A DNA stretch of 64,000 nt from Pantanalinema sp. (GTDB lineage Bacteria; Cyanobacteriota; Sericytochromatia; S15B-MN24; UBA4093). The stretch covers positions 1 through 64,000 of the forward strand of contig DATNQI010000050.1 in NCBI GenBank assembly GCA_036704125.1. The letters run 5' to 3'. The notes beneath the pieces were generated by a model. It was not told the origin of the DNA. It saw nothing but the letters and a program-made list of their open reading frames with translations, and ran no database searches. Position numbers and translations under genes: made by a program. Positions 1-64,000 of this stretch are shown one piece after another; positions within the stretch are counted from its first letter, which is position 1, and every line of letters begins with the position of its first letter.

Positions 1-1
1 C

Positions 2-121
2 AACATCCAGATGGAGATCGAGCTGATCACCCCCATCGCGATCGAGGAAGGCATGCGCTTCGCGATCCGCGAGGGCGGCCGCACCGTCGGCGCTGGCGTC
101 GTCGCCAGCATCATGGCCTAG
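2..121 (+). CDS. tuf: Elongation factor Tu, C-terminal end (partial)
   Basis: Only the last 39 codons are inside the window; the gene begins upstream. The visible tail has the domain 3 pattern of EF-Tu: a hydrophobic [20 protein letters not shown]-type strand, then [10 protein letters not shown] and a short end before TAG. EF-Tu delivers aminoacyl-tRNA to the ribosome as a GTP complex. A strong intrinsic terminator follows 27 bases after the stop, so this is the end of its transcription unit. Identification rests on a short but very conserved segment. Confidence 0.93.
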
Positions 122-147
122 ACGCCGGATTCTCGAAATCCAGCCGC

Positions 148-190
148 AGAGGGGAGCCGCAAGGCTCCCCTCTCGCTTTGCGCGTTTTTG
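148..190 (+). terminator. Intrinsic terminator after tuf
   Basis: An 11-bp perfect stem (148-158 with 163-173) closes on a GCAA tetraloop and is followed after a short GC stretch by a T run at 185-189. It separates tuf from the adenosine deaminase-like gene. Confidence 0.85.
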
Positions 191-284
191 GGGCGGCGAC
201 TTCCTTTTGACGACCAATCACGCTATTATCGTCTGTTAACCGGGCTCCACACAGGCGAGGCTCGGTGAAGGAAAGGAAGAACCC

Positions 285-1313
285 ATGTCCGACTACGCCC
301 GGCGCCTCCCCAAGGCCGAACTTCACGTCCACCTCGAGGGCGCCATCCGCCCCGAGACCCTCCTCACGCTCGCCGAGCGCCACCGGATCGCCCTGCCCGC
401 TCACGACCTCGAAGGGGTCCGGGACTTCTACCGCTTCCGCGACTTCCTCCACTTCATCGACGTCTACACCACCATCTGCAGGTGCCTCCGGACGCCCGAA
501 GACTTCTACCTGGTCACCAAGGAGTTCCTCGCCTATCAGGCGAGCCTGAACGTCAAGTACTGCGAGACCTTCTTCGCGCCCGGCCACTTCATCAAGCAGG
601 ATGCGGACCTCGGGGCGATTGTGGACGCCATCACCCAGGCACGCAAGGAGGCCGCTCGCGATCTGGGCGTGCGCATGGAGCTCATCGCCGACATCTCGCG
701 CGAGATGGGGGCCGAGTTCGGCGTGCGGATCGCCAAGGAGATGGTCCGCATCAAGGATCGCGGCGTCCTGGGGATCGGGATCGGCGGGGCCGAGGCCGAG
801 TTCCCGGCCGAGTGGTTCGAGGAGGCCTTCCGCCTCGGTCGCGAGGCGGGGATGCCCGTGGTGGCCCACGCCGGCGAGGCCGATGGCCCCAAGAGCGTCT
901 GGAGCGCCCTCAACGTCCTCAAGGCCCAGCGCATCGGTCACGGCGTGCGCTCCATCGAGGATCCCGCCCTCATCGCCCACCTGCGCGACCACCAGATCCC
1001 CCTCGAGGTCTGCCCCACGAGCAACACCTGCATCGGTATCTACCCCGACTACGCGGCGCATCCCCTGCGCAAGCTGGTCGAGGCGGGCTGCATGGTGACC
1101 CTCAACTCGGACGATCCTCCCATGTTCGAGACCGACCTGGTCCGCGAGTACGACGTGGCCATCACCGAGTTCGGCCTGTCGCGCGACCAGATCGAGCAGA
1201 TCGTCCTCAACGGCATCCGCGCCTCGTTCCTGAGCGACGCTGAGAAGAAGGTCTACCTGGCGAGCTTCGAGGCGGAGCTGGCCACGCTGCGGGCCGAGCC
1301 GCTGAGCGTCTAA
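285..1313 (+). CDS. Adenosine deaminase family protein
   Basis: A 342-residue metal-dependent amidohydrolase. The zinc ligand pair HVH (His14, His16) lies in KAELHVHLEG at the N terminus. The HAGE motif (His195, Glu198) supplies another ligand and the catalytic glutamate, His219 (GHG) is the usual catalytic histidine, and Asp276-Asp277 in NSDDPP matches the conserved acidic pair. The family converts adenosine to inosine in purine salvage, but related members act on adenine or aminodeoxyfutalosine; NSDDPP in place of the classical TDDP-type context keeps the substrate open. The start is chosen for the GGAAAGGAAG ribosome-binding site just upstream. It stands at the head of a run of same-strand genes, 9 bases before the complex I-like cluster, with no obvious functional link. 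Confidence 0.85.
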   Translation: MSDYARRLPKAELHVHLEGAIRPETLLTLAERHRIALPAHDLEGVRDFYRFRDFLHFIDVYTTICRCLRTPEDFYLVTKEFLAYQASLNVKYCETFFAPGHFIKQDADLGAIVDAITQARKEAARDLGVRMELIADISREMGAEFGVRIAKEMVRIKDRGVLGIGIGGAEAEFPAEWFEEAFRLGREAGMPVVAHAGEADGPKSVWSALNVLKAQRIGHGVRSIEDPALIAHLRDHQIPLEVCPTSNTCIGIYPDYAAHPLRKLVEAGCMVTLNSDDPPMFETDLVREYDVAITEFGLSRDQIEQIVLNGIRASFLSDAEKKVYLASFEAELATLRAEPLSV

Positions 1314-1322
1314 GAGCGCCCC

Positions 1323-1991
1323 TTGCCGAGCGCCGCCATGTTCCTGTTCGCCCTGGCGTCCGTCACCGGGGCGCTCGGCGTCACCTTCGCGCCGGGCACG
1401 GTCATCGCCGCCGCTGCGCTCATGGGAATGGTGGCGGCGAACGCCGCGCTGTTCTGGTCGTTCCAGGCCCCGGGCCTCGCGGCCGCACAGCTCTTGGCTT
1501 ACGGCTCCTCGGTTGCGCTCGTCTTCCACGTGGCCTACTGGCGAAGTCAGGCCCGTGCGAGCGAGAAGGCTCATGACCGGCGGCGCTACTGGGCCGCGCT
1601 GGTCATGGTCCTCTGCTTCATCTTGATCCTGCGCGTGCTGGGGGCCTCGGCGTGGGGAAGCGCGCTCTTCGCCATGCCCGTCTCCTTCTCCCTGGCGCAC
1701 GCCCTGGCTTCGGCGGCGGCCCTGCTCGCGCTCGGTCTCTTCGGGGCGATGACGCAGCGCGACGGGATCCGTATCGGGCTGTCGCTGCAGGTGGCGCTGA
1801 ACGCCGTCTTGCTAAATCTGGCGGCCTTTGGCCACTACCTTCATCCCCATGCCACGGGGGGCGTCGGCTTCACCATCGCGGCCATGGCCGTCGGCGCGGC
1901 ACAGGCCCTGGTCGGCATGGGGCTCTTGCGCAGGCTCTTCGTCCGGTGCGACACCATGGACCTCGAGGCGTTCGATGAGGTGAGGGGGTAG
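1323..1991 (+). CDS. Fused NuoJ-NuoK-like membrane subunit
   Basis: A 222-residue, strongly hydrophobic protein starting with TTG. Residues about 5-75 resemble NuoJ (FALASVTGALGV, then LAAAQLLAYGSSVALVF, the NuoJ quinone-module helices). Residues about 140-222 resemble NuoK: the RRN-type loop, LQVALNAVLLNLAAFG matching the NuoK glutamate helix region, and a tail MDLEAFDEVRG close to the typical VDELNELKG ending. In NuoK the helix normally carries a conserved glutamate (LELMLNAVNLN); here the equivalent is LQVALNAVLLN, so the glutamate is a glutamine. NuoJ and NuoK normally are separate genes in that order, so fusion is plausible. The product should sit in the cytoplasmic membrane. The next gene starts 2 bases later. 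Assignment is by eye; a divergent unrelated membrane protein is less likely given the neighbours. Confidence 0.6.
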   Translation: MPSAAMFLFALASVTGALGVTFAPGTVIAAAALMGMVAANAALFWSFQAPGLAAAQLLAYGSSVALVFHVAYWRSQARASEKAHDRRRYWAALVMVLCFILILRVLGASAWGSALFAMPVSFSLAHALASAAALLALGLFGAMTQRDGIRIGLSLQVALNAVLLNLAAFGHYLHPHATGGVGFTIAAMAVGAAQALVGMGLLRRLFVRCDTMDLEAFDEVRG

Positions 1992-1993
1992 CC

Positions 1994-2260
1994 ATGGCCC
2001 AGCCCTTGAATCAAAAGTTTACCTTGGCCTTCGAGCGGGTCGATCGCGACTGGCTCGGCGGCGCCTACGCGGCCCTCGCCCTGGCGATCGTCGGCCTCGC
2101 AGAGGCGATCAGGCTTTGCGATCGCGGCAAGGTTCAGACCGGCCTGCTGCTCTCGCTTGCCTGCGTCGTGGGCTTCGGGATCTGGTACATCCTGCGGGTC
2201 CCCGACTCGATCGTGGCTCTCTTCCGGTCCCTGGGGGCCTTGCTGGGCCACCGGGGCTAG
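1994..2260 (+). CDS. Small membrane protein resembling the C-terminal end of NuoL
   Basis: An 88-residue protein with two hydrophobic segments (about 25-40 and 47-68). The stretch around VDRDWLGGAYAALAL, then GLAEAIRLCDRGKVQTGLLL, follows the pattern at the end of many NuoL proteins (D-R-x-x-x-D-G ... G ... R-x-x-Q-T-G-x-V-Q-x-Y). It occupies the place of nuoL between a NuoJ-K-like gene and a NuoM-like gene, but the roughly 550 residues that would form the NuoL ion channel are absent. I read it as a reduced NuoL reduced to its last helix region, kept open and tightly packed in the operon, so probably expressed. It could instead be an unrelated two-helix protein. Confidence 0.45.
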   Translation: MAQPLNQKFTLAFERVDRDWLGGAYAALALAIVGLAEAIRLCDRGKVQTGLLLSLACVVGFGIWYILRVPDSIVALFRSLGALLGHRG

Positions 2261-2276
2261 AAAGCGGTTCCGACTC

Positions 2277-3437
2277 ATGCCTTCACTGTTGCCCGTCGTG
2301 CTGCTGTTGCCCCTCATCGGGGCCGGGGCGATCGCCATGCTTTCCTCCGTGCGCCGCGATTGGCTCGCCGTGGGGGTGACGGCCCTCGCCCTGCTGCTCG
2401 CGCTCGCCGTGGCCCTGCCGTTCGATCCGCGCGGGGGCTGGCAGTCCCATGTTCTGCTCGATTGGTTTCCCTCGATCGGGATCGCCTATCGCCTCGGCCT
2501 CGATGGCCTCGGACTTCACTTCGTGGTGCTGACCTTCCTCCTTGGCTTCGCCGCCTCGGTTGCGGCCTGGCGCGCCAAGGTGAACGACCGGCTGACGCTC
2601 GTCGCGCTTCTGCTGGTCCAGGCCGGGGCCGGCCTGGCCTTCGCCTCGCGGGATCTCTTCTTGTTTCTCGCCGGCTGGCAGGTGGCCCTCGGCGCCGTGA
2701 CGATGATCCTGGCGCGTCATGTGGCGGGCGGGACCGCGAGCAAGTTTCGCCTGTTCACGGGGGTCTCGTCCGCCCTGGTTCTCGCTTCGCTGCTCGTGCT
2801 GTACTTGCTGAACGGGACGAACGCCGACGTGGTGCTGCTGCATCAGAACCACCCTGCGGCGGTGGCGCCACTGGAGATGCAACGCCTCATCTTCGGAGTG
2901 CTGGCCGCCGGGTTCGCGGTGCAGATGCCCCTCGCGCCCTGGCATCCCTGGCTGCTCGACGCGCTCGAGGAGCTGCCCGCGCCGGTGGCCGCTTTGCTCG
3001 CGGGCGCCGTCGCTCCGCTCGGCGTCTTCGGCCTGATCCGCTACGGCCTGGCCGTCATGCCGGGACCCGCCCAGGACCTCGCGCCGGCGCTCGTGTTCCT
3101 GGGGCTGGTTTCGGTGGTCTACGGCCTCTGGGGGGCGCTGGCCCCGTCGTATCGCCGAAGAGTCGCCTGCGTCGCGGTGGCGAGCGCCGGCGCGACGGTG
3201 TCTGCTCTGGGCGCGTTCCAGGTCGTCACCATCCACGCGGCGCTCTTGCTGCTCGCCATCACCGGCATCGGCCTTCCCGCCTGGATCCTCGCGGCCGACG
3301 CCTGGCCTCGGCTCGCTTCGGATCGAAGGAAGTGGCTCGTCGCAGGAGCCGTCCTGGTGGTGATCCTCTGGCCGCTTGCGACCGCGGGGATCCTGGCGGG
3401 CTTCGCTGCGGGCTTCGCGCCGCTCGTCGGTCTGTAG
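2277..3437 (+). CDS. NuoM-like antiporter subunit, shortened and lacking key charged residues
   Basis: A 386-residue polytopic membrane protein (about 10-11 helices; NuoM is usually near 500). It keeps the NuoM outline: YRLGLDGLGLHF near residue 75, GFAVQMPLAPWHPWLLDA and the following LLAGAVAPLGVFGLIR. In canonical NuoM these carry the transmembrane glutamate (FFxE), the lysine of FAVKMP and the lysine of ILLK. Here the positions read GWQ, FAVQMP and AVAP: Gln, Gln and Pro. Proton translocation by the usual mechanism is therefore doubtful. The ATG at 2277 is chosen because it fits the membrane N terminus; the frame stays open upstream inside the previous gene. It is followed 3 bases later by the NuoN-like gene. 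Confidence 0.65.
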   Translation: MPSLLPVVLLLPLIGAGAIAMLSSVRRDWLAVGVTALALLLALAVALPFDPRGGWQSHVLLDWFPSIGIAYRLGLDGLGLHFVVLTFLLGFAASVAAWRAKVNDRLTLVALLLVQAGAGLAFASRDLFLFLAGWQVALGAVTMILARHVAGGTASKFRLFTGVSSALVLASLLVLYLLNGTNADVVLLHQNHPAAVAPLEMQRLIFGVLAAGFAVQMPLAPWHPWLLDALEELPAPVAALLAGAVAPLGVFGLIRYGLAVMPGPAQDLAPALVFLGLVSVVYGLWGALAPSYRRRVACVAVASAGATVSALGAFQVVTIHAALLLLAITGIGLPAWILAADAWPRLASDRRKWLVAGAVLVVILWPLATAGILAGFAAGFAPLVGL

Positions 3438-3440
3438 GGG

Positions 3441-4928
3441 GTGAAAGTGATCGATCTTCGCTTGCTGTTGCCCGATGCCCTGGTGCTGGTCCTGCTGCTG
3501 GGCGCCCTTGTCGCCTGGCGCTTGCCTGCTGCCAGGACCCGGGTGGGCCTGGTCGTGAGCTATGGCCTGGTCGCCGCCGCGGGCGTCCAGCTCGGGACCC
3601 TGCTCGTCGAGCCGGGCGGGGCGAGCAGCCTCGGCACCATGGTTTCGCTGGATGCCTTCGCGGGTTTCTCGCGGCTGCTGATCCTGGTCTCGGGTGCCGC
3701 GGTCTCGGCCCTCGCGGGGGATCACCTCCGGGCCCACCCCGCGCGCGCTCGCTTCTACACCTGGCTGCTGCTCGCCACTTCGGGGGCCATGCTCCTGCCG
3801 GCGGCGGCGGACTGGGCCGTGGTCGCCCTCGCCCTGGAGGCCATGGCCATCGGCGCCTCGCTGCTGATCGGCTGGGATCGCGCTGCCGAGGGCGCCCCCC
3901 AAAGCCGGCTGCGCGCCGAGGCCGCCTTCAAGTCCTACCTGCCGAGCGCGGTGGCGACGATCCTGCTGCTGTTCGGCGCCTCGTGGCTCTTCGGCTTGAC
4001 CGGGACCACCGCCCTGGCCGAGACGGGGAGCAAGCTGTTCGATCTCGGAACCACGACCCATGCCCCGATGCTGCTCGCGGTGGTCCTGGTGCTCGGCGGC
4101 GCGAGCTGCAAGGCCCTGCTCGTGCCCTTCCAGGCCTGGGCGATGGACGTGGCCGAGGGGGGCGCCCCGGTGGCCCTGGCCTTCGTCCTCACGGCTCCGG
4201 TGGTCGCGGCCTTCGCCTTCCTGGCTCGCCTGCTGCCCGGCGCCCTGATGATGGCGCGCGACTTGTGGGCGCCTGCCCTGCTGCTGATGGGCGTGGCCTC
4301 CATGGTGCTGGGGAGCCTGCTTGCGATCGCGCAGTCCCGCCTGACGCGCATGGTGGCCGCGGCCGCGATCGCCCAGGCGGGTTTCCTCGCCCTGGCGCTG
4401 GTCGCCTGCGCCCACCCCGACGCCGCAGTGGAGGCCAGGGCGGCCCTGCTCGTCGCGCTCGGCGCCTACGTCGCCTCGACCCTGGGGGCCTGCGCTGCGA
4501 TCGCCTCGATCGCCGAGGGAACGGGCCAGACCGAACTCGGTGCCTATCGGGGCCTGGCGCGCCGCCACCCCTGGCTCGTGGGGGCGCTCGCCGCCTCGCT
4601 GCTGGGTCTCTCGGGCCTGCCGCCCTTCGCCGGCTTCTGGGGCAAGATCCTCGTCTTCAAGGCCGTGATCGGCTACGCGATCGCCTCGCAGGCCTACGGG
4701 CTGGTCTGGTGGGTGGTCTTCGCGGCCCTCCAGATGGCCCTCTCGGCGTATTATTACATGCGCGCCCCGCGCCTCTCGCTTGCGAGCTATGATCCGACGC
4801 TGCCCCCCTTCGAGGTCTCGAGCGGCGCGATCGCGGTCGCGGCCGCGGCCGTTCTCGCCCTCGTCCTTCCCTTCGTTGCGCCCGACGCCCTCTGGCAACT
4901 CGCCACCAAGGCCGTGGCCGGCCTTTGA
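3441..4928 (+). CDS. nuoN: NADH-quinone oxidoreductase subunit N-like protein
   Basis: A 495-residue integral membrane protein of normal NuoN length, GTG start at 3441. Recognisable NuoN blocks in order: the helix with the conserved glutamate (VALALEAMAIGASLL), RAEAAFKSYL followed by LLFGASWLFGLTGTT, SCKALLVPFQAW (the channel lysine retained), and GLSGLPPFAGFWGKILVFK with the distal lysine retained, then the SAYYYMR segment. The middle lysine (usually ATASK) is replaced by TAPV. So most, not all, of the proton path is conserved, unlike the NuoM-like neighbour. The hydrophilic arm and NuoA, B, C, D, E, F, G, H and I are not in this window. Confidence 0.82.
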   Translation: MKVIDLRLLLPDALVLVLLLGALVAWRLPAARTRVGLVVSYGLVAAAGVQLGTLLVEPGGASSLGTMVSLDAFAGFSRLLILVSGAAVSALAGDHLRAHPARARFYTWLLLATSGAMLLPAAADWAVVALALEAMAIGASLLIGWDRAAEGAPQSRLRAEAAFKSYLPSAVATILLLFGASWLFGLTGTTALAETGSKLFDLGTTTHAPMLLAVVLVLGGASCKALLVPFQAWAMDVAEGGAPVALAFVLTAPVVAAFAFLARLLPGALMMARDLWAPALLLMGVASMVLGSLLAIAQSRLTRMVAAAAIAQAGFLALALVACAHPDAAVEARAALLVALGAYVASTLGACAAIASIAEGTGQTELGAYRGLARRHPWLVGALAASLLGLSGLPPFAGFWGKILVFKAVIGYAIASQAYGLVWWVVFAALQMALSAYYYMRAPRLSLASYDPTLPPFEVSSGAIAVAAAAVLALVLPFVAPDALWQLATKAVAGL

Positions 4929-4942
4929 CCCAGGAGGTCCCC

Positions 4943-5230
4943 ATGATCACCCAGGAAACCGTCCATCACGTGGCCAAGCTCGCGCGCCTCGCGCTGGATC
5001 CCGCCGAGGAGGCGACGCTGACCGAGCAGCTGGGCGCCATCCTGGGCTACGTCGAGCAGCTCAAGGAGCTGGACACCACCGGCGTCGCCCCCACGGCGCA
5101 CCCCATTGCGCTGCGCAACGTGACCCGCGACGACGCCCTCAGGCCCAGCCTGACCCAGGCCGAGGTCCTCCAGAACGCCCCAGCCGCCGAGCAAGGCATG
5201 TTCCGCGTCCCCAAGATCCTGAGCGAGTAA
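4943..5230 (+). CDS. gatC: Aspartyl/glutamyl-tRNA amidotransferase subunit C
   Basis: A 95-residue protein of normal GatC length, with the N-terminal pattern ITQETVHHVAKLARLAL and the central LxxILxYVEQLKELDT(T)GV, followed by the LRxD(x)ALRPSL segment. GatC wraps around GatA in the GatCAB complex that converts Glu-tRNA(Gln) or Asp-tRNA(Asn) to the amide form. The ATG at 4943 is preceded by AGGAGGT at 4932-4938, which decides the start over an in-frame TTG 18 bases upstream. gatA and gatB are not next to it; the next gene is a flavoprotein 3 bases on. Confidence 0.93.
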   Translation: MITQETVHHVAKLARLALDPAEEATLTEQLGAILGYVEQLKELDTTGVAPTAHPIALRNVTRDDALRPSLTQAEVLQNAPAAEQGMFRVPKILSE

Positions 5231-5233
5231 GCC

Positions 5234-6526
5234 ATGGCCACTTCCGATCCGATCGTCGTGGTGGGAGCCGGCGGCGCCGGCATGATGGCGGCGATCGCCG
5301 CCGCGCGCGCCGGCGCCTCGGTCACCTTGCTCGAGAAGACCAAGCGCGTCGGCTACAAGATCGTCATCTCGGGCAAGGGGCGCTGCAACATCACCAACGC
5401 CGAGCCCAGCGTCAAGGAGCTGGTCCAGCATTACCCGGGGGGCGGCCGCTTCCTGTGGAGCCTGCTCTCGCGCTTCGACACCCAGGACGCGGTGCGCTTC
5501 TTCGAGGACCTGGGGGTCAAGACCAAGCGCGATCGCGGCGGCCGCATCTTCCCCGAGTCGGACAAATCCACCGACGTGGTGGAGGCCCTCCAGCGCGAGA
5601 TGGTCCGCTTAGGCGTCACCCTGAGGCTCGAGGCCCCCGCCAAGGAGATCAGGGTCGAGGACGGCCGGGTGACGGGGATCGAACTGCAATCGGGCGAGGT
5701 CGTCCCGGCGAGCGCTGTGATCGTCACGGTGGGGGGCCAGTCCTTCCCGGGCACCGGCTCGACCGGCGACGGCTACGCCATGGCGCGCGCGGTCGGCCAC
5801 CAGGTGGTCGATCCCTTCCCCGCGCTCGTGCCCCTCAAGGTCGCGGGCGTCAAGGAGCTCGCGGACCTCGAGCTGCGCAACGTCAAGGCGACGGTCGTCG
5901 CGGACGGCAAGCCTACGCTCGATCGCCAGGGCGAGATGCGCTTTGCTCACTTCGGCCTGACCGGGCCCATCATCCTGTACCTGAGCCGCCACGCGGTGCA
6001 GGCCCAGAAGCAGGGCAAGAAGGTCGAGATCCACCTCAACCTGAAGCCGGCGCTGAGCCGCGAGCAGCTCGACGCGGGCCTGCGCCGCGACTGGGAGGCG
6101 GCCCCGAGGGCGACGGTTGGCGAGGCCATGAAGGAGCGCCTGCCCGAGCGCCTCATTCCCTTCTTCCTCGCCGCGGCGGGGGTGGATGCGGCCAGGCGCG
6201 TCTCGGAAGTGACGCGCCAGGAGCGCAACCGGATCCTCGACACCTTCCAGCGCTGGGCCTTCCCCGTGATCTGCCCGCTGTCCAAGGAGGTGGCCGAGGT
6301 CACCGCCGGCGGGGTCGAGCTCAAGCAGGTCGACGGCAAGACCATGGAGTCCAAGCTGGTGAAGGGCCTGTACTGGGCCGGCGAGGTCCTGGACGTTGAC
6401 GGCTACATCGGGGGCTACAACCTCCAGGCCGCCTGGTCCACGGGGTGGGCGGCGGGCCTCGGGGCCGCACGGCAGGTCCTTTCCCCCGAGGACCCCGAGC
6501 GGGTGCTGATCAGCGTCACCCGCTAG
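5234..6526 (+). CDS. HI0933/YhiN-family FAD-dependent oxidoreductase
   Basis: A 430-residue flavoprotein. The N-terminal dinucleotide-binding motif is GAGGAG (11-16), followed by the acidic end of the second strand (LLEK). The family signature GKGRCNITNA lies at 47-56 and the C-terminal FAD-contact region AGEVLDVDGYIGGYNLQ at about 383-399 is intact. This is the BaiN/YhiN-like group; most members have no established reaction, although one clostridial member was linked to bile acid reduction. It is tightly coupled to gatC (3 bases) and may be translated together with it, but I see no functional connection. Confidence 0.9.
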   Translation: MATSDPIVVVGAGGAGMMAAIAAARAGASVTLLEKTKRVGYKIVISGKGRCNITNAEPSVKELVQHYPGGGRFLWSLLSRFDTQDAVRFFEDLGVKTKRDRGGRIFPESDKSTDVVEALQREMVRLGVTLRLEAPAKEIRVEDGRVTGIELQSGEVVPASAVIVTVGGQSFPGTGSTGDGYAMARAVGHQVVDPFPALVPLKVAGVKELADLELRNVKATVVADGKPTLDRQGEMRFAHFGLTGPIILYLSRHAVQAQKQGKKVEIHLNLKPALSREQLDAGLRRDWEAAPRATVGEAMKERLPERLIPFFLAAAGVDAARRVSEVTRQERNRILDTFQRWAFPVICPLSKEVAEVTAGGVELKQVDGKTMESKLVKGLYWAGEVLDVDGYIGGYNLQAAWSTGWAAGLGAARQVLSPEDPERVLISVTR

Positions 6527-6539
6527 TCCACGCACGCGC

Positions 6540-7241
6540 CTACTCTTCCTCGTGCTTCGGCCGGCGGCTACCCATGGCCGAGGGCAGGCCCGGCTGCTCG
6601 GCCTGCCAGAGGACCTCGTTATCGGCGTCGGGCCCCGGGATCTCGGGAGTCGTCTCGTGCCCAGCGTCGACGATGTCCCAGGGCATGCTGGCCGCGAAGA
6701 TTCCCGTCTTGATCGGCATCTCGGCGCCGACGGTCTCACGCTCATGAGGCAGGTGGACCTCCTGCACGGCATGCGCCCTGGCCTTGCGGCCGAAGGGGGG
6801 ATGCCGCATGCGATCGCTGCGCGAGCTCAACCCGGGGAAGGGCACGTCGAGCGGCGAGGGCTCCCAGGCCCCCACCGGCTCCTGGTGCCTGAAGAGTGCC
6901 TCGTAGCGGCGCTCGACGTCCGCGCCGAGCGTAGGCGGCACGTAGGAGGGCCGCGCATGCAGCTCCTCGCGCGACAGCTTGAAGACCCTGGCGACGCCGA
7001 GGTCCTCGTCCAGGTCCAGCGCCGCGACCTCGACCAGGACGTGGCGGCCGTCGCCGAGCCGGATGCCGGCCAGGCAGATCGCGTTCGTGTCGGTGTCCAC
7101 CACCACGTCCACCACGATGCCGCACGGCCGATCCTCGCGGTCGTGGACCGCCCACCCCACGAGGTCCGGCGACCCCGGGGCCAACACGTAATCCGGAAGC
7201 TCGCGCATCGCCTTCAGCGCCATTGCCCGCCTCGCTTTCAC
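6540..7241 (-). CDS. PRC-barrel domain protein
   Basis: A 233-residue soluble protein. Residues about 12-95 form a PRC-barrel-like beta domain (GWAVHDREDRPCGIVVDVVVDTDTN, then HVLVEVAALDLD), a fold found in photosynthetic reaction centre H subunits, RimM and many small bacterial proteins. The C-terminal 130 residues are polar, proline-rich and low in predicted structure, ending in a charged KHEEE tail. Three methionines near the start (positions 1, 7 and 11) could each initiate; the first is given. It converges on the flavoprotein gene with only 13 bases between the stops. Role unknown. Confidence 0.7.
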   Translation of the reverse strand: MKARRAMALKAMRELPDYVLAPGSPDLVGWAVHDREDRPCGIVVDVVVDTDTNAICLAGIRLGDGRHVLVEVAALDLDEDLGVARVFKLSREELHARPSYVPPTLGADVERRYEALFRHQEPVGAWEPSPLDVPFPGLSSRSDRMRHPPFGRKARAHAVQEVHLPHERETVGAEMPIKTGIFAASMPWDIVDAGHETTPEIPGPDADNEVLWQAEQPGLPSAMGSRRPKHEEE

Positions 7242-7440
7242 GCGCGTGGCCCAAGGGCGTCGCTGGCGCCGATGGGTCGCCCTGCTTCAGTGTGGCAACA
7301 CTCTAAGGGCGGCATCTCCGAGCGTCAACGGCCGGACGATCCCCGCGCCGGCTTTCATGAGCCCTGCTTGCATCTTTGGGGCCTTCCCGGCAAAATGGGA
7401 GTCTTATCGGTGTAATAGGTCAGAGCGAAGACGAGGTTAA

Positions 7441-9048
<1,608 letters not shown>

Positions 9049-9063
9049 GCGGACGCAAGACCC

Positions 9064-9088
9064 GCGCGCGGCACCCCGTGCCGCGCGC
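9064..9088 (+). other. Hairpin between eno and pyk
   Basis: A perfect 11-bp inverted repeat (9064-9074 with 9078-9088) closes on a CCC triloop. It has no T tract, so it looks less like a terminator than an mRNA-stabilising or attenuating stem; it lies 55 bases before the pyk start codon. Confidence 0.5.
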
Positions 9089-9143
9089 GCAAACCACGAA
9101 CGGCTCGCCGCATCGCGCGCGCGACCTTCGCGATAGGAAGCAA

Positions 9144-10895
9144 ATGGAAGCACGAAAGAGTACCAAGATCGTCGCCACCCTCGGCCCCGCCTCGAGCAAC
9201 GACGAGGTGGTCCGCCGCCTGATCGAGGCCGGGGTGGACGTGTTCCGCCTCAACTTCTCGCACGGCACCCACGAGACCCACCTGGCGAACATCGAGCGGG
9301 TCCGCCGCATCGCCAAGGAGATGGGGCGCCACATCGCCCTGTTGCAGGACATCCAGGGCCCCAAGATCCGCGTCGGCGAGATCAAGGGCGGCCAGGTGAC
9401 CCTCATCCCCGGCCAGACCTTCATCCTGACCACCCAGCCGCTCGAGGGCAACGAGCAGATGGCCTCGGTCTCGTACGAGCGCCTCACCGAGGACATCGAG
9501 CCGGGCAAGCGCATCCTCTTGGATGACGGCCTGCTCGAGCTGCAGGTGGTCGAGGTCAAGCCCGAGATGCTCGTCACCCGCGTGATGGTGGGCGGGCCCC
9601 TCAAGCCGCGCAAGGGCGTCAACTTCCCCGGCAGCCCCCTCAAGATCTCGGTGCTCACCGACAAGGATCGCCGGGATCTGGCCTTCGGCGCCCAGCACGG
9701 CGTTGACCTGGTCGCGGCCTCCTTCGTCCAGCAGGCCTCCGACGTGCTCGAGGTCAAGGACTGCCTGGCCAAGAACGGGGTCCGGACCCCGGTCATCGCC
9801 AAGATCGAGCGCCGCGAGGCCGTCCAGGCCCTCGCCGAGATCGTCGCGGTCGCCGACGGGGTCATGGTCGCGCGCGGGGACCTGGGCGTCGAGATCCCCG
9901 TCGAGGACGTGCCCCTTGTCCAGAAGCAGATCATCCGGATGTGCAACCTGGAGGGCAAGCCCGTCATCACGGCCACCCAGATGCTCGACTCGATGATCCA
10001 CAACCCGCGCCCCACCCGCGCCGAGGCCTCGGACGTCGCCAACGCGATCCTCGACGGCACCGACGCGGTCATGCTCTCCAACGAGACGGCGGCGGGCTCG
10101 TACCCCCTCGAGGCGGTCGAGACCATGGCGCGCATCGCCCTTCAGGTCGAGCGCAACGTGCGCCCCACCGAGCGTCCCGAGCTGGAAGAGGACTACGCGC
10201 GCCCGGTGCAGGATGCGATCGCGCACGCCGCGACCCGCATGGTGCCCGAGCTCAACGCCTCGGCCATCATCACGGCGACCTACTCGGGCTCGAGCGCTCG
10301 CCACGTCTCCAAGTACCGCCCGAACTGCCCGATCATCGCGGCCTCCTGCAACGAGGAAGTCTGCCGTCAGATGGCCCTGGTGTGGGGCGTGGTGCCCATG
10401 CACATCGCCGAGAACGACAACATCGAGTCGCTCTTCACCGAGGCGGTCGACTGCGCCAAGGGGATGGCCATCCTCGCGCCGGGGGACCTCGCGATCATGG
10501 TCGCGGGCGTGCCCATGGGCGAGGCCGGCACCACCAACTCGATCAAGGTCGAGGTCATCACCAGCATCATCACCCGCGGCATGGGGCTCGGCCAGCGCCC
10601 GATCAGCGGCATCGCCCGGGTGGCCAGCACCCCCCGCGAGGCCATGAGCAAGCTGGAGCCCGGCGACATCCTGGTCACCCACCAGACCGACGCCGAGTGG
10701 ACGCCTGCAATGGAGCGCGCTAACGGCACGGTGGTGCACGCCGGCGGGCTGACCAGCCATGCGGCCATCGTCTCGCTGGAGCTCGGCAAGCCGGTCATCC
10801 TTGGGACCGAGGACCTGGGCAAGATCCACGACGGGATGGTCATCACCCTCGACCCGGTCCGGGGCCTGGTGCTCTCGGGGCAGGTCAAGATCTAG
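9144..10895 (+). CDS. pyk: Pyruvate kinase with C-terminal PEP-utiliser domain
   Basis: A 583-residue pyruvate kinase, which makes ATP and pyruvate from phosphoenolpyruvate. The N-terminal (KIVATLGPASS, FRLNFSHG) and catalytic barrel regions (KIERREAVQ, MVARGDLGVEIP, ATQMLDSM) are intact. Beyond the usual ~475-residue core it carries an extra C-terminal swivel domain like those of PEP synthase, with GGLTSHAAIV and the histidine at 539; this extended form is typical of Bacillus-type enzymes. The ATG at 9144 has AGGAAG just upstream and begins at the conserved segment; the frame is open further upstream without conservation. Confidence 0.96.
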   Translation: MEARKSTKIVATLGPASSNDEVVRRLIEAGVDVFRLNFSHGTHETHLANIERVRRIAKEMGRHIALLQDIQGPKIRVGEIKGGQVTLIPGQTFILTTQPLEGNEQMASVSYERLTEDIEPGKRILLDDGLLELQVVEVKPEMLVTRVMVGGPLKPRKGVNFPGSPLKISVLTDKDRRDLAFGAQHGVDLVAASFVQQASDVLEVKDCLAKNGVRTPVIAKIERREAVQALAEIVAVADGVMVARGDLGVEIPVEDVPLVQKQIIRMCNLEGKPVITATQMLDSMIHNPRPTRAEASDVANAILDGTDAVMLSNETAAGSYPLEAVETMARIALQVERNVRPTERPELEEDYARPVQDAIAHAATRMVPELNASAIITATYSGSSARHVSKYRPNCPIIAASCNEEVCRQMALVWGVVPMHIAENDNIESLFTEAVDCAKGMAILAPGDLAIMVAGVPMGEAGTTNSIKVEVITSIITRGMGLGQRPISGIARVASTPREAMSKLEPGDILVTHQTDAEWTPAMERANGTVVHAGGLTSHAAIVSLELGKPVILGTEDLGKIHDGMVITLDPVRGLVLSGQVKI

Positions 10896-10985
10896 GGCGC
10901 CCCATGCTCGTTATGTTAGACTAGAATTGCCACCCATCGCCCTCCATGCGGGGGCGGTGGACCTGTTTTTTCAGAGGAGATTGCA

Positions 10986-12005
<1,020 letters not shown>

Positions 12006-12014
12006 CCCCACCCG

Positions 12015-12049
12015 ACGCGAGGGGCCGTCCATTGGACGGCCCCTCGCGT
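12015..12049 (+). terminator. Hairpin terminator after glpX
   Basis: A perfect 16-bp stem (12015-12030 with 12034-12049) on a 3-base loop, with only a poor T content behind it. Its right arm ends 15 bases before the next start codon, so it may also affect initiation there. Confidence 0.6.
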
Positions 12050-12064
12050 GCTATCATGGGCGTC

Positions 12065-13228
12065 ATGAGGTTCCTTTTCTTCATCGCAGCCCGCCACCTC
12101 CAGGCCCGCTGGCGCCAGACGGTCATGCTCGTGTTGAGCGTGGCGGTGGGCGTCGCCATCCTCACCACCGCCCTGTCCCTGACCAACGGGTTCGAGGCCG
12201 ACCTGGTGGATCGCATCCTCGGCACCACGCCCCACGTGGCGGTCACCGATGCGCTCACGGGCATGGTCAAGGACTACCCGCGCCTCCAGGCGAAGATCCG
12301 CCCGGTGCCCCACGTCAAGAGCGTCCTCCCCTTCGTCAACGGCCAGGCGCTCTTGACCCGATCCGGCTTCTCGTCGGGGGTGCTGGTCCGGGGCATCGAC
12401 CCCGCCCAGGAGAAGGACAACCCCGACTGGACCAAGTACGTCCTCGAGGGGGACCTGGCGCCGCGAGGGGATCTGCCCGGCATCATGCTGGGCAGCGAGC
12501 TCGCCAAGAAGCTGGGCGCACGCCCCGGCGATCGCATGCTGCTGGTCAGCGGCCTGGCCTCCAAGCAGGCGGTTGTCGTGACGGGGCTTTACCAGGCGGG
12601 CCTCTACGAGTACGACGCCCACGTGGCCTACCTGGATCTTGCGGTCGCGCAGCGGGTCTTCGGCCTGGGCGACAGCGTGACCGGGCTCTCGATCCGCCTC
12701 GACGACGTCTTCTCTGCCCCGGGGGTGGCCTCCGAGCTTCAGCGTCTGGTCCCCTACAGCGTCAGGTCCTGGACGGTCAACAACAGCAGCCTCCTGGGGG
12801 CCCTCGCCCTCGAGAAGCGGGTGATCTTCCTGGTCACCATGTTCATCATCATCGTCGCCACCATGGGCATCGCCAACACGCTGGCCATGTGGGTGCTCGA
12901 GCAGAGCCGCGAGATCGCGATCCTCAGGGCCATCGGCTCGCCCGGCGCCACCATGGGCCGCATGGTCGTCCTCGAGGGGGGGATCGTGGGGATCCTGGGC
13001 GTGGGGCTCGGGCTCTTGGCGGGCGTCGGCCTGTCGCTTGCGCTCGGCACCTTCCCTGTGGCGCTGCCCTCGGACGTCTACTACATCGATCGCTTGCCCG
13101 TGCGCATGGACCCGATGGATTTCGCCCTCACGGCCGCCGCCGCCATCGCGGTGGCTCTGCTTGCGTGCCTCTTGCCCGCGCGCCGCGCCATCAAGCTCGA
13201 TCCGATCGAGGTGATCCGGCGTGCTTGA
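12065..13228 (+). CDS. FtsX/MacB-type ABC transporter permease
   Basis: A 387-residue permease with the four-helix FtsX layout: one helix near 15-40, a large periplasmic domain (about 45-250, MacB-core-like), then three helices at about 262-290, 312-340 and 355-378. The typical REIAILRAIGSP motif follows the second helix, and the protein ends RRAIKLDPIEVIRRA as LolC/MacB-type permeases do. Such proteins extract lipoproteins or drive mechanotransmission with an ATPase, but no cognate ATPase gene lies beside it, which is unusual. The start could also be the ATG at 12056. It is followed by a lipoprotein and an outer-membrane-like protein, hinting at envelope work. Confidence 0.85.
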   Translation: MRFLFFIAARHLQARWRQTVMLVLSVAVGVAILTTALSLTNGFEADLVDRILGTTPHVAVTDALTGMVKDYPRLQAKIRPVPHVKSVLPFVNGQALLTRSGFSSGVLVRGIDPAQEKDNPDWTKYVLEGDLAPRGDLPGIMLGSELAKKLGARPGDRMLLVSGLASKQAVVVTGLYQAGLYEYDAHVAYLDLAVAQRVFGLGDSVTGLSIRLDDVFSAPGVASELQRLVPYSVRSWTVNNSSLLGALALEKRVIFLVTMFIIIVATMGIANTLAMWVLEQSREIAILRAIGSPGATMGRMVVLEGGIVGILGVGLGLLAGVGLSLALGTFPVALPSDVYYIDRLPVRMDPMDFALTAAAAIAVALLACLLPARRAIKLDPIEVIRRA

Positions 13229-13309
13229 GGCCGTTCCCGGGGATTTCTCGGGCAAGCTAGACATCGTGAGCAAATCTTCGTATCATTTGGGTGGTAAGGT
13301 TTAGGAAAC

Positions 13310-13870
13310 TTGATATTTTTCGCCCGCCGCATCCCTGTGTCCCGCCGGAGCGCCTCGCTCGGAGCGATCGCAGCGTTCTTGATCCTCGCCAGCGGCTGCG
13401 CCTCTCTGTTCGGTCGCGCGCCGGCCCCCGGGGCCGATGCGGCCCGGCAGCAGGTCGCCCGGCTCGCGATCGTCGAGTTCGTCGATCTCACCGGCCAGGA
13501 CGTGGCGGGTTCGTTCACCCGGACCTTCTGCCAGGAGGCGATCCAGAGCCTCAGCGGGGTGCTCGCGGCCTCGCCGATCGCTCGGCCGGGGCCGAGGCTC
13601 GCCGCCAGCTGGCTCAAGGGCCAGGGGGCGACGCTCGGTGTTCCGGCCTTTCTCACCGGGACGATCAGCGGGTATCGGGTCCAGGCGAGCCAGGGGCGCG
13701 TCTGGGTCTCGATGACCGTCAAGGTCGTCGCGGCGGACACTGGCAAGATCCTCTGGACCAAGCGACTGGTGAGCACCGAGCCGCTCGATCCGCATCATCC
13801 ACCGGCGGTCGCCTTCGAGCGGGCCGCCCGATCTGCAGCAAGGGAGTTTGCACATGACTACGCGCCCTAA
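13310..13870 (+). CDS. Predicted lipoprotein of unknown function
   Basis: A 186-residue protein, TTG start, with a basic N terminus (ARRIPVSRRS), a hydrophobic stretch and a lipobox ASGC, so the mature lipoprotein would begin at the cysteine near residue 31. The mature part carries an alpha/beta pattern (VARLAIVEFVDLTGQDVA, later VWVSMTVKVVAADTGKILW) reminiscent of LpoB/CsgG-type small envelope proteins, but I cannot assign a family. Its 3' end overlaps the next gene by 17 bases, suggesting translational coupling with that outer-membrane-like protein. Confidence 0.65.
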   Translation: MIFFARRIPVSRRSASLGAIAAFLILASGCASLFGRAPAPGADAARQQVARLAIVEFVDLTGQDVAGSFTRTFCQEAIQSLSGVLAASPIARPGPRLAASWLKGQGATLGVPAFLTGTISGYRVQASQGRVWVSMTVKVVAADTGKILWTKRLVSTEPLDPHHPPAVAFERAARSAAREFAHDYAP

Positions 13871-14444
13871 TCTTCTCGGTGCCGTCCTCGCCGCATCGGC
13901 GGTCGTCGCCACCGCGCTCTGCGCGCCGGCTCAGGCCATTCCTCTCATCGGCATCGGGGCCTCGGCCGGGGGCCACGTGGGCTACATGAGCAGTTCGGCC
14001 GTTTCCGGGCCCACCTTCGAGCTGGACGGCAACGTGGAGGCCTTCGGCTTCGACGTCGCGGGCAACCTCCTGACCCGCATGGGGGGCAGCGAGATGTTCG
14101 GCGAGGTGGGCCTTCGCAAGGAGCTCTCGTTCCTTCCGATGATCTCGCTCAAGCCCGGCGTCTTCTACCAGGGCCAGAGCCTCTTCTCGCCCACCTACGA
14201 CCACGGCGTGGCGGCCCGCGTCGATCTCGGCCTCTCGCCGATCCTCTCGCCGCTGACCTTCGAGGGCAGCGCCGGCGTCGGATTCCCGCTTGCTTACCAG
14301 CACGCGCTTGCGACCTACATGCTGGGCGCCAACCTCTCGCTGTTCCCGATGACCAGCATCGGCGTGCGCTACCGGGGGTATCGCGATCTCGCCGTAACGA
14401 CCGATATCAGCGTCATGGAGCTAGGTTTACGGGTCACCATTTAG
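13854..14444 (+). CDS. Secreted outer-membrane beta-barrel-like protein
   Basis: A 196-residue protein with a clear Sec signal peptide (hydrophobic core ending APAQA, cleavage near residue 27). The mature part is glycine-rich with alternating hydrophobic residues and repeated short strands (GASAGGHVGYM, FGEVGLRKELSF, RVDLGLSPI, GANLSLFPM, LGLRVTI), and it ends in a strand-like segment, as small barrels do. This suggests an outer membrane barrel of about 8 strands. The ATG at 13854 is supported by AAGGGAG upstream and overlaps the preceding lipoprotein gene. Function unknown. Confidence 0.6.
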   Translation: MTTRPNLLGAVLAASAVVATALCAPAQAIPLIGIGASAGGHVGYMSSSAVSGPTFELDGNVEAFGFDVAGNLLTRMGGSEMFGEVGLRKELSFLPMISLKPGVFYQGQSLFSPTYDHGVAARVDLGLSPILSPLTFEGSAGVGFPLAYQHALATYMLGANLSLFPMTSIGVRYRGYRDLAVTTDISVMELGLRVTI

Positions 14445-14559
14445 GTGCTATGCTGGTTCTTAATGAAGATAAGCAACGCTTCATTGATGCCTCGCGCCTT
14501 CCTTCTTGCAATCCTGTGATAACGCCCGTCGACTAGCGCGTTAGGAGTGACGATTCGAA

Positions 14560-15285
14560 ATGGATAAGGAAAAGATTCTCGTTGTCGATGATGAGGCGAG
14601 CATCCGCCAGATCGTGGAGACCCGGCTCAAGTTGGCCGGCTACGAGGTGATCACCGCGGCCGACGGGGTCGAGGCCCTCGAGAAGGCGGCGGCTCACAAC
14701 CCGGACCTGATCGTCCTGGACATCATGATGCCCAAGATCGACGGCTTCGAGGTTTGCCGCGAGCTCCGCAAGAACATGATGACGCCGATCATCATGCTCA
14801 CCGCCAAGGGCGACATCACCGATCGCATCGCCGCCCTCGAGCTCGGCGCCGACGACTACGTGGTCAAGCCCTTCTCCCCGCGCGAGCTGGAGGCCCGCAT
14901 CAAGGCGGTCCTGCGCCGCACCCACACCGACGTCGCCAAGCAGGCCACCATCAAGGTGGACAAGCTGCTGATCGATACCGGCAAGCGCCAGGTCCTCAAG
15001 GACGGCAAGAAGGTCAAGCTGACCGAGATGGAGTTCAACCTCCTCGAGCTCTTGGCCACCAACCCGGGCCGCGCCTACTCCCGCTCGGAGATCCTGCACC
15101 AGGTCTGGGGCTACCGCCTGAGCCAGTACTCGGACACCCGCGTGGTCGACGTCCACATCTCGCGCCTGCGCTCCAAGCTTGAGGACGACCCCAGCTCGCC
15201 GGAGCTCATCCTCACGGCGCGCGGCACGGGCTACATGTTCGCCCACTACACCCCGCAGCCGGTCGAGGCCACGACCAGCGCTTAA
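14560..15285 (+). CDS. OmpR-family response regulator, RpaB/Ycf27-like
   Basis: A 241-residue two-domain regulator. The receiver has Asp10-Asp11, the phosphorylation site Asp54, Thr81 and Lys103 in VVKPFSP. The C-terminal winged helix (about 140-230) includes RVVDVHISRLRSKLEDDP and LILTARGTGYMF. Blocks such as ETRLKLAGYEVITAADG, ADDYVVKPFSPRELEARIKA and the DNA-binding helix match the cyanobacterial RpaB/Ycf27 family closely, a regulator of high-light and redox genes through HLR1 sites. TTAGGAG upstream supports the ATG at 14560. No histidine kinase is adjacent. In a genome segment without photosynthesis genes its target set must differ. RpaB-like identity is my reading of conserved blocks from memory. 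Confidence 0.9.
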   Translation: MDKEKILVVDDEASIRQIVETRLKLAGYEVITAADGVEALEKAAAHNPDLIVLDIMMPKIDGFEVCRELRKNMMTPIIMLTAKGDITDRIAALELGADDYVVKPFSPRELEARIKAVLRRTHTDVAKQATIKVDKLLIDTGKRQVLKDGKKVKLTEMEFNLLELLATNPGRAYSRSEILHQVWGYRLSQYSDTRVVDVHISRLRSKLEDDPSSPELILTARGTGYMFAHYTPQPVEATTSA

Positions 15286-15302
15286 GCGCGTAACCAACCT
15301 GT

Positions 15303-15336
15303 CGCGGCGGGTGGACATCGTCCACCCGCCGCGTTT
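15303..15336 (+). terminator. Terminator after the RpaB-like gene
   Basis: A perfect 14-bp stem (15303-15316 with 15320-15333) on an ATC loop, followed by TTT and a second T triplet. The acetyltransferase start lies 20 bases downstream. Confidence 0.7.
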
Positions 15337-15355
15337 CGATTTGGAGGATGGGTGC

Positions 15356-15892
15356 ATGCCGCGCAAGCCCGTGATCGAGACGCCGCGCCTCCACCTGCGC
15401 GAGATGACCCTCGAGGACGCCGAGGCCCTCTTCGGGGTCTTCGGGGATCCGGTGGCCATGCGTTATTTTCCTGCCCCCTACACCCTCGAGCAGCTCGAGG
15501 GTCTGATCGCCCGAAACCAGGAGCGCTACCGGACCCTGGGCTTCGGGCTCTGGACGGTCCTGGATCGGGATTCTCGCGCGATCGTGGGCGACTGCGGCCT
15601 GACGATCCAGACGATCGAGGACCATGAGGAGCTCGAGATCGGCTACCACTTCCTGCCTTCGCACCAGGGCCGCGGCTACGCGACGGAGGCGGCCGCGGCC
15701 TGCCTCGGCTGGGGGTTCGAGCGCACCGGCTACGATCGGATCGTCTCGATGATGGTCGTGGATCACGCCGCCTCGCGCCGGGTCGCCGAGAAGGTTCACG
15801 CGCGCTACCTGGGCGAGTTCGAGCGCGTGGGCCTGCCCCATTGCTATTACGGCACGACCCGCGCCGAGCACCGCGGGGCGGCGCCCTGCTGA
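15356..15892 (+). CDS. GNAT acetyltransferase, RimJ/RimL type
   Basis: A 178-residue N-acetyltransferase starting with the classical IETPRLHLREM strand. The acetyl-CoA loop is QGRGYATEAA (about residues 102-111) after EIGYHFLPSHQ. Members acetylate ribosomal protein N termini or small molecules; substrate cannot be told from sequence. GGAGG upstream fits the ATG at 15356. It stands alone between two hairpins. Confidence 0.88.
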   Translation: MPRKPVIETPRLHLREMTLEDAEALFGVFGDPVAMRYFPAPYTLEQLEGLIARNQERYRTLGFGLWTVLDRDSRAIVGDCGLTIQTIEDHEELEIGYHFLPSHQGRGYATEAAAACLGWGFERTGYDRIVSMMVVDHAASRRVAEKVHARYLGEFERVGLPHCYYGTTRAEHRGAAPC

Positions 15893-15901
15893 GACGCCAA
15901 G

Positions 15902-15950
15902 CCGGACCCTGCCCCCTCGAACCATCCTGCTTCGAGGGGGCAGGATCCGG
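15902..15950 (+). terminator. Long hairpin after the acetyltransferase gene
   Basis: A 14-bp perfect stem (15908-15921 with 15931-15944), extended outward by 5 more pairs after one mismatch, around a 9-base loop. There is no clear T tract, so termination is likely but not certain. Confidence 0.55.
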
Positions 15951-15983
15951 GCAGGGCTTCGTCATCAAGCGCCTGGCGGAGCC

Positions 15984-16012
15984 TTGAGTCCCCCCCTGCG
16001 GTACGCTATGAT
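15984..16012 (+). promoter_or_regulatory. Candidate sigma-70 promoter for the alcohol dehydrogenase-kinase pair
   Basis: TTGAGT at 15984-15989 and TATGAT at 16007-16012 are separated by exactly 17 bases, 40 bases before the start codon of the alcohol dehydrogenase gene. This is the best -35/-10 pair I found in the window. Confidence 0.55.
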
Positions 16013-16051
16013 TCGACCGCTGCGACCTTTGCAGCGAGGCGAGGTGAACCG

Positions 16052-17212
16052 ATGGACGCGCCCCTCACGCAGGAGCTCCGTAAGTTCGTCGCCCCGGAGT
16101 TCGTGGTTGGGCCTGGGGCGCGCAGCCTTGTGGGCCGCTATGCCCGCAACTTCGCCGCGACCAAGGTCCTCGTGGTGACCGATCCTGGCGTTATCGCGGC
16201 GGGCTGGGCCGGTGAGGTCATCCGCAGCCTGGAGAAAGAAGGCCTCGCCTACGCCGTCTATCACGAGGTTAGCCCCAACCCCCGCGACCATGAGGTGATG
16301 GCGGGCTCAAACGTCTACCACACCGAGGGGTGCGACGTCCTGCTGGCGGTGGGGGGCGGCAGCCCGATGGATTGCGCCAAGGGGATCGGAATCGTCTCGC
16401 TCAATGGCGGCCATATCCTCGACTACGAAGGGGTCGACAAGGTCGAGGTCGCGATCCCGCCCATGATCTGCGTGCCGACCACGGGGGGCACCTCGGCGGA
16501 TGTCTCCCAGTTCGCCATCATCTCGGACACGCGCCGGCGCACCAAGATCGCGATCCTCAGCAAGATGCTGGTGCCCGACGTCTCCTTGATCGATCCTGAG
16601 ACGCTCGTGACCATGTCCCCCGAGCTGACCGCCGCCACGGCCTTCGATGCGCTGACCCATGGGATCGAGGCCTACGTCTCGAATGCCAGCTCCGCGCTCA
16701 CGGATCTGCTCTCCCTCGAGGCGATCCGCCTCATCACGCACCACATGCTGCCTGCCTGGGAGCACCCGGACGACCTCGCGCTTAGGCTGCAGGTCATGCG
16801 CGGCAGCCTCTTCGCGGGCCTGGCCTTTTCGAATGCCAGCCTCGGCATCATCCACGCCATGGCCCACAGCCTCGGTGGCCTGCTGGACTCCCCCCATGGC
16901 CTCTGCAATGCGACCCTGCTCGAGGCCGGCATCGCCTTCAACTACGAGGCGGTCCCCGGGCGCTTCAAGGAGATCGCCCGCGCCATGGTGGGCGGCCAAG
17001 CCGACGTGCCGGACGCCCTGGGGGCCATCCTCGGCGTGATCGAGGCCCTGCGCATCGGCACGGGCGTGAAGCGAACGCTCGGCGAGATGGGAGTCTCGAG
17101 GGCGGACATTCCGAGCCTGACCAGGCTCACGCTGGCGGATGCGTGCCTCTTCACCAACCCCCGTTGGCCCACCTTCGCCGAGGTCGAGGAACTCTATGAG
17201 CGTCTACTCTGA
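16052..17212 (+). CDS. ercA: Iron-containing alcohol dehydrogenase, ErcA-like
   Basis: A 386-residue group III alcohol dehydrogenase. The nucleotide loop GGGSPMD starts at residue 101, and the metal ligands Asp199, His203, His268 and His282 have the FucO-type spacing. The stretch GTSADVSQFAIISDT and the segment DALTHGIEAYVSNASS are typical of ErcA, the protein required for regulation of ethanol oxidation in Pseudomonas, which seems to act in signalling with the ErcS-type histidine kinase. Here it overlaps a matching kinase gene by 17 bases, strengthening the assignment. Whether it acts as an enzyme, a sensor partner or both is inference. Confidence 0.88.
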   Translation: MDAPLTQELRKFVAPEFVVGPGARSLVGRYARNFAATKVLVVTDPGVIAAGWAGEVIRSLEKEGLAYAVYHEVSPNPRDHEVMAGSNVYHTEGCDVLLAVGGGSPMDCAKGIGIVSLNGGHILDYEGVDKVEVAIPPMICVPTTGGTSADVSQFAIISDTRRRTKIAILSKMLVPDVSLIDPETLVTMSPELTAATAFDALTHGIEAYVSNASSALTDLLSLEAIRLITHHMLPAWEHPDDLALRLQVMRGSLFAGLAFSNASLGIIHAMAHSLGGLLDSPHGLCNATLLEAGIAFNYEAVPGRFKEIARAMVGGQADVPDALGAILGVIEALRIGTGVKRTLGEMGVSRADIPSLTRLTLADACLFTNPRWPTFAEVEELYERLL

Positions 17213-18434
17213 CGGGGGTGAGGACCCGCGCGCTCTGCGCGACAAGATCATGGGCCTGGGGGAGGCCTCCACCCGGAAGAACTACTATCCGCTCCTCCAG
17301 CAGCGGCTCGCCGAGCTCAACGAGAGCCAGCGCTTCCTCTCGAGCCTCATGAAAAACCTTTCGGGGATGGTCTACCGGTGCGATCACGATCCCGACTGGA
17401 CCATGCGCTTCTTGAACGGCGCCTGTTGCGATCTGACCTGCTTCACCTGCGCTCAGCTCCTGGGAAGCGCCCAGGTTTCGTTCGGAAGCCTCATCCACCC
17501 CGACGACCGCGATGGCGTCTACGGACAGGTCGAGCAGGCAGTCCAGGCCAACCAAGCGTACGAGGTCACCTACCGGATCCGCGATGCGCGAGGCGAGGAG
17601 CGCTGGGTGCTCGACAAGGGGCGAGGGGTCTACGGCGACGGCCAGACCCTCCTCTTCCGCGAGGGCTTCATCACCGAGATCACCGAGCTGAAGCATGCCC
17701 AGGAGGCCCTCTTCCGGCGCACCATCGAGCTGGAGCAGGCCAAGGAGTTCGAACGGCTCAAGACCCGCTTCGTCAACGCGATCACCCACGACCTCCGGAC
17801 GCCACTGACGACCATCAGGGGGTTCGCCGAGTTCCTGGAGGACGAGGTCGCGGGCCCCCTCGCACCGAGGCAGCGAGAGTTCGTCCAGGAGATTGAGCGC
17901 AGCGCCGGTCGCCTGGAGCACCTCGTCAACGACCTGCTCGATTTCGCGCGGCTCGAGGCGGGGACCTTCCACCTGCAAGCGGTGCCCTCCGACCTGCGGT
18001 CCAAGATCGACGCGATCGTGGTCAGCCTGTCCCCTCAAGCCGAGGAGGCCGACCTGCGCATCGTGGTGGACGCGCCGGCGACCCTGACGTTGACCATGGA
18101 TCCCGCGCGTATCGAGCGGGTGCTCATGAATTTTCTCATTAACGCGATCCACTTCACGCCGGCCGGGGGAACGGTCCTGGTGCGGGCATGCGCGCAGGGT
18201 GACCACGTCCTGTGCGAGGTCGAGGACAGCGGGATCGGGATCGCCCCCGAGGATGTTCCTAGGCTGTTTCAGCCCTTCGCCCAGCTGGAGGCGGGGGCAA
18301 GGCGCCAGACCGGGACCGGTCTGGGGCTCAGCATCAGCAAGGCCCTGGTCGAAGCCCACGGCGGCACCGTCGGGGTACGAAGCCAGCTCGGGCGAGGCAG
18401 CGTCTTCTGGTTCACCCTTCCCGTCGAGACCTGA
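17196..18434 (+). CDS. PAS sensor histidine kinase paired with ErcA
   Basis: A 412-residue soluble kinase with no membrane segment. The N terminus carries the motif IMGLGEASTRKNYYPLLQQR (18-37), which I associate with kinases encoded beside ErcA-like dehydrogenases. A PAS domain follows (about 48-165), then a HisKA domain with His198 in ITHDLRTPL and an HATPase domain with N-box Asn316, EDSGIGI and GTGLGLSI. The ATG at 17196 lies inside the end of the dehydrogenase gene, so the two are probably translationally coupled. No response regulator is next to it; the RpaB-like regulator is 2 kb upstream. Confidence 0.92.
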   Translation: MSVYSDGGEDPRALRDKIMGLGEASTRKNYYPLLQQRLAELNESQRFLSSLMKNLSGMVYRCDHDPDWTMRFLNGACCDLTCFTCAQLLGSAQVSFGSLIHPDDRDGVYGQVEQAVQANQAYEVTYRIRDARGEERWVLDKGRGVYGDGQTLLFREGFITEITELKHAQEALFRRTIELEQAKEFERLKTRFVNAITHDLRTPLTTIRGFAEFLEDEVAGPLAPRQREFVQEIERSAGRLEHLVNDLLDFARLEAGTFHLQAVPSDLRSKIDAIVVSLSPQAEEADLRIVVDAPATLTLTMDPARIERVLMNFLINAIHFTPAGGTVLVRACAQGDHVLCEVEDSGIGIAPEDVPRLFQPFAQLEAGARRQTGTGLGLSISKALVEAHGGTVGVRSQLGRGSVFWFTLPVET

Positions 18435-18456
18435 ACCAGGAAGACTTCGCCTGCGG

Positions 18457-20121
18457 CTAGACGGTCGCGCCGTCCAGCGGGGCGGTGCGGTCGTTGCGCC
18501 GATCGCGCGCGACGTTCGAGCCCTCGATGCTCTTGGCGTACTTCTTGACCTCGGCCGCAAGGCTCGAGAGCTCGAGGAAGTCCTTGATGTCGCGGGCCTC
18601 GTTGGTGACCAGGGCGATGGAGAGCGAGCAGAGGGGGAACTGCTGCTTCTGGCCTCGACGATCCACCGAGAGGATGAAGCCGCGCTCGCGGTCCTCGATC
18701 GGGTACAGCTCAGGGATCTCGGCGTCGAAGATCCGGATGATCTCGCGGGCCAGGCGCTCGGCCACGTGCGGCTGCGAGACGACGATGAAGTCGTCGCCGC
18801 CGATGTGGCCGATGAAGTCGCCGGGGTGGTCGACCACCTGCACCGCCTGCTGCAGCACCGAGGCGCACAGCCGGATGACCTGGTCGCCTTGCTCGAAGCC
18901 GAACTTGTCGTTGTAGGCCTTGAAGTTGTCCAGGTCGGTGTAGAGGATCGCGAGCTGCTCGCCCGAGGCGAGGCGCCGCTGGACCTCCGTCTGGATGGTG
19001 ACGTTGCCGGGCAGCTTGGTGAGCGGGTTCGCGTTCTGGTCGTTCTGCTGCATGACGGCCAGGGCTTCGCCCATCTTGTTGAAGGCCTGGGCGAGCTGCT
19101 CCAGCTCGTCGCCGGTGGCGATCTCGACGCGCTTGGTGAGATCCCCGTGGGAGATCGCCGTGGCCTGGGCCACCAGCTCGCGGATGGGGTTGGTGATGGT
19201 GCGCGAGAGGCCGGTGGCGACCAGCGACGCGAGGATGGCGCCGGCCAGCGCCAGGCAGAAGATGGAGAACTGGGTCTGACGCGACGCCGCCTGCATGGGG
19301 GCCTGGGGCTCCCCGATGAAGAGGAGGCCGACGAACTCGCCGTAGTCGCCGAACAAAGGGGCGAAGGCCCCCATGTACTCGTCCTTGCCGAACCGGACGA
19401 TCTGCTTGGAGACCTTGCCGGTCTCGCGGACCTGGTGGACGACCTTGAGCGGCAGCTCGCCCTTCAGCCGGGCGCTGCCGTCGGTGCGGATGGTCTGGGC
19501 GAGCCAGTGGCTGATGCGGGAGTTGCCCCCCGCGATGCCGACCTCGAGGCCCGTGATCCCCTGGATCTGGTCGACGAAGGCGCGATCGAGCCAGGAGCCC
19601 ACCATGACGGCCCCGACGACGCGATCGCCCACCTTCATGGGGGCGATGCCGCGGATGGCGAGGCCCTGCTCGCCCATGGGCTCGACGCCCTTGACCGGCT
19701 CGTTGGCCAGGGCGAGCTGGACGCCCGCGCTGACCAGCTCCGAGACCTCCTTGGGGACGCCTCGCTCCTTGATGGCGCGGCCGTTCGCGTCGAAGACGCG
19801 CACGATGCGGTTCTTGGGCAAGAGATCGACCAGGTCGTCCATCGCCGTGCTGGCGCTGCCGCCTCCGGCGGTCACGAAGCGCAGGGCCTTGGGGTTGCTC
19901 GCGACCATCTGGGCCGAGGCGAGCGCGTCCTGCGCGAAGTAGTCGAAGGTGTGAAGGGTGACGGCCACGTCGTTGTCGAGGCGCTTGCTGGCCTCGGACT
20001 TGAGGCCCTTGGCGGTCATGACCGAGGCGACCAGCGCGACGAGCACCAGCAGCGACAGGCAGACCAGGGTGAAGACCCCGGCCAGCTTGACGGCGATGTT
20101 GACACGCATGGTTGATCGCAT
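18457..20121 (-). CDS. Membrane-bound HAMP-GGDEF protein, possibly low activity
   Basis: A 554-residue protein. A transmembrane helix at about 9-32 is followed by a Cache-like extracytoplasmic region (35-265), a second helix near 275-297, a HAMP segment (about 298-350, ending in EQLAQAFNKMGE) and a GGDEF domain (about 370-530). The signature is GGDDF (441-445) rather than GGDEF/GGEEF, and the usual inhibitory-site arginine (RxxD) is a histidine (HPGD), so diguanylate cyclase activity may be altered. It likely links an outside signal to c-di-GMP or acts as a non-catalytic binder. It converges on the kinase gene. An in-frame ATG 12 bases inside is an alternative start. Confidence 0.85.
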   Translation of the reverse strand: MRSTMRVNIAVKLAGVFTLVCLSLLVLVALVASVMTAKGLKSEASKRLDNDVAVTLHTFDYFAQDALASAQMVASNPKALRFVTAGGGSASTAMDDLVDLLPKNRIVRVFDANGRAIKERGVPKEVSELVSAGVQLALANEPVKGVEPMGEQGLAIRGIAPMKVGDRVVGAVMVGSWLDRAFVDQIQGITGLEVGIAGGNSRISHWLAQTIRTDGSARLKGELPLKVVHQVRETGKVSKQIVRFGKDEYMGAFAPLFGDYGEFVGLLFIGEPQAPMQAASRQTQFSIFCLALAGAILASLVATGLSRTITNPIRELVAQATAISHGDLTKRVEIATGDELEQLAQAFNKMGEALAVMQQNDQNANPLTKLPGNVTIQTEVQRRLASGEQLAILYTDLDNFKAYNDKFGFEQGDQVIRLCASVLQQAVQVVDHPGDFIGHIGGDDFIVVSQPHVAERLAREIIRIFDAEIPELYPIEDRERGFILSVDRRGQKQQFPLCSLSIALVTNEARDIKDFLELSSLAAEVKKYAKSIEGSNVARDRRNDRTAPLDGATV

Positions 20122-20264
20122 GGCGGACCTCCCGTGGCGGCGAGCGCTGCTTTAGTTATTGTAGCCGGAACGGTCAAGCTGACCAAGCTTAAAGCAACTT
20201 TAATCGCTATGAGTTTCCGCTATACTGGTAAAGCGTTTCTCTAACCACCTTCGAAAGGGATCCG

Positions 20265-21631
<1,367 letters not shown>

Positions 21632-21632
<1 letters not shown>

Positions 21633-22798
21633 TGAAGTTCGAGACCAAGGCCATCCACGTGGGCCAGGGGGCCGACCCCACCACCGGCGCGACCATCGTG
21701 CCCATCTACCAGACCTCGACCTACACCCAGGAGGACGCCGGGGTCCACAAGGGCTTCGACTACTCCCGCACCGCGAACCCCACCCGCAAGGCCCTCGAGG
21801 ACTGCCTCGCCTCGCTCGAGGGGGCCCAGTTCGGCCTGGCCTTCTCCTCGGGGGTGGCCGCCACCGACGCGACCCTGAAGCTGCTGTCGGCGGGCGACCA
21901 CGTGGTCGTCTCGGACGACGTGTACGGCGGGACCTATCGCCTGTTCGAGAAGGTGCTCACCCGCTACGGCATCAGCTTCAGCTGGGTGGACGCCCAGGAC
22001 CTGGACAAGGTTCGCGCCGCGATCCAGCCGAACACCAAGCTGATCTGGTCGGAGTCGCCGACCAACCCGTTGCTGCGCCTGATCGACATCGAGGGCCTCT
22101 CCTTGGTGGCAAAAGAGCGGGGCGTTTTGCTCGCCATCGACAACACCTTCGCCAGCCCCTACCTCCAGAACCCGCTCGCCCTGGGCGCCGACATCGTCGT
22201 GCACTCGACGACCAAGTACCTGGGCGGCCACTCGGACGTGGTGGGCGGCGCCTTCATGACCAACCGCGAGGACCTCTACCAGCAGGTGAAGTTCGTCCAG
22301 AACTCGATCGGGGCCATCCCCGGCCCCCACGACGCCTTCCTCACCCTGCGCGGCGTCAAGACCCTGGCCATCCGCATGCGCCAGCACTGCGCCAACGCCA
22401 AGGTGGTGGCCGCGTGGCTCGAGCAGCACCCCTTGGTCGAGGCGGTCTACTACCCCGGCCTTGCTTCCCACCCGCAGCACGCGCTCGCCAAGCGCCAGAT
22501 GCGCGACTTCGGCGGCATGGTCTCGTTCGTGGTGAAGGGTGGCCTGGACGTGGCCCGCGTCATCGCGAAGAGCACCAAGCTGTTCAGCCTGGCCGAGAGC
22601 CTGGGCGGGGTCGAGAGCCTGCTCACCCACCCGCCCACCATGACCCACGGGGCCATCCCCAAGGAGATCCGCGAGGCCCGCGGCGTCGTGGACGGTCTCT
22701 TGCGCCTCTCGGTGGGTATCGAGGATGCCGAGGACCTGGTCGCCGACTTGCAGCAGGCCTTCGACAAGGCGACGAGCACGGCAGCGATCGCCCGCTGA
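21632..22798 (+). CDS. Cystathionine gamma-lyase / gamma-synthase family enzyme
   Basis: A 388-residue Cys/Met-metabolism PLP enzyme. The internal aldimine lysine is Lys195 in HSTTKYLGGHSD; SRTANPTRKALE and the C-terminal SLGGVESLLTHP are intact. The start ATG overlaps the previous stop (TAATG), so the two genes are translationally coupled. Next to cystathionine beta-synthase, the lyase reaction (cystathionine to cysteine, reverse transsulfuration) is the more likely role; gamma-synthase cannot be excluded because the residues that separate them are few. Confidence 0.9.
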
Positions 22799-22810
22799 CC
22801 CCGACTCACG

Positions 22811-22844
22811 AAAAAAGCGCCCGGCCACTGGCCGGGCGCTTTTT
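22811..22844. terminator. Bidirectional terminator
   Basis: A perfect 10-bp GC-rich stem (22817-22826 with 22830-22839) on an ACT loop is flanked by six A on the left and five T on the right. It serves the transsulfuration pair on the plus strand and the ABC exporter on the minus strand. Confidence 0.92.
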
Positions 22845-23647
22845 CACTCGCCGGTCTTCGCGAGCAGGCCTCGTTCCTTGACCACCGCGAAGGTCCGGTA
22901 GAAGAAGGCGATCGCCCCTGCCATGTACAGGACGTCCAGCCCGAAGGCCCAGGCCAGGTGGTTCAGGGGGATGTGGCCCGTGGTGATGACCGCGCGCATC
23001 CCCTCGAAGACGTGCGCGCTGGGCAACAGCCTCGCGAGCGCCTGCATGACCGGCGGCAGGACCGAGACCGGGTAGAAGACGGCCGAGAGGGGCTGGAAGA
23101 TGAAGGCGAGCACCCACGCGAGACTCTCGGCCGCCTGACCGAAGCGCAGCACCAGCGCCGTGGTCGTGATCCCGAGCGCCCAGCCCATCAGCAGAAGGCA
23201 GGCGACGAACGGCACCAGCGACCACCCCAGGACCAGGATGTTGAAGCCGTAGAAGACACCCGCCAGGATGGACATGATGACCACCGAGAGGCTGAGCTTC
23301 GCGAGGCTGATGAGGACGGTCGCGGCCAGGAACTCCCCCACCGAAAGCGGGCTGACGAAGAGGTTCAGGAGGTTGCGGCTCCAGACCTCCTCGAGGTAGG
23401 CGATCGAGACGCCCTGTTGCGCCCGGAAGAGCAGGTCCCAGAGGATCAGGGCCCCGAGGAAGAAGGCGATGAAGTTGGGCAGGGCGCCCGCGCCGCCGAG
23501 GCGGCTGAGGTAGATGCTCAAGAAGCCCCAGATCAGCAGGTCGAGCAGGGGCCAGTAGACGAGCTCCGCGACGCGCATGGGGTTGCGCCGGATGACGTAG
23601 ACGTGCCGGGTGAAGAGCGCCCCGATGCGCTGCGTGCTGCCGCTCAA
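22844..23647 (-). CDS. ABC-2 type transporter permease
   Basis: A 267-residue integral membrane protein with about six helices in the ABC-2 layout (first helix after RVAELVYWP near residue 30, last near 235-255). It forms the membrane part of an exporter with the ATPase encoded just upstream. The TTG start at 23647 overlaps the TGA of the ATPase gene by three bases, which indicates translational coupling. Substrate unknown; such two-gene exporters carry polysaccharide, lipid, drug or copper-enzyme related cargo. Confidence 0.87.
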   Translation of the reverse strand: MSGSTQRIGALFTRHVYVIRRNPMRVAELVYWPLLDLLIWGFLSIYLSRLGGAGALPNFIAFFLGALILWDLLFRAQQGVSIAYLEEVWSRNLLNLFVSPLSVGEFLAATVLISLAKLSLSVVIMSILAGVFYGFNILVLGWSLVPFVACLLLMGWALGITTTALVLRFGQAAESLAWVLAFIFQPLSAVFYPVSVLPPVMQALARLLPSAHVFEGMRAVITTGHIPLNHLAWAFGLDVLYMAGAIAFFYRTFAVVKERGLLAKTGE

Positions 23648-24399
23648 GCTTGCCCCTCCACTTCGCCGCGCGCCACCTTCAGGAACACCGCCTCCAGGTC
23701 CTCGGCCGAGAAGCGCGCGACGATCTCGGCTGGAGAGCCGCTCGCGAGGATCTTGCCCTGGTTGAGGAAGATGACCCGATCGGCCATCATCTCCATCTCG
23801 CGAAGGTTGTGGGTGGTGAAGAGGATGGAGAGCTTGCGCTCCTCGCGGATGCGCAGGAGCAGGTGCCGGATCCGGTCGGCCACGTCCGGGTCGAGGCTCG
23901 CGGTGGGCTCGTCGAGGAAGAGCAGCTCCGGATCGTTCAGGAGCGCCTTGGCGAGGTGCAGGCGGGTCAGCTGACCGCTCGAGAGCTCCTTGGTGGGGCG
24001 ATTGGCCTTCTGCTCGAGATCCAGGAGCGCGAGGGTCTCGTCCACCTTGCGCGCGAGATGCGGGATCCCGTAAAGCTTGCCGAAGACCAGCAGGTTCTCG
24101 CGCACGGACAGGGAGTAGGGCAAAGAGACGTAGGTCGAGGAGAAGTTGACCCGCTGCAAGATTTCCTGGCGGTGCTGCGCCAGATCCAGCCCGAAGACCC
24201 GGATGTCGCCCGAGCTCGGGGTGATCAGGCCCAGGAGCATCTGGATGGTCGTCGTCTTTCCCGCCCCGTTGGGCCCCAGCAGGCCCAGGATTTCCCCGCG
24301 CGCCACGTCGAAGGAGATGCCGTCGACCACCACCAGGTCATCGAAGCGTTTCGTGAGGTTCCGGACGGCCAGTAACGGGATCCCTTGTGTGTCTCGCAT
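23644..24399 (-). CDS. ABC transporter ATP-binding protein
   Basis: A 251-residue ATPase. Walker A GPNGAGKTT is at 42-50, the signature is LSSGQLTRL (a variant of LSGGQ with one changed residue), and Walker B ends LLFLDEPTASLDP; the switch histidine is in FTTHN. The ATG at 24399 is chosen because GAGGA lies about 7 bases upstream; longer in-frame starts add a non-conserved leader. It energises the ABC-2 permease with which it overlaps. Confidence 0.93.
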   Translation of the reverse strand: MRDTQGIPLLAVRNLTKRFDDLVVVDGISFDVARGEILGLLGPNGAGKTTTIQMLLGLITPSSGDIRVFGLDLAQHRQEILQRVNFSSTYVSLPYSLSVRENLLVFGKLYGIPHLARKVDETLALLDLEQKANRPTKELSSGQLTRLHLAKALLNDPELLFLDEPTASLDPDVADRIRHLLLRIREERKLSILFTTHNLREMEMMADRVIFLNQGKILASGSPAEIVARFSAEDLEAVFLKVARGEVEGQA

Positions 24400-24496
24400 C
24401 TGTCCTCGCGAAGCTTGATCGGTTATCCTGCCCATGATAGCGCAACCGGCCCGCGGACGTGAGCGAGCGTCCCGGCGCGGGGCGAAGGAGGATGGC

Positions 24497-24979
24497 ATGG
24501 GCGCAATCCGGCAAAGCGGCTCGCCTGCGATCGCCGCCCAGGCGGCGATCCTGCTGGTGATGGGAGCTCTGGCGAGCGGCGCTTCGGCCTCGGCCGAGGG
24601 CGCGATCCCCGCGGCCTCCTCGGATCCAGCGGCGCTCGAGGCCGGGATGAGCGTCCTGCGTGGCGTGGTGGGGCGAACCGTCTATGTGGCCTTGCCCGCC
24701 AGCAAGGGCTACGCGTGGGAGTGGGCGGCGCGCGGCGAGCGCTGGCTCTTCGATTCGCCCTACAAGGTCCGCTTCGTCGCGGAGCCCGGTCCCACCGAGA
24801 TCTGGACTTTTCCGCTGGCGCGCCCCGGCCGCCTCCTGCTCGACTTCGTGCGGCGCCCGGTCGCGGGCCCTTCGGACGACGGCACGGCCACCCGCTCGAT
24901 CAGGCTATGGGTCATGACCCCCTACGAGGCGCAGCAGCACGCCCCGGCTGACCTGCGCGACACGATCCTCTTGCGCTGA
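24497..24979 (+). CDS. Secreted chagasin-like (I42 family) protein
   Basis: A 160-residue protein with a signal peptide (hydrophobic core to about residue 33, ending ASASA). The mature domain has the chagasin outline: a loop LPASKGYAWEW in place of the usual NxTTGYxW, then a central segment and EIWTFPLARPGRLLLDFVRRP matching the late strand with its RP-containing loop. Family members inhibit papain-like cysteine proteases. The first inhibitory loop is not the consensus, so inhibition is uncertain. GAAGGAGG upstream supports the ATG at 24497. It is divergent from the ABC exporter. Confidence 0.5.
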   Translation: MGAIRQSGSPAIAAQAAILLVMGALASGASASAEGAIPAASSDPAALEAGMSVLRGVVGRTVYVALPASKGYAWEWAARGERWLFDSPYKVRFVAEPGPTEIWTFPLARPGRLLLDFVRRPVAGPSDDGTATRSIRLWVMTPYEAQQHAPADLRDTILLR

Positions 24980-24984
24980 GCGCC

Positions 24985-25569
24985 TCAGCGCTCGCGGCGC
25001 TGGCTGGGTCGGACGTAGCTGTGCGAGCGCCAGGTGGCATCCCGCTCGGCACGCAGGGCGCCCGCGTCCTTCTTCACGTCCACGTTGCAGCGCGCGGCCG
25101 TCCGCAGGGCCTCGACGCGGCGATCGTGCTCCTGATCGTTGGGGGAGACCAGCCCGTTGAGCGAAGCCAGCAGCAGCGGGCCGTAGATGAACGTCGCGAA
25201 GCCCTCCTGGGCCAGCGCGCGCGGGTCGTCGAACATCAGGACCAGCGCATCCTTGCCGCGCGTGGCGAACACCGTCGCCGTCGGGCGGAACGAGGAGACG
25301 GCGAGCTCCGTGCGAACGTTCTTCCAGATGGTGACGATCACCTTGTCCCCCTGCTTCAGGCGCGGGGGGCGCAGGAACTGGACGCGCGCCGCCACCGGGG
25401 AGACGTCCATGATCCTGGCCTTGATCATGTAGGTGCCGTTGCGATCGGTGATCTCGACGGGGATGCCGTACGAGACCCGCTCGAAGGTGCGTCGGTAGGG
25501 CCTTTCGACGGCCGGATCCGGTTGCCCGGCGGTCGCGTCGATGGGGAAAGAGAACGAGTCGTCGGCCAA
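24985..25569 (-). CDS. PilZ domain protein
   Basis: A 194-residue soluble protein. The c-di-GMP binding motif RxxxR is visible as RRTFER near residues 26-31, followed by strands and the second motif region DVSPVAARV (canonical D/NxSxxG; the glycine is replaced). The C-terminal third is charged and helical. It may read c-di-GMP to adjust motility or envelope functions, in line with the GGDEF gene 5 kb away and the pilus locus. The stop converges on the chagasin-like gene with 5 bases between. Confidence 0.75.
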   Translation of the reverse strand: MADDSFSFPIDATAGQPDPAVERPYRRTFERVSYGIPVEITDRNGTYMIKARIMDVSPVAARVQFLRPPRLKQGDKVIVTIWKNVRTELAVSSFRPTATVFATRGKDALVLMFDDPRALAQEGFATFIYGPLLLASLNGLVSPNDQEHDRRVEALRTAARCNVDVKKDAGALRAERDATWRSHSYVRPSQRRER

Positions 25570-25803
25570 GAGGACCTCTTCTCATGCGTGGGCCCAGCCG
25601 CCGGCCGGGCGCCGCCAGGGCGGCCAAACCGCCCCGACGCTTGAATCTTAGCTGTGTTCGGGGCGTCGGGTCAAGCACCCGGGATCCGGCGTTTCCAGGG
25701 GCAGCGGCGGCAGGGCCGGGGCTAGGCAGGGGGCGGGCCGATCGGTTACCATGGGCAGGCCGAGGTCGCGGGGCCGTGGGGCGCTGGGCAAGCGAGGAGT
25801 TTC

Positions 25804-27369
25804 ATGTCGCGCGAGGACAGTGTGGAGATCCCGACGCTTTCGGACCTCATCCGTGTCCAGGCCACCCTCAAGCCCCACGTGGAGGCCCTGGTCGCCGACG
25901 GGCGGCGCTGGACGTACAGCGCTCTCGACCGCGGGATCCGGCGCATCGCGGGCGCCCTGCTCGCCGGCCATCCCGACCTCGCCCCCGGCGAGCGGGTCCT
26001 GCTGATGGCTCCCACGAGCGATTCCTTCGTCATCGGCTACTTCGCCCTGCTGCACCTCGGGGCGGTCCCCGTTCCGCTCAGCCCAAGGCTTCACGAGGTC
26101 GAGCTCCTTGCCCATGCCAGGGACTGCCAGGCCCGTCTGCTCCTGGCCGACGCCTCGGCGGGAGACGTGGTTCGCGAGACCTTCATTCGCGCCTTCGGCG
26201 GCCGCGTCATGCGCCTGGATCCCCGCCGCCAGCAGGTTTCGTGGCAGGCGGCGAGCGGCGAGGATCCGTTCGTGCCCTACTTCGATCTGCCCTACGAGGC
26301 GACCCCCGCGGCGTTTGCGGTCGAACCCGATGCGATAGCGACCATCCTTTACTCCTCGGGCACCACGGGCGAGCCGCGCGGGATCGCCCTCTCGCACCGC
26401 GCCCTGCTCGCCGGGGCCCGCGCCGTCACCGACGCCTTGCCCCCGGCCTCGGCCCCGAGCACCGCGATCGTCCTGCCCCTCCATCACGCCTACCCCTTGG
26501 TCGCTCAGCTCCTTTCGACCCTGCTGGTGGGGGGCTTCGTGCAGCTTTTCCGGGGGCTGGCCTTTCCCTTCCCCGTCCTCCAGGAGATGCAGCGCGAGGC
26601 CGTTTCGAGCTTCGCCGGGGTGCCTGCGACCTTCCGCGCGCTCGCGGCGCTCGACGACCTGGCGGAGCTGGATCTCGGCGAGGTGAAGCACGTGCTGTGC
26701 GGGGGGGCACCGCTTGCTCCCGACGACGAGGAGGCCATCCGCAAGGTCTTCCCCGGGGCCAGGGTCTTCGACGTTTACGGCCAGACCGAGGCCGGCCCCG
26801 TCGCCTTGATCGCCCAGGGCGAGCCCGGCTTCGCCACCGGGCGCTTCGCCCGCCCCTTCCCCGGCGTCTGCCTGCGGATCGTGGGCGATGACGGCCCTCT
26901 CGAGCAGGGCGAGGTCGGCACCGTGGAGGTCCAGTCCCCGTTCCTCATGCGAGGCTACTGGCAGGGCCCTGCCGAGGCCCGGGAGGGCGCTCCCGGCTGG
27001 CACGCCACCGGCGATCTGGGCTTCCTCGACGCCGAGGGCGCGCTGCACCTGATCGGCCGCCACGAGGAGGTCATCGTCTCGGGCAGCGAGAAGGTGAGCC
27101 CGCGCGAGGTCGAGTCGGTCCTGCTGCGGCATCCGGGGATCAAGGAGGCGGCGGTCCTGGGCGTCACCGATCGCGCGCACGGCCAGCGGATCGTGGCCTG
27201 GGTGGTCGCCGCCGCGAGCGACATCGACCCAGCGGCGGCCCAGCGCCACTGCGAGCAGTACCTCGCGCACCACAAGTGCCCCCGCGAGGTTCGCCTGCTG
27301 GATACCCTCCCGCGAACCGCGAGCGGCAAGGTGCACCGTGCGCTCTTGCACGAATGGAGCCAGGGCTGA
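25804..27369 (+). CDS. AMP-forming acyl/aryl-CoA ligase family protein
   Basis: A 521-residue ANL-superfamily adenylating enzyme. The phosphate loop YSSGTTGEPRG runs from 183 to 193, YGQTEAG, TGDLGFLD and the hinge GRHEEVIVSGSEKVSPREVE are all present, and the C-terminal catalytic lysine is Lys509 in RTASGKVHR. It should activate a carboxylic acid to an acyl-AMP and then a thioester. The specificity pocket is not assignable by eye; medium/long-chain fatty acids are likely. No acyl carrier protein or transferase is adjacent. Confidence 0.88.
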   Translation: MSREDSVEIPTLSDLIRVQATLKPHVEALVADGRRWTYSALDRGIRRIAGALLAGHPDLAPGERVLLMAPTSDSFVIGYFALLHLGAVPVPLSPRLHEVELLAHARDCQARLLLADASAGDVVRETFIRAFGGRVMRLDPRRQQVSWQAASGEDPFVPYFDLPYEATPAAFAVEPDAIATILYSSGTTGEPRGIALSHRALLAGARAVTDALPPASAPSTAIVLPLHHAYPLVAQLLSTLLVGGFVQLFRGLAFPFPVLQEMQREAVSSFAGVPATFRALAALDDLAELDLGEVKHVLCGGAPLAPDDEEAIRKVFPGARVFDVYGQTEAGPVALIAQGEPGFATGRFARPFPGVCLRIVGDDGPLEQGEVGTVEVQSPFLMRGYWQGPAEAREGAPGWHATGDLGFLDAEGALHLIGRHEEVIVSGSEKVSPREVESVLLRHPGIKEAAVLGVTDRAHGQRIVAWVVAAASDIDPAAAQRHCEQYLAHHKCPREVRLLDTLPRTASGKVHRALLHEWSQG

Positions 27370-27384
27370 TCCCATCCCATGAGC

Positions 27385-27422
27385 GAGGGCCCGCCGGGTG
27401 TGTGAACGGCGGGCCCTCTTTT
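27385..27422 (+). terminator. Terminator after the adenylating enzyme
   Basis: A 12-bp stem (27385-27396 with 27407-27418) and a 10-base loop, followed by TTTT. It lies between convergent genes. Confidence 0.82.
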
Positions 27423-27513
27423 CGCTCAGAGAGGTGTTCGAGCGATGGGATCAGCATAGCGCAGGGCGAAGGCCCGTGCCGCGATCGGCGATCCTCGCGG
27501 CGCGCGATCGAGA

Positions 27514-28266
27514 TTACGGTTGCTCGGCGGCTTGGGCGGCGAAGTCGCGCCCCGCGTCGCAGTAGCGCAGGTAGTCGCAGTGCAAGCAGTGGCCGGCCAC
27601 CCGGGGGATGAAGCGCTGATCCGCCTCGAGCCGCTCGACGGTTTTGCGCACGCCTTCGAGGATCTCCTCGATGTGCGCGGCGCCGAGCGAAAGGGAGAGC
27701 CGGACGTTGCTCGCCAGGTAGTGGACCGTGTGGTGCTGGACGGTCTCGCGCAGCTTCTCGCCGATGAGGTAGTGGTAGATACCGAGCTGCTGGAGGGTGT
27801 GCGGGCGAATCTCGGCCGGGGCGTGGCCCGACTTGTAGTCGATGATCTCGAGCGAGCCGTCGAAGCGGCGGTCCACCCGGTCCACGATCCCCAGCAGCGT
27901 GATCCCCTGGTATGGAGCCGACAGGCGTTTCTCGAGCAGCAGCGGGATGCTCTGGGTCTCGGACCAGGTCCGGTAGTAGGCGGCGAGCAGGTCCTTGCCG
28001 CGCGCGAGCTCCGCGACCTCGTGCTCGTGCGAATCGTAGCCGGCTCCGGTCCAGGATCGCTCGAGCTGGGCCTGGGCCTCCTCGAGGGGGCGCGCGGCGG
28101 GGCCTCCCTGCTCGTGGAGGACCTGCAGGGTGCGGTGCAGGGAGGTGCCGAAGCTCTGGTTGGCCCATGCCCTGCGGGGCAGCTTTCGCACGTACTGGTA
28201 GTGGTACTGCCGCGGACAGGTCTGGTAGACGTGTAGCCTGCTCGGCGAATACTGAGGTTTGCGCAT
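27514..28266 (-). CDS. PD-(D/E)XK nuclease of the RecB/Cas4 type with a likely Fe-S cluster
   Basis: A 250-residue protein. The nuclease core is visible as GIVDRVDRRFDGSLEIIDYKSG with Asp143 and Lys145 as the catalytic D-x-K part. Cys17 near the N terminus (YQTCPRQY) and Cys227, Cys230 and Cys236 at the C terminus form the 1+3 pattern that binds 4Fe-4S in AddB, Cas4 and related RecB-family nucleases. No CRISPR array or helicase is nearby, so a stand-alone DNA repair exonuclease is likelier than Cas4. The ATG at 28266 begins at the conserved YSPSRL segment. Confidence 0.85.
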   Translation of the reverse strand: MRKPQYSPSRLHVYQTCPRQYHYQYVRKLPRRAWANQSFGTSLHRTLQVLHEQGGPAARPLEEAQAQLERSWTGAGYDSHEHEVAELARGKDLLAAYYRTWSETQSIPLLLEKRLSAPYQGITLLGIVDRVDRRFDGSLEIIDYKSGHAPAEIRPHTLQQLGIYHYLIGEKLRETVQHHTVHYLASNVRLSLSLGAAHIEEILEGVRKTVERLEADQRFIPRVAGHCLHCDYLRYCDAGRDFAAQAAEQP

Positions 28267-28296
28267 GGGGGCCTCGAGAGGGAGGGGATCCCTGAG

Positions 28297-28302
28297 ATTA
28301 TA
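28297..28302 (-). promoter_or_regulatory. Candidate -10 box for the nuclease gene
   Basis: On the minus strand a perfect TATAAT lies 31 bases upstream of the nuclease start codon. The -35 region is poor. It sits in the divergent gap with the glycosyltransferase gene. Confidence 0.4.
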
Positions 28303-28351
28303 CGCTCTTGGCTGAGGTAGAATGGACAGGATCACGAGAGGAAGCCCCCGC

Positions 28352-29452
28352 ATGACCCGTCGTCTCGTCCTGCTGGCCGACGCGAGCAACGTCCATACCG
28401 TCAAGTGGGCACGCGAGTTCGCCGCGCGCGCCTGGGACGTCCATGTGCTATCGCTCTTGCCCGCAGAGATCCCGGGGGTCGAGGTTCATCACCTGCGGCC
28501 CTCGATGGCGGGCAAGGTCGGTTACCTGAGCGTCGTGGGCGCGGTGCGCGCGCTGGTGAGGCGCCTGCGACCGGACCTCCTGCACGCCCACTACGCCACC
28601 AGCTACGGCCTGCTCGGAGCCCTGGCTTCTCATCGCCCCTTCGTGATCTCGGTCTGGGGGAGCGACGTTTACGCCTTTCCCGCCAAGAGTCCCGTGCACC
28701 GCGCCCTGCTTTCCTGGAACCTGCGCCAGGCGGACGCGGTGACCTCGAGCAGCCATGCGATGGCCGAGGTGACCGCCCCGCTCGTCCCGGCACGCGCGAT
28801 CCAGGTCATCCCGTTCGGAGTGCCCCTCGACCGGTTCGGCCCGGCGGCGCCGGGCGAGATGCTCACCATCGGCTGCGCCAAGAGCCTGGAGACGATCTAC
28901 GGCCAAGAGTATCTCATCCGGGCGGTGCGCCTGGTGCTGGATCGGCGCCCGGATCTTCAATTTCGCCTCTTGCTCGCGGGAGACGGCGCGCGCCGCACGG
29001 CCCTCGTCTCCTTGATCGCGGAGCTTCGCCTGGAAGAGGTCGTCCACCTGCTGGGGCGACTGCCCCACTCCGAGGTGCCGGCTTTCCTCGCCTCCTTGTC
29101 GATCTTCGCCATGCCGTCGCTGAGCGAGAGCTTCGGGGTCGCCGCGGTCGAGGCGGCCGCCTGCGGCCTGCCCGTGGTCGCAAGCCGCGTGGGCGGGGTG
29201 GGGGAGGTCGTGCTGGACCGGGAGACGGGGCTGCTCGTGCCGCCGGCCGACCCCGACGCGCTCGCTCAGGCCCTCGAGCGGCTGCTGCTCGATCCCGCCC
29301 TGCGTTCCCGGATGGGAGAGCAGGGTCGCGCCCACGTCGCGCGCTCTTTCGACTGGCAGCGCAACGCCGACGCCATGGAGGACCTGTACGGGCGGCTGCT
29401 CACGCGGCCGCCGTCGAACCGCGCCGTATCACCCCAGGAGGCTGCTTCTTGA
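28352..29452 (+). CDS. Family 4 glycosyltransferase
   Basis: A 366-residue GT-B glycosyltransferase. The C-terminal nucleotide-sugar site has SLSESFGVAAVEAAACGLPVV with the EX7E glutamates, followed by GGVGEVV. The N-terminal half has LLHAHYATSYGLLG and WGSDVYAFP. It transfers an activated sugar in envelope or exopolysaccharide synthesis. GAGGAAG upstream supports the ATG at 28352. The next glycosyltransferase starts within its stop codon, so they form one operon. Confidence 0.9.
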   Translation: MTRRLVLLADASNVHTVKWAREFAARAWDVHVLSLLPAEIPGVEVHHLRPSMAGKVGYLSVVGAVRALVRRLRPDLLHAHYATSYGLLGALASHRPFVISVWGSDVYAFPAKSPVHRALLSWNLRQADAVTSSSHAMAEVTAPLVPARAIQVIPFGVPLDRFGPAAPGEMLTIGCAKSLETIYGQEYLIRAVRLVLDRRPDLQFRLLLAGDGARRTALVSLIAELRLEEVVHLLGRLPHSEVPAFLASLSIFAMPSLSESFGVAAVEAAACGLPVVASRVGGVGEVVLDRETGLLVPPADPDALAQALERLLLDPALRSRMGEQGRAHVARSFDWQRNADAMEDLYGRLLTRPPSNRAVSPQEAAS

Positions 29453-30483
29453 GCGCATCTTCGCCCTCGATCTCGGTCATCGTCCCCTGCCGGAACGAGC
29501 GACGCCACATCGGGCCGTTCCTGGAGGCGGTGCTCGCCCAGGAGCTCGAAGGCATCGCGATGGAGGTCCTGGTCGCCGACGGCATGAGCGACGACGGGAC
29601 CCGCGAGGTGATCGCGGACTATGCGCGCCGCCATCCGCTCATCCGGCTGATCGACAACCCCGAGCGCACCACCCCTCTTGCCCTGAACCGCGCCATCGAG
29701 GCGGCTCGCGCCGAGGTCGTCGTGAGGATGGACGTGCACACGGTCTACGCGCCGGATTACGTCCGGCAGTGCCTCGCGGTGCTGGTGGAGAGCGGCGCCG
29801 ACAACGTGGGCGGGGCCTGGCATGCCGAGGGCAAGACCTACGTCCAGGAGGCGATCGCCCTGGGCTTCCAATCCCCGTTCTCCTCGGGGGGGGCCGCCTC
29901 CCATTCCCCCGACTTCGAGGGCGAGGTGGACTCGGTCTATCTCGGCTGCTGGCGCCGATCGGTGTTCGAGGAGGTGGGCCGCTTCGACCCCGAGCTCGTT
30001 CGCAACCAGGACGACGAGCTTAATCTGCGGCTGGTGCGCAGCGGTCGCAGGGTCTACCAGTCCCCGCGCATCAAGTCCCGCTATTTCCCGCGGGCATCGC
30101 TCTCGGCCCTCTTCAGGCAATACGCCCAGTACGGCTACTGGAAGGTGCGGGTGATCCAGAAGCACCGCCTGCCCGCCTCCTTGCGCCACCTGGTGCCGGG
30201 GGGCTTCGTGCTGGTCCTGTTGCTGCTGGCCGCGCTTTCTGCGTTCAGCGCCCCGGCGCGCTGGCTGCTGCTTGCCGTGGGCGGCCTCTACCTGCTCGCC
30301 AACGCCGCGATCTCGACCCTGACGTGCTCCGCGCCGGGGCGCCTGAAGTACCTGCCGCTCATGCCGTGGGTGTTCGCGGCCTTTCATTTCGGCTACGGCT
30401 ACGGCTTCCTCAGAGGCGCCATCGACTTCGTGGTGCTTCGCAAGGGCGCAGCCAGCGGCTTCACGATCCTCACCCGAGGTTGA
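29449..30483 (+). CDS. Family 2 glycosyltransferase, ExoA-like
   Basis: A 344-residue membrane-associated GT-A enzyme. The N-terminal domain has SVIVPCRNERRHI, the DGMSDDGTRE motif and RMDVHTVYAPDYV, as in ExoA of succinoglycan synthesis. Two hydrophobic segments (about 242-286) near the C terminus anchor it. TTG at 29449 overlaps the upstream TGA and has AGGAGG before it, so start and coupling are well supported. It ends 14 bases inside the oppositely oriented next gene. Confidence 0.88.
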   Translation: MSASSPSISVIVPCRNERRHIGPFLEAVLAQELEGIAMEVLVADGMSDDGTREVIADYARRHPLIRLIDNPERTTPLALNRAIEAARAEVVVRMDVHTVYAPDYVRQCLAVLVESGADNVGGAWHAEGKTYVQEAIALGFQSPFSSGGAASHSPDFEGEVDSVYLGCWRRSVFEEVGRFDPELVRNQDDELNLRLVRSGRRVYQSPRIKSRYFPRASLSALFRQYAQYGYWKVRVIQKHRLPASLRHLVPGGFVLVLLLLAALSAFSAPARWLLLAVGGLYLLANAAISTLTCSAPGRLKYLPLMPWVFAAFHFGYGYGFLRGAIDFVVLRKGAASGFTILTRG

Positions 30484-31264
30484 TCCCGTCGTGGCGGGGG
30501 CGCCAGACCCTGCCGAGCACCTTCTTGATGCCCGCCTTCGCGTAGATGCCCAGGGTGAGCGCGTGGTTCAGGTGGGCGCGCAGCGGGCCGATCTCGGGGT
30601 GCCGCGCGTGGATGAGGCGCTTTTCGGCCAGGAGCCTGCGGCGCTGCTTGCTGCTCAGTCCACCGTCGGCGAAGCGAACGACCACGCGATCGACGAAGGC
30701 CGCGCGGACACGGGCACCGCATCGGAGCAGGAAGTCGTAATCCCCGGCGATGCGGTAGCGCTCGTCGAAGGGCCCCACCTCGTCGAAGAGGCCTCGCCGG
30801 TGCAAGCCCGCCGGGTGAGCCACCACCTGGGTGCGCTTCATTCGCTCCCAGTCCCAGGGCGAGCCGCTCAGGGCGCGTACCCGCCCATCCTGCGCCACGA
30901 CGGCCACGCGCGCCCAGACGAAGTCCAGCCCGGCAGAGGTTGCCTCGGCCAGGCTCGCAAGAGCCTGGTCGTCCGCAAACACGTCATCCGCGCCCAAAAA
31001 GGCGATCCACTCGCCCCTCGCGCGGGCGACAGCCTTGTTCCAGGCGTGGTAAATGCCCCGGTCCCTCTCGGACTCCCAGTAGGCGAGCTTGGCTTCGTTG
31101 GCGCGGACGATCTCCGGGCTCTGGTCCGAGGAGGCTCCGTCGATGACGATCAGCTCCTTGTTGGGGTAGGTCTGCTGCTCGAAGCTGTCGATGCACCGCT
31201 GAAGCGTCTCGGCAGCGTTGTAGACGGCGACGACGACCGTGATGAGCGGGGGGGGCGTTTGCAT
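30470..31264 (-). CDS. Family 2 glycosyltransferase, WcaA-like
   Basis: A 264-residue GT-A enzyme beginning LITVVVAVYNAAETLQRCI, with DGASSDQSPEI and FLGADDVF as the metal-binding motif. It has no transmembrane segment and may work at the inner face of the membrane. It lies antisense to the two other glycosyltransferases and overlaps the end of the second by 14 bases. Together the three suggest a small polysaccharide or glycan locus, but no polymerase, flippase or sugar-nucleotide gene is here. Confidence 0.88.
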   Translation of the reverse strand: MQTPPPLITVVVAVYNAAETLQRCIDSFEQQTYPNKELIVIDGASSDQSPEIVRANEAKLAYWESERDRGIYHAWNKAVARARGEWIAFLGADDVFADDQALASLAEATSAGLDFVWARVAVVAQDGRVRALSGSPWDWERMKRTQVVAHPAGLHRRGLFDEVGPFDERYRIAGDYDFLLRCGARVRAAFVDRVVVRFADGGLSSKQRRRLLAEKRLIHARHPEIGPLRAHLNHALTLGIYAKAGIKKVLGRVWRPRHDGINLG

Positions 31265-31446
31265 GCTAACTCTTCTCGAACGACCAGGCTCAGGGAATCG
31301 GTGAAGGGGGGCTCGTATGGCTCATGGCGCATATTTGCGCTATGATGAGCCGAGCTCCTTTCGCTTCGGGAACGCATCCACTCTACACCAAAAATGCGCG
31401 CCGGTACGCGCGCCTGGCAGGCCCCCTCGGCCAGAAAGACTTCGCC

Positions 31447-31857
31447 TTGGACGACCGACTCCAGCAGATGACCGCTAGCGCCAGGGGCACCCTGGCCGAG
31501 ACCATGGGCATGACCCTGCTCGAGGTCACTCCGCAGCGGGTCAGGGCCAGCATGCCGGTCGTCAAGGCCGTGCACCAGCCCTTCGGCCTGCTTCACGGCG
31601 GGGCGTCGGTCGCGCTGGCCGAGACGGTGGCGAGCATCGGCGGCTGGGCCAACCTGGACCCCGACAAGCAGATGGCGGTCGGCCTCGAGATCAACGCCAA
31701 CCACCTCCGCGCCAAGCGCGACGGGGTCGTCACCGCCGAGGCCAAGCCGATCCACTTGGGACGCACCACCCAGGTCTGGGAGGTTCGCATCACGGACGAG
31801 GCGGACAAGCTCGTCTGCGTGTCGCGCTGCACCCTGGCCGTCGTTCCTCGGGGATAG
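31447..31857 (+). CDS. Hotdog-fold thioesterase, MenI/YdiI-like
   Basis: A hotdog domain protein, 136 residues from the TTG at 31447. The segment HQPFGLLHGGASVALAETVAS is the hallmark of the YdiI/EntH/MenI group, which hydrolyse aryl-CoA thioesters such as 1,4-dihydroxy-2-naphthoyl-CoA; NANHLRAKRDG and PIHLGRTTQVWEV follow as expected. The start is uncertain: ATG at 31468 would trim the conserved first helix, while ATG at 31324 would add 41 non-conserved residues. Menaquinone synthesis would suit a cell with complex I-type subunits, but that is inference. Confidence 0.85.
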   Translation: MDDRLQQMTASARGTLAETMGMTLLEVTPQRVRASMPVVKAVHQPFGLLHGGASVALAETVASIGGWANLDPDKQMAVGLEINANHLRAKRDGVVTAEAKPIHLGRTTQVWEVRITDEADKLVCVSRCTLAVVPRG

Positions 31858-31944
31858 GCCGCCATTGGGGACAAGCTACGGATGTCGAACCCCCGGACCG
31901 CTGGTATAAGCATGGTAGCCGCCCCTGCGCCTGGAGATGCCTAA

Positions 31945-32595
31945 ATGATCACGCCCGCAAGTCACTCGATCGCCCTGGAGCCTCGGAACCAGCAAGAGAT
32001 GGTCACCATCTACGAGGCCTGCATCCATGTGCGCGAGGCCGCGCGCGGCCTGCTGGATCGCTCGGATGAGATGAGCCTGATCGCCGTCAACGCCGAGATC
32101 GCGGCCACCAAGTCTCAGATCAACCAGGAGGCCTTCATGGTCCTGGCCAACGAGACGGGCAAGATCGCGCGGCAGATGAGCAGCCTGGTGGGCGACATCC
32201 AGAACGATGCCCAGGAGCTCACCAAGAGCTCCCTGACGGGTGTTGCCAAGAGCCGCCGCCTCAGGTCCATCACCGAAGGACTCGACCGCATGAGTCGCGA
32301 AGACAACCTGGAGATGGTCAATCGGGTCGCTGCCGACCTCGACAGCACCATCTGCGGGCTTCGTGGGGCGATCTTCACTCGCTTCAGTCACATGGAGGAG
32401 GCGCGCGAGTCGGTGCTCCGGCAGATCGTCAAGATCTCGCGGATCACCACCTATTTCAGAATCGAGGCCAGCCGGGACGTGGATCACGGTGCCTACTTCC
32501 GGAATATCGCCGACTCGCTGGCGCAGCTGGGCGAGTCGGCCGATGTGGTGGCCGGCGACATGAAGAACGTCATCAAAGCCGCTTTCGTCGCCTAG
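31945..32595 (+). CDS. Soluble chemoreceptor-tip-like helical protein
   Basis: A 216-residue, all-helical protein without membrane segment. Around residues 42-85 the sequence MSLIAVNAEIAATKSQINQE followed by AFMVLANETGKIARQM parallels the hairpin tip of methyl-accepting chemotaxis proteins (LLALNAAIEAARAGExGxGFAVVAxEVRKLA), though several tip residues differ. A sensory domain is not encoded in the same protein. The next gene, 30 bases on, is an oxygen-binding diiron protein-like gene, and Treponema denticola pairs an ODP with a cytoplasmic receptor for aerotaxis. A separated receptor/sensor pair is therefore a reasonable reading. GGAG upstream supports the ATG. Confidence 0.55.
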   Translation: MITPASHSIALEPRNQQEMVTIYEACIHVREAARGLLDRSDEMSLIAVNAEIAATKSQINQEAFMVLANETGKIARQMSSLVGDIQNDAQELTKSSLTGVAKSRRLRSITEGLDRMSREDNLEMVNRVAADLDSTICGLRGAIFTRFSHMEEARESVLRQIVKISRITTYFRIEASRDVDHGAYFRNIADSLAQLGESADVVAGDMKNVIKAAFVA

Positions 32596-32625
32596 AAAGC
32601 GCGTCACACTTAGGAGGTCTCCACC

Positions 32626-33390
32626 TTGATCGGAAAGGTACTATTCGACGACGGCGATCACAAGTGGATCGCGCTCGCGCGCGATCCCGAGAAGAAGGGC
32701 GCGGTCATCGACACCAACGAATACCTGATCGTCAGCAACGGGGACGCCCTGCTCCTCGATCCGGGCGGGACCGAGATCTTCCCGTCGGTGCTCGCTGCCG
32801 TGTCGGAGCACATCAACCTGGAGCAGCTCAAGGCCTTCTTCGCGAGCCACCAGGACCCCGACATCTTCTCGTCGCTGCCTCTGTGGCTCGGCATCTGCCC
32901 CAATGCCCAGGTCTTCGTGCCCAAGATCTGGTCCGGCTTCCTGGCGCACTTCGGCTACGAGTACATCGACAACTTCAAGACCATCGAGGATGCGGGCGGT
33001 CCGTTGACCTACGGCAGGGGCCTCACCCTGCAGATGGTGCCGGCGCACTATTTGCACTCGTCGGGCAACTTCAGCGTCTACGATCCGCACGCCAAGATCA
33101 TGTTCTCGGGCGACATCGGAGCGGCCCTCTTGCCCGATGACTACACCGACTTCTTCGTGCAGGACTTCGACGCCCACGTGAAGTACATGGAGGGCTTCCA
33201 CCGGCGCTGGATGCCCTCGAACGAGGCGAAGAACGACTGGGTTCGCCGCGTGCGCGAGCTGGACATCAAGTTGCTCTGTCCCCAGCACGGGGCCATCTTC
33301 CGGGACGAGCAGGTCGGGCAGTTCCTCGACTGGTTCGAGGCCCTCGAGGTCGGCGCCGCAACCCGCTGTCCGACCGCTGCCGCCAAGTAG
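32626..33390 (+). CDS. Metallo-beta-lactamase-fold diiron protein, ODP-like oxygen sensor
   Basis: A 254-residue protein with the metallo-beta-lactamase fold of flavodiiron proteins but no flavodoxin domain. Candidate iron ligands: His75, Asp77 and Asp79 in SHQDPD, His141 in PAHYLH (with His144), Asp163 in FSGD and His221 in CPQHG. The HQDPD motif instead of HxExDH is what marks the oxygen-binding diiron proteins (ODP) that signal to chemotaxis kinases. TTG start at 32626 has a strong TAGGAGG site. It probably works with the receptor-like protein encoded just upstream. Confidence 0.8.
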   Translation: MIGKVLFDDGDHKWIALARDPEKKGAVIDTNEYLIVSNGDALLLDPGGTEIFPSVLAAVSEHINLEQLKAFFASHQDPDIFSSLPLWLGICPNAQVFVPKIWSGFLAHFGYEYIDNFKTIEDAGGPLTYGRGLTLQMVPAHYLHSSGNFSVYDPHAKIMFSGDIGAALLPDDYTDFFVQDFDAHVKYMEGFHRRWMPSNEAKNDWVRRVRELDIKLLCPQHGAIFRDEQVGQFLDWFEALEVGAATRCPTAAAK

Positions 33391-33397
33391 CGCGGTA

Positions 33398-33449
33398 TCA
33401 GAACTGAGAATCCCCCGCCGGACAACCCGGCGGGGGATTTCAGTTCTGA
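33398..33449. terminator. Long bidirectional terminator
   Basis: A nearly perfect 23-bp inverted repeat with one bulged base surrounds a 4-6 base loop at about 33421-33426. It lies between the ODP-like gene and the convergent transporter gene. Confidence 0.8.
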
Positions 33450-33452
33450 GGC

Positions 33453-34340
33453 TCAGGAGGGCTGCGGTGCTTCAGAGGCGCGCGGGGCGTGCCGGGCCGT
33501 GCTCGCCAGGTAAACCCCGACCAGGACGACGGCGGCCTGGGCCAGCTTGGCCGGCCCCATCGCCTCTCCGAGCAGGAGCCACGAGAGCGCCAGCGTCACG
33601 ATGGGCATCAGGTACAGGTAGACCCCGGCGGTCGCCGCCGACATGCGGCCCAGGGCGTACATCCAGAGCCAGTAGGCGCATCCCGAGGATCCCAGCCCCA
33701 GGAAGGCGAGCGCTCCGAGCGAGAGGGGAGAGACGTGCCATGCGCTCGGCGTCAGGATGGCCTCGCCGGCGGCGAAGGGCAGCAGGCCGACGAGCCCCAC
33801 CGCGTAGGTCGTGGTCAGGGTGGCGAGCGGCGAGGCCCGATCGGCGAGGGTCTTGCTGACCAGCGCGTACCAGGCGCCGACGAGGGTGTTGAGGGCCATC
33901 AGGCCGTCCCCCAGCCCGGTCTGCCTGAAGCTCGCGCCCACCAGGGCCGTGAGGCCGGCGAACGCGAGCAGGGCGCCGCCGAGGGTCCGCCAGGTCAGGC
34001 GCTCGCGCAGGAAGATGGCCGCCCCCGCGATGGTGATCAGGGGGCTCGCGGCGATGAAGATGGCGCTGTTTCCGGCGGAGGTGTACTTGAGCGCGATGTT
34101 CTCGAGGACGTAGGTCGCGGTGGTCCCGAGCAGGCCCGCGATCGCCACGCGCCTCCACAGCGCCCGCGGGACGTTGATCGGGGTGCGGGTCGCCCAGTGG
34201 GCGACGAGCAGGCCCGTGGTCGCCACGCTGAAGCGCAGGACGGCGAAGGCGATGGGCGGGATCTCGGCGATGGCGAGCTTGGTGGCGATGAAGGAGCCGC
34301 CCCAGACGAAGACGGCGATGAGCATGGCGATTGCAGGCAT
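33453..34340 (-). CDS. EamA/DMT family transporter
   Basis: A 295-residue membrane protein with ten predicted helices in two EamA repeats: the first begins IAVFVWGGSFIATKLAI, the second near LGDGLMALNTLVGAWYALVSK. The LRF and GxxxxY pattern typical of drug/metabolite exporters is present. It probably exports an amino acid or other small metabolite; substrate unknown. It is the only gene of its transcription unit visible here. Confidence 0.88.
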   Translation of the reverse strand: MPAIAMLIAVFVWGGSFIATKLAIAEIPPIAFAVLRFSVATTGLLVAHWATRTPINVPRALWRRVAIAGLLGTTATYVLENIALKYTSAGNSAIFIAASPLITIAGAAIFLRERLTWRTLGGALLAFAGLTALVGASFRQTGLGDGLMALNTLVGAWYALVSKTLADRASPLATLTTTYAVGLVGLLPFAAGEAILTPSAWHVSPLSLGALAFLGLGSSGCAYWLWMYALGRMSAATAGVYLYLMPIVTLALSWLLLGEAMGPAKLAQAAVVLVGVYLASTARHAPRASEAPQPS

Positions 34341-34349
34341 GGCTCTAGC

Positions 34350-34386
34350 TTAAGCGCCATCGCCCTGCAGGGGCAATGGCGCTTAA
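34350..34386 (-). terminator. Hairpin at the end of the pilin-like operon
   Basis: An 11-bp perfect outer stem (34350-34360 with 34376-34386), one mismatch, then four inner pairs around TGCAG. It is 20 bases past the stop of the large pilin-like gene. Confidence 0.6.
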
Positions 34387-34405
34387 CGATTCTTTTGCGT
34401 CGGGG

Positions 34406-35746
34406 CTAGTAGGTGGCGCGAAGGATGGAGAGGGATTGCCTGGTGTCGAAGTTGACGAGCGGGGTTGCGAGGTCCATCGGTCCGCCCGCGATCAGGCATC
34501 CGTTCACGGTGGTGTTGCCGTTCAGGGTCATGCCCCCGTTCGGGGCGAACAGGATTCCGGTGATGAGCGTGCTTCCCCCGGTGTCCACGGCCTTGTCGTC
34601 GGTGGAGAGCGAGACCAGCGCGAGGGAGGACGAGTCGGTCCCTTGAAGCCTGGAGTTGCCGCCCGTCACGATGCGATCGGTGCAGACGATGATCCCGTTG
34701 CCCGTCAGGGTGAAGGAGCCGCCGATATTGAGCCCCCCTTCGACGTAGACGACGCCATCCAAGGTGACCACCCAGTCACCCGTGAAGGCGAGCTCCTGCT
34801 TGTTCCCGGTGGCTCGGTAGTAGCCGCTGAGGGTTGCATAGCGCTTGCCGTTGTTCCAGGGGCTATCATTGAGGTCCTTGCTGGCCTTCTCGACGTCGGT
34901 CATCCCCTTGGCCTGGGCCGCATCGATCAAGGCCTGGATCTGGGTGGGCGTGTACGCAGGGATCCGCACCGCCGATTCGAGGGAAGGCGAGGCCGGCACG
35001 TGCCAGCCGGCGGTCGTGCTCGTGCCGGCGTAGGTCACCTTGCCATCGATGTTCGACGAGCCGTCGCGGGTGAGGTTGCCGTTGGCGTGGACATTCCCCT
35101 TTCCTGCCGGGCTGCTGGTGACCTGGGAGTTGCCATGGAACTTGATGCTCTGGCCCGAGAGGATCGCGTAGCGTGCCCCCGAGTCGGGGGCGGGACTGGC
35201 GGCCGGCACGCTGCGCAGGAAGGCCGTCAACAGGGGGAGCTGCTTGCTCTGCGGGTTGTTGTTGAGGGTGGCCACGAGGTCCTTGATGTCGATGCGGCGC
35301 ACGTCCTGAAGGGTGGCCGGGGTCGTGCCGTCCGCCTTGAGGGCGGCGAAGCTGCCCGAGGCGATCGCGAACATGGCCGAGTCCGTCAGTTCTTCCCACT
35401 GCTGAGGATCCGTATCCGCCTTGCTCTGCCCGCGTTTGACGGCTTTCGGATCGATCTGGTAGGTGACGAAGCCCAAGCCGTCGGCCTTCTTCAAGCGAAT
35501 GCTCTTCTCCGACTTGCTGGTGAGCGCGGAGCTCGAGTGGACGTCGTTGTAGAACGCCTCGGTGAGCCGGCTGAAGTTGAAGTGGTTGAGGTCGTTGCCG
35601 CGCTGGGTGCGATCGAGGGTGAAGCTGTTCATTCCGACCATCGAGACGATTCCAACCAGGGTCGCCACGATGAGGCAGCTCACAATGACCTCGATCAGGG
35701 TCAGGCCGCGCTGGGGATGACGGTCAGGACGATGAGCGGACTTCAT
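34406..35746 (-). CDS. Large prepilin-like protein with repetitive C-terminal beta domain
   Basis: A 446-residue protein. It starts with a prepilin leader: basic residues, then RG/LTLIEVIVS, so prepilin peptidase would cut after Gly14 and Glu19 is the conserved position +5. The N-terminal pilin helix is followed by a long region and, from about residue 190, a glycine- and asparagine-rich repeat domain (VHANGNLTRDGSSNIDG, GNGIIVCTDRIVTGGNSRLQ, GGMTLNGNTTVNG) that resembles bactofilin-like polymer-forming beta solenoids. It would be a large tip or minor pseudopilin. The start overlaps the preceding gene by 4 bases (ATGA type). Confidence 0.8.
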   Translation of the reverse strand: MKSAHRPDRHPQRGLTLIEVIVSCLIVATLVGIVSMVGMNSFTLDRTQRGNDLNHFNFSRLTEAFYNDVHSSSALTSKSEKSIRLKKADGLGFVTYQIDPKAVKRGQSKADTDPQQWEELTDSAMFAIASGSFAALKADGTTPATLQDVRRIDIKDLVATLNNNPQSKQLPLLTAFLRSVPAASPAPDSGARYAILSGQSIKFHGNSQVTSSPAGKGNVHANGNLTRDGSSNIDGKVTYAGTSTTAGWHVPASPSLESAVRIPAYTPTQIQALIDAAQAKGMTDVEKASKDLNDSPWNNGKRYATLSGYYRATGNKQELAFTGDWVVTLDGVVYVEGGLNIGGSFTLTGNGIIVCTDRIVTGGNSRLQGTDSSSLALVSLSTDDKAVDTGGSTLITGILFAPNGGMTLNGNTTVNGCLIAGGPMDLATPLVNFDTRQSLSILRATY

Positions 35747-36123
35747 TGGACTGCCTCTTTCGCGACGAGGGTAACGAGTCGGTCGATGGGAGCGGGCGAA
35801 CTGGGCGCGTATGCCGTGATCGTGACCTTCTTGAGGGAAGGTGAGGGCGTGGCGTACTGAGAGAACAGGATATCGTATCTCAGATTCGTATCAGGATCAT
35901 TGACGCCGCTGACGCTCGCCAGCGCATCGAACGGAACGCCGCGTACCTTTGTCTCGAGCAGCCGCTGCACCAGGATGGCAAACTTCTCGCGCTCCTCGAT
36001 CGCCACGTTGGCCTGCGCGGCCTTGAGACGCATGGTCATGGCCGGCAGCAGGGCGATGGTGATGATGCCGATCGCGACGACGATCTCGATCAGGGTGAAG
36101 CCTGCTTGCTTGTCCTCACTCAT
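35743..36123 (-). CDS. Type IV pilin-like protein, GspI/PilV type
   Basis: A 126-residue minor pilin. The leader MSEDKQAG is followed by FTLIEIVVAIGIITIALLPA, with cleavage after Gly8 and the +5 glutamate at 13. The rest is a small globular domain. The start ATG at 36123 overlaps the stop of the upstream gene as ATGA; a GTG 15 bases further upstream is less suitable. In the order of pseudopilins this is closest to GspI/PilV. Confidence 0.83.
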   Translation of the reverse strand: MSEDKQAGFTLIEIVVAIGIITIALLPAMTMRLKAAQANVAIEEREKFAILVQRLLETKVRGVPFDALASVSGVNDPDTNLRYDILFSQYATPSPSLKKVTITAYAPSSPAPIDRLVTLVAKEAVQ

Positions 36124-36533
36124 GGGCCATAGCTCCACTGGGCGATGACGCCGTTGCTCACGGTGGCAGTGACGACACTGAGGTAGGTGAAGCCGTCCAC
36201 CGTCACCGAGCCGGTGCTTTGGATGCTGAAGGGCTGGGTGGCGCCGGAAATCTGTGCCTCGTACTGGACGAGTCGGCCATTGCCGCTGTCCAGCGCGACC
36301 CTGGGTGTGATGCTCAGGGTGGCGTCGAAGGCGGCGTACACCCCGGCTTCGGCGGCCATGTTGGCGAGGAACTTGTTGTACTGGGCGTGGGCAGCCTTGG
36401 CGTGCATGAGCTGTGCCGACGCGAGCGCGACCGAGGCGGACATGAATACGAAGATGATCAGCGAGAGCATCAAGAGGATGGACCCCTGCTCTCGCTGATC
36501 GCGGCCTGAGGATTGACGTTTCGGCTTGGCCAT
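36120..36533 (-). CDS. PilX-like minor pilus assembly protein
   Basis: A 137-residue protein with a basic N terminus (KPKRQSSGRDQREQGS) followed by a hydrophobic helix ILLMLSLIIFVFMSASVALA and a short globular domain. The layout, R-E-Q-G-S then hydrophobic helix, matches PilX-type proteins that lack the strict prepilin cleavage motif. It is sandwiched between pilin genes. The ATG at 36533 is chosen over a TTG nine bases upstream; neither has a good ribosome-binding site. Confidence 0.65.
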   Translation of the reverse strand: MAKPKRQSSGRDQREQGSILLMLSLIIFVFMSASVALASAQLMHAKAAHAQYNKFLANMAAEAGVYAAFDATLSITPRVALDSGNGRLVQYEAQISGATQPFSIQSTGSVTVDGFTYLSVVTATVSNGVIAQWSYGP

Positions 36534-36569
36534 TGTCGTCAAGCCCGTGGCCGTCAGAGGGTACTTCGC

Positions 36570-36929
36570 TTAGGGGATGTAGGAAGCCGTGGCGATCCCA
36601 CTGATCGAGTTGCCGGTCTTCGCGTACTCGATCGAGTACTTGTCCCAGGTGATCGTCTTGCCATCCGCCTTTGAAACGGCATTGTCCATGTTCGCGAGCA
36701 GCATCGCCTCGGTGACGTCCTGGCCGTTGCTCTTGGCGACCGCCATTGCAAGGGCCGATCGCGCATTGCCGAGTGCGCTGAATGCACCCGCTCGCTTGGC
36801 GTCCTCGTTCATCGACGAGATCTTGACCGCGCCGACAGCACCAAGGATGCCGAGCACCGCGATGATGATCGCGAGCTCGATCAAGGTGAAGCCGCGCTGC
36901 GCCTTCTTGCGGGTCATCAAATTCTTCAT
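36570..36929 (-). CDS. Major pilin-like protein
   Basis: A 119-residue class pilin. Leader MKNLMTRKKAQRG is cut after Gly13; the helix begins FTLIELAIIIAVLGILGAVGAVKIS with the conserved Glu18. The C-terminal part is small and lacks an obvious cysteine pair. It stands first in the minus-strand pilin operon, with AGGAGG a little far upstream (about 12 bases). It could be the main fibre subunit, or a GspG-like major pseudopilin. Confidence 0.87.
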   Translation of the reverse strand: MKNLMTRKKAQRGFTLIELAIIIAVLGILGAVGAVKISSMNEDAKRAGAFSALGNARSALAMAVAKSNGQDVTEAMLLANMDNAVSKADGKTITWDKYSIEYAKTGNSISGIATASYIP

Positions 36930-37286
36930 AGGTCGTGCGGGCCTCCTGCTGCCCGGAAGGATGGTGTGCCTTCGTGTTCTCAGGCTGGTTTGCCGATTCC
37001 CGATCTCATCTTACGCCTTTCCGTCTGAACTTTGCCTTAATTTTCAAGAATTCCGTATTAGTTACGCGGGGGTGGGGCGGTCTCAGGATACCAAGCGAGG
37101 GACCGCTTGGCCGGCCTGCAGGGCCTCGTTCATGGGGCAAAAGTCTTGTGGAAGTATTAAGAAGTTGCCATTTTGCGGCGTTTGTTCAGATTTGTCAGGT
37201 AAAATGAATGAAATTCCTTCTGAACCCTGGAATCTTGTCGATGTCTTCACCTTCTTGACGATGTGCTCACGTTCAAGGCCGGTGAG
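36930..37286. promoter_or_regulatory. Divergent intergenic region between the two pilus operons
   Basis: No gene is visible in these 357 bases. The stretch is less GC-rich than its surroundings (for example 37020-37060 and 37140-37250) and lies between divergently transcribed pilus operons, so it should hold both promoters. I find no convincing -35/-10 pair; a 7-bp hairpin (37091-37097 with 37104-37110) is present. Confidence 0.5.
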
Positions 37287-37757
37287 ATGTTGCTTCGGAG
37301 ATGGACGGCCGCCATGGGCCCCGTGAAACAAGCAAGACCTTTGATCGTCGCCCTCATGCTGCTGGCACCGGGCGCCTCGGCGCTTGCGGCCCCTGCGCCC
37401 GGGCAGGCCCCGGCTGCGGGCAGCGTCGTGCTTGGCCGGAAGAACCCGTTTCGCCCGCTCATCGGGGTGCGTCGCGCCGAGCCGCTGGCCGCCTCGCTCC
37501 CGCTCGCCCCGCTGGCGCCTCCTGTCACCCTTCCCGGCACCGCGCAGCGCACCCGGCCCGAGATTGCGGAGCTGGAGTTCAAGGGGGTCGCCTACGACGA
37601 CGACGAGGCCCTCGCGGCAACGCGGATCGACGGGAAGATGCGCTTCCTGCGCGTGGGCGATCGCGTGGCCGGCGCGACGCTCGTCTCGATCGCCTCCGAC
37701 CGGATCGTCCTGCGCAAGAACGGTCGAATTCTCACCAAACGCCTCCCCACCCCCTAG
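37287..37757 (+). CDS. PilP/GspC-like pilus assembly protein
   Basis: A 156-residue protein with a Sec-type signal sequence (core LIVALMLLAPGASALAA) and then a short linker. KNPFRPLIGV is the PilP hallmark (RNPF), and the last 60 residues, AELEFKGVAYDDDEALAATR followed by KMRFLRVGDRVAGATLVSIA, form the small beta domain that in PilP docks on the secretin. ATG at 37287 has GGTGAG before it; ATG at 37314 is an alternative. The secretin gene starts 9 bases after its stop. Confidence 0.7.
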   Translation: MLLRRWTAAMGPVKQARPLIVALMLLAPGASALAAPAPGQAPAAGSVVLGRKNPFRPLIGVRRAEPLAASLPLAPLAPPVTLPGTAQRTRPEIAELEFKGVAYDDDEALAATRIDGKMRFLRVGDRVAGATLVSIASDRIVLRKNGRILTKRLPTP

Positions 37758-37766
37758 GAGCTCCCC

Positions 37767-39446
37767 ATGTCCACCAACCTGGCCCTTGCTCGTCTCGCCT
37801 GCGCCTTCACCCTCGGCGTCGCTCTCGCTTCGCCCGCGCTGGCCGCGCCCATGGAGGATCCGACGGCGCTCAAGGGGGGGGCCTTCGAGCGGACCGTCTC
37901 GGTGTCGATCGCGAACCTGCCCCTCAAGGACGCCATCCGCCTGGTCGCCCAGAAGGGACGCCTCAACGTGGTGGTCGAGGACGACCTTTCCCAGACGGTG
38001 AACCTGGACCTCAAGGACGTGCGGCTGGGTGACGCCCTCCAGTCCCTGCTCGCCATGGGCGGGCTCCAGGCCTTCAAGCAGGGGAGCGTGCTCGCCGTGG
38101 TCGGGCGCAAGCAGGCCTTCGAGCGGGGCCTGCTCTCGGGCGGGTCGCGGGTCTTCACCCTGCGCTACGCGAGCGCCAAGCGCATCGCCGAGTTCCTCAA
38201 CTCCTCGGCCCTGACCAGGCCCTACGTGGGGGGGCAGACCAGCACCACCAATCAGGCGGGCCAGCAGATGGAGCTGGCCAAGGCCGATCCGCGCACCAAC
38301 TCGGTGCTGGTGGTGGGGGCGCCTGGGGACATCGCCCTGGCCGAGCGCACCATCGCCTCGCTCGACAGGCCTCGCGAGCGCCGGATCTACAAGCTGAGCC
38401 ATGCCAACGCCGTGCAGGTCGCCTCGCTGCTCAACGCCACGGTCTTCAACAACGGCAACAAGGCGAGCGAGACCGAGAGCCTGAACATCGAGGCCGAGAC
38501 CGTGACCGAGGGCCAGGGCGGAGCCAGCACCGGCTCGGGGACCGAGCTCAGCGATACCGCCTCGATGGTGCGCCACCGCAAGCTCCAGAGCCAGACCGTC
38601 CAGGTCGAGGCCAAGGACTCGGTGGCGGTGCCTGACAGCCGCAGCAACTCGGTCATCGTCCTGGGCTCGGCCGAGACCCTCGCGATCGCCGACGAGGTCA
38701 TTCCCCAGCTCGATCGTCGCCTCAAGCAGGTGGCCATCGATGTCGAGGTGATCGAGACCGGAAGCCGCCAGGCCCTGGAGCTGGGTGCCGCCCTGAGCGG
38801 CGGGCAGAACGCGCTCGGGGCCTCGTTCGACCCCACCGGCGCGAACCCCGGCCTCACGATCACCTACGACCCCTCGCTCAACCTGACCAGCGTGTTCCGC
38901 GCCAAGCTGAACGCGCTGGTGCAGAGCAAGCAGGCCAAGCTGCTCGCCCATCCGACCATCCTCGCCACCGACAACTCCGAGAGCCAGATCAACATCGTGG
39001 ACGAGGTGATCAAGGGGATGAAGATCTCCAACCCCAACCTCTTGAACAACGCCACGACTGCGGTCCCCGGCGTGATCGTCGCCGAGCCGATCTTCGGGAA
39101 CGCCGGGGTCACCCTCAACATCCTTCCGAAAGTGGGCGAGGACGGCACGGTGACCCTGCGCCTCCATCCCTCGGTCTCGTCGGTCCGCGAGACCCAGAAG
39201 GACTCCTTCAACAACACCCTCTCGCTCTTGAGCCGCCGCGAGCTGATCGCGCAGCAGGTCACCATCAAGTCCGGGGGCACCCTCGCGCTGGGCGGCCTGA
39301 CCCAGACCAGCACCCTCTCGACCCGCAACAAGTTCCCGATCCTGGGGGACATCCCGCTCCTGGGCCACCTGTTCAGCAGCACGAGCAACCAGCAGACCCA
39401 GACGGAGCTGATGATCGTGGTGACCCCGAGGGTCCTGCCCGATTAG
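37767..39446 (+). CDS. Secretin of a type IV pilus / type II secretion system
   Basis: A 559-residue outer-membrane secretin with signal peptide (core to about residue 26). An N-terminal STN-like domain (about 42-110, LPLKDAIRLVAQKGRLNVVV) is followed by two N1-type repeats (FTLRYASAKRIAEFLNS, then YKLSHANAVQVASLLNA) and the secretin core from about 310 to the end (ALVQSKQAKLLAHPTILATD, then LGGLTQTSTLSTRNKFPILGDIPLLGHLF). It forms the multimeric outer membrane channel. Its last bases overlap the convergent GspF gene by 4. AGGAG precedes the ATG. Confidence 0.92.
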   Translation: MSTNLALARLACAFTLGVALASPALAAPMEDPTALKGGAFERTVSVSIANLPLKDAIRLVAQKGRLNVVVEDDLSQTVNLDLKDVRLGDALQSLLAMGGLQAFKQGSVLAVVGRKQAFERGLLSGGSRVFTLRYASAKRIAEFLNSSALTRPYVGGQTSTTNQAGQQMELAKADPRTNSVLVVGAPGDIALAERTIASLDRPRERRIYKLSHANAVQVASLLNATVFNNGNKASETESLNIEAETVTEGQGGASTGSGTELSDTASMVRHRKLQSQTVQVEAKDSVAVPDSRSNSVIVLGSAETLAIADEVIPQLDRRLKQVAIDVEVIETGSRQALELGAALSGGQNALGASFDPTGANPGLTITYDPSLNLTSVFRAKLNALVQSKQAKLLAHPTILATDNSESQINIVDEVIKGMKISNPNLLNNATTAVPGVIVAEPIFGNAGVTLNILPKVGEDGTVTLRLHPSVSSVRETQKDSFNNTLSLLSRRELIAQQVTIKSGGTLALGGLTQTSTLSTRNKFPILGDIPLLGHLFSSTSNQQTQTELMIVVTPRVLPD

Positions 39447-40678
39447 CCCTTGAGCAGGCTCGGCATGTCGAACATGGGCAGGTAGAGCGCGAGCGCGATG
39501 AAGCCCACGACGAGCCCCATCACGACCGTCATGGCGGGCTCCATCATGGCGGTCAGCTGCTTGATCTTGAAGTCGATCTCCTTGTCCGAGAAGGAGACCC
39601 CCTTGCTCGCGAGCTCCTCGATCTGGCCGGAGGACTCGCCCACGGCGATCATCTGGGCCAGCACCCGCGGGAAGTAGGGCGTTCCGATCAGGCCAGACGA
39701 GAGGCTGTTGCCCGCCTTGACCCCCTCCTCGGCCTGGGCGATCACGTCGTTGATGGCCCTGTTCCCGACGATGCGCCGGCAGTTCTCGAGCGCGCTGACG
39801 ATGGGGACGCCTGCCCCGTACACGGTCGCGAAGGCCCGGGTAAAAGTGTTGGCGCTCTGCTCGACGATGAGCCGCCCGATCACCGGCAGGCGCAGCCAGA
39901 GCCGATCAAGCGCAAGGCCGCCGACCTCGGTCCGGCTGAACCAGGCCAGCGCGATCCCGAGGAAAACGACAAAGAGGGCGATCAGGCCGCCGTGGTCGCG
40001 CAGGCCGTGGCTGATCCCGAGCAGGATCTGCGTGGGCAGGGGCAGCTTGTTGTGGGCCTTCTGGTACAGGCCCTCGAAGGTGGGCACCACGAAGGTCATC
40101 ATGACCCCGACCACCAGGGTGAGGGTCACCGCGAGGATCGCCGGGTAGGTGAGCGCGCCGCGCACCTTGCGCTCGATCTCGAGGTTCTTCTCGGTGGTCT
40201 CGGCAAGCCGCTCGAGCATGACGCCCAGGGCGCCGCTCACCTCGCCCGCCTGGGCCAGGCTGACGAACAGCGGCGAGAAGACGCGGGGATGGCGCGAAAG
40301 GGCCTCGCTGAGCATCGTCCCGCCGAGCAGGTCCTTGCGGATCTCCGCGACCGCCGCGCGCAGGGTGGGGTTGCTGACCTGGTCCTCCAGGATCACCATG
40401 ACCTCGACGATGGGCAGGCCCGCGTCGAGGAGCGCCGAGAGCTGCTGGATGAAGATGGACAGCTCGCCGGCCTTGACCGGGCGGAAGGTCGCCATCTCGA
40501 CCAGACGGGTCACCCAGGCGGCCTGGACGGTCTCGACCTCGACCGGGTCCATGTGCAGCGGCAGGATGCCGCGCGCGCGCAGGGCGCCACGCGCCTCGCG
40601 ATCGTCCTGGGCCTCGATCGAGCCCTCGACCTGCTTCTGGGACTCTAGATCGACGGCGCGGTAGAGGAAGGTTGGCAT
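39443..40678 (-). CDS. Inner-membrane platform protein GspF/PilC family
   Basis: A 411-residue protein. It has the two GspF domains, each starting FIQQLSALLDAGLPIVE- and FTRAFATVYGAGVPIVSAL-like, separated by transmembrane helices (about 180-205, 235-255 and 380-405). It is the rotating membrane platform driven by the assembly ATPase. Its start lies 34 bases inside the end of the ATPase gene, an unusually long coding overlap that suggests coupled translation. Confidence 0.94.
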   Translation of the reverse strand: MPTFLYRAVDLESQKQVEGSIEAQDDREARGALRARGILPLHMDPVEVETVQAAWVTRLVEMATFRPVKAGELSIFIQQLSALLDAGLPIVEVMVILEDQVSNPTLRAAVAEIRKDLLGGTMLSEALSRHPRVFSPLFVSLAQAGEVSGALGVMLERLAETTEKNLEIERKVRGALTYPAILAVTLTLVVGVMMTFVVPTFEGLYQKAHNKLPLPTQILLGISHGLRDHGGLIALFVVFLGIALAWFSRTEVGGLALDRLWLRLPVIGRLIVEQSANTFTRAFATVYGAGVPIVSALENCRRIVGNRAINDVIAQAEEGVKAGNSLSSGLIGTPYFPRVLAQMIAVGESSGQIEELASKGVSFSDKEIDFKIKQLTAMMEPAMTVVMGLVVGFIALALYLPMFDMPSLLKG

Positions 40679-42411
40679 AGGGTCTCCGTCCAGCGCGCGC
40701 CCAGCGCGCGTGCGACCTCGGTCGGGGTGGTGGTGCCGTCGTAGACCTTGCGCAGGGCGTCCTCGGCGAGCCCCTCCATGCCGTCGCGCCGGGCGGCCTC
40801 CTGGATGCGGTAGGCCGGAGCCCCCTGGTTGATGAGCTCCTGGACCGCGTGGGTCATGGGCAGGATCTCGAAGATGCCGACCCGGCCGGCGAACCCGGTG
40901 TGCTGGCAGCGCGAGCAGCCGCGGCTGCGGTATATGGCGCCCCGGCGCAGCGGCTCGGGGACCGAGGCGGGTTCGGGGGTGTAGGCCTCGCGGCAGTGGG
41001 CGCAGAGCTTGCGCACCAGGCGCTGGGCGACGATGCCGCGCAGGGCCGAGGTGAGGAGGTAGGCGGGCAGGCCCATTTCCATCATGCGGCTCGGCGTGCT
41101 CGCCGCGTCGTTGGTGTGGATCGTCGAGAGCACCAGGTGGCCCGTGAGCGCGGCGAAGACCGAGGCGTTGAGGGTCTCCTGGTCGCGGATCTCGCCGACC
41201 ATGATCACGTCCGGGTCCTGCCGGAGCATGGCGCGCAGGGCGTCGGCGAAGGAGAGACCCGCCTTGGGGTTCGCTTGGGTCTGGCAGATCCCCTCCATGG
41301 GGAACTCGACCGGATCCTCGACGGTTAATAGGTTGCGATCGGGCGAGTTGAGCTCGTAGAGAGCCGAGTAGAGGGTGGTGGTCTTGCCCGATCCGGTGGG
41401 GCCCGTGACCAGCACGATGCCGTAGGGGGAGTCGATCATGGCCTTGAGCTGGGCGTGCAGGCCGGGGTAGAGCCCGAGGTTGTCCAGGCCCCCCACCAGC
41501 ATGGCCGGCCGCAGGATCCGGACGACCGCCTTCTCGCCCCAGATGTTGGGCATGACGTTGATGCGCATGTCGTAGTGGCGACCGCCTACCGAGATGCGGC
41601 TGCGCCCGTCCTGGGGGCGCCGCTTCTCGGCGATGTCCATGCTGCCCATGATCTTGAGGCGCGACATGGTGAGGGCCTCGAGGTCCTTGGGGATGTCGGT
41701 GGCGTCCACCAGGACCCCGTCGATCCGGTGCCGGACCCGCACCACCTTCTCGCGCGACTCGATGTGGACGTCGCTCGCGCCGCGGCCGACCGCGTCGTGG
41801 AAGATGGAGTTGAGCAGGCGAACGACGGGCTGGTCCTCGACCGCGAGCTCGTCGGCCAGGCGCTGCTGGGCCGAGGTCTGGCTCTCCTCGCGGTGCTCCA
41901 TGCGGATCGAGGCGATCGCCTCGGACACCTGGCCCTGCACGCTGCGGACCAGCGCCTGGTACGCGTCGTCGAACTCCTTGCTGGTCGTGACGAGCGGCTT
42001 GGGCCTCAGGCCGGTGATGAAGCGGATCTCGTCCAGGGTGTCCACGTCGTTGGGGTGGACCATGGCCACGTACAGGCTGCCGTCATGGATGCGCAGGGGC
42101 AGCACCTTGTGGCGCGAGAGGAAGTCCTGCGGGAAGAGATCGAGCAGGTCGGGGTTGAACTCGCGCTCGCCGATCTGGACGTAGTCGGTGCCCGCCTGGG
42201 CGCTGAGCATGTGGCCCAGCTGATCCTCGGTGATAAGGGCGCGCTTGAGCAGGATCTTGCCGAGCGGCTCGCCGGTCTGACGGCTCTCCTGGAGGGCGCG
42301 GTCGATCTGGCCGGTCTCGACGAGGCCGGCCTCCACGAGCAACTCGCCCAGCTTGCGCCCGATGCTCGGAAGGGATCGGGGCCTGGAAACATCCATCGAA
42401 TCTTTACCCAA
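40645..42411 (-). CDS. Assembly ATPase GspE/PilB family
   Basis: A 588-residue ATPase. The N-terminal MshEN domain (about 17-110) can bind c-di-GMP in relatives; the pattern GRKLGELLVEAGLV and LGKILLKRALITEDQLG is visible here. The motor domain has Walker [11 protein letters not shown] (Lys343), the Asp box, AVRR-type Walker B (DVIMVGEIRDQET) and a His box. A tetracysteine zinc site CAHC...CSRC lies at the C terminus. It powers fibre extension. ATG at 42396 is an alternative start. It is divergent from the PilM-N gene, 19 bases apart. Confidence 0.95.
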   Translation of the reverse strand: MGKDSMDVSRPRSLPSIGRKLGELLVEAGLVETGQIDRALQESRQTGEPLGKILLKRALITEDQLGHMLSAQAGTDYVQIGEREFNPDLLDLFPQDFLSRHKVLPLRIHDGSLYVAMVHPNDVDTLDEIRFITGLRPKPLVTTSKEFDDAYQALVRSVQGQVSEAIASIRMEHREESQTSAQQRLADELAVEDQPVVRLLNSIFHDAVGRGASDVHIESREKVVRVRHRIDGVLVDATDIPKDLEALTMSRLKIMGSMDIAEKRRPQDGRSRISVGGRHYDMRINVMPNIWGEKAVVRILRPAMLVGGLDNLGLYPGLHAQLKAMIDSPYGIVLVTGPTGSGKTTTLYSALYELNSPDRNLLTVEDPVEFPMEGICQTQANPKAGLSFADALRAMLRQDPDVIMVGEIRDQETLNASVFAALTGHLVLSTIHTNDAASTPSRMMEMGLPAYLLTSALRGIVAQRLVRKLCAHCREAYTPEPASVPEPLRRGAIYRSRGCSRCQHTGFAGRVGIFEILPMTHAVQELINQGAPAYRIQEAARRDGMEGLAEDALRKVYDGTTTPTEVARALGARWTETLCQPSSTAPSI

Positions 42412-42430
42412 TCGTGAGGGGGAAGGGTGT

Positions 42431-43909
42431 ATGATAACACCGTTACGCGCCTTGCTGCATCAGCAGTATACCCTTTTCAGACCGCTTGCGATGCTCTTCA
42501 AGTCAACCAAACGCCATGTCCTGGTGATCGCGCCCGAGGGGGTCGCCCTGCGCGCGGTGACCGGGGGCGCCGAGGCCTATTGCCCCCTGCCTCCCGGCGC
42601 CCTGGGCCCGGCCGAGGCCTCTGCCTACGCCCACTTCGTCCTGGGCGATCCCCGGGCGCTGCAAGAGGCCATCCAGGAGGCGGTGCGTCGGGTCGGGGGC
42701 GTCAAGCAGGCCCATGTCGCGCTGGACGGCCCCATCATGCGGGTCCTGTCCCTCCCCTTGCCGTATCTTCCCGAGCGCGACGCGCTGAGGCTCGCGGTCC
42801 AGAGCGAGGCCGAGCGCTACCGGGTCTTCGGGGGGGCGGAGCTTTCGCTCGACTTCGCGGTCCTGAACCAGGAGCCCGAGCACCTTTCGCTGGTCTTCGC
42901 GGCCCTGCGGCGCGATTTCGTCGATGCGATCCGCGCGATCTGCGCCGAGGCCGGGATCGAGGTCACCAGCGTGGAGCCGCTCGCGCTCGCGCTCATGCGT
43001 GGCGTCACCGACGCGCCGGGCCTCGCTCAGGCCGAGGTCCCTCGGGCCATGCTGTGCGCCATGGGGCACGGCCTCGACGTGGCCGTGTGGCATGAGGGCC
43101 GCCTCAGCCACTGGCGAAGCATCTACCTGGACGTGGCGGCCCTGCGGCGCGGCGAGGGCGCGGTGCTGGACGATGCCCTCGTGGAGTTCCAGCGGACCAT
43201 GATCGACGTGGGCGCGCGCGACTGGTTGCTGGTGAACGTCCCGGAGCCGCTCGCGCAGGTCCTGAGCGAGCGGCGCGATCTGAACGTCGTGGCGCGGCCC
43301 ATGCGCGGGGCCGGCCTTTATCTCGAGGCTCTCGACGGGGCCGCGCTCTACGCCCCCGGCGCCTTTCCCGTCGCCCTCGACCTGGGCCCCGAGCGGGTGG
43401 TCACCAGGCGCACCTTCGACAACCGGCAATGGGGGGGCATCCTCGTGGCGGCGGCCCTGCTCGGGATCGGCCTCGGGATCAGCATCTACCTGGATGCCCG
43501 GATGCGCGACCAGAGCCTCGCGCTCAGCGCGGTCCAGGATCAAACGCAGCAGCTGCAGACGGAGATCGCCGCGCGCTCAACGGCAAGCGGCGGTGAGGCG
43601 GTTCTGGCAAGCGCCTTTCAGGCGTCGGTCGAGTCGACGCGCCTTTTCGGCGCGCTGCGGGATCTCATTCCGGCCGACGCGTGGCTCAGCGAGACCCGGA
43701 TGGAGCCCGGAAAGCCCCTCACCCTGGTCGGTTACGCCGTGTCCCGCACCTCCCCCGTCGCCTTCGCCGAGGCCCTGGGGCGCCTCGACACCCTCACCTC
43801 GGTGACCGTCCCCGAGATCATCCAGGAAGAGCGAGAAGGGGTAAGCGTCTACCGCTTCACCATCACCGCCATGCGCCGCCAGACGCCAGGAGGTGCCCGT
43901 GTCGAGTAA
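42431..43909 (+). CDS. PilM-PilN fusion protein
   Basis: A 492-residue protein. Residues about 25-320 resemble the actin-like PilM/GspL cytoplasmic domain (HVLVIAPEGVALRAV, MRVLSLPLPYLPERDALRLA). One transmembrane helix is at about 334-352 (ILVAAALLGIGLGISIYL), and a PilN-like coiled coil and ferredoxin-like domain follow (LFGALRDLIPADAWLSE, the PilN hallmark). The two proteins are separate genes in most type IV pilus loci, while GspL joins them as here. ATG at 42431 has a GGGGGAAGGG site upstream; ATG at 42491 is possible. The next gene overlaps by 11 bases. Confidence 0.78.
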   Translation: MITPLRALLHQQYTLFRPLAMLFKSTKRHVLVIAPEGVALRAVTGGAEAYCPLPPGALGPAEASAYAHFVLGDPRALQEAIQEAVRRVGGVKQAHVALDGPIMRVLSLPLPYLPERDALRLAVQSEAERYRVFGGAELSLDFAVLNQEPEHLSLVFAALRRDFVDAIRAICAEAGIEVTSVEPLALALMRGVTDAPGLAQAEVPRAMLCAMGHGLDVAVWHEGRLSHWRSIYLDVAALRRGEGAVLDDALVEFQRTMIDVGARDWLLVNVPEPLAQVLSERRDLNVVARPMRGAGLYLEALDGAALYAPGAFPVALDLGPERVVTRRTFDNRQWGGILVAAALLGIGLGISIYLDARMRDQSLALSAVQDQTQQLQTEIAARSTASGGEAVLASAFQASVESTRLFGALRDLIPADAWLSETRMEPGKPLTLVGYAVSRTSPVAFAEALGRLDTLTSVTVPEIIQEEREGVSVYRFTITAMRRQTPGGARVE

Positions 43910-44450
43910 GAAGCCTGGGTTCTCCCGGCGGGATCTCGCATGGCTGATGGGGTTCGGCTTCTTCGTCGAGGCCGTCGTGATCTACATGCTGCTCATCGAT
44001 CCGGCCGTGTCGCGCCTGGCGAAGATCGCCCCCGAGCTGGCCAAGGCCCGCGAAGCCCAGGCGAGCCTGCAGGGCGCGATCGCCTCCTCTCTTCCGCGGG
44101 CATCGGCTGGGACCGCGCCTTTGCCTGCTCCCTTGCGCCTCGCCCCGGCGGAGTCGCCGAGCCTCGCCATCCAGCGCGCCCTCGACGTGCAGGTGGCTTC
44201 AAGCGGTGCTCGCCTGCTGTCCACCACGCTGGACCAGCCCACCGAGTCCACGAGCGCGCCGGGCCTCACCCGCGCCAGGGTACGGCTGGCCGGGTCCTTC
44301 GAGGAGATCGACGCCTTCGTGGCGAGCCTCGCGGCCCCTGCCCATTTCGTCACCATGGAGGCGCTGGTCGTGCGGGCGGTGGACCCGCAGGCGGAGCGCC
44401 TCGAGGCCGACATCACCCTCTCGTACCACATCCAATCAAAGGAGCATTGA
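43899..44450 (+). CDS. PilO-like inner-membrane protein
   Basis: A 183-residue protein with one N-terminal helix (about 15-35), a short coiled coil (LAKAREAQASLQGAI) and a C-terminal ferredoxin-like domain (ARVRLAGSFEEIDAFVASL), the PilO/GspM layout. It would form the periplasmic alignment complex with the PilM-N fusion and the PilP-like protein. GTG at 43899 is chosen because AGGAGGT lies 6 bases before it; GTG at 43893 is inside that site. Confidence 0.7.
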   Translation: MSSKKPGFSRRDLAWLMGFGFFVEAVVIYMLLIDPAVSRLAKIAPELAKAREAQASLQGAIASSLPRASAGTAPLPAPLRLAPAESPSLAIQRALDVQVASSGARLLSTTLDQPTESTSAPGLTRARVRLAGSFEEIDAFVASLAAPAHFVTMEALVVRAVDPQAERLEADITLSYHIQSKEH

Positions 44451-44452
44451 CC

Positions 44453-44908
44453 GTGTCCCAATCGCTGCAAGACCTCGCCGTGCTGCAACCCGAGGGCTGG
44501 AGCGCCATGCTGGCCCTCGGCGAGCATCGTACCTTCGCGCCTCAAAGCGTCATCTTCTCCGACCGGGAGCCGGGGTGGCACCTCTACGTGGTGCGATCCG
44601 GCCTGGTCGAGATCCTGAAGGAGACGGCGCCCGGCATCGAGCTGCGCCTGGCGATCCTCGAGGCGGGAGCCGTCTTCGGCGAGGGGGCCCTGTTCGAGGA
44701 CAGCCACCGCTCGGCCACCACCCGCGCCTTCAAGGAGGTCGAGGTGATCCAGATCTCGGTCACGGCCTTGCGGGACTTCCTCGCCTCGCACCCCGCCTTC
44801 GCGCTTGATTTCTACCGGCTGCTCTGCGGCCGGCTGCACCGCATCATGGCGGACCTCGACGCCGACCTCAAGACCCTTCACCGGCGCCTCACGAACAGCC
44901 AGTCGTAA
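44453..44908 (+). CDS. Cyclic nucleotide-binding domain protein at the end of the pilus operon
   Basis: A 151-residue single-domain protein. The CNB fold is clear: IFSDREPGWHLYVVRSGLVEILKE-type start and the phosphate-binding cassette FGEGALFEDSHRSATTRA, with Glu and Arg of the usual GE(A/G)L...R(S)A pattern. There is no DNA-binding domain. GTG at 44453 has AAAGGAG at proper distance; it follows the PilO-like gene by two bases, so it belongs to that operon and may couple a cyclic nucleotide to pilus function. Confidence 0.8.
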   Translation: MSQSLQDLAVLQPEGWSAMLALGEHRTFAPQSVIFSDREPGWHLYVVRSGLVEILKETAPGIELRLAILEAGAVFGEGALFEDSHRSATTRAFKEVEVIQISVTALRDFLASHPAFALDFYRLLCGRLHRIMADLDADLKTLHRRLTNSQS

Positions 44909-45015
44909 TCTGCGCGCAACGAACCTTTCGCCTGCCGTTAACGCCCGGATGATGCAAAGGGATGCTCGGCAGGGTATGGTGGAGCAGCGCTCCGCTTGAG
45001 GACAAGGAGGTCTGG

Positions 45016-45201
45016 ATGAGCAGTCCCGTCTCGAATTCCACGATCGCAGCCGCGAGCACCCCCGGCGGTGCGGCGCGGTATGTTGGGGTGTCGGTGCTGA
45101 AGAAGCAAATGGACTTCAACGAGCAGCAGAACGCTCAGTTGCTCTCGAGCATCCCCCAGGCCCCCAGGCCGGGTGGAAGCCAGATCGACCTTTACGTCTA
45201 G
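45016..45201 (+). CDS. Small YjfB-like motility protein
   Basis: A 61-residue protein with no signal peptide. The central VSVLKKQMDFNEQQNAQLL and the ending GGSQIDLYV follow the YjfB family (VLKKALDxQxxxAxxLL, then GxxIDVYA), small proteins tied to motility by annotation only. AAGGAGGT upstream supports the ATG at 45016. It begins a run of small proteins of unclear role that ends at 47538. Confidence 0.65.
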   Translation: MSSPVSNSTIAAASTPGGAARYVGVSVLKKQMDFNEQQNAQLLSSIPQAPRPGGSQIDLYV

Positions 45202-45221
45202 CTTCAGAGAGCAAGCTCGCA

Positions 45222-45250
45222 GGTGACGCCGGTCTCAGACCGGCGTCACC
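45222..45250 (+). terminator. Terminator after the YjfB-like gene
   Basis: A perfect 13-bp stem with a 3-base loop (45222-45234 with 45238-45250), followed by GTTTCCGTT. Confidence 0.75.
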
Positions 45251-45344
45251 GTTTCCGTTCTGGGGCTCGGCGCAGCCCTCAACCCCCGACCTTCATGGGC
45301 CGATAAGGATCTCGGATATCCCTCGCTTGCAATCGAGGTGGACC

Positions 45345-45665
45345 ATGACGACGTCGCGAGAATTCGACTGGGGGACCTTCGACGCGCGCATCCGGAAGCT
45401 GGAGGCCCTTGCCGACGAGGTGCGGGCCTACGTTCGCGCCAGGACCTTTCCGGAGGTGTCGCGCGCCAGCGCGCGCCTGCACGCCGCCCTCGAGGCCCTC
45501 GACCGCACCGAGGCGCCTGGGCCTGCGAGGGCCGGGGCCATGCCGCCGAAAGAGAGCGCGCCCGAGTCCGTCATGGTGGCCGATCTGCTGCGCCGCAAGC
45601 GGGTCTACGAAGCCCTCCTGCGAACGGGCCAGAAGGTCGCGGACATCGGTGATGGCGCCTCGTGA
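45345..45665 (+). CDS. Small helical protein of unknown function
   Basis: A 106-residue protein that I do not recognise. Residues 8-52 are one or two charged amphipathic helices (FDARIRKLEALADEVRAYVR, then ASARLHAALEALDRT), then a proline-rich linker (APGPARAGAMPPKESAP), and a last helix with VMVADLLRRKRVYEALLRTG. The size and acidic helices recall secretion chaperones, but that is only an impression. GAGG upstream fits the ATG at 45345. Confidence 0.55.
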   Translation: MTTSREFDWGTFDARIRKLEALADEVRAYVRARTFPEVSRASARLHAALEALDRTEAPGPARAGAMPPKESAPESVMVADLLRRKRVYEALLRTGQKVADIGDGAS

Positions 45666-45877
45666 CGCCCGGGGGGGCGGGGGGCGGGAATGTATGGCCC
45701 CCGTCAAAGTCGTATTAAATGTCTGTAAAATGGCGTCAGAAAGAACCGAGCGAGTGGCATAAGGGTGTAGGAAGCAGGTTGAGGGCGCCGGGTGAGAGCC
45801 ACCGGGCGGAAGCCGCCGGGAGAGCGTCTTAGACTCACCAACGCTGGTAACACACGACGCACAGAGGAGGATTCAAG
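45666..45877 (+). other. Structured-looking leader before the needle-like gene
   Basis: No gene is visible in these 212 bases. From about 45780 to 45830 the sequence can fold into stacked GC-rich hairpins, for example GGCGG-AAG-CCGCC (near 45804-45816), next to GGGTGAGAGCCACC. It does not match a riboswitch I know. The start codon of the following gene has AGAGGAGGA before it. Confidence 0.35.
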
Positions 45878-46123
45878 ATGGCTAGCAGTCTGCAGGGGTT
45901 CGATAGCGCCGCTACCAACGCGACGATGGCGGTCAGCAACGCCAGCGAAGCGGTCGCCAAGAAGATGACCCAGATGGATGACCTCATCAAGCAGCTGGAG
46001 GACCCCAAGGCGAACACCGCCGCGGTCCAGGCCCGCCTCCAGAAGCTGAACATGGAAATCAGCATGATCACCAACGTGATGAACTCCATCAAGGACCTGA
46101 TGAAGGCCTTCTTCCAGCGCTAA
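45878..46123 (+). CDS. Needle-subunit-like small helical protein
   Basis: An 81-residue protein without signal peptide or membrane segment. Layout: disordered N terminus, helix (about 30-41), a short loop EDPKANTAAV and a long second helix ending NSIKDLMKAFFQR. Type III secretion needle proteins (YscF, PrgI, EscF) are 70-90 residues, have a helix-loop-helix with a proline-containing loop (PDNPALLADLQ in YscF) and end in a similar IKDLMQ-type helix. No secretion apparatus genes are in the window, and the loop has only one proline, so homology is unproven. A clean terminator follows. Confidence 0.5.
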   Translation: MASSLQGFDSAATNATMAVSNASEAVAKKMTQMDDLIKQLEDPKANTAAVQARLQKLNMEISMITNVMNSIKDLMKAFFQR

Positions 46124-46141
46124 GCTCCAGGGTTCCACGCG

Positions 46142-46174
46142 AGCACCTGCCGATTTCTTCGGCAGGTGCTTTTT
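46142..46174 (+). terminator. Intrinsic terminator after the needle-like gene
   Basis: A perfect 12-bp stem (46142-46153 with 46159-46170) on a 5-base loop, followed by TTTT and AAT. One of the clearest terminators in the window. Confidence 0.92.
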
Positions 46175-46273
46175 AATGGGGCCTGATATTTGGACAAGTT
46201 ACGCGCTTTGTTCAGCGTCAGGTGCTTTTCAACGGGCCTTGATGCGGGCATAAGATACTCGCTTGTTCATCGT
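46163..46273 (+). repeat. Imperfect tandem duplication, about 56 bp
   Basis: Unit 1 (46163-46218) and unit 2 (46219-46273) both begin CAGGTGCTTTT, continue AA-(T/C)-GGG-CCT-TGAT-like, and end with TTGTTCA-(G/T)-CGT. The first unit includes the right arm and T tract of the terminator. A third start, CAGGCAG, follows at 46274. Confidence 0.65.
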
Positions 46274-46298
46274 CAGGCAGTTCACGGAAGGGCATACC

Positions 46299-47165
46299 AT
46301 GAGCAACCAGCAGAGCACCCCCAACCGCGCCGCACTCGAAGAGAAGGTTCGTCGTGCCGAGCAGTTGAAGAGCGAGAACGCGGCGCGCGAGGCGCGTGCC
46401 ACCAAGCCGCTCGTCAACACCCTCGAGACCCAGAAGCGCGAGCTCGCCTCTGCCCTGGCGTACCTGGACAAGCTCGCCAAGGAGTACGAGGCCAAGCTGA
46501 GCCAGCTCAGGGGAGCCAACACCCCCCAGGCCCAGGCCGAGATCAAGTCGATCGAGACGAAGCTGAACCTCTACAAGACGGTGCGCGCCGCAGCGGGCAC
46601 CTTCGAGGAGAGCATCAACGCCACCGACCCGGCGGCACTCGCCAGCGCCGCGCTCACCATGCGCCTGGCCGAGGCCGAGCTGGTGGTGGCCAACGCCAAG
46701 CTCGTGCTCGAGGAGCAGACCCCGAGCATCGGCGTCCTCAGGGCGGCCCTGGGGCAGCCCGCCAGGCTATCGCCGGCCCAGACCAGCGCCGTCAACCAGC
46801 TCAAGGCGCGACTGAACGCCAACGCCGCCCTGAGCCAGCAGGCGAACGCCGCCCTTCACTTCTACCAGGACGCTCTCGCCTGCATGCAGCAGGAGGACCG
46901 TAGCCTCGCCCACTTCAAGACCCTGAAGGGCAAGGAGGCGCTCCAGTTCGCGGCGACTTCGATGAAGGTCTCGAGCCTCGCCGGCAAGATCAACCAGCTG
47001 CGCAACCTTCACGCCTCCTTCGCCGCGGACCCGCTTCTCAAGCAGCTCTTCCCCGCGCCCGTGGACGTGGAGATCCCGCAGCTGCCGCCCGGGGTCAACC
47101 CCCAGAAGGCGAAGGCCAAGCCCCTGACGGGGATCCTGAAGGACATCCTCGGGATCGGGAAGTAA
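46299..47165 (+). CDS. Coiled-coil protein of unknown function
   Basis: A 288-residue protein that I do not recognise. It is alanine-, lysine-, glutamate- and leucine-rich and almost entirely helical, with coiled-coil stretches at about 8-80 (EKVRRAEQLKSENAAREARA, LAYLDKLAKEYEAKLSQLRG) and further helices to about 245. There is no signal peptide. The C terminus is a proline-rich linker then LTGILKDILGIGK. GGAAGGG before the ATG at 46299 decides the start. It lies directly after the needle-like gene and its tandem repeat; a secreted partner is conceivable but unsupported. Confidence 0.55.
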   Translation: MSNQQSTPNRAALEEKVRRAEQLKSENAAREARATKPLVNTLETQKRELASALAYLDKLAKEYEAKLSQLRGANTPQAQAEIKSIETKLNLYKTVRAAAGTFEESINATDPAALASAALTMRLAEAELVVANAKLVLEEQTPSIGVLRAALGQPARLSPAQTSAVNQLKARLNANAALSQQANAALHFYQDALACMQQEDRSLAHFKTLKGKEALQFAATSMKVSSLAGKINQLRNLHASFAADPLLKQLFPAPVDVEIPQLPPGVNPQKAKAKPLTGILKDILGIGK

Positions 47166-47175
47166 GCTTCTTTTG

Positions 47176-47207
47176 CAAAAAAGAGCCGCCGCGTCAGCGG
47201 CGGCTCT
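47176..47207 (-). terminator. Terminator overlapping the 3' end of the small membrane protein gene
   Basis: An 11-bp perfect stem (47182-47192 with 47197-47207) on a GTCA loop, followed on the minus strand by six T (47177-47182 read in reverse). The stop codon TGA of the minus-strand gene lies in the loop. Confidence 0.75.
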
Positions 47208-47538
47208 GCCACACCTGGTAGGCGAGGCCGAGGTCGTTCCACACCAGCGCGACCAGGGCGATGCTGAGCCAGCCGATCCCGATGCCGATGGCCACCGGAG
47301 CGCCGCCAATTCCGACCCCGAGCCCGATGGAGAGGGCGACCACCAGCAAGGCGGCAACGATGCTCTCCCAGCGGGGCTGAGGCATCGCCCGGGTCTTGCG
47401 GATCTGCATCCGGTCGGCGTTCATCCGGCGCAGGCCCTCGTCGGCAGCGGGCATCGCGACCGGCTGCCGCAGGCGGGGCTGGGGCGGCTGAGGCAGGCGA
47501 TGGCGCGAGGACTGCGAGTATCCGATCGAGTTCGACAT
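47194..47538 (-). CDS. Small membrane protein of unknown function
   Basis: A 114-residue protein. The first half is soluble, basic and rich in Gln, Pro and Arg (SSRHRLPQPPQPRLRQP). Two hydrophobic helices follow (about 60-78 and 80-100) with a glycine-rich turn, then the short tail YQVWQSRR. I recognise no family. It ends within a terminator hairpin and is read towards the coiled-coil gene. Its own promoter should be in the 111 bases before hflX. Confidence 0.55.
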   Translation of the reverse strand: MSNSIGYSQSSRHRLPQPPQPRLRQPVAMPAADEGLRRMNADRMQIRKTRAMPQPRWESIVAALLVVALSIGLGVGIGGAPVAIGIGIGWLSIALVALVWNDLGLAYQVWQSRR

Positions 47539-47649
47539 GACGGGCTCCTGTGGTCTTAGGCTCTATCTATCATATCGTTAATGATTTCATAACCTTGCGT
47601 CCTTCCTCCCGTCTTTTTCGCGCCGGGCCTCTGGTATGATGGAGGACAT

Positions 47650-48978
<1,329 letters not shown>

Positions 48979-49000
48979 GCCGAGCGCCTCGCCGTCTATC

Positions 49001-49024
49001 GAGGGCCCGTCACGGCGGGCCCTC
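49001..49024 (+). terminator. Hairpin after hflX, overlapping the end of the BrkB-family gene
   Basis: A 9-bp stem (49001-49009 with 49016-49024) on a six-base loop. The TGA of the minus-strand gene (49010-49012) lies in the loop, so the hairpin serves both convergent genes. T content behind it is moderate. Confidence 0.65.
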
Positions 49025-49900
49025 CCTTCTTGCCATCACCTTGGCGAACTCGGCTCCGACGAAGAGGCTCTCGGCGGAGTAGAAGATCCACACCAGCAGC
49101 GCCAGGATGGAGCCCGCCGCCCCGTAGAGCGCCCCCGCGTTGCTGCGCGCCAGGTAGAAGCTGAGGGCGTACTTGCCGAGCCCGAAGAGCAGGGTGGTCG
49201 TGCTGGCGCCCAGCCAGGCGTGGCGCCAGCTGACGACCGTATCGGGCACGTGACGGAACATGAGGGCGAAGGCCACCGTGACGATGCCGAGCGAAAGCGC
49301 CTCGTTGAGGGAGAGCCAGAGCCCGACTCCACCCGGGAGGGCGAGGTCGAGCGGGACGTGAAACGCCTCCATGAGGGTCCCGAGGACGATCGAAGCCAGC
49401 AACAACAGCCCGACCACCACGATCGCGACCACGGCCAGGAGGTACTTCTCCAGCGTCCGGATTGCTCTGGCGAGGGGCCTTCCCCCCTTGAGGGGAGTGA
49501 CCTCCCAGATGATGTTGAGCGCGTCATGGATGAGGGCGAACATGCCCGCAGCCCCGGCCACGAGGGAGGCCCCGCTGACCCAGGCGGCGACGCTGGCCCC
49601 GCCCGAGAGGTGAGTGGCGTGGAGCAACGAGGCCAGAGTCTCGGCGGCGGGCGCGCCCGCGTAGGTCCTCACCTGTTCGAGAGCTTGGCGCTCGGCCAGC
49701 TCCACCCCGTAGACGAGGCCCGCGATGTTGACGACGAGATAGACGAGCGGGCCGATCGAGAAGATGCCGTAGTAGGCCAGAGCGGCCCCCAGCAGGTTGA
49801 TCCGGTCGCGAGCGCTTGCGATCGCGACTTCTCGGAAAAAGAGCGCAGCCCCGGTCGCGATCGCCCTCCCCTTGGCGAGGGCCTTCTGCCAGCTTGCCAT
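49010..49900 (-). CDS. YihY/BrkB (UPF0761) family membrane protein
   Basis: A 296-residue protein with about six helices. LGAALAYYGIFSIGPLVYLVV at 37-57 is the family's first conserved helix, and LLVWIFYSAESLFVGAEFAKV near the end is the last (usual pattern YYSAQILLLGAE). The family was once called RNase BN in error; the function is not established. It is separate from the methionine transporter genes that precede it on the same strand. Confidence 0.9.
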   Translation of the reverse strand: MASWQKALAKGRAIATGAALFFREVAIASARDRINLLGAALAYYGIFSIGPLVYLVVNIAGLVYGVELAERQALEQVRTYAGAPAAETLASLLHATHLSGGASVAAWVSGASLVAGAAGMFALIHDALNIIWEVTPLKGGRPLARAIRTLEKYLLAVVAIVVVGLLLLASIVLGTLMEAFHVPLDLALPGGVGLWLSLNEALSLGIVTVAFALMFRHVPDTVVSWRHAWLGASTTTLLFGLGKYALSFYLARSNAGALYGAAGSILALLVWIFYSAESLFVGAEFAKVMARREGPP

Positions 49901-49968
49901 CGACGCCCTCCCTCGCTTTCACCATGCGAGACGCGCGAGGGCGTCGAAAAGAGCGGGACGGCCAGTGT

Positions 49969-50793
49969 TTATTTGCGAGCCGCCCTTTGATCCCAGTCGC
50001 TGGGGAACTTGTAGCCTGCGAACTTTTGCCGGGCCCAGCCCTGGAAGGCGGGCGAGCGATAGGCGGCGATCACGTCCTTGACCCAGGGCTGGGAGCGATC
50101 GGCGCTCCGGATGGCCCCCCAGTTCACGTAGGCGTCGCTCTTCTCCTGGTAGAGCGCCTCGGTCAGGCGGATGCCGGAGCTGGTCGCGTAGTTTCCGTTG
50201 ATGACGGAAAAGTCCACGTCGGCGCGCGAGCGCGGCAGCTGGGCGGCCTCGAGCTGGACGAGCCGCACCCGCTTCGGGTTCTCGGCGATGTCGTGCAGGG
50301 AGGCCCGGAGGGGATCGATCCCGGGCTTCAGCTTCAGCCAGCCGAGATCCTTCAGCAGGACCAGCGCCCGCGCCATGTTGGTCGGGTCGTTCGGCACGGC
50401 CACGGTGGTGCCTTGCTTGGCCGAAGCGAGCGCTTTCTGGCGTCCCGCGTACAGCCCGAGGGGCGCGGTCGGGACCTGGAAGGCCCCCGAGAGCGAAAGG
50501 CCTCGCTCGCGAACGAAGCCGTCCAGATAGGGCTTGTGCTGGAAGACGTTGACGTCCAGCGCCCCCTCGGCGAGGGCGAGGTTCGGCCGGACGTAGTCGG
50601 TGAACTCGACCACGCGCACCTTGTAGCCTCGCTTTTCGAGCTGCGGCTTGATCGAGAAGCGCGCCATGTCCCCGAAGTCGCCCACGCTGGTGCCGATGAC
50701 GATTTCCTTCTTGCTGGGGGCCGCCTGGGCGGCGTGGGCGATCAGCAGCCATCCGAGGCTCGAAGCGACGAGGGTCTTGAGCAGGGTCTTCAC
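49969..50793 (-). CDS. metQ: Methionine ABC transporter substrate-binding protein
   Basis: A 274-residue NlpA/MetQ-family protein with a Sec signal peptide (LVASSLGWLLIAHAAQA, cleavage near residue 24). The mature part follows the type: IVIGTSVGDFGDM, VEFTDYVRPNLALAEGALDVNVFQHKPYLD. There is no lipobox cysteine in the signal region, unlike most MetQ. It captures methionine for the MetNI transporter. It is the last gene of metNIQ. Confidence 0.92.
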   Translation of the reverse strand: MKTLLKTLVASSLGWLLIAHAAQAAPSKKEIVIGTSVGDFGDMARFSIKPQLEKRGYKVRVVEFTDYVRPNLALAEGALDVNVFQHKPYLDGFVRERGLSLSGAFQVPTAPLGLYAGRQKALASAKQGTTVAVPNDPTNMARALVLLKDLGWLKLKPGIDPLRASLHDIAENPKRVRLVQLEAAQLPRSRADVDFSVINGNYATSSGIRLTEALYQEKSDAYVNWGAIRSADRSQPWVKDVIAAYRSPAFQGWARQKFAGYKFPSDWDQRAARK

Positions 50794-50811
50794 GTGTTCT
50801 CTCCTTTGTGT

Positions 50812-51489
50812 TCAGCGCTTGTCCAGCTTGGCGGACAGCCGGTTTCCGAGCCACTGGATCACCTGGACCACGACGACGAGCAGCGCCACCAGGACGAGCA
50901 TGACGTCGGTCTGGTAGCGGTAGTAGCCGTAGCGCACGGCCAGGTCCCCGATCCCTCCGCCACCGACGACACCGGCCACCGCCGAGTAGGAGAGGAAGCT
51001 GACGCACAGGATGGTCAGCCCCGAGACGAGGCCTGCGCGCGCCTCGGGCAGAAGGACCTTGAGGACGATCTGCACCGGGCTCGCGCCCATCGCTCGCGCG
51101 GCTTCGACGACGCCGCGGGGCACTTCCTTCAGGCTCTGCTCGACGAGGCGGGCCAGGTAGGCGATCGCCGCGAGGGAAAGCGGCACGGCTGCGGCCAGCG
51201 GGCCGATGCTGGTGCCCGTCACCAGGCGGGTGAAGGGCACCAGCGCGACCATCAGGATGATGAACGGGAACGAGCGGACCAGGTTCACGCTCCACTCGAG
51301 CAGGGCGTTCAGGAGGCGCCGCTCGAGGAGCTGCTGCGGCTGGGTGAGATGGAGCAGCACGCCGAGCGGTCCGCCCACCAGGACGGCGGCCAGGAGGCCG
51401 ATGGCGAGCATCAGGGCGGTCTCTTGCGAGGCTTGCAGGATCTCGGGCGCAAGCAGGGTCAGTTTTTCCAGGGTTGCCATTTCTTCCAC
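50812..51489 (-). CDS. metI: Methionine ABC transporter permease
   Basis: A 225-residue permease with five helices. The EAA-loop region EVPRGVVEAARAMGASPVQIVLKVLLPEA and the FPFIILMVALVPFTRLVTGTSIG segment match MetI. GTG at 51489 is listed; ATG at 51480 may be used instead. It follows the ATPase gene after 3 bases and precedes metQ after 18 bases. Confidence 0.92.
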   Translation of the reverse strand: MEEMATLEKLTLLAPEILQASQETALMLAIGLLAAVLVGGPLGVLLHLTQPQQLLERRLLNALLEWSVNLVRSFPFIILMVALVPFTRLVTGTSIGPLAAAVPLSLAAIAYLARLVEQSLKEVPRGVVEAARAMGASPVQIVLKVLLPEARAGLVSGLTILCVSFLSYSAVAGVVGGGGIGDLAVRYGYYRYQTDVMLVLVALLVVVVQVIQWLGNRLSAKLDKR

Positions 51490-51492
51490 GAC

Positions 51493-52227
51493 CTAGACCT
51501 CCAAGAGCGATTGGGCGAGGACGGTGGCGGGGCGTGCCTCGCCGTCTTGGACCGCCAGCACCTCCACGACGCGGCCCTGATCGAGCAGGGCCGCCCGGTG
51601 GCAGATCGCGCGCACCACGTGCATGTCGTGGGTCACCAGGACGATGGTGACGCCGAAGTCGCGGTTGATCGCTTTCAGGCAATCGAGAATGCTGCGGGTG
51701 GTCCGGGGATCGAGGGCCGAGGTGGGCTCGTCGGCCAGGATGACCTTGGGGCGCGGCGCCAGGGCGCGCGCGATGCCCACGCGCTGCTTCTGGCCGCCCG
51801 ATAGCTGGGCGGGGTAGTGGTCGGCGCGATCGCTCAGCTGAACGATTTCCAGGCATTCGGCGACGCGGGCCTGGATCGCGGGCTTCTTCCAGCCGGCGAT
51901 CTCGAGCGGAAAGGCGATGTTGGCTGCCACGGTGCGGTTCGAAAGCAGGTTGAACTGCTGGAAGACCATCCCGATTTCCCGCTGCGAGCGGCGCAGGGCC
52001 GCCGTCGAGAGCGCGGTGAGATCCTCGCCGTCGATGGTGACGATCCCGGTGTCGGGGCGCTCGAGCAGGTTCATCACGCGCAAGAGGGTGGACTTGCCCG
52101 CGCCGGAGTAGCCGATGAGGCCGAAGATCTCGCCGGCCGCGACGGTGAGCGAGGTCTGGGCGAGGGCCTCGAAGTCGCCCCCGCCGGGGTGGCCGTAGCG
52201 TTTGCTGATGCCTTCCAGTCGAATCAT
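51493..52227 (-). CDS. metN: Methionine ABC transporter ATP-binding protein
   Basis: A 244-residue ATPase. Walker A GYSGAGKST, the Q-loop VFQQFNLL, the signature LSGGQKQRVGIARAL, Walker B VILADEPTSALDP and the switch histidine in VTHDMHVV are present. The ATG at 52227 has GGAGGG upstream and is the conserved start; the frame is open further upstream into the leader. Most MetN carry a C-terminal regulatory ACT-like domain of about 100 residues that binds methionine; this one is short (244 residues) and lacks it. Confidence 0.93.
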   Translation of the reverse strand: MIRLEGISKRYGHPGGGDFEALAQTSLTVAAGEIFGLIGYSGAGKSTLLRVMNLLERPDTGIVTIDGEDLTALSTAALRRSQREIGMVFQQFNLLSNRTVAANIAFPLEIAGWKKPAIQARVAECLEIVQLSDRADHYPAQLSGGQKQRVGIARALAPRPKVILADEPTSALDPRTTRSILDCLKAINRDFGVTIVLVTHDMHVVRAICHRAALLDQGRVVEVLAVQDGEARPATVLAQSLLEV

Positions 52228-52247
52228 GGGTCCCTCCCAATTGCAAA

Positions 52248-52271
52248 GCCCGCCGTGCTTGCGCGGCGGGC
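52248..52271 (-). terminator. Candidate attenuator hairpin in the metN leader
   Basis: On the minus strand a perfect 8-bp GC-only stem (52271-52264 with 52255-52248) and an 8-base loop is followed by TTTGC. It lies between the SAM-II-like aptamer and the metN ribosome-binding site, as expected for transcriptional control. Confidence 0.55.
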
Positions 52272-52320
52272 CTGGAAGGTGGACGTCCATGAGAAACCGG
52301 ACACGACCATGGGAGGTCGT

Positions 52321-52366
52321 CCACGCTTTAGCAGATTACGCCCGCAAGCTGTGTTCAAATCGGCGT
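52321..52366 (-). ncRNA. SAM-II-like riboswitch upstream of metNIQ
   Basis: On the minus strand, stem P1 pairs ACGCC (52366-52362) with GGCGU (52342-52338). Loop 1 contains GAUUUGAAC and GCUUGCG, like the SAM-II consensus GAUUUAA...UUGC. GCUAAA, the SAM-II 3' core, is at 52332-52327. The bases after it, GCGUG (52326-52322), pair with CAC-A-GC in loop 1 (53-51 and 49-48) with one bulged A, giving the pseudoknot. The joining segment before GCUAAA is shorter than in typical members. The gene downstream is the methionine importer, which fits S-adenosylmethionine control. Identity is by eye. Confidence 0.65.
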
Positions 52367-52504
52367 TCTATTCGGTTGTCAGCTGAGTCCAAGTGAAGCG
52401 CGCTTCGCGCGAATTGTCAACCGTTCTGTTTGCGCAATCGCGCTCATAGTGCGCAATAGAGGCATGGTATGATCGGGATGTACTTGCTTAGAGGAACCTT
52501 ATCC

Positions 52505-52960
52505 ATGCGTTTTGAAGCCTACTGTGACGGCGCCTGCTCGGGCAACCCCGGTCCCGGCGCCGCCGCCTGCGTCCTGCTCGCCTACGAGGGCAACACCCTG
52601 GTCAAGGAGAAGGAGCTGGTCTCGCCGGTCGAGCCGAAATCCACCAACCAGCGCCAGGAGCTCATCGGCGCCATCATGATCCTCGAGTCGCTCAGCCGGC
52701 CGGGCGTCGACCTCATCATCCACAGCGACTCCAAGTACGTCATCGACGGGATCACGAGCTGGGTCAAGGGCTGGAAGCGGAACAACTGGGTCAACTCCCA
52801 GAAGCAGCCCGTGGCGAACAAGGAGCTGTGGGTGCGCCTCGACGAGCTCGCCTCCCAGCACAAGATCGAGTGGCGCTGGGTCAAGGGCCATTCCGGCAAC
52901 GCCTACAACGATCGCTGCGATCGCCTCGCGGTGAAGGCGATCGAGGATTTCCGCAAGTAA
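52505..52960 (+). CDS. rnhA: Ribonuclease HI
   Basis: A 151-residue RNase HI of normal length. Catalytic acids are Asp8 (YCDGACSGNPG), Glu52 (RQELIGAI), Asp75 (HSDSKYV) and Asp136 (NDRCD), with the supporting His129 in KGHSGN and the basic protrusion WVKGWKRNNW. It removes RNA from RNA-DNA hybrids. The ATG at 52505 has AGAGGA upstream; a TATGAT hexamer lies 31 bases before the start. Confidence 0.97.
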   Translation: MRFEAYCDGACSGNPGPGAAACVLLAYEGNTLVKEKELVSPVEPKSTNQRQELIGAIMILESLSRPGVDLIIHSDSKYVIDGITSWVKGWKRNNWVNSQKQPVANKELWVRLDELASQHKIEWRWVKGHSGNAYNDRCDRLAVKAIEDFRK

Positions 52961-52997
52961 AGAGCATCTAACAAAACCAGGCATGTTACGACCGTTG

Positions 52998-53012
52998 GCC
53001 GCCGCAGGCGGC
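52998..53012 (+). other. Short hairpin after rnhA
   Basis: A 6-bp GC stem (52998-53003 with 53007-53012) on a GCA loop without T tract; a weak terminator candidate. The rest of 52961-53095 shows no gene. Confidence 0.4.
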
Positions 53013-53095
53013 TTGAAGGAACAGTTTCGTTACACGCTCTAAAAACGCTCCTCGACCTGTTGCGCGGAGCCCATGGCGGAGCTACTCTCAGTTTC

Positions 53096-53130
53096 GAGGT
53101 CTTTCCATCCTGCAGGAAGGTAAAGACCTC
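53096..53130 (-). terminator. Hairpin after lon
   Basis: A 9-bp outer stem (53096-53104 with 53122-53130) with a further small self-complementary core (TCCTGCAGGA) inside. It lies 11 bases beyond the stop of lon on the minus strand. Confidence 0.6.
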
Positions 53131-53140
53131 ACTTTCGTTT

Positions 53141-55516
<2,376 letters not shown>

Positions 55517-55600
55517 GGGGGATCCTTTCGAGCGGCAATTCGAGCGGTAAAGGGGCGTTCGGCCCCTCGCTATTCTAGCACCGATCGGTTTTTCAAGGCC

Positions 55601-55635
55601 GAAGCCGGCCCGGCGCATCGCGCCGGACCGGCTTC
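55601..55635 (-). terminator. Terminator after clpX
   Basis: A 16-bp inverted repeat with one mismatch (55601-55616 with 55620-55635) on an ATC loop. On the minus strand it is 16 bases after the clpX stop and is followed after a few bases by a run that includes AAAAA of the plus strand (55589-55593 region), that is TTTTT in the transcript. Confidence 0.75.
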
Positions 55636-55651
55636 GGGGGATTCGCAAGGA

Positions 55652-56933
55652 CTAGGAAGCCTGCTTTGCGGTGCCGCTTTCGGGCAGCATGAAGAGCTTG
55701 GCGGCCTCGGCCTTGTTCTCGACCAGCTCCTTGGTGATGGTCACCTTGCGCAGGTCGGTGCGGCTCGGTGCCTCGTACATCACGTCGAGCATCATCTCCT
55801 CGACGATCGAACGAAGCGCACGGGCGCCCGTCTTGCGCTTGAGGGCCTCGGCGGCGATCGCCGTCAGGCTGTCCTCGGTGAAGTCCAGGTCCACCCCGTC
55901 CATCCCCAAGAGGCGCTTGTACTGCTTGGTGATGGCGTTCTTGGGCTCGGTGAGGATGCTGATGAGGGCTTCCTGGTCGAGCGGGTTGAGCGTCGCCACC
56001 ATCGGGATACGACCGATGAACTCGGGGATCAGGCCGTACTTGAGCAGGTCCTCGGGCTGGAGTTGCTCGAAGAGCACGCTCAGGTCCTTCTCCACGACGT
56101 CCTTGATCTCGGCGCCGAAGCCCATGGTCTTCTTGCCGACCCGGGTCTCGATCACCTTGTCCAGGCCCACGAAGGCCCCACCCACGATGAACAGGATGTT
56201 CGTCGTGTCGAGCTGGATGAACTCCTGGTACGGGTGCTTGCGGCCGCCCTGGGGCGGAACGTTCGCGACCGTGCCTTCGAGCATCTTGAGCAGCGCCTGC
56301 TGAACGCCCTCGCCCGAGACGTCCCGGGTGATCGAGGGGTTCTCGCTCTTCTTGGCGATCTTGTCGATCTCGTCGATGTAGACGATGCCGCGCTCGGCGC
56401 GCTTCACGTCGTAGTCGGCGGACTGCAAGAGGCGCAGGAGGATGTTCTCGACGTCCTCGCCCACGTAGCCGGCCTCGGTGAGGGTGGTGGCGTCCGCGAT
56501 GGCGAAGGGCACGTTGAGGAGCTTGGCGAGGCTCTGCGCCAAGAGGGTCTTGCCCGAGCCGGTGGGTCCGATCAGGAGGATGTTGCTCTTGGCAATCTCC
56601 ACCTGGTCATCGGCCCCCTCGGCCTCCTTGGTCGAGAGGCGCTTGTAGTGGTTGTAGACCGCGACCGAGAGAACCTTCTTGGCGCGCTCCTGGCCGACCA
56701 CGTGCTGATCGAGGCTCTTCTTGATGGCCTGCGGCTTCGGGATCTCGCCCAGTTCCATGGGCGGGGCTTCCGCGGTCCGCTGGTTGTCGTAGAGCTCCTC
56801 GTCGAGGATCTCGTTGCAGAGATCCACGCACTCGTCGCAGATGTAGACTCCAGGGGCAGCAATCAGCTTGCGCACCTGTTCCTGCGTCTTACCGCAGAAC
56901 GAGCACTTGGGCTGGCCCTTGTTGTCTTCGTAC

Positions 56934-56941
<8 letters not shown>
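55652..56941 (-). CDS. clpX: ATP-dependent Clp protease ATP-binding subunit ClpX
   Basis: A 429-residue AAA+ unfoldase. The N-terminal zinc-binding domain has Cys13, Cys16, Cys35 and Cys38; Walker A GPTGSGKT has Lys131; pore loop GYVGEDVE and the Walker [11 protein letters not shown] follow; sensor 2 is in [10 protein letters not shown]. The ClpP-contact loop of the IGF type appears as [10 protein letters not shown] with nearby residues. It delivers tagged proteins to ClpP. The start ATG lies 8 bases inside the end of clpP, so the two are coupled. A GTG 18 bases upstream is less likely. Confidence 0.96.
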
Positions 56942-57575
<634 letters not shown>

Positions 57576-57606
57576 GGTTGATACCTCTCTCAGTGCTGCG
57601 TTTGTG

Positions 57607-58914
57607 CTACGCGTTGGCGGCGACGGGGGCGGCCTCCGAGACCTTGGCGCGCTCGAAGAGCCACTCGATGATCTTGTTGCTGAGGACCTCGTCGGCGATC
57701 TGCGGCCAGGCGCCGTTGCTGATCACCTGGGCGCGGAACTCGCTGGGCTCGACGCCGTAGCTGCTCGCGTACTCGGCGATGGCCTCCTCGATCTCCTCCT
57801 CGGTGGGCTGGATGCTCTCGGTGCGGGCGACCTCACCCAGGGTCAGCGAGGTGCGGATGCGCTTCTCGGCCTCGGGGCGGGTGTTCTCGCGCCAGGTCTC
57901 GATGTTGTCCTTGGTGAAGACCTTGTTGGGGTCGATGCCCTGCTGGCTGAGCATGTTGGCCTGCTGCTGCAGCAGGAAGTTGGACTCGCGGGCAATCATG
58001 CTGTCGGGGACTTCCATCTCGGCGCCCTCGACGACCTTCTCGATCAGCTGCTTGCGCAGCTCGATCTCGCGGGCATCCTCGCGCTCGGCCTTGAGGTCCT
58101 CGCGGATCTTGGCGGTCATGGCCTCGACCGAGTCGTGGCCGGCAGCCTTGGCGAAGGCCTCGTCCAGCTCGGGACGCTTGCGGGCCTTGATCTCGTGGAC
58201 CTTGAAGGTGAAGGTCACGGCCTTGCCGGCGAGCTCGGCGTTGGGGTAGTCCTCGGGGAACTTGAGGTCAGTGGCCTTCTCGTCGCCCACCTTGACGCCC
58301 ACGAGCGCCTCGACGAAGCCCTCGATGAAGCGGCCGGCGGCCATCTCGATGGGATAGCTCGTGGCCTTGCCGCCCTCGAACTCGACGCCGTCGATGGTGC
58401 CGGTGAAGTCGGCGGTCACGGTGTCGCCCATCTCGGCGGCGCGCTCGACCACCTCGAGGGTGGCCTTGGAGTCGCGCAGTCGATCGAGGCGCTCGGTCAC
58501 GTCGGCGTCGGTCACCTCGGCCTTGGGGGCCGCGATCTCGAGGCCGGTGTAGGCGCCGAGCTTGACCTCGGGGCGGACCTCGACGGTCGCCTTGAACACG
58601 AGGGGCTGGTCCTTCTCGAAGGAGACGAGCTCGACCGAGGGCTCGGCGATGGGCTCGACCTTGCCCTCCTCGATGGCGGCAGGATAGACCTCGGGCAGCA
58701 GGAACTTCTCGAAGGCGGTGTGCTTGATGTAGTCGACCCCGACGGTACGCTCGACGATCGGGCGGGGAGCCTTGCCGGGACGGAAGCCGGGGATGCGGAC
58801 TTCCTTGGAGACCTGGCGATAGGCGCGATCGTATGCTTTTTCGACGCGCTCGGCGTCCACGTGGACTTCGAGCTGGACTTGATTCTTTTCCTTCTTCTCC
58901 AGGGTGACTTTCAC
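57607..58914 (-). CDS. tig: Trigger factor
   Basis: A 435-residue ribosome-bound chaperone. The ribosome-binding domain begins [20 protein letters not shown] and has the signature GFRPGKAPR near residue 46; a FKBP-type prolyl isomerase domain follows (about 150-245, [17 protein letters not shown]) and then the helical C-terminal arms. GTG at 58914 is decided by AGGAGG and by the conserved first residues. It is the first gene of tig-clpP-clpX, a classic arrangement. Confidence 0.96.
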
Positions 58915-59056
58915 GATTGCCTCCTGATGTTCCCGCCTCACGACGGGATTTCGACGGTGTTGGTCCAAAAAGTATAGCACACATCGAGGCCGCCTTCGGG
59001 CGCTGGCCCTTGGGCACCGCCGGGTGCGAAGACGGCTCGAGGTGCGGGGGACGCGG

Positions 59057-59785
59057 TCAGATCCGGGCCGGGGCCCGCTGGGCGCAGGCGGCCACGAACG
59101 CTCCGAACAGCGCGGCGGTGAAGGGGCCGGGCTGGAGCTCGGGGTGCCACTGCACCCCCACCAGCCAGCGGTCGGGGGCCTCGTAGCCCTCGAGGACCCC
59201 GTCGCTCCCGAAGGCGCTCGGCACGAGGCCCGGCGCGAGGTCGCGCACGGCCTGATGGTGGAAGGTGTTGACGGCCATGGTCGGGGCGCCGACGAGCCCG
59301 GCGAGGCGGGTCCTTGCCACCAGCTCGACCAAGTGGGTCGACTCGTGGACAGGGGCCTCCTGCTGGTGGGGCAGCGCGCCCGGGACCTGGGCCGGGAGGT
59401 CCTGGTAGAGGGTGCCGCCCAGGGCCACGTTGAGCAGCTGCATGCCGCGGCAGATGCCGAGGACGGGCAGGCCCTGCTCGGCGGCTGCTTGGGCGAGCGG
59501 AAGCTCCTGGACGTCGCGCTCGGCATCGACCTCGCCCAGCTCGGGGATGGGCTCCTGGCCGTAGTGGCTCGGGGCCACGTCCTCGCCGCCGGTCAAGAGC
59601 AAGCCGTCGAGGGCTCTCAGGCTCTCGATCTCGGCGGCGCCCGGCGGCAGCAGCAGGGGGATGCCTCCCGCTTCGCGCACGCGCTCGGCGTACTCCGCGG
59701 CCAGGTAGTAGATCGGCCGTCCGCGCTTGATGGCGCCGACGCCGGCGTGCCGCTGGGTGGTGATTCCGATCAGGGGGTGCCGCAC
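59057..59785 (-). CDS. Gamma-glutamyl-gamma-aminobutyrate hydrolase-like (class I amidotransferase, C26)
   Basis: A 242-residue protein of the PuuD type. Nucleophile Cys112 is in LGICRGMQLLNV, and His214 and Glu216 lie in QWHPE; LLLTGGEDV marks the N-terminal strand. The family cleaves gamma-glutamyl linkages, for example in putrescine breakdown. GTG start at 59785. It is on the same strand as surE, with 3 bases between. Confidence 0.9.
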   Translation of the reverse strand: MRHPLIGITTQRHAGVGAIKRGRPIYYLAAEYAERVREAGGIPLLLPPGAAEIESLRALDGLLLTGGEDVAPSHYGQEPIPELGEVDAERDVQELPLAQAAAEQGLPVLGICRGMQLLNVALGGTLYQDLPAQVPGALPHQQEAPVHESTHLVELVARTRLAGLVGAPTMAVNTFHHQAVRDLAPGLVPSAFGSDGVLEGYEAPDRWLVGVQWHPELQPGPFTAALFGAFVAACAQRAPARI

Positions 59786-59788
59786 GGG

Positions 59789-60586
59789 TCAGTCCTGCTT
59801 GCCGGCCGCGGCGAAGCCCGCCAGGGTGGTGGGGATGTGCCAGCCCTGGACCTCGGGGATCATGGCCTTGCATGTCATGTCGTAGTGGATCGGGGTGACC
59901 GAGATGCAGTTGTCGCGGATCGCCGAGACGTCGGTGTCGGGGTCCTCCTCGACCTCGACGACCTCGCCCGCGAGCCAGTAGTAGTCCTTGCCGCGAGGGT
60001 CGATCCGGGTCTCGAAGAGATCGGTGTACTTGCGCTCGCCGAGCCGGGTGATCCGGACCTCGCGCGCGGCGGCCTCGCTCAGCGAGGGGTAGTTGACGTT
60101 CAGCAGCACCTTGGACGGCAGGCGGTGCGCCGCGAGGGTGCGCGCGAGCACCAGGGCGAACTGGCCGGCCTCGTCGTAGCCGACGTCGGAGAAGGTCGCA
60201 AGGCTCATGGCCACCCCCTGGAAGCCGCGGATGGTCGCCTCGAGGGCGGCCGAGACGGTGCCCGAGTAGATGACGTCGGTGCCGAGGTTCGGGCCGCGGT
60301 TGATCCCCGAGAAGACGACGTCCGGCGCCTCGTCCAGCAGGGGGCCGACGGCGAGCTTGACGCAGTCCGAGGGGGTGCCGTTGACGGAGTAGGCCGCCTT
60401 GACCCTGCCGCCGAGGTCGTGCTTCTCGACCCGCAGGGGCTTGTGCAGCGTCAGGGCGTGGCCAGTGGCCGAGCGCTCGCGATCTGGCGCCACCACCGTC
60501 ACGTCGTGCTCGGTGGCCAGGGCCTGGGCCAGGGCCCGGATGCCCGGGGCGTGGATCCCGTCGTCGTTGGAAACAAGAATGCGCAT
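59789..60586 (-). CDS. surE: 5'/3'-nucleotidase SurE
   Basis: A 265-residue phosphatase. MRILVSNDDGIHAPG carries the metal-binding Asp8-Asp9; SGINRGPNLG is the second conserved segment; NGTPSDCV is the third. It dephosphorylates nucleoside monophosphates in stress survival. The ATG at 60586 starts at the conserved segment; a longer frame upstream is not conserved. In many bacteria surE is next to pcm, here it is with an amidotransferase-like gene. Confidence 0.95.
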   Translation of the reverse strand: MRILVSNDDGIHAPGIRALAQALATEHDVTVVAPDRERSATGHALTLHKPLRVEKHDLGGRVKAAYSVNGTPSDCVKLAVGPLLDEAPDVVFSGINRGPNLGTDVIYSGTVSAALEATIRGFQGVAMSLATFSDVGYDEAGQFALVLARTLAAHRLPSKVLLNVNYPSLSEAAAREVRITRLGERKYTDLFETRIDPRGKDYYWLAGEVVEVEEDPDTDVSAIRDNCISVTPIHYDMTCKAMIPEVQGWHIPTTLAGFAAAGKQD

Positions 60587-60813
60587 CGGTGGTGTCCGTT
60601 TCTCGGTCGGCAGGGCGATGGGCGCGCAGGGGCGCTCTTTACAAAGATAGCGGCCAGGTGCGTGCTTTGCAACCGCCGAGAGGCCGAGCCGCGCCACCCC
60701 TCACGCAACTCGGGCACGACCGGGGCGATAAGTAGATGGGAGCCGGCGTGGGTTTGCTCGCCCGCCGGGGCATAATTCTCTTAGAACCGTCCAAGACAGA
60801 ACGGAGAAGCGCC

Positions 60814-62397
60814 ATGGGAACCGGCCGCATCGATCAGACCTCGCGGATCCATCCGACCGTCCACAAGACGGCCCAGACCAAGCCGCTCGACGAAGAGGCT
60901 GAAATCAAGCACAAGGCCCAGACCGATCGCCTGGCGATCCAGCACGGGCCCTCGCGCCCCGCGGCCCTCTCCGACGTGGTCGCCGCGGCCAAGGCCGAGA
61001 GCAGCAAGAAGATCGGCAACTCCGTCGTGGACGGCTCGCGCGCCCTTCACCAGCGCGGCTACACCTATCCGCCCGATCTCGGCGCCAACTACTACCACAA
61101 GTACAGCGCGGACGGGAAGAGCGTGGGCTGCTGCGCCGACTTCGTCAGCGACTCCTACAAGGAGATGAGCAAGAGCCTCGGCAAGCCCGAGTACGACATC
61201 GGGAAGATCATGCAGGACAAGGGCTACAACCCCCACTACTGCCCCTCCATGATCCAGTACTTCCAGAAGGAGCAGACTCTGCTGCCGCCTCCGGACAAGG
61301 GCACCAAGGCCCAGGTCGGCGACGTGGTCTTCTTCGACTGGGACGGCAACGGCGCCAAGGATCCCGATCACGTCGCGATCGTCACCAAGGTCGACGCCAA
61401 CGGCAACCCGACCGAGCTGATGGAGTCCCGCAAGTTCAACGAGCCCACCGAGATCACCACGATCAGCCCCGGTGACGGCCGCTGGAACAAGATCGTCGGC
61501 ATCGGCCGCCTCAAGGACGCGACCGCGGACAACGACGCGGCAAACGCCCTGCCGCCCCTGGGCGACGCGCCCTTCCCCGGCGATTCCCGCTCGGGAAGCG
61601 CTCGCGCCTCGGCGGACTACTCGGGGGGCGGCCGCGGCAACGGGGGCCCGGTTTCGAGCGACGGCCCGACCCGCACCGTCCCCTCGCGCACCGGCGAGCC
61701 GAGCAATTACCAGCCCTTCAAGCGCCAGGAGTGGGAGTCGGGGATGTCCTCGGCCCTCGGCATCGCCCTCGAGATCGTCCAGAAGCTCTCGAACGCTCTG
61801 GCCACCGACGGCGAGATGACGGTGGACCAGCTCGCGCAGCTCGCCGAGAAGAACGGCGTGCCCAAGGACAAGGCCATGAAGCTCGCCAAGGAGATCATGG
61901 CCAAGAAGTCGGACCTGGTGGCTTCCAAGGCCAAGTCCCCCGACCTCGCCAAGTACATGGGCAAGCTCAGCCCCGAGAAGATCGAGGAGATCCTGGTCCA
62001 GCGCAACTCTCCGCTCGCGGGCAAGGGCCTGGGCGCGTTCATGGTCCAGATGGAGAACAAGTACGGGATCCCTGCCGCCCAGTTCCTCGCCCAGGCGACC
62101 ATGGAGTCGCAGATCGGCAAGGTGGGCTCCACCCAGGGCGAGCATCACAACATCGGCAACATCCGCCCCGGCTCGAGCTGGGACGGGCCGACGGTCACCA
62201 CCGGCAGCGGCTCCTACCGCTCCTACGGCTCGTGGGAGGAGGGCATCGAGGACTTCTACAAGCTGATGAGCGGCCCGCTCTACGCCGGCAAGTCCCTCGA
62301 GGACCAGATCAACACCTACGCCCCGCCGGTGGAGAACGACACCAACGGCTACATCAACACCATCAAGGACCTCATGCAGGGTTGGACCGGCGAATAG
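60814..62397 (+). CDS. Two-domain peptidoglycan hydrolase without signal peptide
   Basis: A 527-residue protein. Residues about 90-225 form a CHAP/NlpC-P60-like cysteine peptidase-amidase domain with the pair Cys106-Cys107 in SVGCCADFV and His186 in DPDHVAIV. A glycine/serine linker (about 265-295) follows, then a helical EF-hand-like block (DGEMTVDQLAQLAEKNG), and at about 405-515 a glucosaminidase domain (GAFMVQMENKYGIPAAQFLA) with Glu431 in QATMESQIG as the likely acid and the SYRSYGSWEEGI motif. The N terminus is polar and has no Sec or Tat signal, so export must use another route or the enzyme acts inside. GGAG precedes the ATG. Confidence 0.82.
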   Translation: MGTGRIDQTSRIHPTVHKTAQTKPLDEEAEIKHKAQTDRLAIQHGPSRPAALSDVVAAAKAESSKKIGNSVVDGSRALHQRGYTYPPDLGANYYHKYSADGKSVGCCADFVSDSYKEMSKSLGKPEYDIGKIMQDKGYNPHYCPSMIQYFQKEQTLLPPPDKGTKAQVGDVVFFDWDGNGAKDPDHVAIVTKVDANGNPTELMESRKFNEPTEITTISPGDGRWNKIVGIGRLKDATADNDAANALPPLGDAPFPGDSRSGSARASADYSGGGRGNGGPVSSDGPTRTVPSRTGEPSNYQPFKRQEWESGMSSALGIALEIVQKLSNALATDGEMTVDQLAQLAEKNGVPKDKAMKLAKEIMAKKSDLVASKAKSPDLAKYMGKLSPEKIEEILVQRNSPLAGKGLGAFMVQMENKYGIPAAQFLAQATMESQIGKVGSTQGEHHNIGNIRPGSSWDGPTVTTGSGSYRSYGSWEEGIEDFYKLMSGPLYAGKSLEDQINTYAPPVENDTNGYINTIKDLMQGWTGE

Positions 62398-62411
62398 CCG
62401 GGCGACCCCTG

Positions 62412-62437
62412 GGGGCGGCGCGAGCCGCCCCTTATTT
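62412..62437 (+). terminator. Terminator after the peptidoglycan hydrolase
   Basis: An 8-bp GC stem (62412-62419 with 62424-62431) on a GCGA loop followed by TTATTTTT. Confidence 0.88.
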
Positions 62438-62446
62438 TTGAATTCA

Positions 62447-62479
62447 AAAGAGGAGGCCCCGCCGTTTCGGCGGGGCCTC
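62447..62479 (-). terminator. Terminator after the ATP-grasp gene
   Basis: A perfect 12-bp stem (62453-62464 with 62468-62479) on a TTT loop. On the minus strand the stem is followed by CTCTTTTG. Confidence 0.8.
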
Positions 62480-62498
62480 GGTGCTGCTGGCAGCAGGC

Positions 62499-63545
62499 TT
62501 ACTTCTTCTTGCCCTTCTTGGCAGGAGCCGAAGCGACCAGCTCCTTTTCCGCCTGGGGCTTGGCGGCCGAGATCGTGGCCTCGGCGCCGATCTCGGGCAC
62601 CGGGGTGTAGAGGCCCTTGAGCATCTTGTGCCAGGGGTAGTGCTCGGCCATCTTGCGCTCTTCGTTGGCGACCTTGATGACGAAGTCGGACATGGCGCCC
62701 ACGACCCAGTCGAAGTAGTGGGGGAGGATCGAGTAGTAGTCCATGTCGGGGGCGGGGTTCATGAAGTCGATGGCGTAGGGGATGCCGTCGCGGACGGCGA
62801 ACTCCACCGAGTTCATGTCGTAGCCGAGGGCGTGGTTGATGACGCGGGCGTCGCGGACCACCTTGGCGCCCAGCTCGGCCGACATGTGGTTGTGGTCCTC
62901 GACGTAGCAGCGGTTCTTCGGATCGTACTTGATCGGCATGATGTTGTCCTTGCCGACGGTGAGGCACCGGATGTACGAGTCGAAGTCGATGAACTCCTGG
63001 AGGACCATGATGAGACGGCCCGTCTGGTGGTAGTAGTGGAAGAACTCCTCGGCGTTGTTGACCTTGTAGACGTTCTTCCAGCCGCCGCCGTCGTAGGGCT
63101 TCAGGAAGGCGGGGAACTTGATGTAGTCGAAGATTTCCTTCCAGTCGGTCAGGCACAGGTTACGGTGCGACTCGGGCCGGGTGGTGGGGTTGGCCTCGAC
63201 CGGGGGCAGCACGACGGTCTTGGGGACCGCGACGCCCAGGCGCTCGACCAGCGAGTTGTCGAAGAACTTGTCGTCCGAGATCCACCAGAAGGGGTCGTTG
63301 ATGACGTACGAGCCCTGGATCACCGCGTTCTTGAGGTAGGGCTTGTAGATCTCGATCTCGTGCGAGATGCGATCGACGAGGACATCGTAGCCGGGGTGCT
63401 CGCCCATCTTGGGGGCGTGGACCTTGGCGAACTCGGCGACGACCTTGCCTTCGCCCTTTTCGTTGACGGCCTTGATGAAGGCGTGGGGGAAGGTGTCCTC
63501 CCAGCCGACCAGGATACCAACCTTCTTGGGGTTCTTCTCGGTCAT
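62499..63545 (-). CDS. ATP-grasp domain protein
   Basis: A 348-residue protein with an ATP-grasp-like fold. KKVGILVGWEDTFPHAFIKA forms the N-terminal domain; FPAFLKPYDGGGWKNVYKV carries the ATP-binding lysine and glycine loop; ILQEFID-like segment MVLQEFIDFDSYIRC and a later NSVEFAV and FMNPAPDMD (metal-binding Asn/Asp) complete it. The C-terminal tail is basic (KKGKKK). Such enzymes join carboxylates to amines with ATP. It is followed on its strand by nothing and preceded by an M29 aminopeptidase gene 53 bases upstream, which suggests that the two form an operon making and breaking an amide or peptide. Confidence 0.75.
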   Translation of the reverse strand: MTEKNPKKVGILVGWEDTFPHAFIKAVNEKGEGKVVAEFAKVHAPKMGEHPGYDVLVDRISHEIEIYKPYLKNAVIQGSYVINDPFWWISDDKFFDNSLVERLGVAVPKTVVLPPVEANPTTRPESHRNLCLTDWKEIFDYIKFPAFLKPYDGGGWKNVYKVNNAEEFFHYYHQTGRLIMVLQEFIDFDSYIRCLTVGKDNIMPIKYDPKNRCYVEDHNHMSAELGAKVVRDARVINHALGYDMNSVEFAVRDGIPYAIDFMNPAPDMDYYSILPHYFDWVVGAMSDFVIKVANEERKMAEHYPWHKMLKGLYTPVPEIGAEATISAAKPQAEKELVASAPAKKGKKK

Positions 63546-63598
63546 TGTGTTATTTCGTCCTCATAAAAAATGGGGGGGAAACGTTCGGGATAAGGGGA

Positions 63599-64000
63599 CT
63601 AGCTGCTCGGGTTCAGGTCGACGAAGCGGCCGTGCAGCATGATGGCCTGGCCGTCCGCCCAGATCGAGCACTCGCGCGCCAGCAGGTCGATGTGCGCCCG
63701 GCAGGTCCAGTTGGCGCCGGTCAAGCAGCCGCAGGGCTCCCCGAAGGCGATGTGGAAGCCTGGGATCTTCTCGTCCTGGAGGAGATTGCCCGTGAACTCC
63801 GTGACTCCGAGGTTGGTGCCGACCGCGATCTCGCCGACGCGGTTGGCGTTCTCGGTCGAGTGGGTGTAGCCCCAGAACTCCTGGGCGAGCTCCTCGTGGG
63901 GGCTCGTCACGGTCTTGAGGAAGTTGTCCTGGATCTCGAGGGTCAAGGGGGTGTCCTTGAGGTCGCCGTACTTCGAGGAGAAGTAGTCGCCGATCGGCGC
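63599..64000 (-). CDS. M29-type (aminopeptidase T-like) metallopeptidase, C-terminal part
   Basis: The visible part is 133 residues plus stop; the gene starts outside the window. NRVGEIAVGTNLGVTEFTGN followed by LLQDEKIPGFHIAFGEPCG and NWTCRAHIDLL correspond to the metal-binding end of M29 peptidases, in which E, H, H and D residues bind two metals. These enzymes release N-terminal amino acids. It lies directly upstream of the ATP-grasp gene in the same direction. Confidence 0.8.
   Translation of the reverse strand, partial: APIGDYFSSKYGDLKDTPLTLEIQDNFLKTVTSPHEELAQEFWGYTHSTENANRVGEIAVGTNLGVTEFTGNLLQDEKIPGFHIAFGEPCGCLTGANWTCRAHIDLLARECSIWADGQAIMLHGRFVDLNPSS

Follow-up and report, generated by a model that had tools for sequence, protein, structure and literature searches.

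The window analysed here, a stretch of 64,000 nucleotides, corresponds to contig G000:C50 of a genome from the Sericytochromatia (G000; 3.5 Mb assembly, 96% complete). Between add and gatC it carries four consecutive genes on the + strand, separated by gaps of 2, 16 and 3 bases (Table 1). An earlier note, made from the letters alone, had read them as NuoJ-K, a NuoL remnant, a NuoM-like protein and NuoN in normal gene order. HMM and PDB searches and the gene coordinates agree with this reading, and the spacing is as it was given there. Downstream of the HI0933-like gene follow an S4-domain gene, eno and pyk. An Rfam scan of the window returned no match.

Table 1. Genes of the window in and around the membrane-arm cluster
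Feature	Coordinates	Strand	Evidence and remarks
tuf 3' end (EF-Tu)	1..121	+	phmmer match to EF-Tu of G010, 55 bits; bounds the ancestral NDH-1 locus on the left
add, adenosine deaminase	285..1313	+	Pfam A_deaminase E 5.2e-96; fills the place of the excised ndhA-I
NuoJ-NuoK fusion, 222 aa	1323..1991	+	TTG start, alternative ATG at 1338
NuoL/NdhF C-terminal remnant, 88 aa	1994..2260	+	HMM; end of the lateral helix and last TM helix
NuoM/NdhD-like, 386 aa	2277..3437	+	Lacks the region around TM12-14; family HMMs, PDB relatives, predicted fold
NuoN/NdhB-like, 495 aa, full length	3441..4928	+	Pfam, NCBIfam, PDB relatives, tree
gatC	4943..5230	+	Pfam GatC E 3.9e-25; right border of the ancestral NDH-1 locus
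HI0933-like flavoprotein	5234..6526	+	Conserved neighbour, common to the window and G001

Identity and reduction of the four products

Pfam, NCBIfam and PDB searches concur in matching the K, M and N products to Nuo families, and the best solved relatives of M, N and K are, respectively, NdhD, NdhB and NdhE of Thermosynechococcus NDH-1. In the fusion protein Pfam Oxidored_q2 is matched over residues 127-221 (E 3.6e-11) and Oxidored_q3 over residues 16-117 with an E of 3.7e-5, which lies below the cut-off of that family; the J part is shortened and has a weak family score, yet it aligns with the J of relatives. The M-like product is recovered by Proton_antipo_M (E 8.7e-19) and by NDH_I_M (E 2.3e-49, covering only positions 1-336 of 486), and its predicted structure (pLDDT 75, pTM 0.77) has T. 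elongatus NdhD as the top match (TMq 0.80, E 3.9e-15). The N-like product gives an E of 1.6e-35 with Pfam and of 2e-56 with NDH_I_N. A structure of the fusion predicted without an alignment was poor (pLDDT 57.5) and was left out of the analysis.

The 88-residue frame found no convincing match in the Pfam and NCBIfam libraries. With a custom HMM built from the NuoL C-termini of relatives it was the sole significant match among the 397 open reading frames of the window (27.6 bits, E 5.5e-8), the best score in 5000 shuffles being 13.6 bits. The frame thus represents roughly the final 60 residues of NuoL. The same NuoL tail is found in a second genome, G001, and in a third, G002, it lies inside a shrunken NuoL of 343 residues. 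Off-frame fragments of the segments missing from L and M were not detected within the window, so the short L and M reflect deletions and not frameshifts. A frameshift or assembly error behind them was ruled out by this absence of off-frame remnants and by the shared locus structure of G001. The earlier note had named, as a result that would undo it, full-length versions in relatives together with a sequencing or assembly error here; a reduced set is also present in G001 and G002, and such an error is thus unlikely.

Missing redox partners and proton-path residues

The window genome possesses a complete canonical 14-gene cluster, nuoA-B-C-D-E-F-G-H-I-J-K-L-M-N, at G000:C102 (L070 2185-16120). 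In a genome-wide search PF00146, PF00346, PF01058 and PF00507 each recovered a single G000 protein, all of them inside this cluster; these searches rule out a hidden second nuoA/B/D/H set elsewhere in G000, and NuoC and NuoI are absent from the window operon. Since NuoA, B, D and H are single-copy and all canonical, the window set lacks a dedicated module for electron input or for the quinone. The single copies of NuoA/B/D/H in G001 likewise belong to a canonical complex I, which is complete there. The earlier statement that the set stands without NuoA-I therefore holds for the operon, and for a second NuoA, B, D or H anywhere in the genome, but not for the genome as a whole, which encodes a full canonical complex. 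Membership of the window genes in that canonical complex was ruled out by sequence and locus. A further antiporter-like pair of 813 and 482 residues lies at G000:C35, which from size and similarity is probably Mrp-like.

We then considered ten positions of the proton path, namely E36 and E72 of NuoK, E144, K234, K265 and E407 of NuoM, and E133, K217, K247 and K395 of NuoN; they were placed by motifs invariant in seven complete complexes, and carry what we take to be the E. coli numbering. The roles of these residues have been described (PMC10212512). In the window both NuoK glutamates are replaced by Q, while in NuoM E144 and K234 became Q, K265 became P, and no Glu is kept at E407. NuoN retains E133, K217 and K395 and has V in place of K247, so that 3 of the 10 positions of the central charged axis are kept, all of them in N. 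The corresponding residues, in the same order, are S,Q (K), G,S,A,V (M) and N,T,M,R (N) in G001, and Q,gap (K), L,P,K,S (M) and L,M,P,K (N) in G002, where M-K265 and N-K395 persist; each lineage thus shows its own replacements of the key residues. If an Arg in place of Lys is scored as retained, 6 of 29 proton-path Glu/Lys survive as against 261 of 493 (53%) other invariant sites, a difference with a one-sided Fisher p of 0.0006 when rows of shared ancestry are pooled and of 0.01-0.09 for single rows.

The earlier view that this is not a standard complex I is upheld on three counts: the redox and quinone core NuoB-C-D-I with the linking NuoA and NuoH is missing from the operon, the charged axis is largely lost, and of the three antiporter-like subunits only N is full length, L having 88 and M 386 residues, as the proposed reduction of two of them had implied. 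Among known systems the closest is the cyanobacterial NDH-1, with 11 core subunits and no NuoEFG homologues (T. elongatus, 6hum and 6nbq), to which the window J, K, M and N are nearest in sequence, and M also in predicted fold, and with which the gene order J-K-L-M-N is common. Unlike it, the window set lacks A, B, C, D, H and I, has only the tail of L and a truncated M, and has lost most path residues. Sequence affinity, locus borders and gene order all point to descent from a cyanobacterial-type NDH-1, and we regard the set as a derivative of NDH-1 that, judged from its gene content and residues, is not a working NDH-1. The Mrp cation/proton antiporter is similar in being a membrane-only set with NuoJ-, K-, L- and M/N-like parts; it differs in that the window operon has no MrpE/F/G-like partner and no full MrpA, has lost key charges, and exists beside the separate pair at G000:C35. 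Mrp membership would call for MrpA, which combines L with a J-like part, together with MrpB-G, whereas the window operon has no full L-like core and ends at gatC. Reduced complex I variants without NuoEFG have been reported in Saganbacteria and Melainabacteria (PMC6349859), and are comparable as partial complexes in lineages next to Cyanobacteria; in contrast to the window set, they are described as missing only the NADH-binding subunits. A search of the open-licence literature turned up neither an account of a complex I arm that is orphaned and depleted of charges nor any partial nuoJKLMN sets.

History of the locus in relatives

The remnant is known from three genomes, all draft assemblies. 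G001 ('Ca. Sericytochromatia bacterium S15B-MN24 CBMW_12', contig DAZV01000024.1) is of the same family as G000 and a different genus, and shows the order tuf, a lipoprotein-like gene, J, K, L tail (94 aa), M (490 aa), N (479 aa) and gatC, followed by HI0933, S4, eno and pyk, matching the window in place and order. G002, from a separate family and 95% complete, has tuf, J, K, L' (343 aa), M (465), N (433) and gatC, its L' retaining both the N-terminal end and the tail around a reduced middle part. At the position of add there is a different gene in G001 and nothing in G002. Genome contigs scanned with the N alignment yielded S15B-MN24 CBMW_12 as the sole carrier; the other matches were three complex I loci of ordinary type from other phyla.

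Other relatives carry the whole complex at this place. In G006 and G007 a complete A-B-C-D-H-I-J-K-L-M-N set is followed by gatC, G008 and G009 hold pieces thereof, and in G010 tuf is followed by all eleven genes in the same order; gatC follows nuoN in G001, G002, G006, G007, G008 and G009. The complete complexes of G006:C57, G007:C52 and G010:C97 share with the window the tuf and/or gatC borders and the J-K-L-M-N order and are orthologous by synteny and the N tree; they differ from it in that none of the 11 core genes is missing, L and M are not shortened, and each of the ten Glu/Lys examined is present. In the N tree the window protein joins the N proteins from the complete complexes of G006, G007 and G009 (support 94/95). 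The N and M trees both cluster the three remnants, subject to a long-branch warning that makes their deep placement relative to one another unreliable. In G004, which has no second complex, tuf adjoins gatC (L090 6472-8242), a junction that looks like a clean excision of the whole NDH-1 operon. The synteny check that the earlier note had proposed thus traces one locus in three states: complete, arm only and gone. At the level of gene content and order, these comparisons show an ancestral tuf-ndhABCDHIJKLMN-gatC locus that held the whole 11-subunit complex, and an arm-only state that arose by in-place excision of A-I.

Several further arrangements were observed during this survey. In G006, G007 and G008 an extra gene lies between nuoM and nuoN (L066 7155-10340, L067 4992-6089, L074 1914-3074), whose product is probably secreted, with a start resembling a parallel beta-helix. 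The G011-G014 family has its J-K-L-M-N operon apart from B, D and H (G011:C60 vs C46 and C28; G013:C56 at 216 kb vs 74-79 kb), and nuoM of G014 is split into two frames of 368 and 158 residues (L079 4723-6302) by a frameshift or an assembly error. A complex I operon of Limisphaerales contains two consecutive nuoM genes (L085 4627-7677). G002 has Ech-like and Hyf-like clusters (C161, C184, C222) and no canonical complex I. Two complex I types, the canonical 14-gene and the cyanobacterial-type 11-gene form, occur in many Sericytochromatia (G000:C102; G006:C57, G007:C52, G010:C97, G011:C60). A published phylogeny excluded genomes carrying duplicated genes when its concatenated tree was built, and for Sericytochromatia it inferred an acquisition by lateral transfer (PMC8235220); given the two types and this exclusion, the question of lateral acquisition deserves a new tree.

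Constraint on the remnant and its possible role

Protein identity of the remnant between G000 and G001 is 26-38%, as against 57-83% for the canonical complex I, 64% for GatC, 59% for the HI0933 protein and 73% for pyruvate kinase. Third codon positions differ at 0.46-0.67 of sites, near the random expectation of 0.61-0.63, and second positions at 0.33-0.48, well below the random 0.70-0.73. The frames of the whole set are nevertheless open in G000, G001 and G002, that is in three genera and two families, despite these saturated synonymous sites. In neutral simulations run without indels, stops appeared in nearly all copies before identity fell to about 0.6 at an equilibrium G+C of 70-80%, and at 90% equilibrium G+C 5-15 of 300 copies were stop-free at identity 0.5-0.6; adding indels would presumably strengthen the case against neutrality. 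Neither broken frames nor a complete loss of constraint, as expected of a pseudogene, was therefore seen. Together these results indicate constraint on the proteins, which given the much raised rates is weak. The earlier claim that the set is not decaying is supported as far as recent decay goes, which is made unlikely by the reduced sets with open frames that a second genus and a second family carry at this locus.

The main rival is a slow decay, in which a useless leftover of the second NDH-1 is heading to complete loss and its frames stay open because losses are mainly in-frame deletions. The stepwise shrinkage of L from 343 to 88-94 residues and of M from 490 to 386, the complete loss in G004, the fast evolution and the lineage-specific replacement of key residues all fit it. 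We nonetheless consider it rather unlikely, given the open frames across two families, the conservation of second positions and of 53% of structural invariants, and the survival of the NuoL tail after loss of the NuoL core.

We instead think it probable that the genes encode a retained, largely sealed, non-pumping membrane arm with a structural role. From a complete cyanobacterial-type operon of 11 subunits between tuf and gatC, A-B-C-D-H-I, which serve electron input, the quinone site and the link to the arm, were excised, with J, K, M, N and the C-terminal anchor of L staying behind. Without dedicated redox and quinone subunits, and with most proton-path Glu/Lys gone, the remnant would not be a redox-driven pump; the losses are read directly from the genes, and the loss of function probably goes with them. 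In liposomes, antiporter modules removed from complex I let protons pass and compete with the pumping done by ATP synthase (PMC13220270), so an arm freed of its driving module would be expected to leak protons at an energetic cost. The leak may have been sealed by removing the proton wires through Glu/Lys substitution and deletion of the NuoL core. Both Mrp and complex I are braced by the helix HL, which runs from TM15 to TM16 (PMC7419157), and the window has lost the NuoL core with its antiporter channel, the brace-anchoring tail being kept in all three carriers. From intact frames in three genera at saturated synonymous sites, and from the preferential retention of structural residues and the NuoL anchor, we infer that the remnant is still produced and that selection maintains it as a membrane arm that folds and probably assembles. 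What is left would be a non-conducting membrane body with a structural or other role that, as carrier G002 lacks canonical complex I, need not depend on the latter. The more specific proposal, a pseudoenzyme arm forming a stable proton-tight assembly with a new structural role after loss of the redox/quinone module, falls slightly short of an even chance in our estimation. To judge from the residues, the sealing is incomplete and partly lineage-specific, N of the window keeping three of the charges and G002 two.

These retained charges bear on the suggestion that the set still transports ions, in which case NuoN (and J-K) alone would operate a minimal Mrp-like channel or antiporter. Redox-free sets of J-K-L-M-like proteins follow the Mrp antiporter plan (PMC7419157), and NuoN of the window, though of no other carrier, suggests it by keeping GluTM5, LysTM7 and LysTM12. 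We find it improbable: NuoN of G001 retains only Arg at LysTM12 and that of G002 only LysTM12, the NuoK Glu are lost in all carriers, M is stripped in the window and G001, and in E. coli mutating M-E144 or N-K395 abolishes activity (PMC8357420). Of the earlier proposal of a reduced or repurposed module, the structural or repurposed form appears to fit better, and the ion-translocating form is less likely with the proton-path residues mostly gone, although window NuoN has three of its four.

It is very improbable that the products form an extra part docking on canonical complex I, as an assembly factor or a substitute arm: a complete canonical complex is present in both G000 and G001, but G002 carries the remnant without NuoA and with only Ech- or Hyf-like H and D, and the products derive from the cyanobacterial-type complex. 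Equally hard to credit is that the frames are kept merely to avoid transcriptional polarity on gatC; the operon is tight, with no promoter-like site and a single weak terminator-like site (fewer than in shuffles) from add to gatC, but this leaves the kept residues, hydrophobic segments and second-position conservation unexplained, and in G004 gatC stands directly behind tuf.

The favoured reading, a retained and largely sealed arm, suggests from the comparison of genes that what was once a proton pump has turned into a membrane protein that no longer pumps, having persisted at one chromosomal position over a very long period. The locus provides a naturally occurring series of deletions, from complete through arm only to gone, together with multi-site natural variants of residues central to the debate on proton pumping, and it makes testable the question whether a membrane arm must be sealed once its redox module is lost. 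Should the pseudoenzyme proposal be true, it would show that the antiporter fold can be kept for uses other than moving ions.

What the first reader, a model, noticed from the sequence alone, without database searches (positions are those of the whole stretch)
52228..52366. Probable SAM-II riboswitch controlling methionine import
The minus-strand leader of metNIQ has P1, the GAUUU and UUGC loop elements, GCUAAA and a 5-pair pseudoknot with the following GCGUG. SAM-II is known mainly from Alphaproteobacteria and Bacteroidetes; here the joining segment is about 5 bases shorter and a GC hairpin with TTTGC follows, suggesting a variant that works by transcription termination.
Basis: partly seen in the sequence, partly recalled or inferred. 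Interest (0 to 1): 0.72.

Follow-up and report, generated by a model that had tools for sequence, protein, structure and literature searches.

The report
Compact SAM-II riboswitch before metNIQ
The leader of this methionine-import operon carries a shortened version of a known RNA sensor for S-adenosylmethionine, apparently moved together with the operon from a betaproteobacterium into a non-photosynthetic relative of cyanobacteria, where it probably turns methionine import off when the cell has enough.

Summary
The minus-strand leader of metNIQ holds P1 (ACGCC/GGCGU), GAUUUG, UUGC, a 5-nt joining segment, GCUAAA and a 5-pair pseudoknot with one bulged A. Rfam's SAM-II model (RF00521) aligns to it end to end but scores only 15.4 bits against a cut-off of 36, probably because the joining segment is short. 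A model built from 42 betaproteobacterial relatives, window excluded, finds it at 58.7 bits, E about 9e-13, once in the genome. The same short element precedes metN in 43 Neisseriales loci. Long-joint sisters precede metX across the order, and several pass the RF00521 cut-off. P1 shows compensatory changes.

The host is a non-photosynthetic Cyanobacteriota lineage. MetQ was absent from 58 relatives; MetN nests inside Neisseriales with full support; both flanks are host-like. So operon, promoter and riboswitch were probably acquired together. The aptamer kept 42-43 of 46 columns while flanking leader and third codon positions fell to about 50%, which implies selection.

Likely mechanism: an OFF switch. 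Without SAM, the aptamer strand GCGGGC traps the terminator arm GCCCGC; with SAM, the terminator forms and may also hide the ribosome site. SAM binding is inferred, not shown. Known class, compact variant, new phylum.

The parts
52392..52420 (-). Promoter: TTGACA (52420-52415), 17 nt, TTCACT (52397-52392)
   Evidence: Same TTGACn-17-TTCAAT layout upstream of the element in Neisseriales relatives; the simple consensus scan did not pass it
52362..52366 (-). P1, 5' strand ACGCC
52356..52361 (-). GAUUUG, third strand of the triplex in the SAM pocket (by homology)
52348..52353 (-). Pseudoknot P2, 5' strand CAC(A)GC with A52350 bulged
52344..52347 (-). UUGC, pocket and P2 pairs with GCUAA
52338..52342 (-). 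P1, 3' strand GGCGU
52333..52337 (-). Short joining segment AAUCU (5 nt; 3-7 in the metN subtype, mostly 10-13 in the metX subtype)
52322..52332 (-). GCUAAA core and pseudoknot 3' strand GCGUG
52321..52367 (-). Whole aptamer as matched by model R1
   Evidence: 58.7 bits, E 9.1e-13
52340..52345 (-). Antiterminator outer helix, upstream strand GCGGGC (overlaps P1 3' strand)
   Evidence: Fold of the transcript cut at the terminator 5' arm
52319..52324 (-). Antiterminator inner helix, upstream strand GUGGAC (overlaps the pseudoknot 3' strand)
52279..52284 (-). Antiterminator inner helix, downstream strand GUCCAC
52274..52279 (-). CCUUCC, can pair with the ribosome site GGGAGG
   Evidence: prediction only
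52239..52273 (-). Terminator hairpin AGGCCCGCCG-CGCAAGCA-CGGCGGGCUU with weak U-tract; its 5' arm holds GCCCGC (52271-52266)
52233..52238 (-). Ribosome site GGGAGG
51493..52227 (-). metN, ATPase of the methionine importer (244 aa, no C-terminal regulatory domain)
50812..51489 (-). metI, permease
49969..50793 (-). metQ, binding lipoprotein

Best explanation
A SAM-II riboswitch of a compact, short-joint subtype typical of Neisseriales metNIQ leaders, acquired with its promoter and operon by a non-photosynthetic Cyanobacteriota. Shown: the conserved aptamer, P1 and pseudoknot with covariation, the shared promoter and terminator layout, the betaproteobacterial affinity of the genes, and selection on the aptamer. 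Inferred: SAM binds as in SAM-II and closes P1 and the pseudoknot. This takes GGGCG and GCGUG away from an antiterminator (GCGGGC with GCCCGC, GUGGAC with GUCCAC), so the GC hairpin forms and stops transcription; CCUUCC may then also cover the ribosome site. Low SAM leaves the antiterminator in place and methionine import is made.
For: Model R1 without the window: 58.7 bits, E 9.1e-13, single match in the genome. RF00521 aligns end to end at 15.4 bits; sister metX leaders pass its cut-off at up to 52 bits. Same element in front of metN in 43 Neisseriales loci. Structure cells paired 94.7% against 88.8% shuffled and 24-54% slid; P1 pair C-G to U-A in 4 rows without intermediates. Aptamer 42-43 of 46 conserved, downstream leader about 55%, third codon position about 51%. 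Terminator arm GCCCGC kept; it pairs with the aptamer in cut transcripts. MetN inside the Neisseriales clade at 100/100; flanks host-like.
Against: Below the RF00521 cut-off. No ligand data. The window's joint keeps only two of the A residues of its relatives. The U-tract UUUGCAAUU is weak and the terminator scan finds nothing. The antiterminator is only moderately better than shuffled controls (window: 18/200 and 6/200). Many core positions never vary and so give no covariation.
Confidence: 0.82

Rival explanations
1. Same aptamer, but control is mainly at translation: the SAM-bound fold lets CCUUCC cover the ribosome site GGGAGG, and the hairpin is not an efficient terminator in this host.
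For: Weak U-tract; predicted pairing of the ribosome site is 0.98 with the aptamer masked and 0.68 in the antiterminator state, means 0.94 and 0.64 over 32 leaders; some SAM-II relatives of metX put the ribosome site directly in the pseudoknot (L099, L100, L101, L103).
Against: The GC hairpin is present in nearly all relatives, several with long U-tracts; its 5' arm stays complementary to the aptamer.
Confidence: 0.25
2. A riboswitch of the SAM-V class or one with another preference (SAH, methionine).
For: SAM-V has a near-identical core (PMC6061858); the short joint departs from SAM-II.
Against: No match to RF01826 up to E 10; the chain of relatives leads to RF00521; all core letters match SAM-II; genes are methionine genes.
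Confidence: 0.06
3. A decayed remnant that came with the operon and no longer regulates.
For: Only one copy, alien host, the joint altered, weak U-tract.
Against: The aptamer is far more conserved than the rest of the leader and silent sites; the diverged spacer still offers both antiterminator helices.
Confidence: 0.08
4. Assembly artefact: a Neisseriales fragment joined to a cyanobacterial contig.
For: MetNIQ is about 66-73% identical to Neisseriales and MetQ is missing from 58 relatives; the genome is a 102-contig assembly.
Against: RnhA 71%, Lon 55%, ClpX 83% and HflX 60% are closest to the same-family genome, on both sides of the operon; GC3 is even; MetN is on a long branch (0.72), not a close copy.
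Confidence: 0.04

Closest known systems
SAM-II (SAM_alpha, RF00521; metA element, PMC1273637)
   Same: P1, GAUUUG, UUGC, GCUAAA, pseudoknot, promoter just upstream, terminator downstream, methionine genes
   Different: Joint 5 nt instead of 11; scores below the Rfam cut-off; in front of metNIQ; in a Cyanobacteriota genome
metXZ RNA element of betaproteobacteria (Leyn 2014, PMC4239095)
   Same: Its described layout (pseudoknot of regions 1-4 and 2-6, terminator, GC-rich regions 3-4 proposed to form an antiterminator, metX leaders) fits the long-joint relatives, several of which pass RF00521
   Different: Published without a link to SAM-II; the paper calls metNIQ unregulated by known regulators in betaproteobacteria. 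Its alignment figure could not be read here, so identity is inferred
SAM-V (RF01826)
   Same: Closely similar pseudoknot and pocket (PMC6061858)
   Different: No sequence-model match; SAM-V is translational and marine
Bp2_287 Burkholderia sRNA (RF02424)
   Same: Matches the opposite strand of related leaders
   Different: Annotated as a small RNA on the other strand; all matches here are below its cut-off

Membership tests
SAM-II (RF00521) | Score at or above the Rfam gathering cut-off of 36 bits | tested here: not met
   15.4 bits; short-joint relatives 16-20 bits. This is a detection threshold rather than a structural feature; homologues pass it
SAM-II (RF00521) | P1 stem directly before GAUUUG and closing after UUGC | tested here: met
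   5 pairs in the window; compensatory changes across relatives
SAM-II (RF00521) | Pseudoknot between the P1 loop and the 3' strand after GCUAAA | tested here: met
   CAC(A)GC with GCGUG; outer pair shows A-U, U-A, U-G, C-G
SAM-II (RF00521) | Conserved pocket letters GAUUU, UUGC, GCUAAA | tested here: met
   All identical to the consensus and invariant in A1; note that the relatives were gathered with a pattern that includes these letters
SAM-II (RF00521) | Joining segment of about 11 nt along P1 (length typical of the family consensus) | tested here: not met
   5 nt in the window, 3-7 nt in the metN subtype; P1 is also shorter. A variable, not a core, feature in my judgement
SAM-II (RF00521) | Location upstream of methionine or SAM genes | tested here: met
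   metNIQ
SAM-II (RF00521) | Selective SAM binding | not testable with these tools
   needs in-line probing or calorimetry
SAM-V (RF01826) | Match to the SAM-V model | tested here: not met
   absent among matches up to E 10

The most novel reading that the evidence does not exclude
The short-joint metN element is a distinct SAM-II subclass with its own joint geometry and a dual platform that stops transcription and hides the ribosome site, and it has crossed phyla as a working promoter-riboswitch-operon unit.
Probability: 0.3. Interest if true: 0.55.

Novelty: new variant of a known kind. Interest (0 to 1): 0.45.

Why it matters
It gives a candidate regulator to betaproteobacterial metNIQ, which a published survey left unexplained. 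It probably identifies that survey's orphan metXZ element as SAM-II. It shows that the public SAM-II model misses a compact subtype. It also puts a SAM-II riboswitch in the Cyanobacteriota by horizontal transfer, a case where selection on an RNA switch after transfer can be measured.

Tried and rejected
RF00521 on the whole genome gave nothing, and the control genomes were silent too, so that result is uninformative. A loose pattern over 386 genomes of the phylum matched 40 other genomes; none of those matches has the GGGC that follows UUGC in the element, so I treat them as chance. Free folding of full leaders nearly always gives the terminator, so it cannot test the switch; folding the transcript cut at the 5' arm was used instead. 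Weak matches in the leader to Thr_leader, a group II intron domain and a CRISPR repeat were dropped as chance hits to GC-rich hairpins. Some relatives' start codons were mis-chosen by my script, so a few leaders are cut short and their terminators missed. Literature searches for SAM-II with cyanobacteria, and for riboswitches in Sericytochromatia, listed no paper that describes such a case in its title or abstract.

Full report
What is there. On the minus strand, between the start codon of metN (52227) and the divergent rnhA gene (52469), lies a leader with a promoter-like TTGACA-17-TTCACT, a small pseudoknot, a spacer hairpin, a GC hairpin and a ribosome site GGGAGG. The three genes are metN, metI and metQ by Pfam and by best NCBIfam model, though below NCBIfam's cut-offs.

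Rfam. No family reaches its cut-off in the window. With a permissive search, the best match in the leader is RF00521 (SAM-II) at 15.4 bits, spanning the whole model with the core letters in place and a gap in the joining segment. SAM-V is not among the matches up to E 10.

Relatives. MetQ has close relatives (63-74%) only in Neisseriales in the collection searched. In 43 of these loci the stretch before metN carries the same element, with a joint of 6-7 nt. Ten Neisseriales genomes searched whole all have it, and six of them have a second copy with a joint of 12-13 nt elsewhere. The long-joint form occurs across the order: 144 of 250 genomes match a loose pattern, against 12 genomes for the reversed control. 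Many of these precede metX, and several pass the RF00521 cut-off, up to 52 bits. The Neisseriales long-joint copies reach 32 bits, the short-joint ones 16-20, the window 15.4. This forms a continuous series from accepted SAM-II to the window.

Statistics. A covariance model of 42 relatives without the window (R1) finds the element at 58.7 bits, E about 9e-13 in the window and 5e-11 in the genome, with no second match. E-values are rough. On that alignment the stated structure has 94.7% of cells paired against 88.8% in shuffles and 24-54% when slid. P1 pair 3-33 is C-G in 36 and U-A in 4 rows with no intermediate; the outer P1 pairs and the outer pseudoknot pair also change on both sides. Several core pairs never vary and say nothing.

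Host and transfer. Genomes of the same phylum carry photosystem II genes; the window's own class members tested do not. It is therefore a non-photosynthetic Cyanobacteriota class, which I take to be Sericytochromatia (inference). MetQ is missing from 58 relatives. MetN sits inside the Neisseriales clade with 100/100 support, on a long branch, its exact place unsure. Flanking RnhA, Lon, ClpX and HflX are closest to the same-family genome among those compared, and rnhA, lon and clpX lie together there without metNIQ. Horizontal transfer with later amelioration is the simplest reading. The promoter layout came along. The aptamer keeps 42-43 of 46 columns, while the rest of the leader is at about 55%, the upstream 70 bases at about 46% and third codon positions at about 51%. 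That contrast is evidence of function after the transfer.

How it works. In the transcript cut at the end of the terminator 5' arm, the predicted fold pairs aptamer GCGGGC (52345-52340) with GCCCGC (52271-52266), and GUGGAC (52324-52319) with GUCCAC (52284-52279). The first strand includes part of the P1 3' strand; the second overlaps the pseudoknot 3' strand. SAM binding and antitermination are thus mutually exclusive by sequence. In relatives the inner partner is for example CCCAUGC or CCACAGC, the latter like the aptamer's own pseudoknot strand. The arm GCCCGC is kept nearly throughout. Shuffled controls are only moderately exceeded (window 18/200 with the aptamer shuffled, 6/200 with the spacer shuffled), so the antiterminator rests more on conservation than on energy. 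The U-tract in the window is weak. With the aptamer masked, the ribosome site is predicted paired (0.98), less so in the antiterminator state (0.68); the mean over 32 leaders goes the same way (0.94 and 0.64), though not every leader does. I therefore favour termination, with ribosome-site hiding as a likely second layer.

Known and new. SAM-II is an established class, reported from Alpha-, Beta- and Gammaproteobacteria and Bacteroidetes (PMC1273637, PMC2258182, PMC2704228), often with terminators. Leyn 2014 (PMC4239095) found SAM_alpha only in two alphaproteobacterial orders, described a separate metXZ element in betaproteobacteria and found no regulator for metNIQ there. The data here suggest that metXZ is SAM-II and that the metNIQ regulator of Neisseriales is its short-joint form; the first point is an inference because the published alignment could not be read. 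The window adds a new phylum by transfer. I file it as a new variant of a known kind, with ligand binding untested.

Noticed in passing
L077, L084, L085, L088, L090, L091, L097 (for example L088 1495-1548 and 1642-1695): Two SAM-II-like pseudoknots in tandem, the first followed by a terminator, the second (GAGUUAAU or GAUUUAAU in place of GAUUUG) before an ORF for an orphan protein of about 100 aa beginning MYDC; a MATE-like exporter gene follows in several (by eye). Both copies match R1.
   Followed up: partly
L095, L096, L112, L181, L183, L184 and others: RF02424 (Bp2_287, a 'Burkholderia sRNA') matches the strand opposite to these SAM-II leaders, below its cut-off, so the family may be a strand-flipped description of the riboswitch leader.
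   Followed up: partly
L123 1018-1122 and 1495-1549: A SAM-I/IV riboswitch (61 bits, above cut-off) and a SAM-II-like element about 400 bases apart in one locus; [quoted passage not shown]
   Followed up: no
window 51493-52227: MetN is only 244 aa against 343 for the family model, so it lacks the C-terminal regulatory domain; Neisseriales relatives align over the same 243 residues.
   Followed up: partly
L112 1501-1555: A metX SAM-II with a 23-nt joint that holds a small GGGGAACCUCCC hairpin insert.
   Followed up: no
L102, L175: Short-joint copies with P1 based on GCC/GGC plus U-A pairs and a joint of only 3-5 nt; L102 lies before metN and has no evident terminator.
   Followed up: partly
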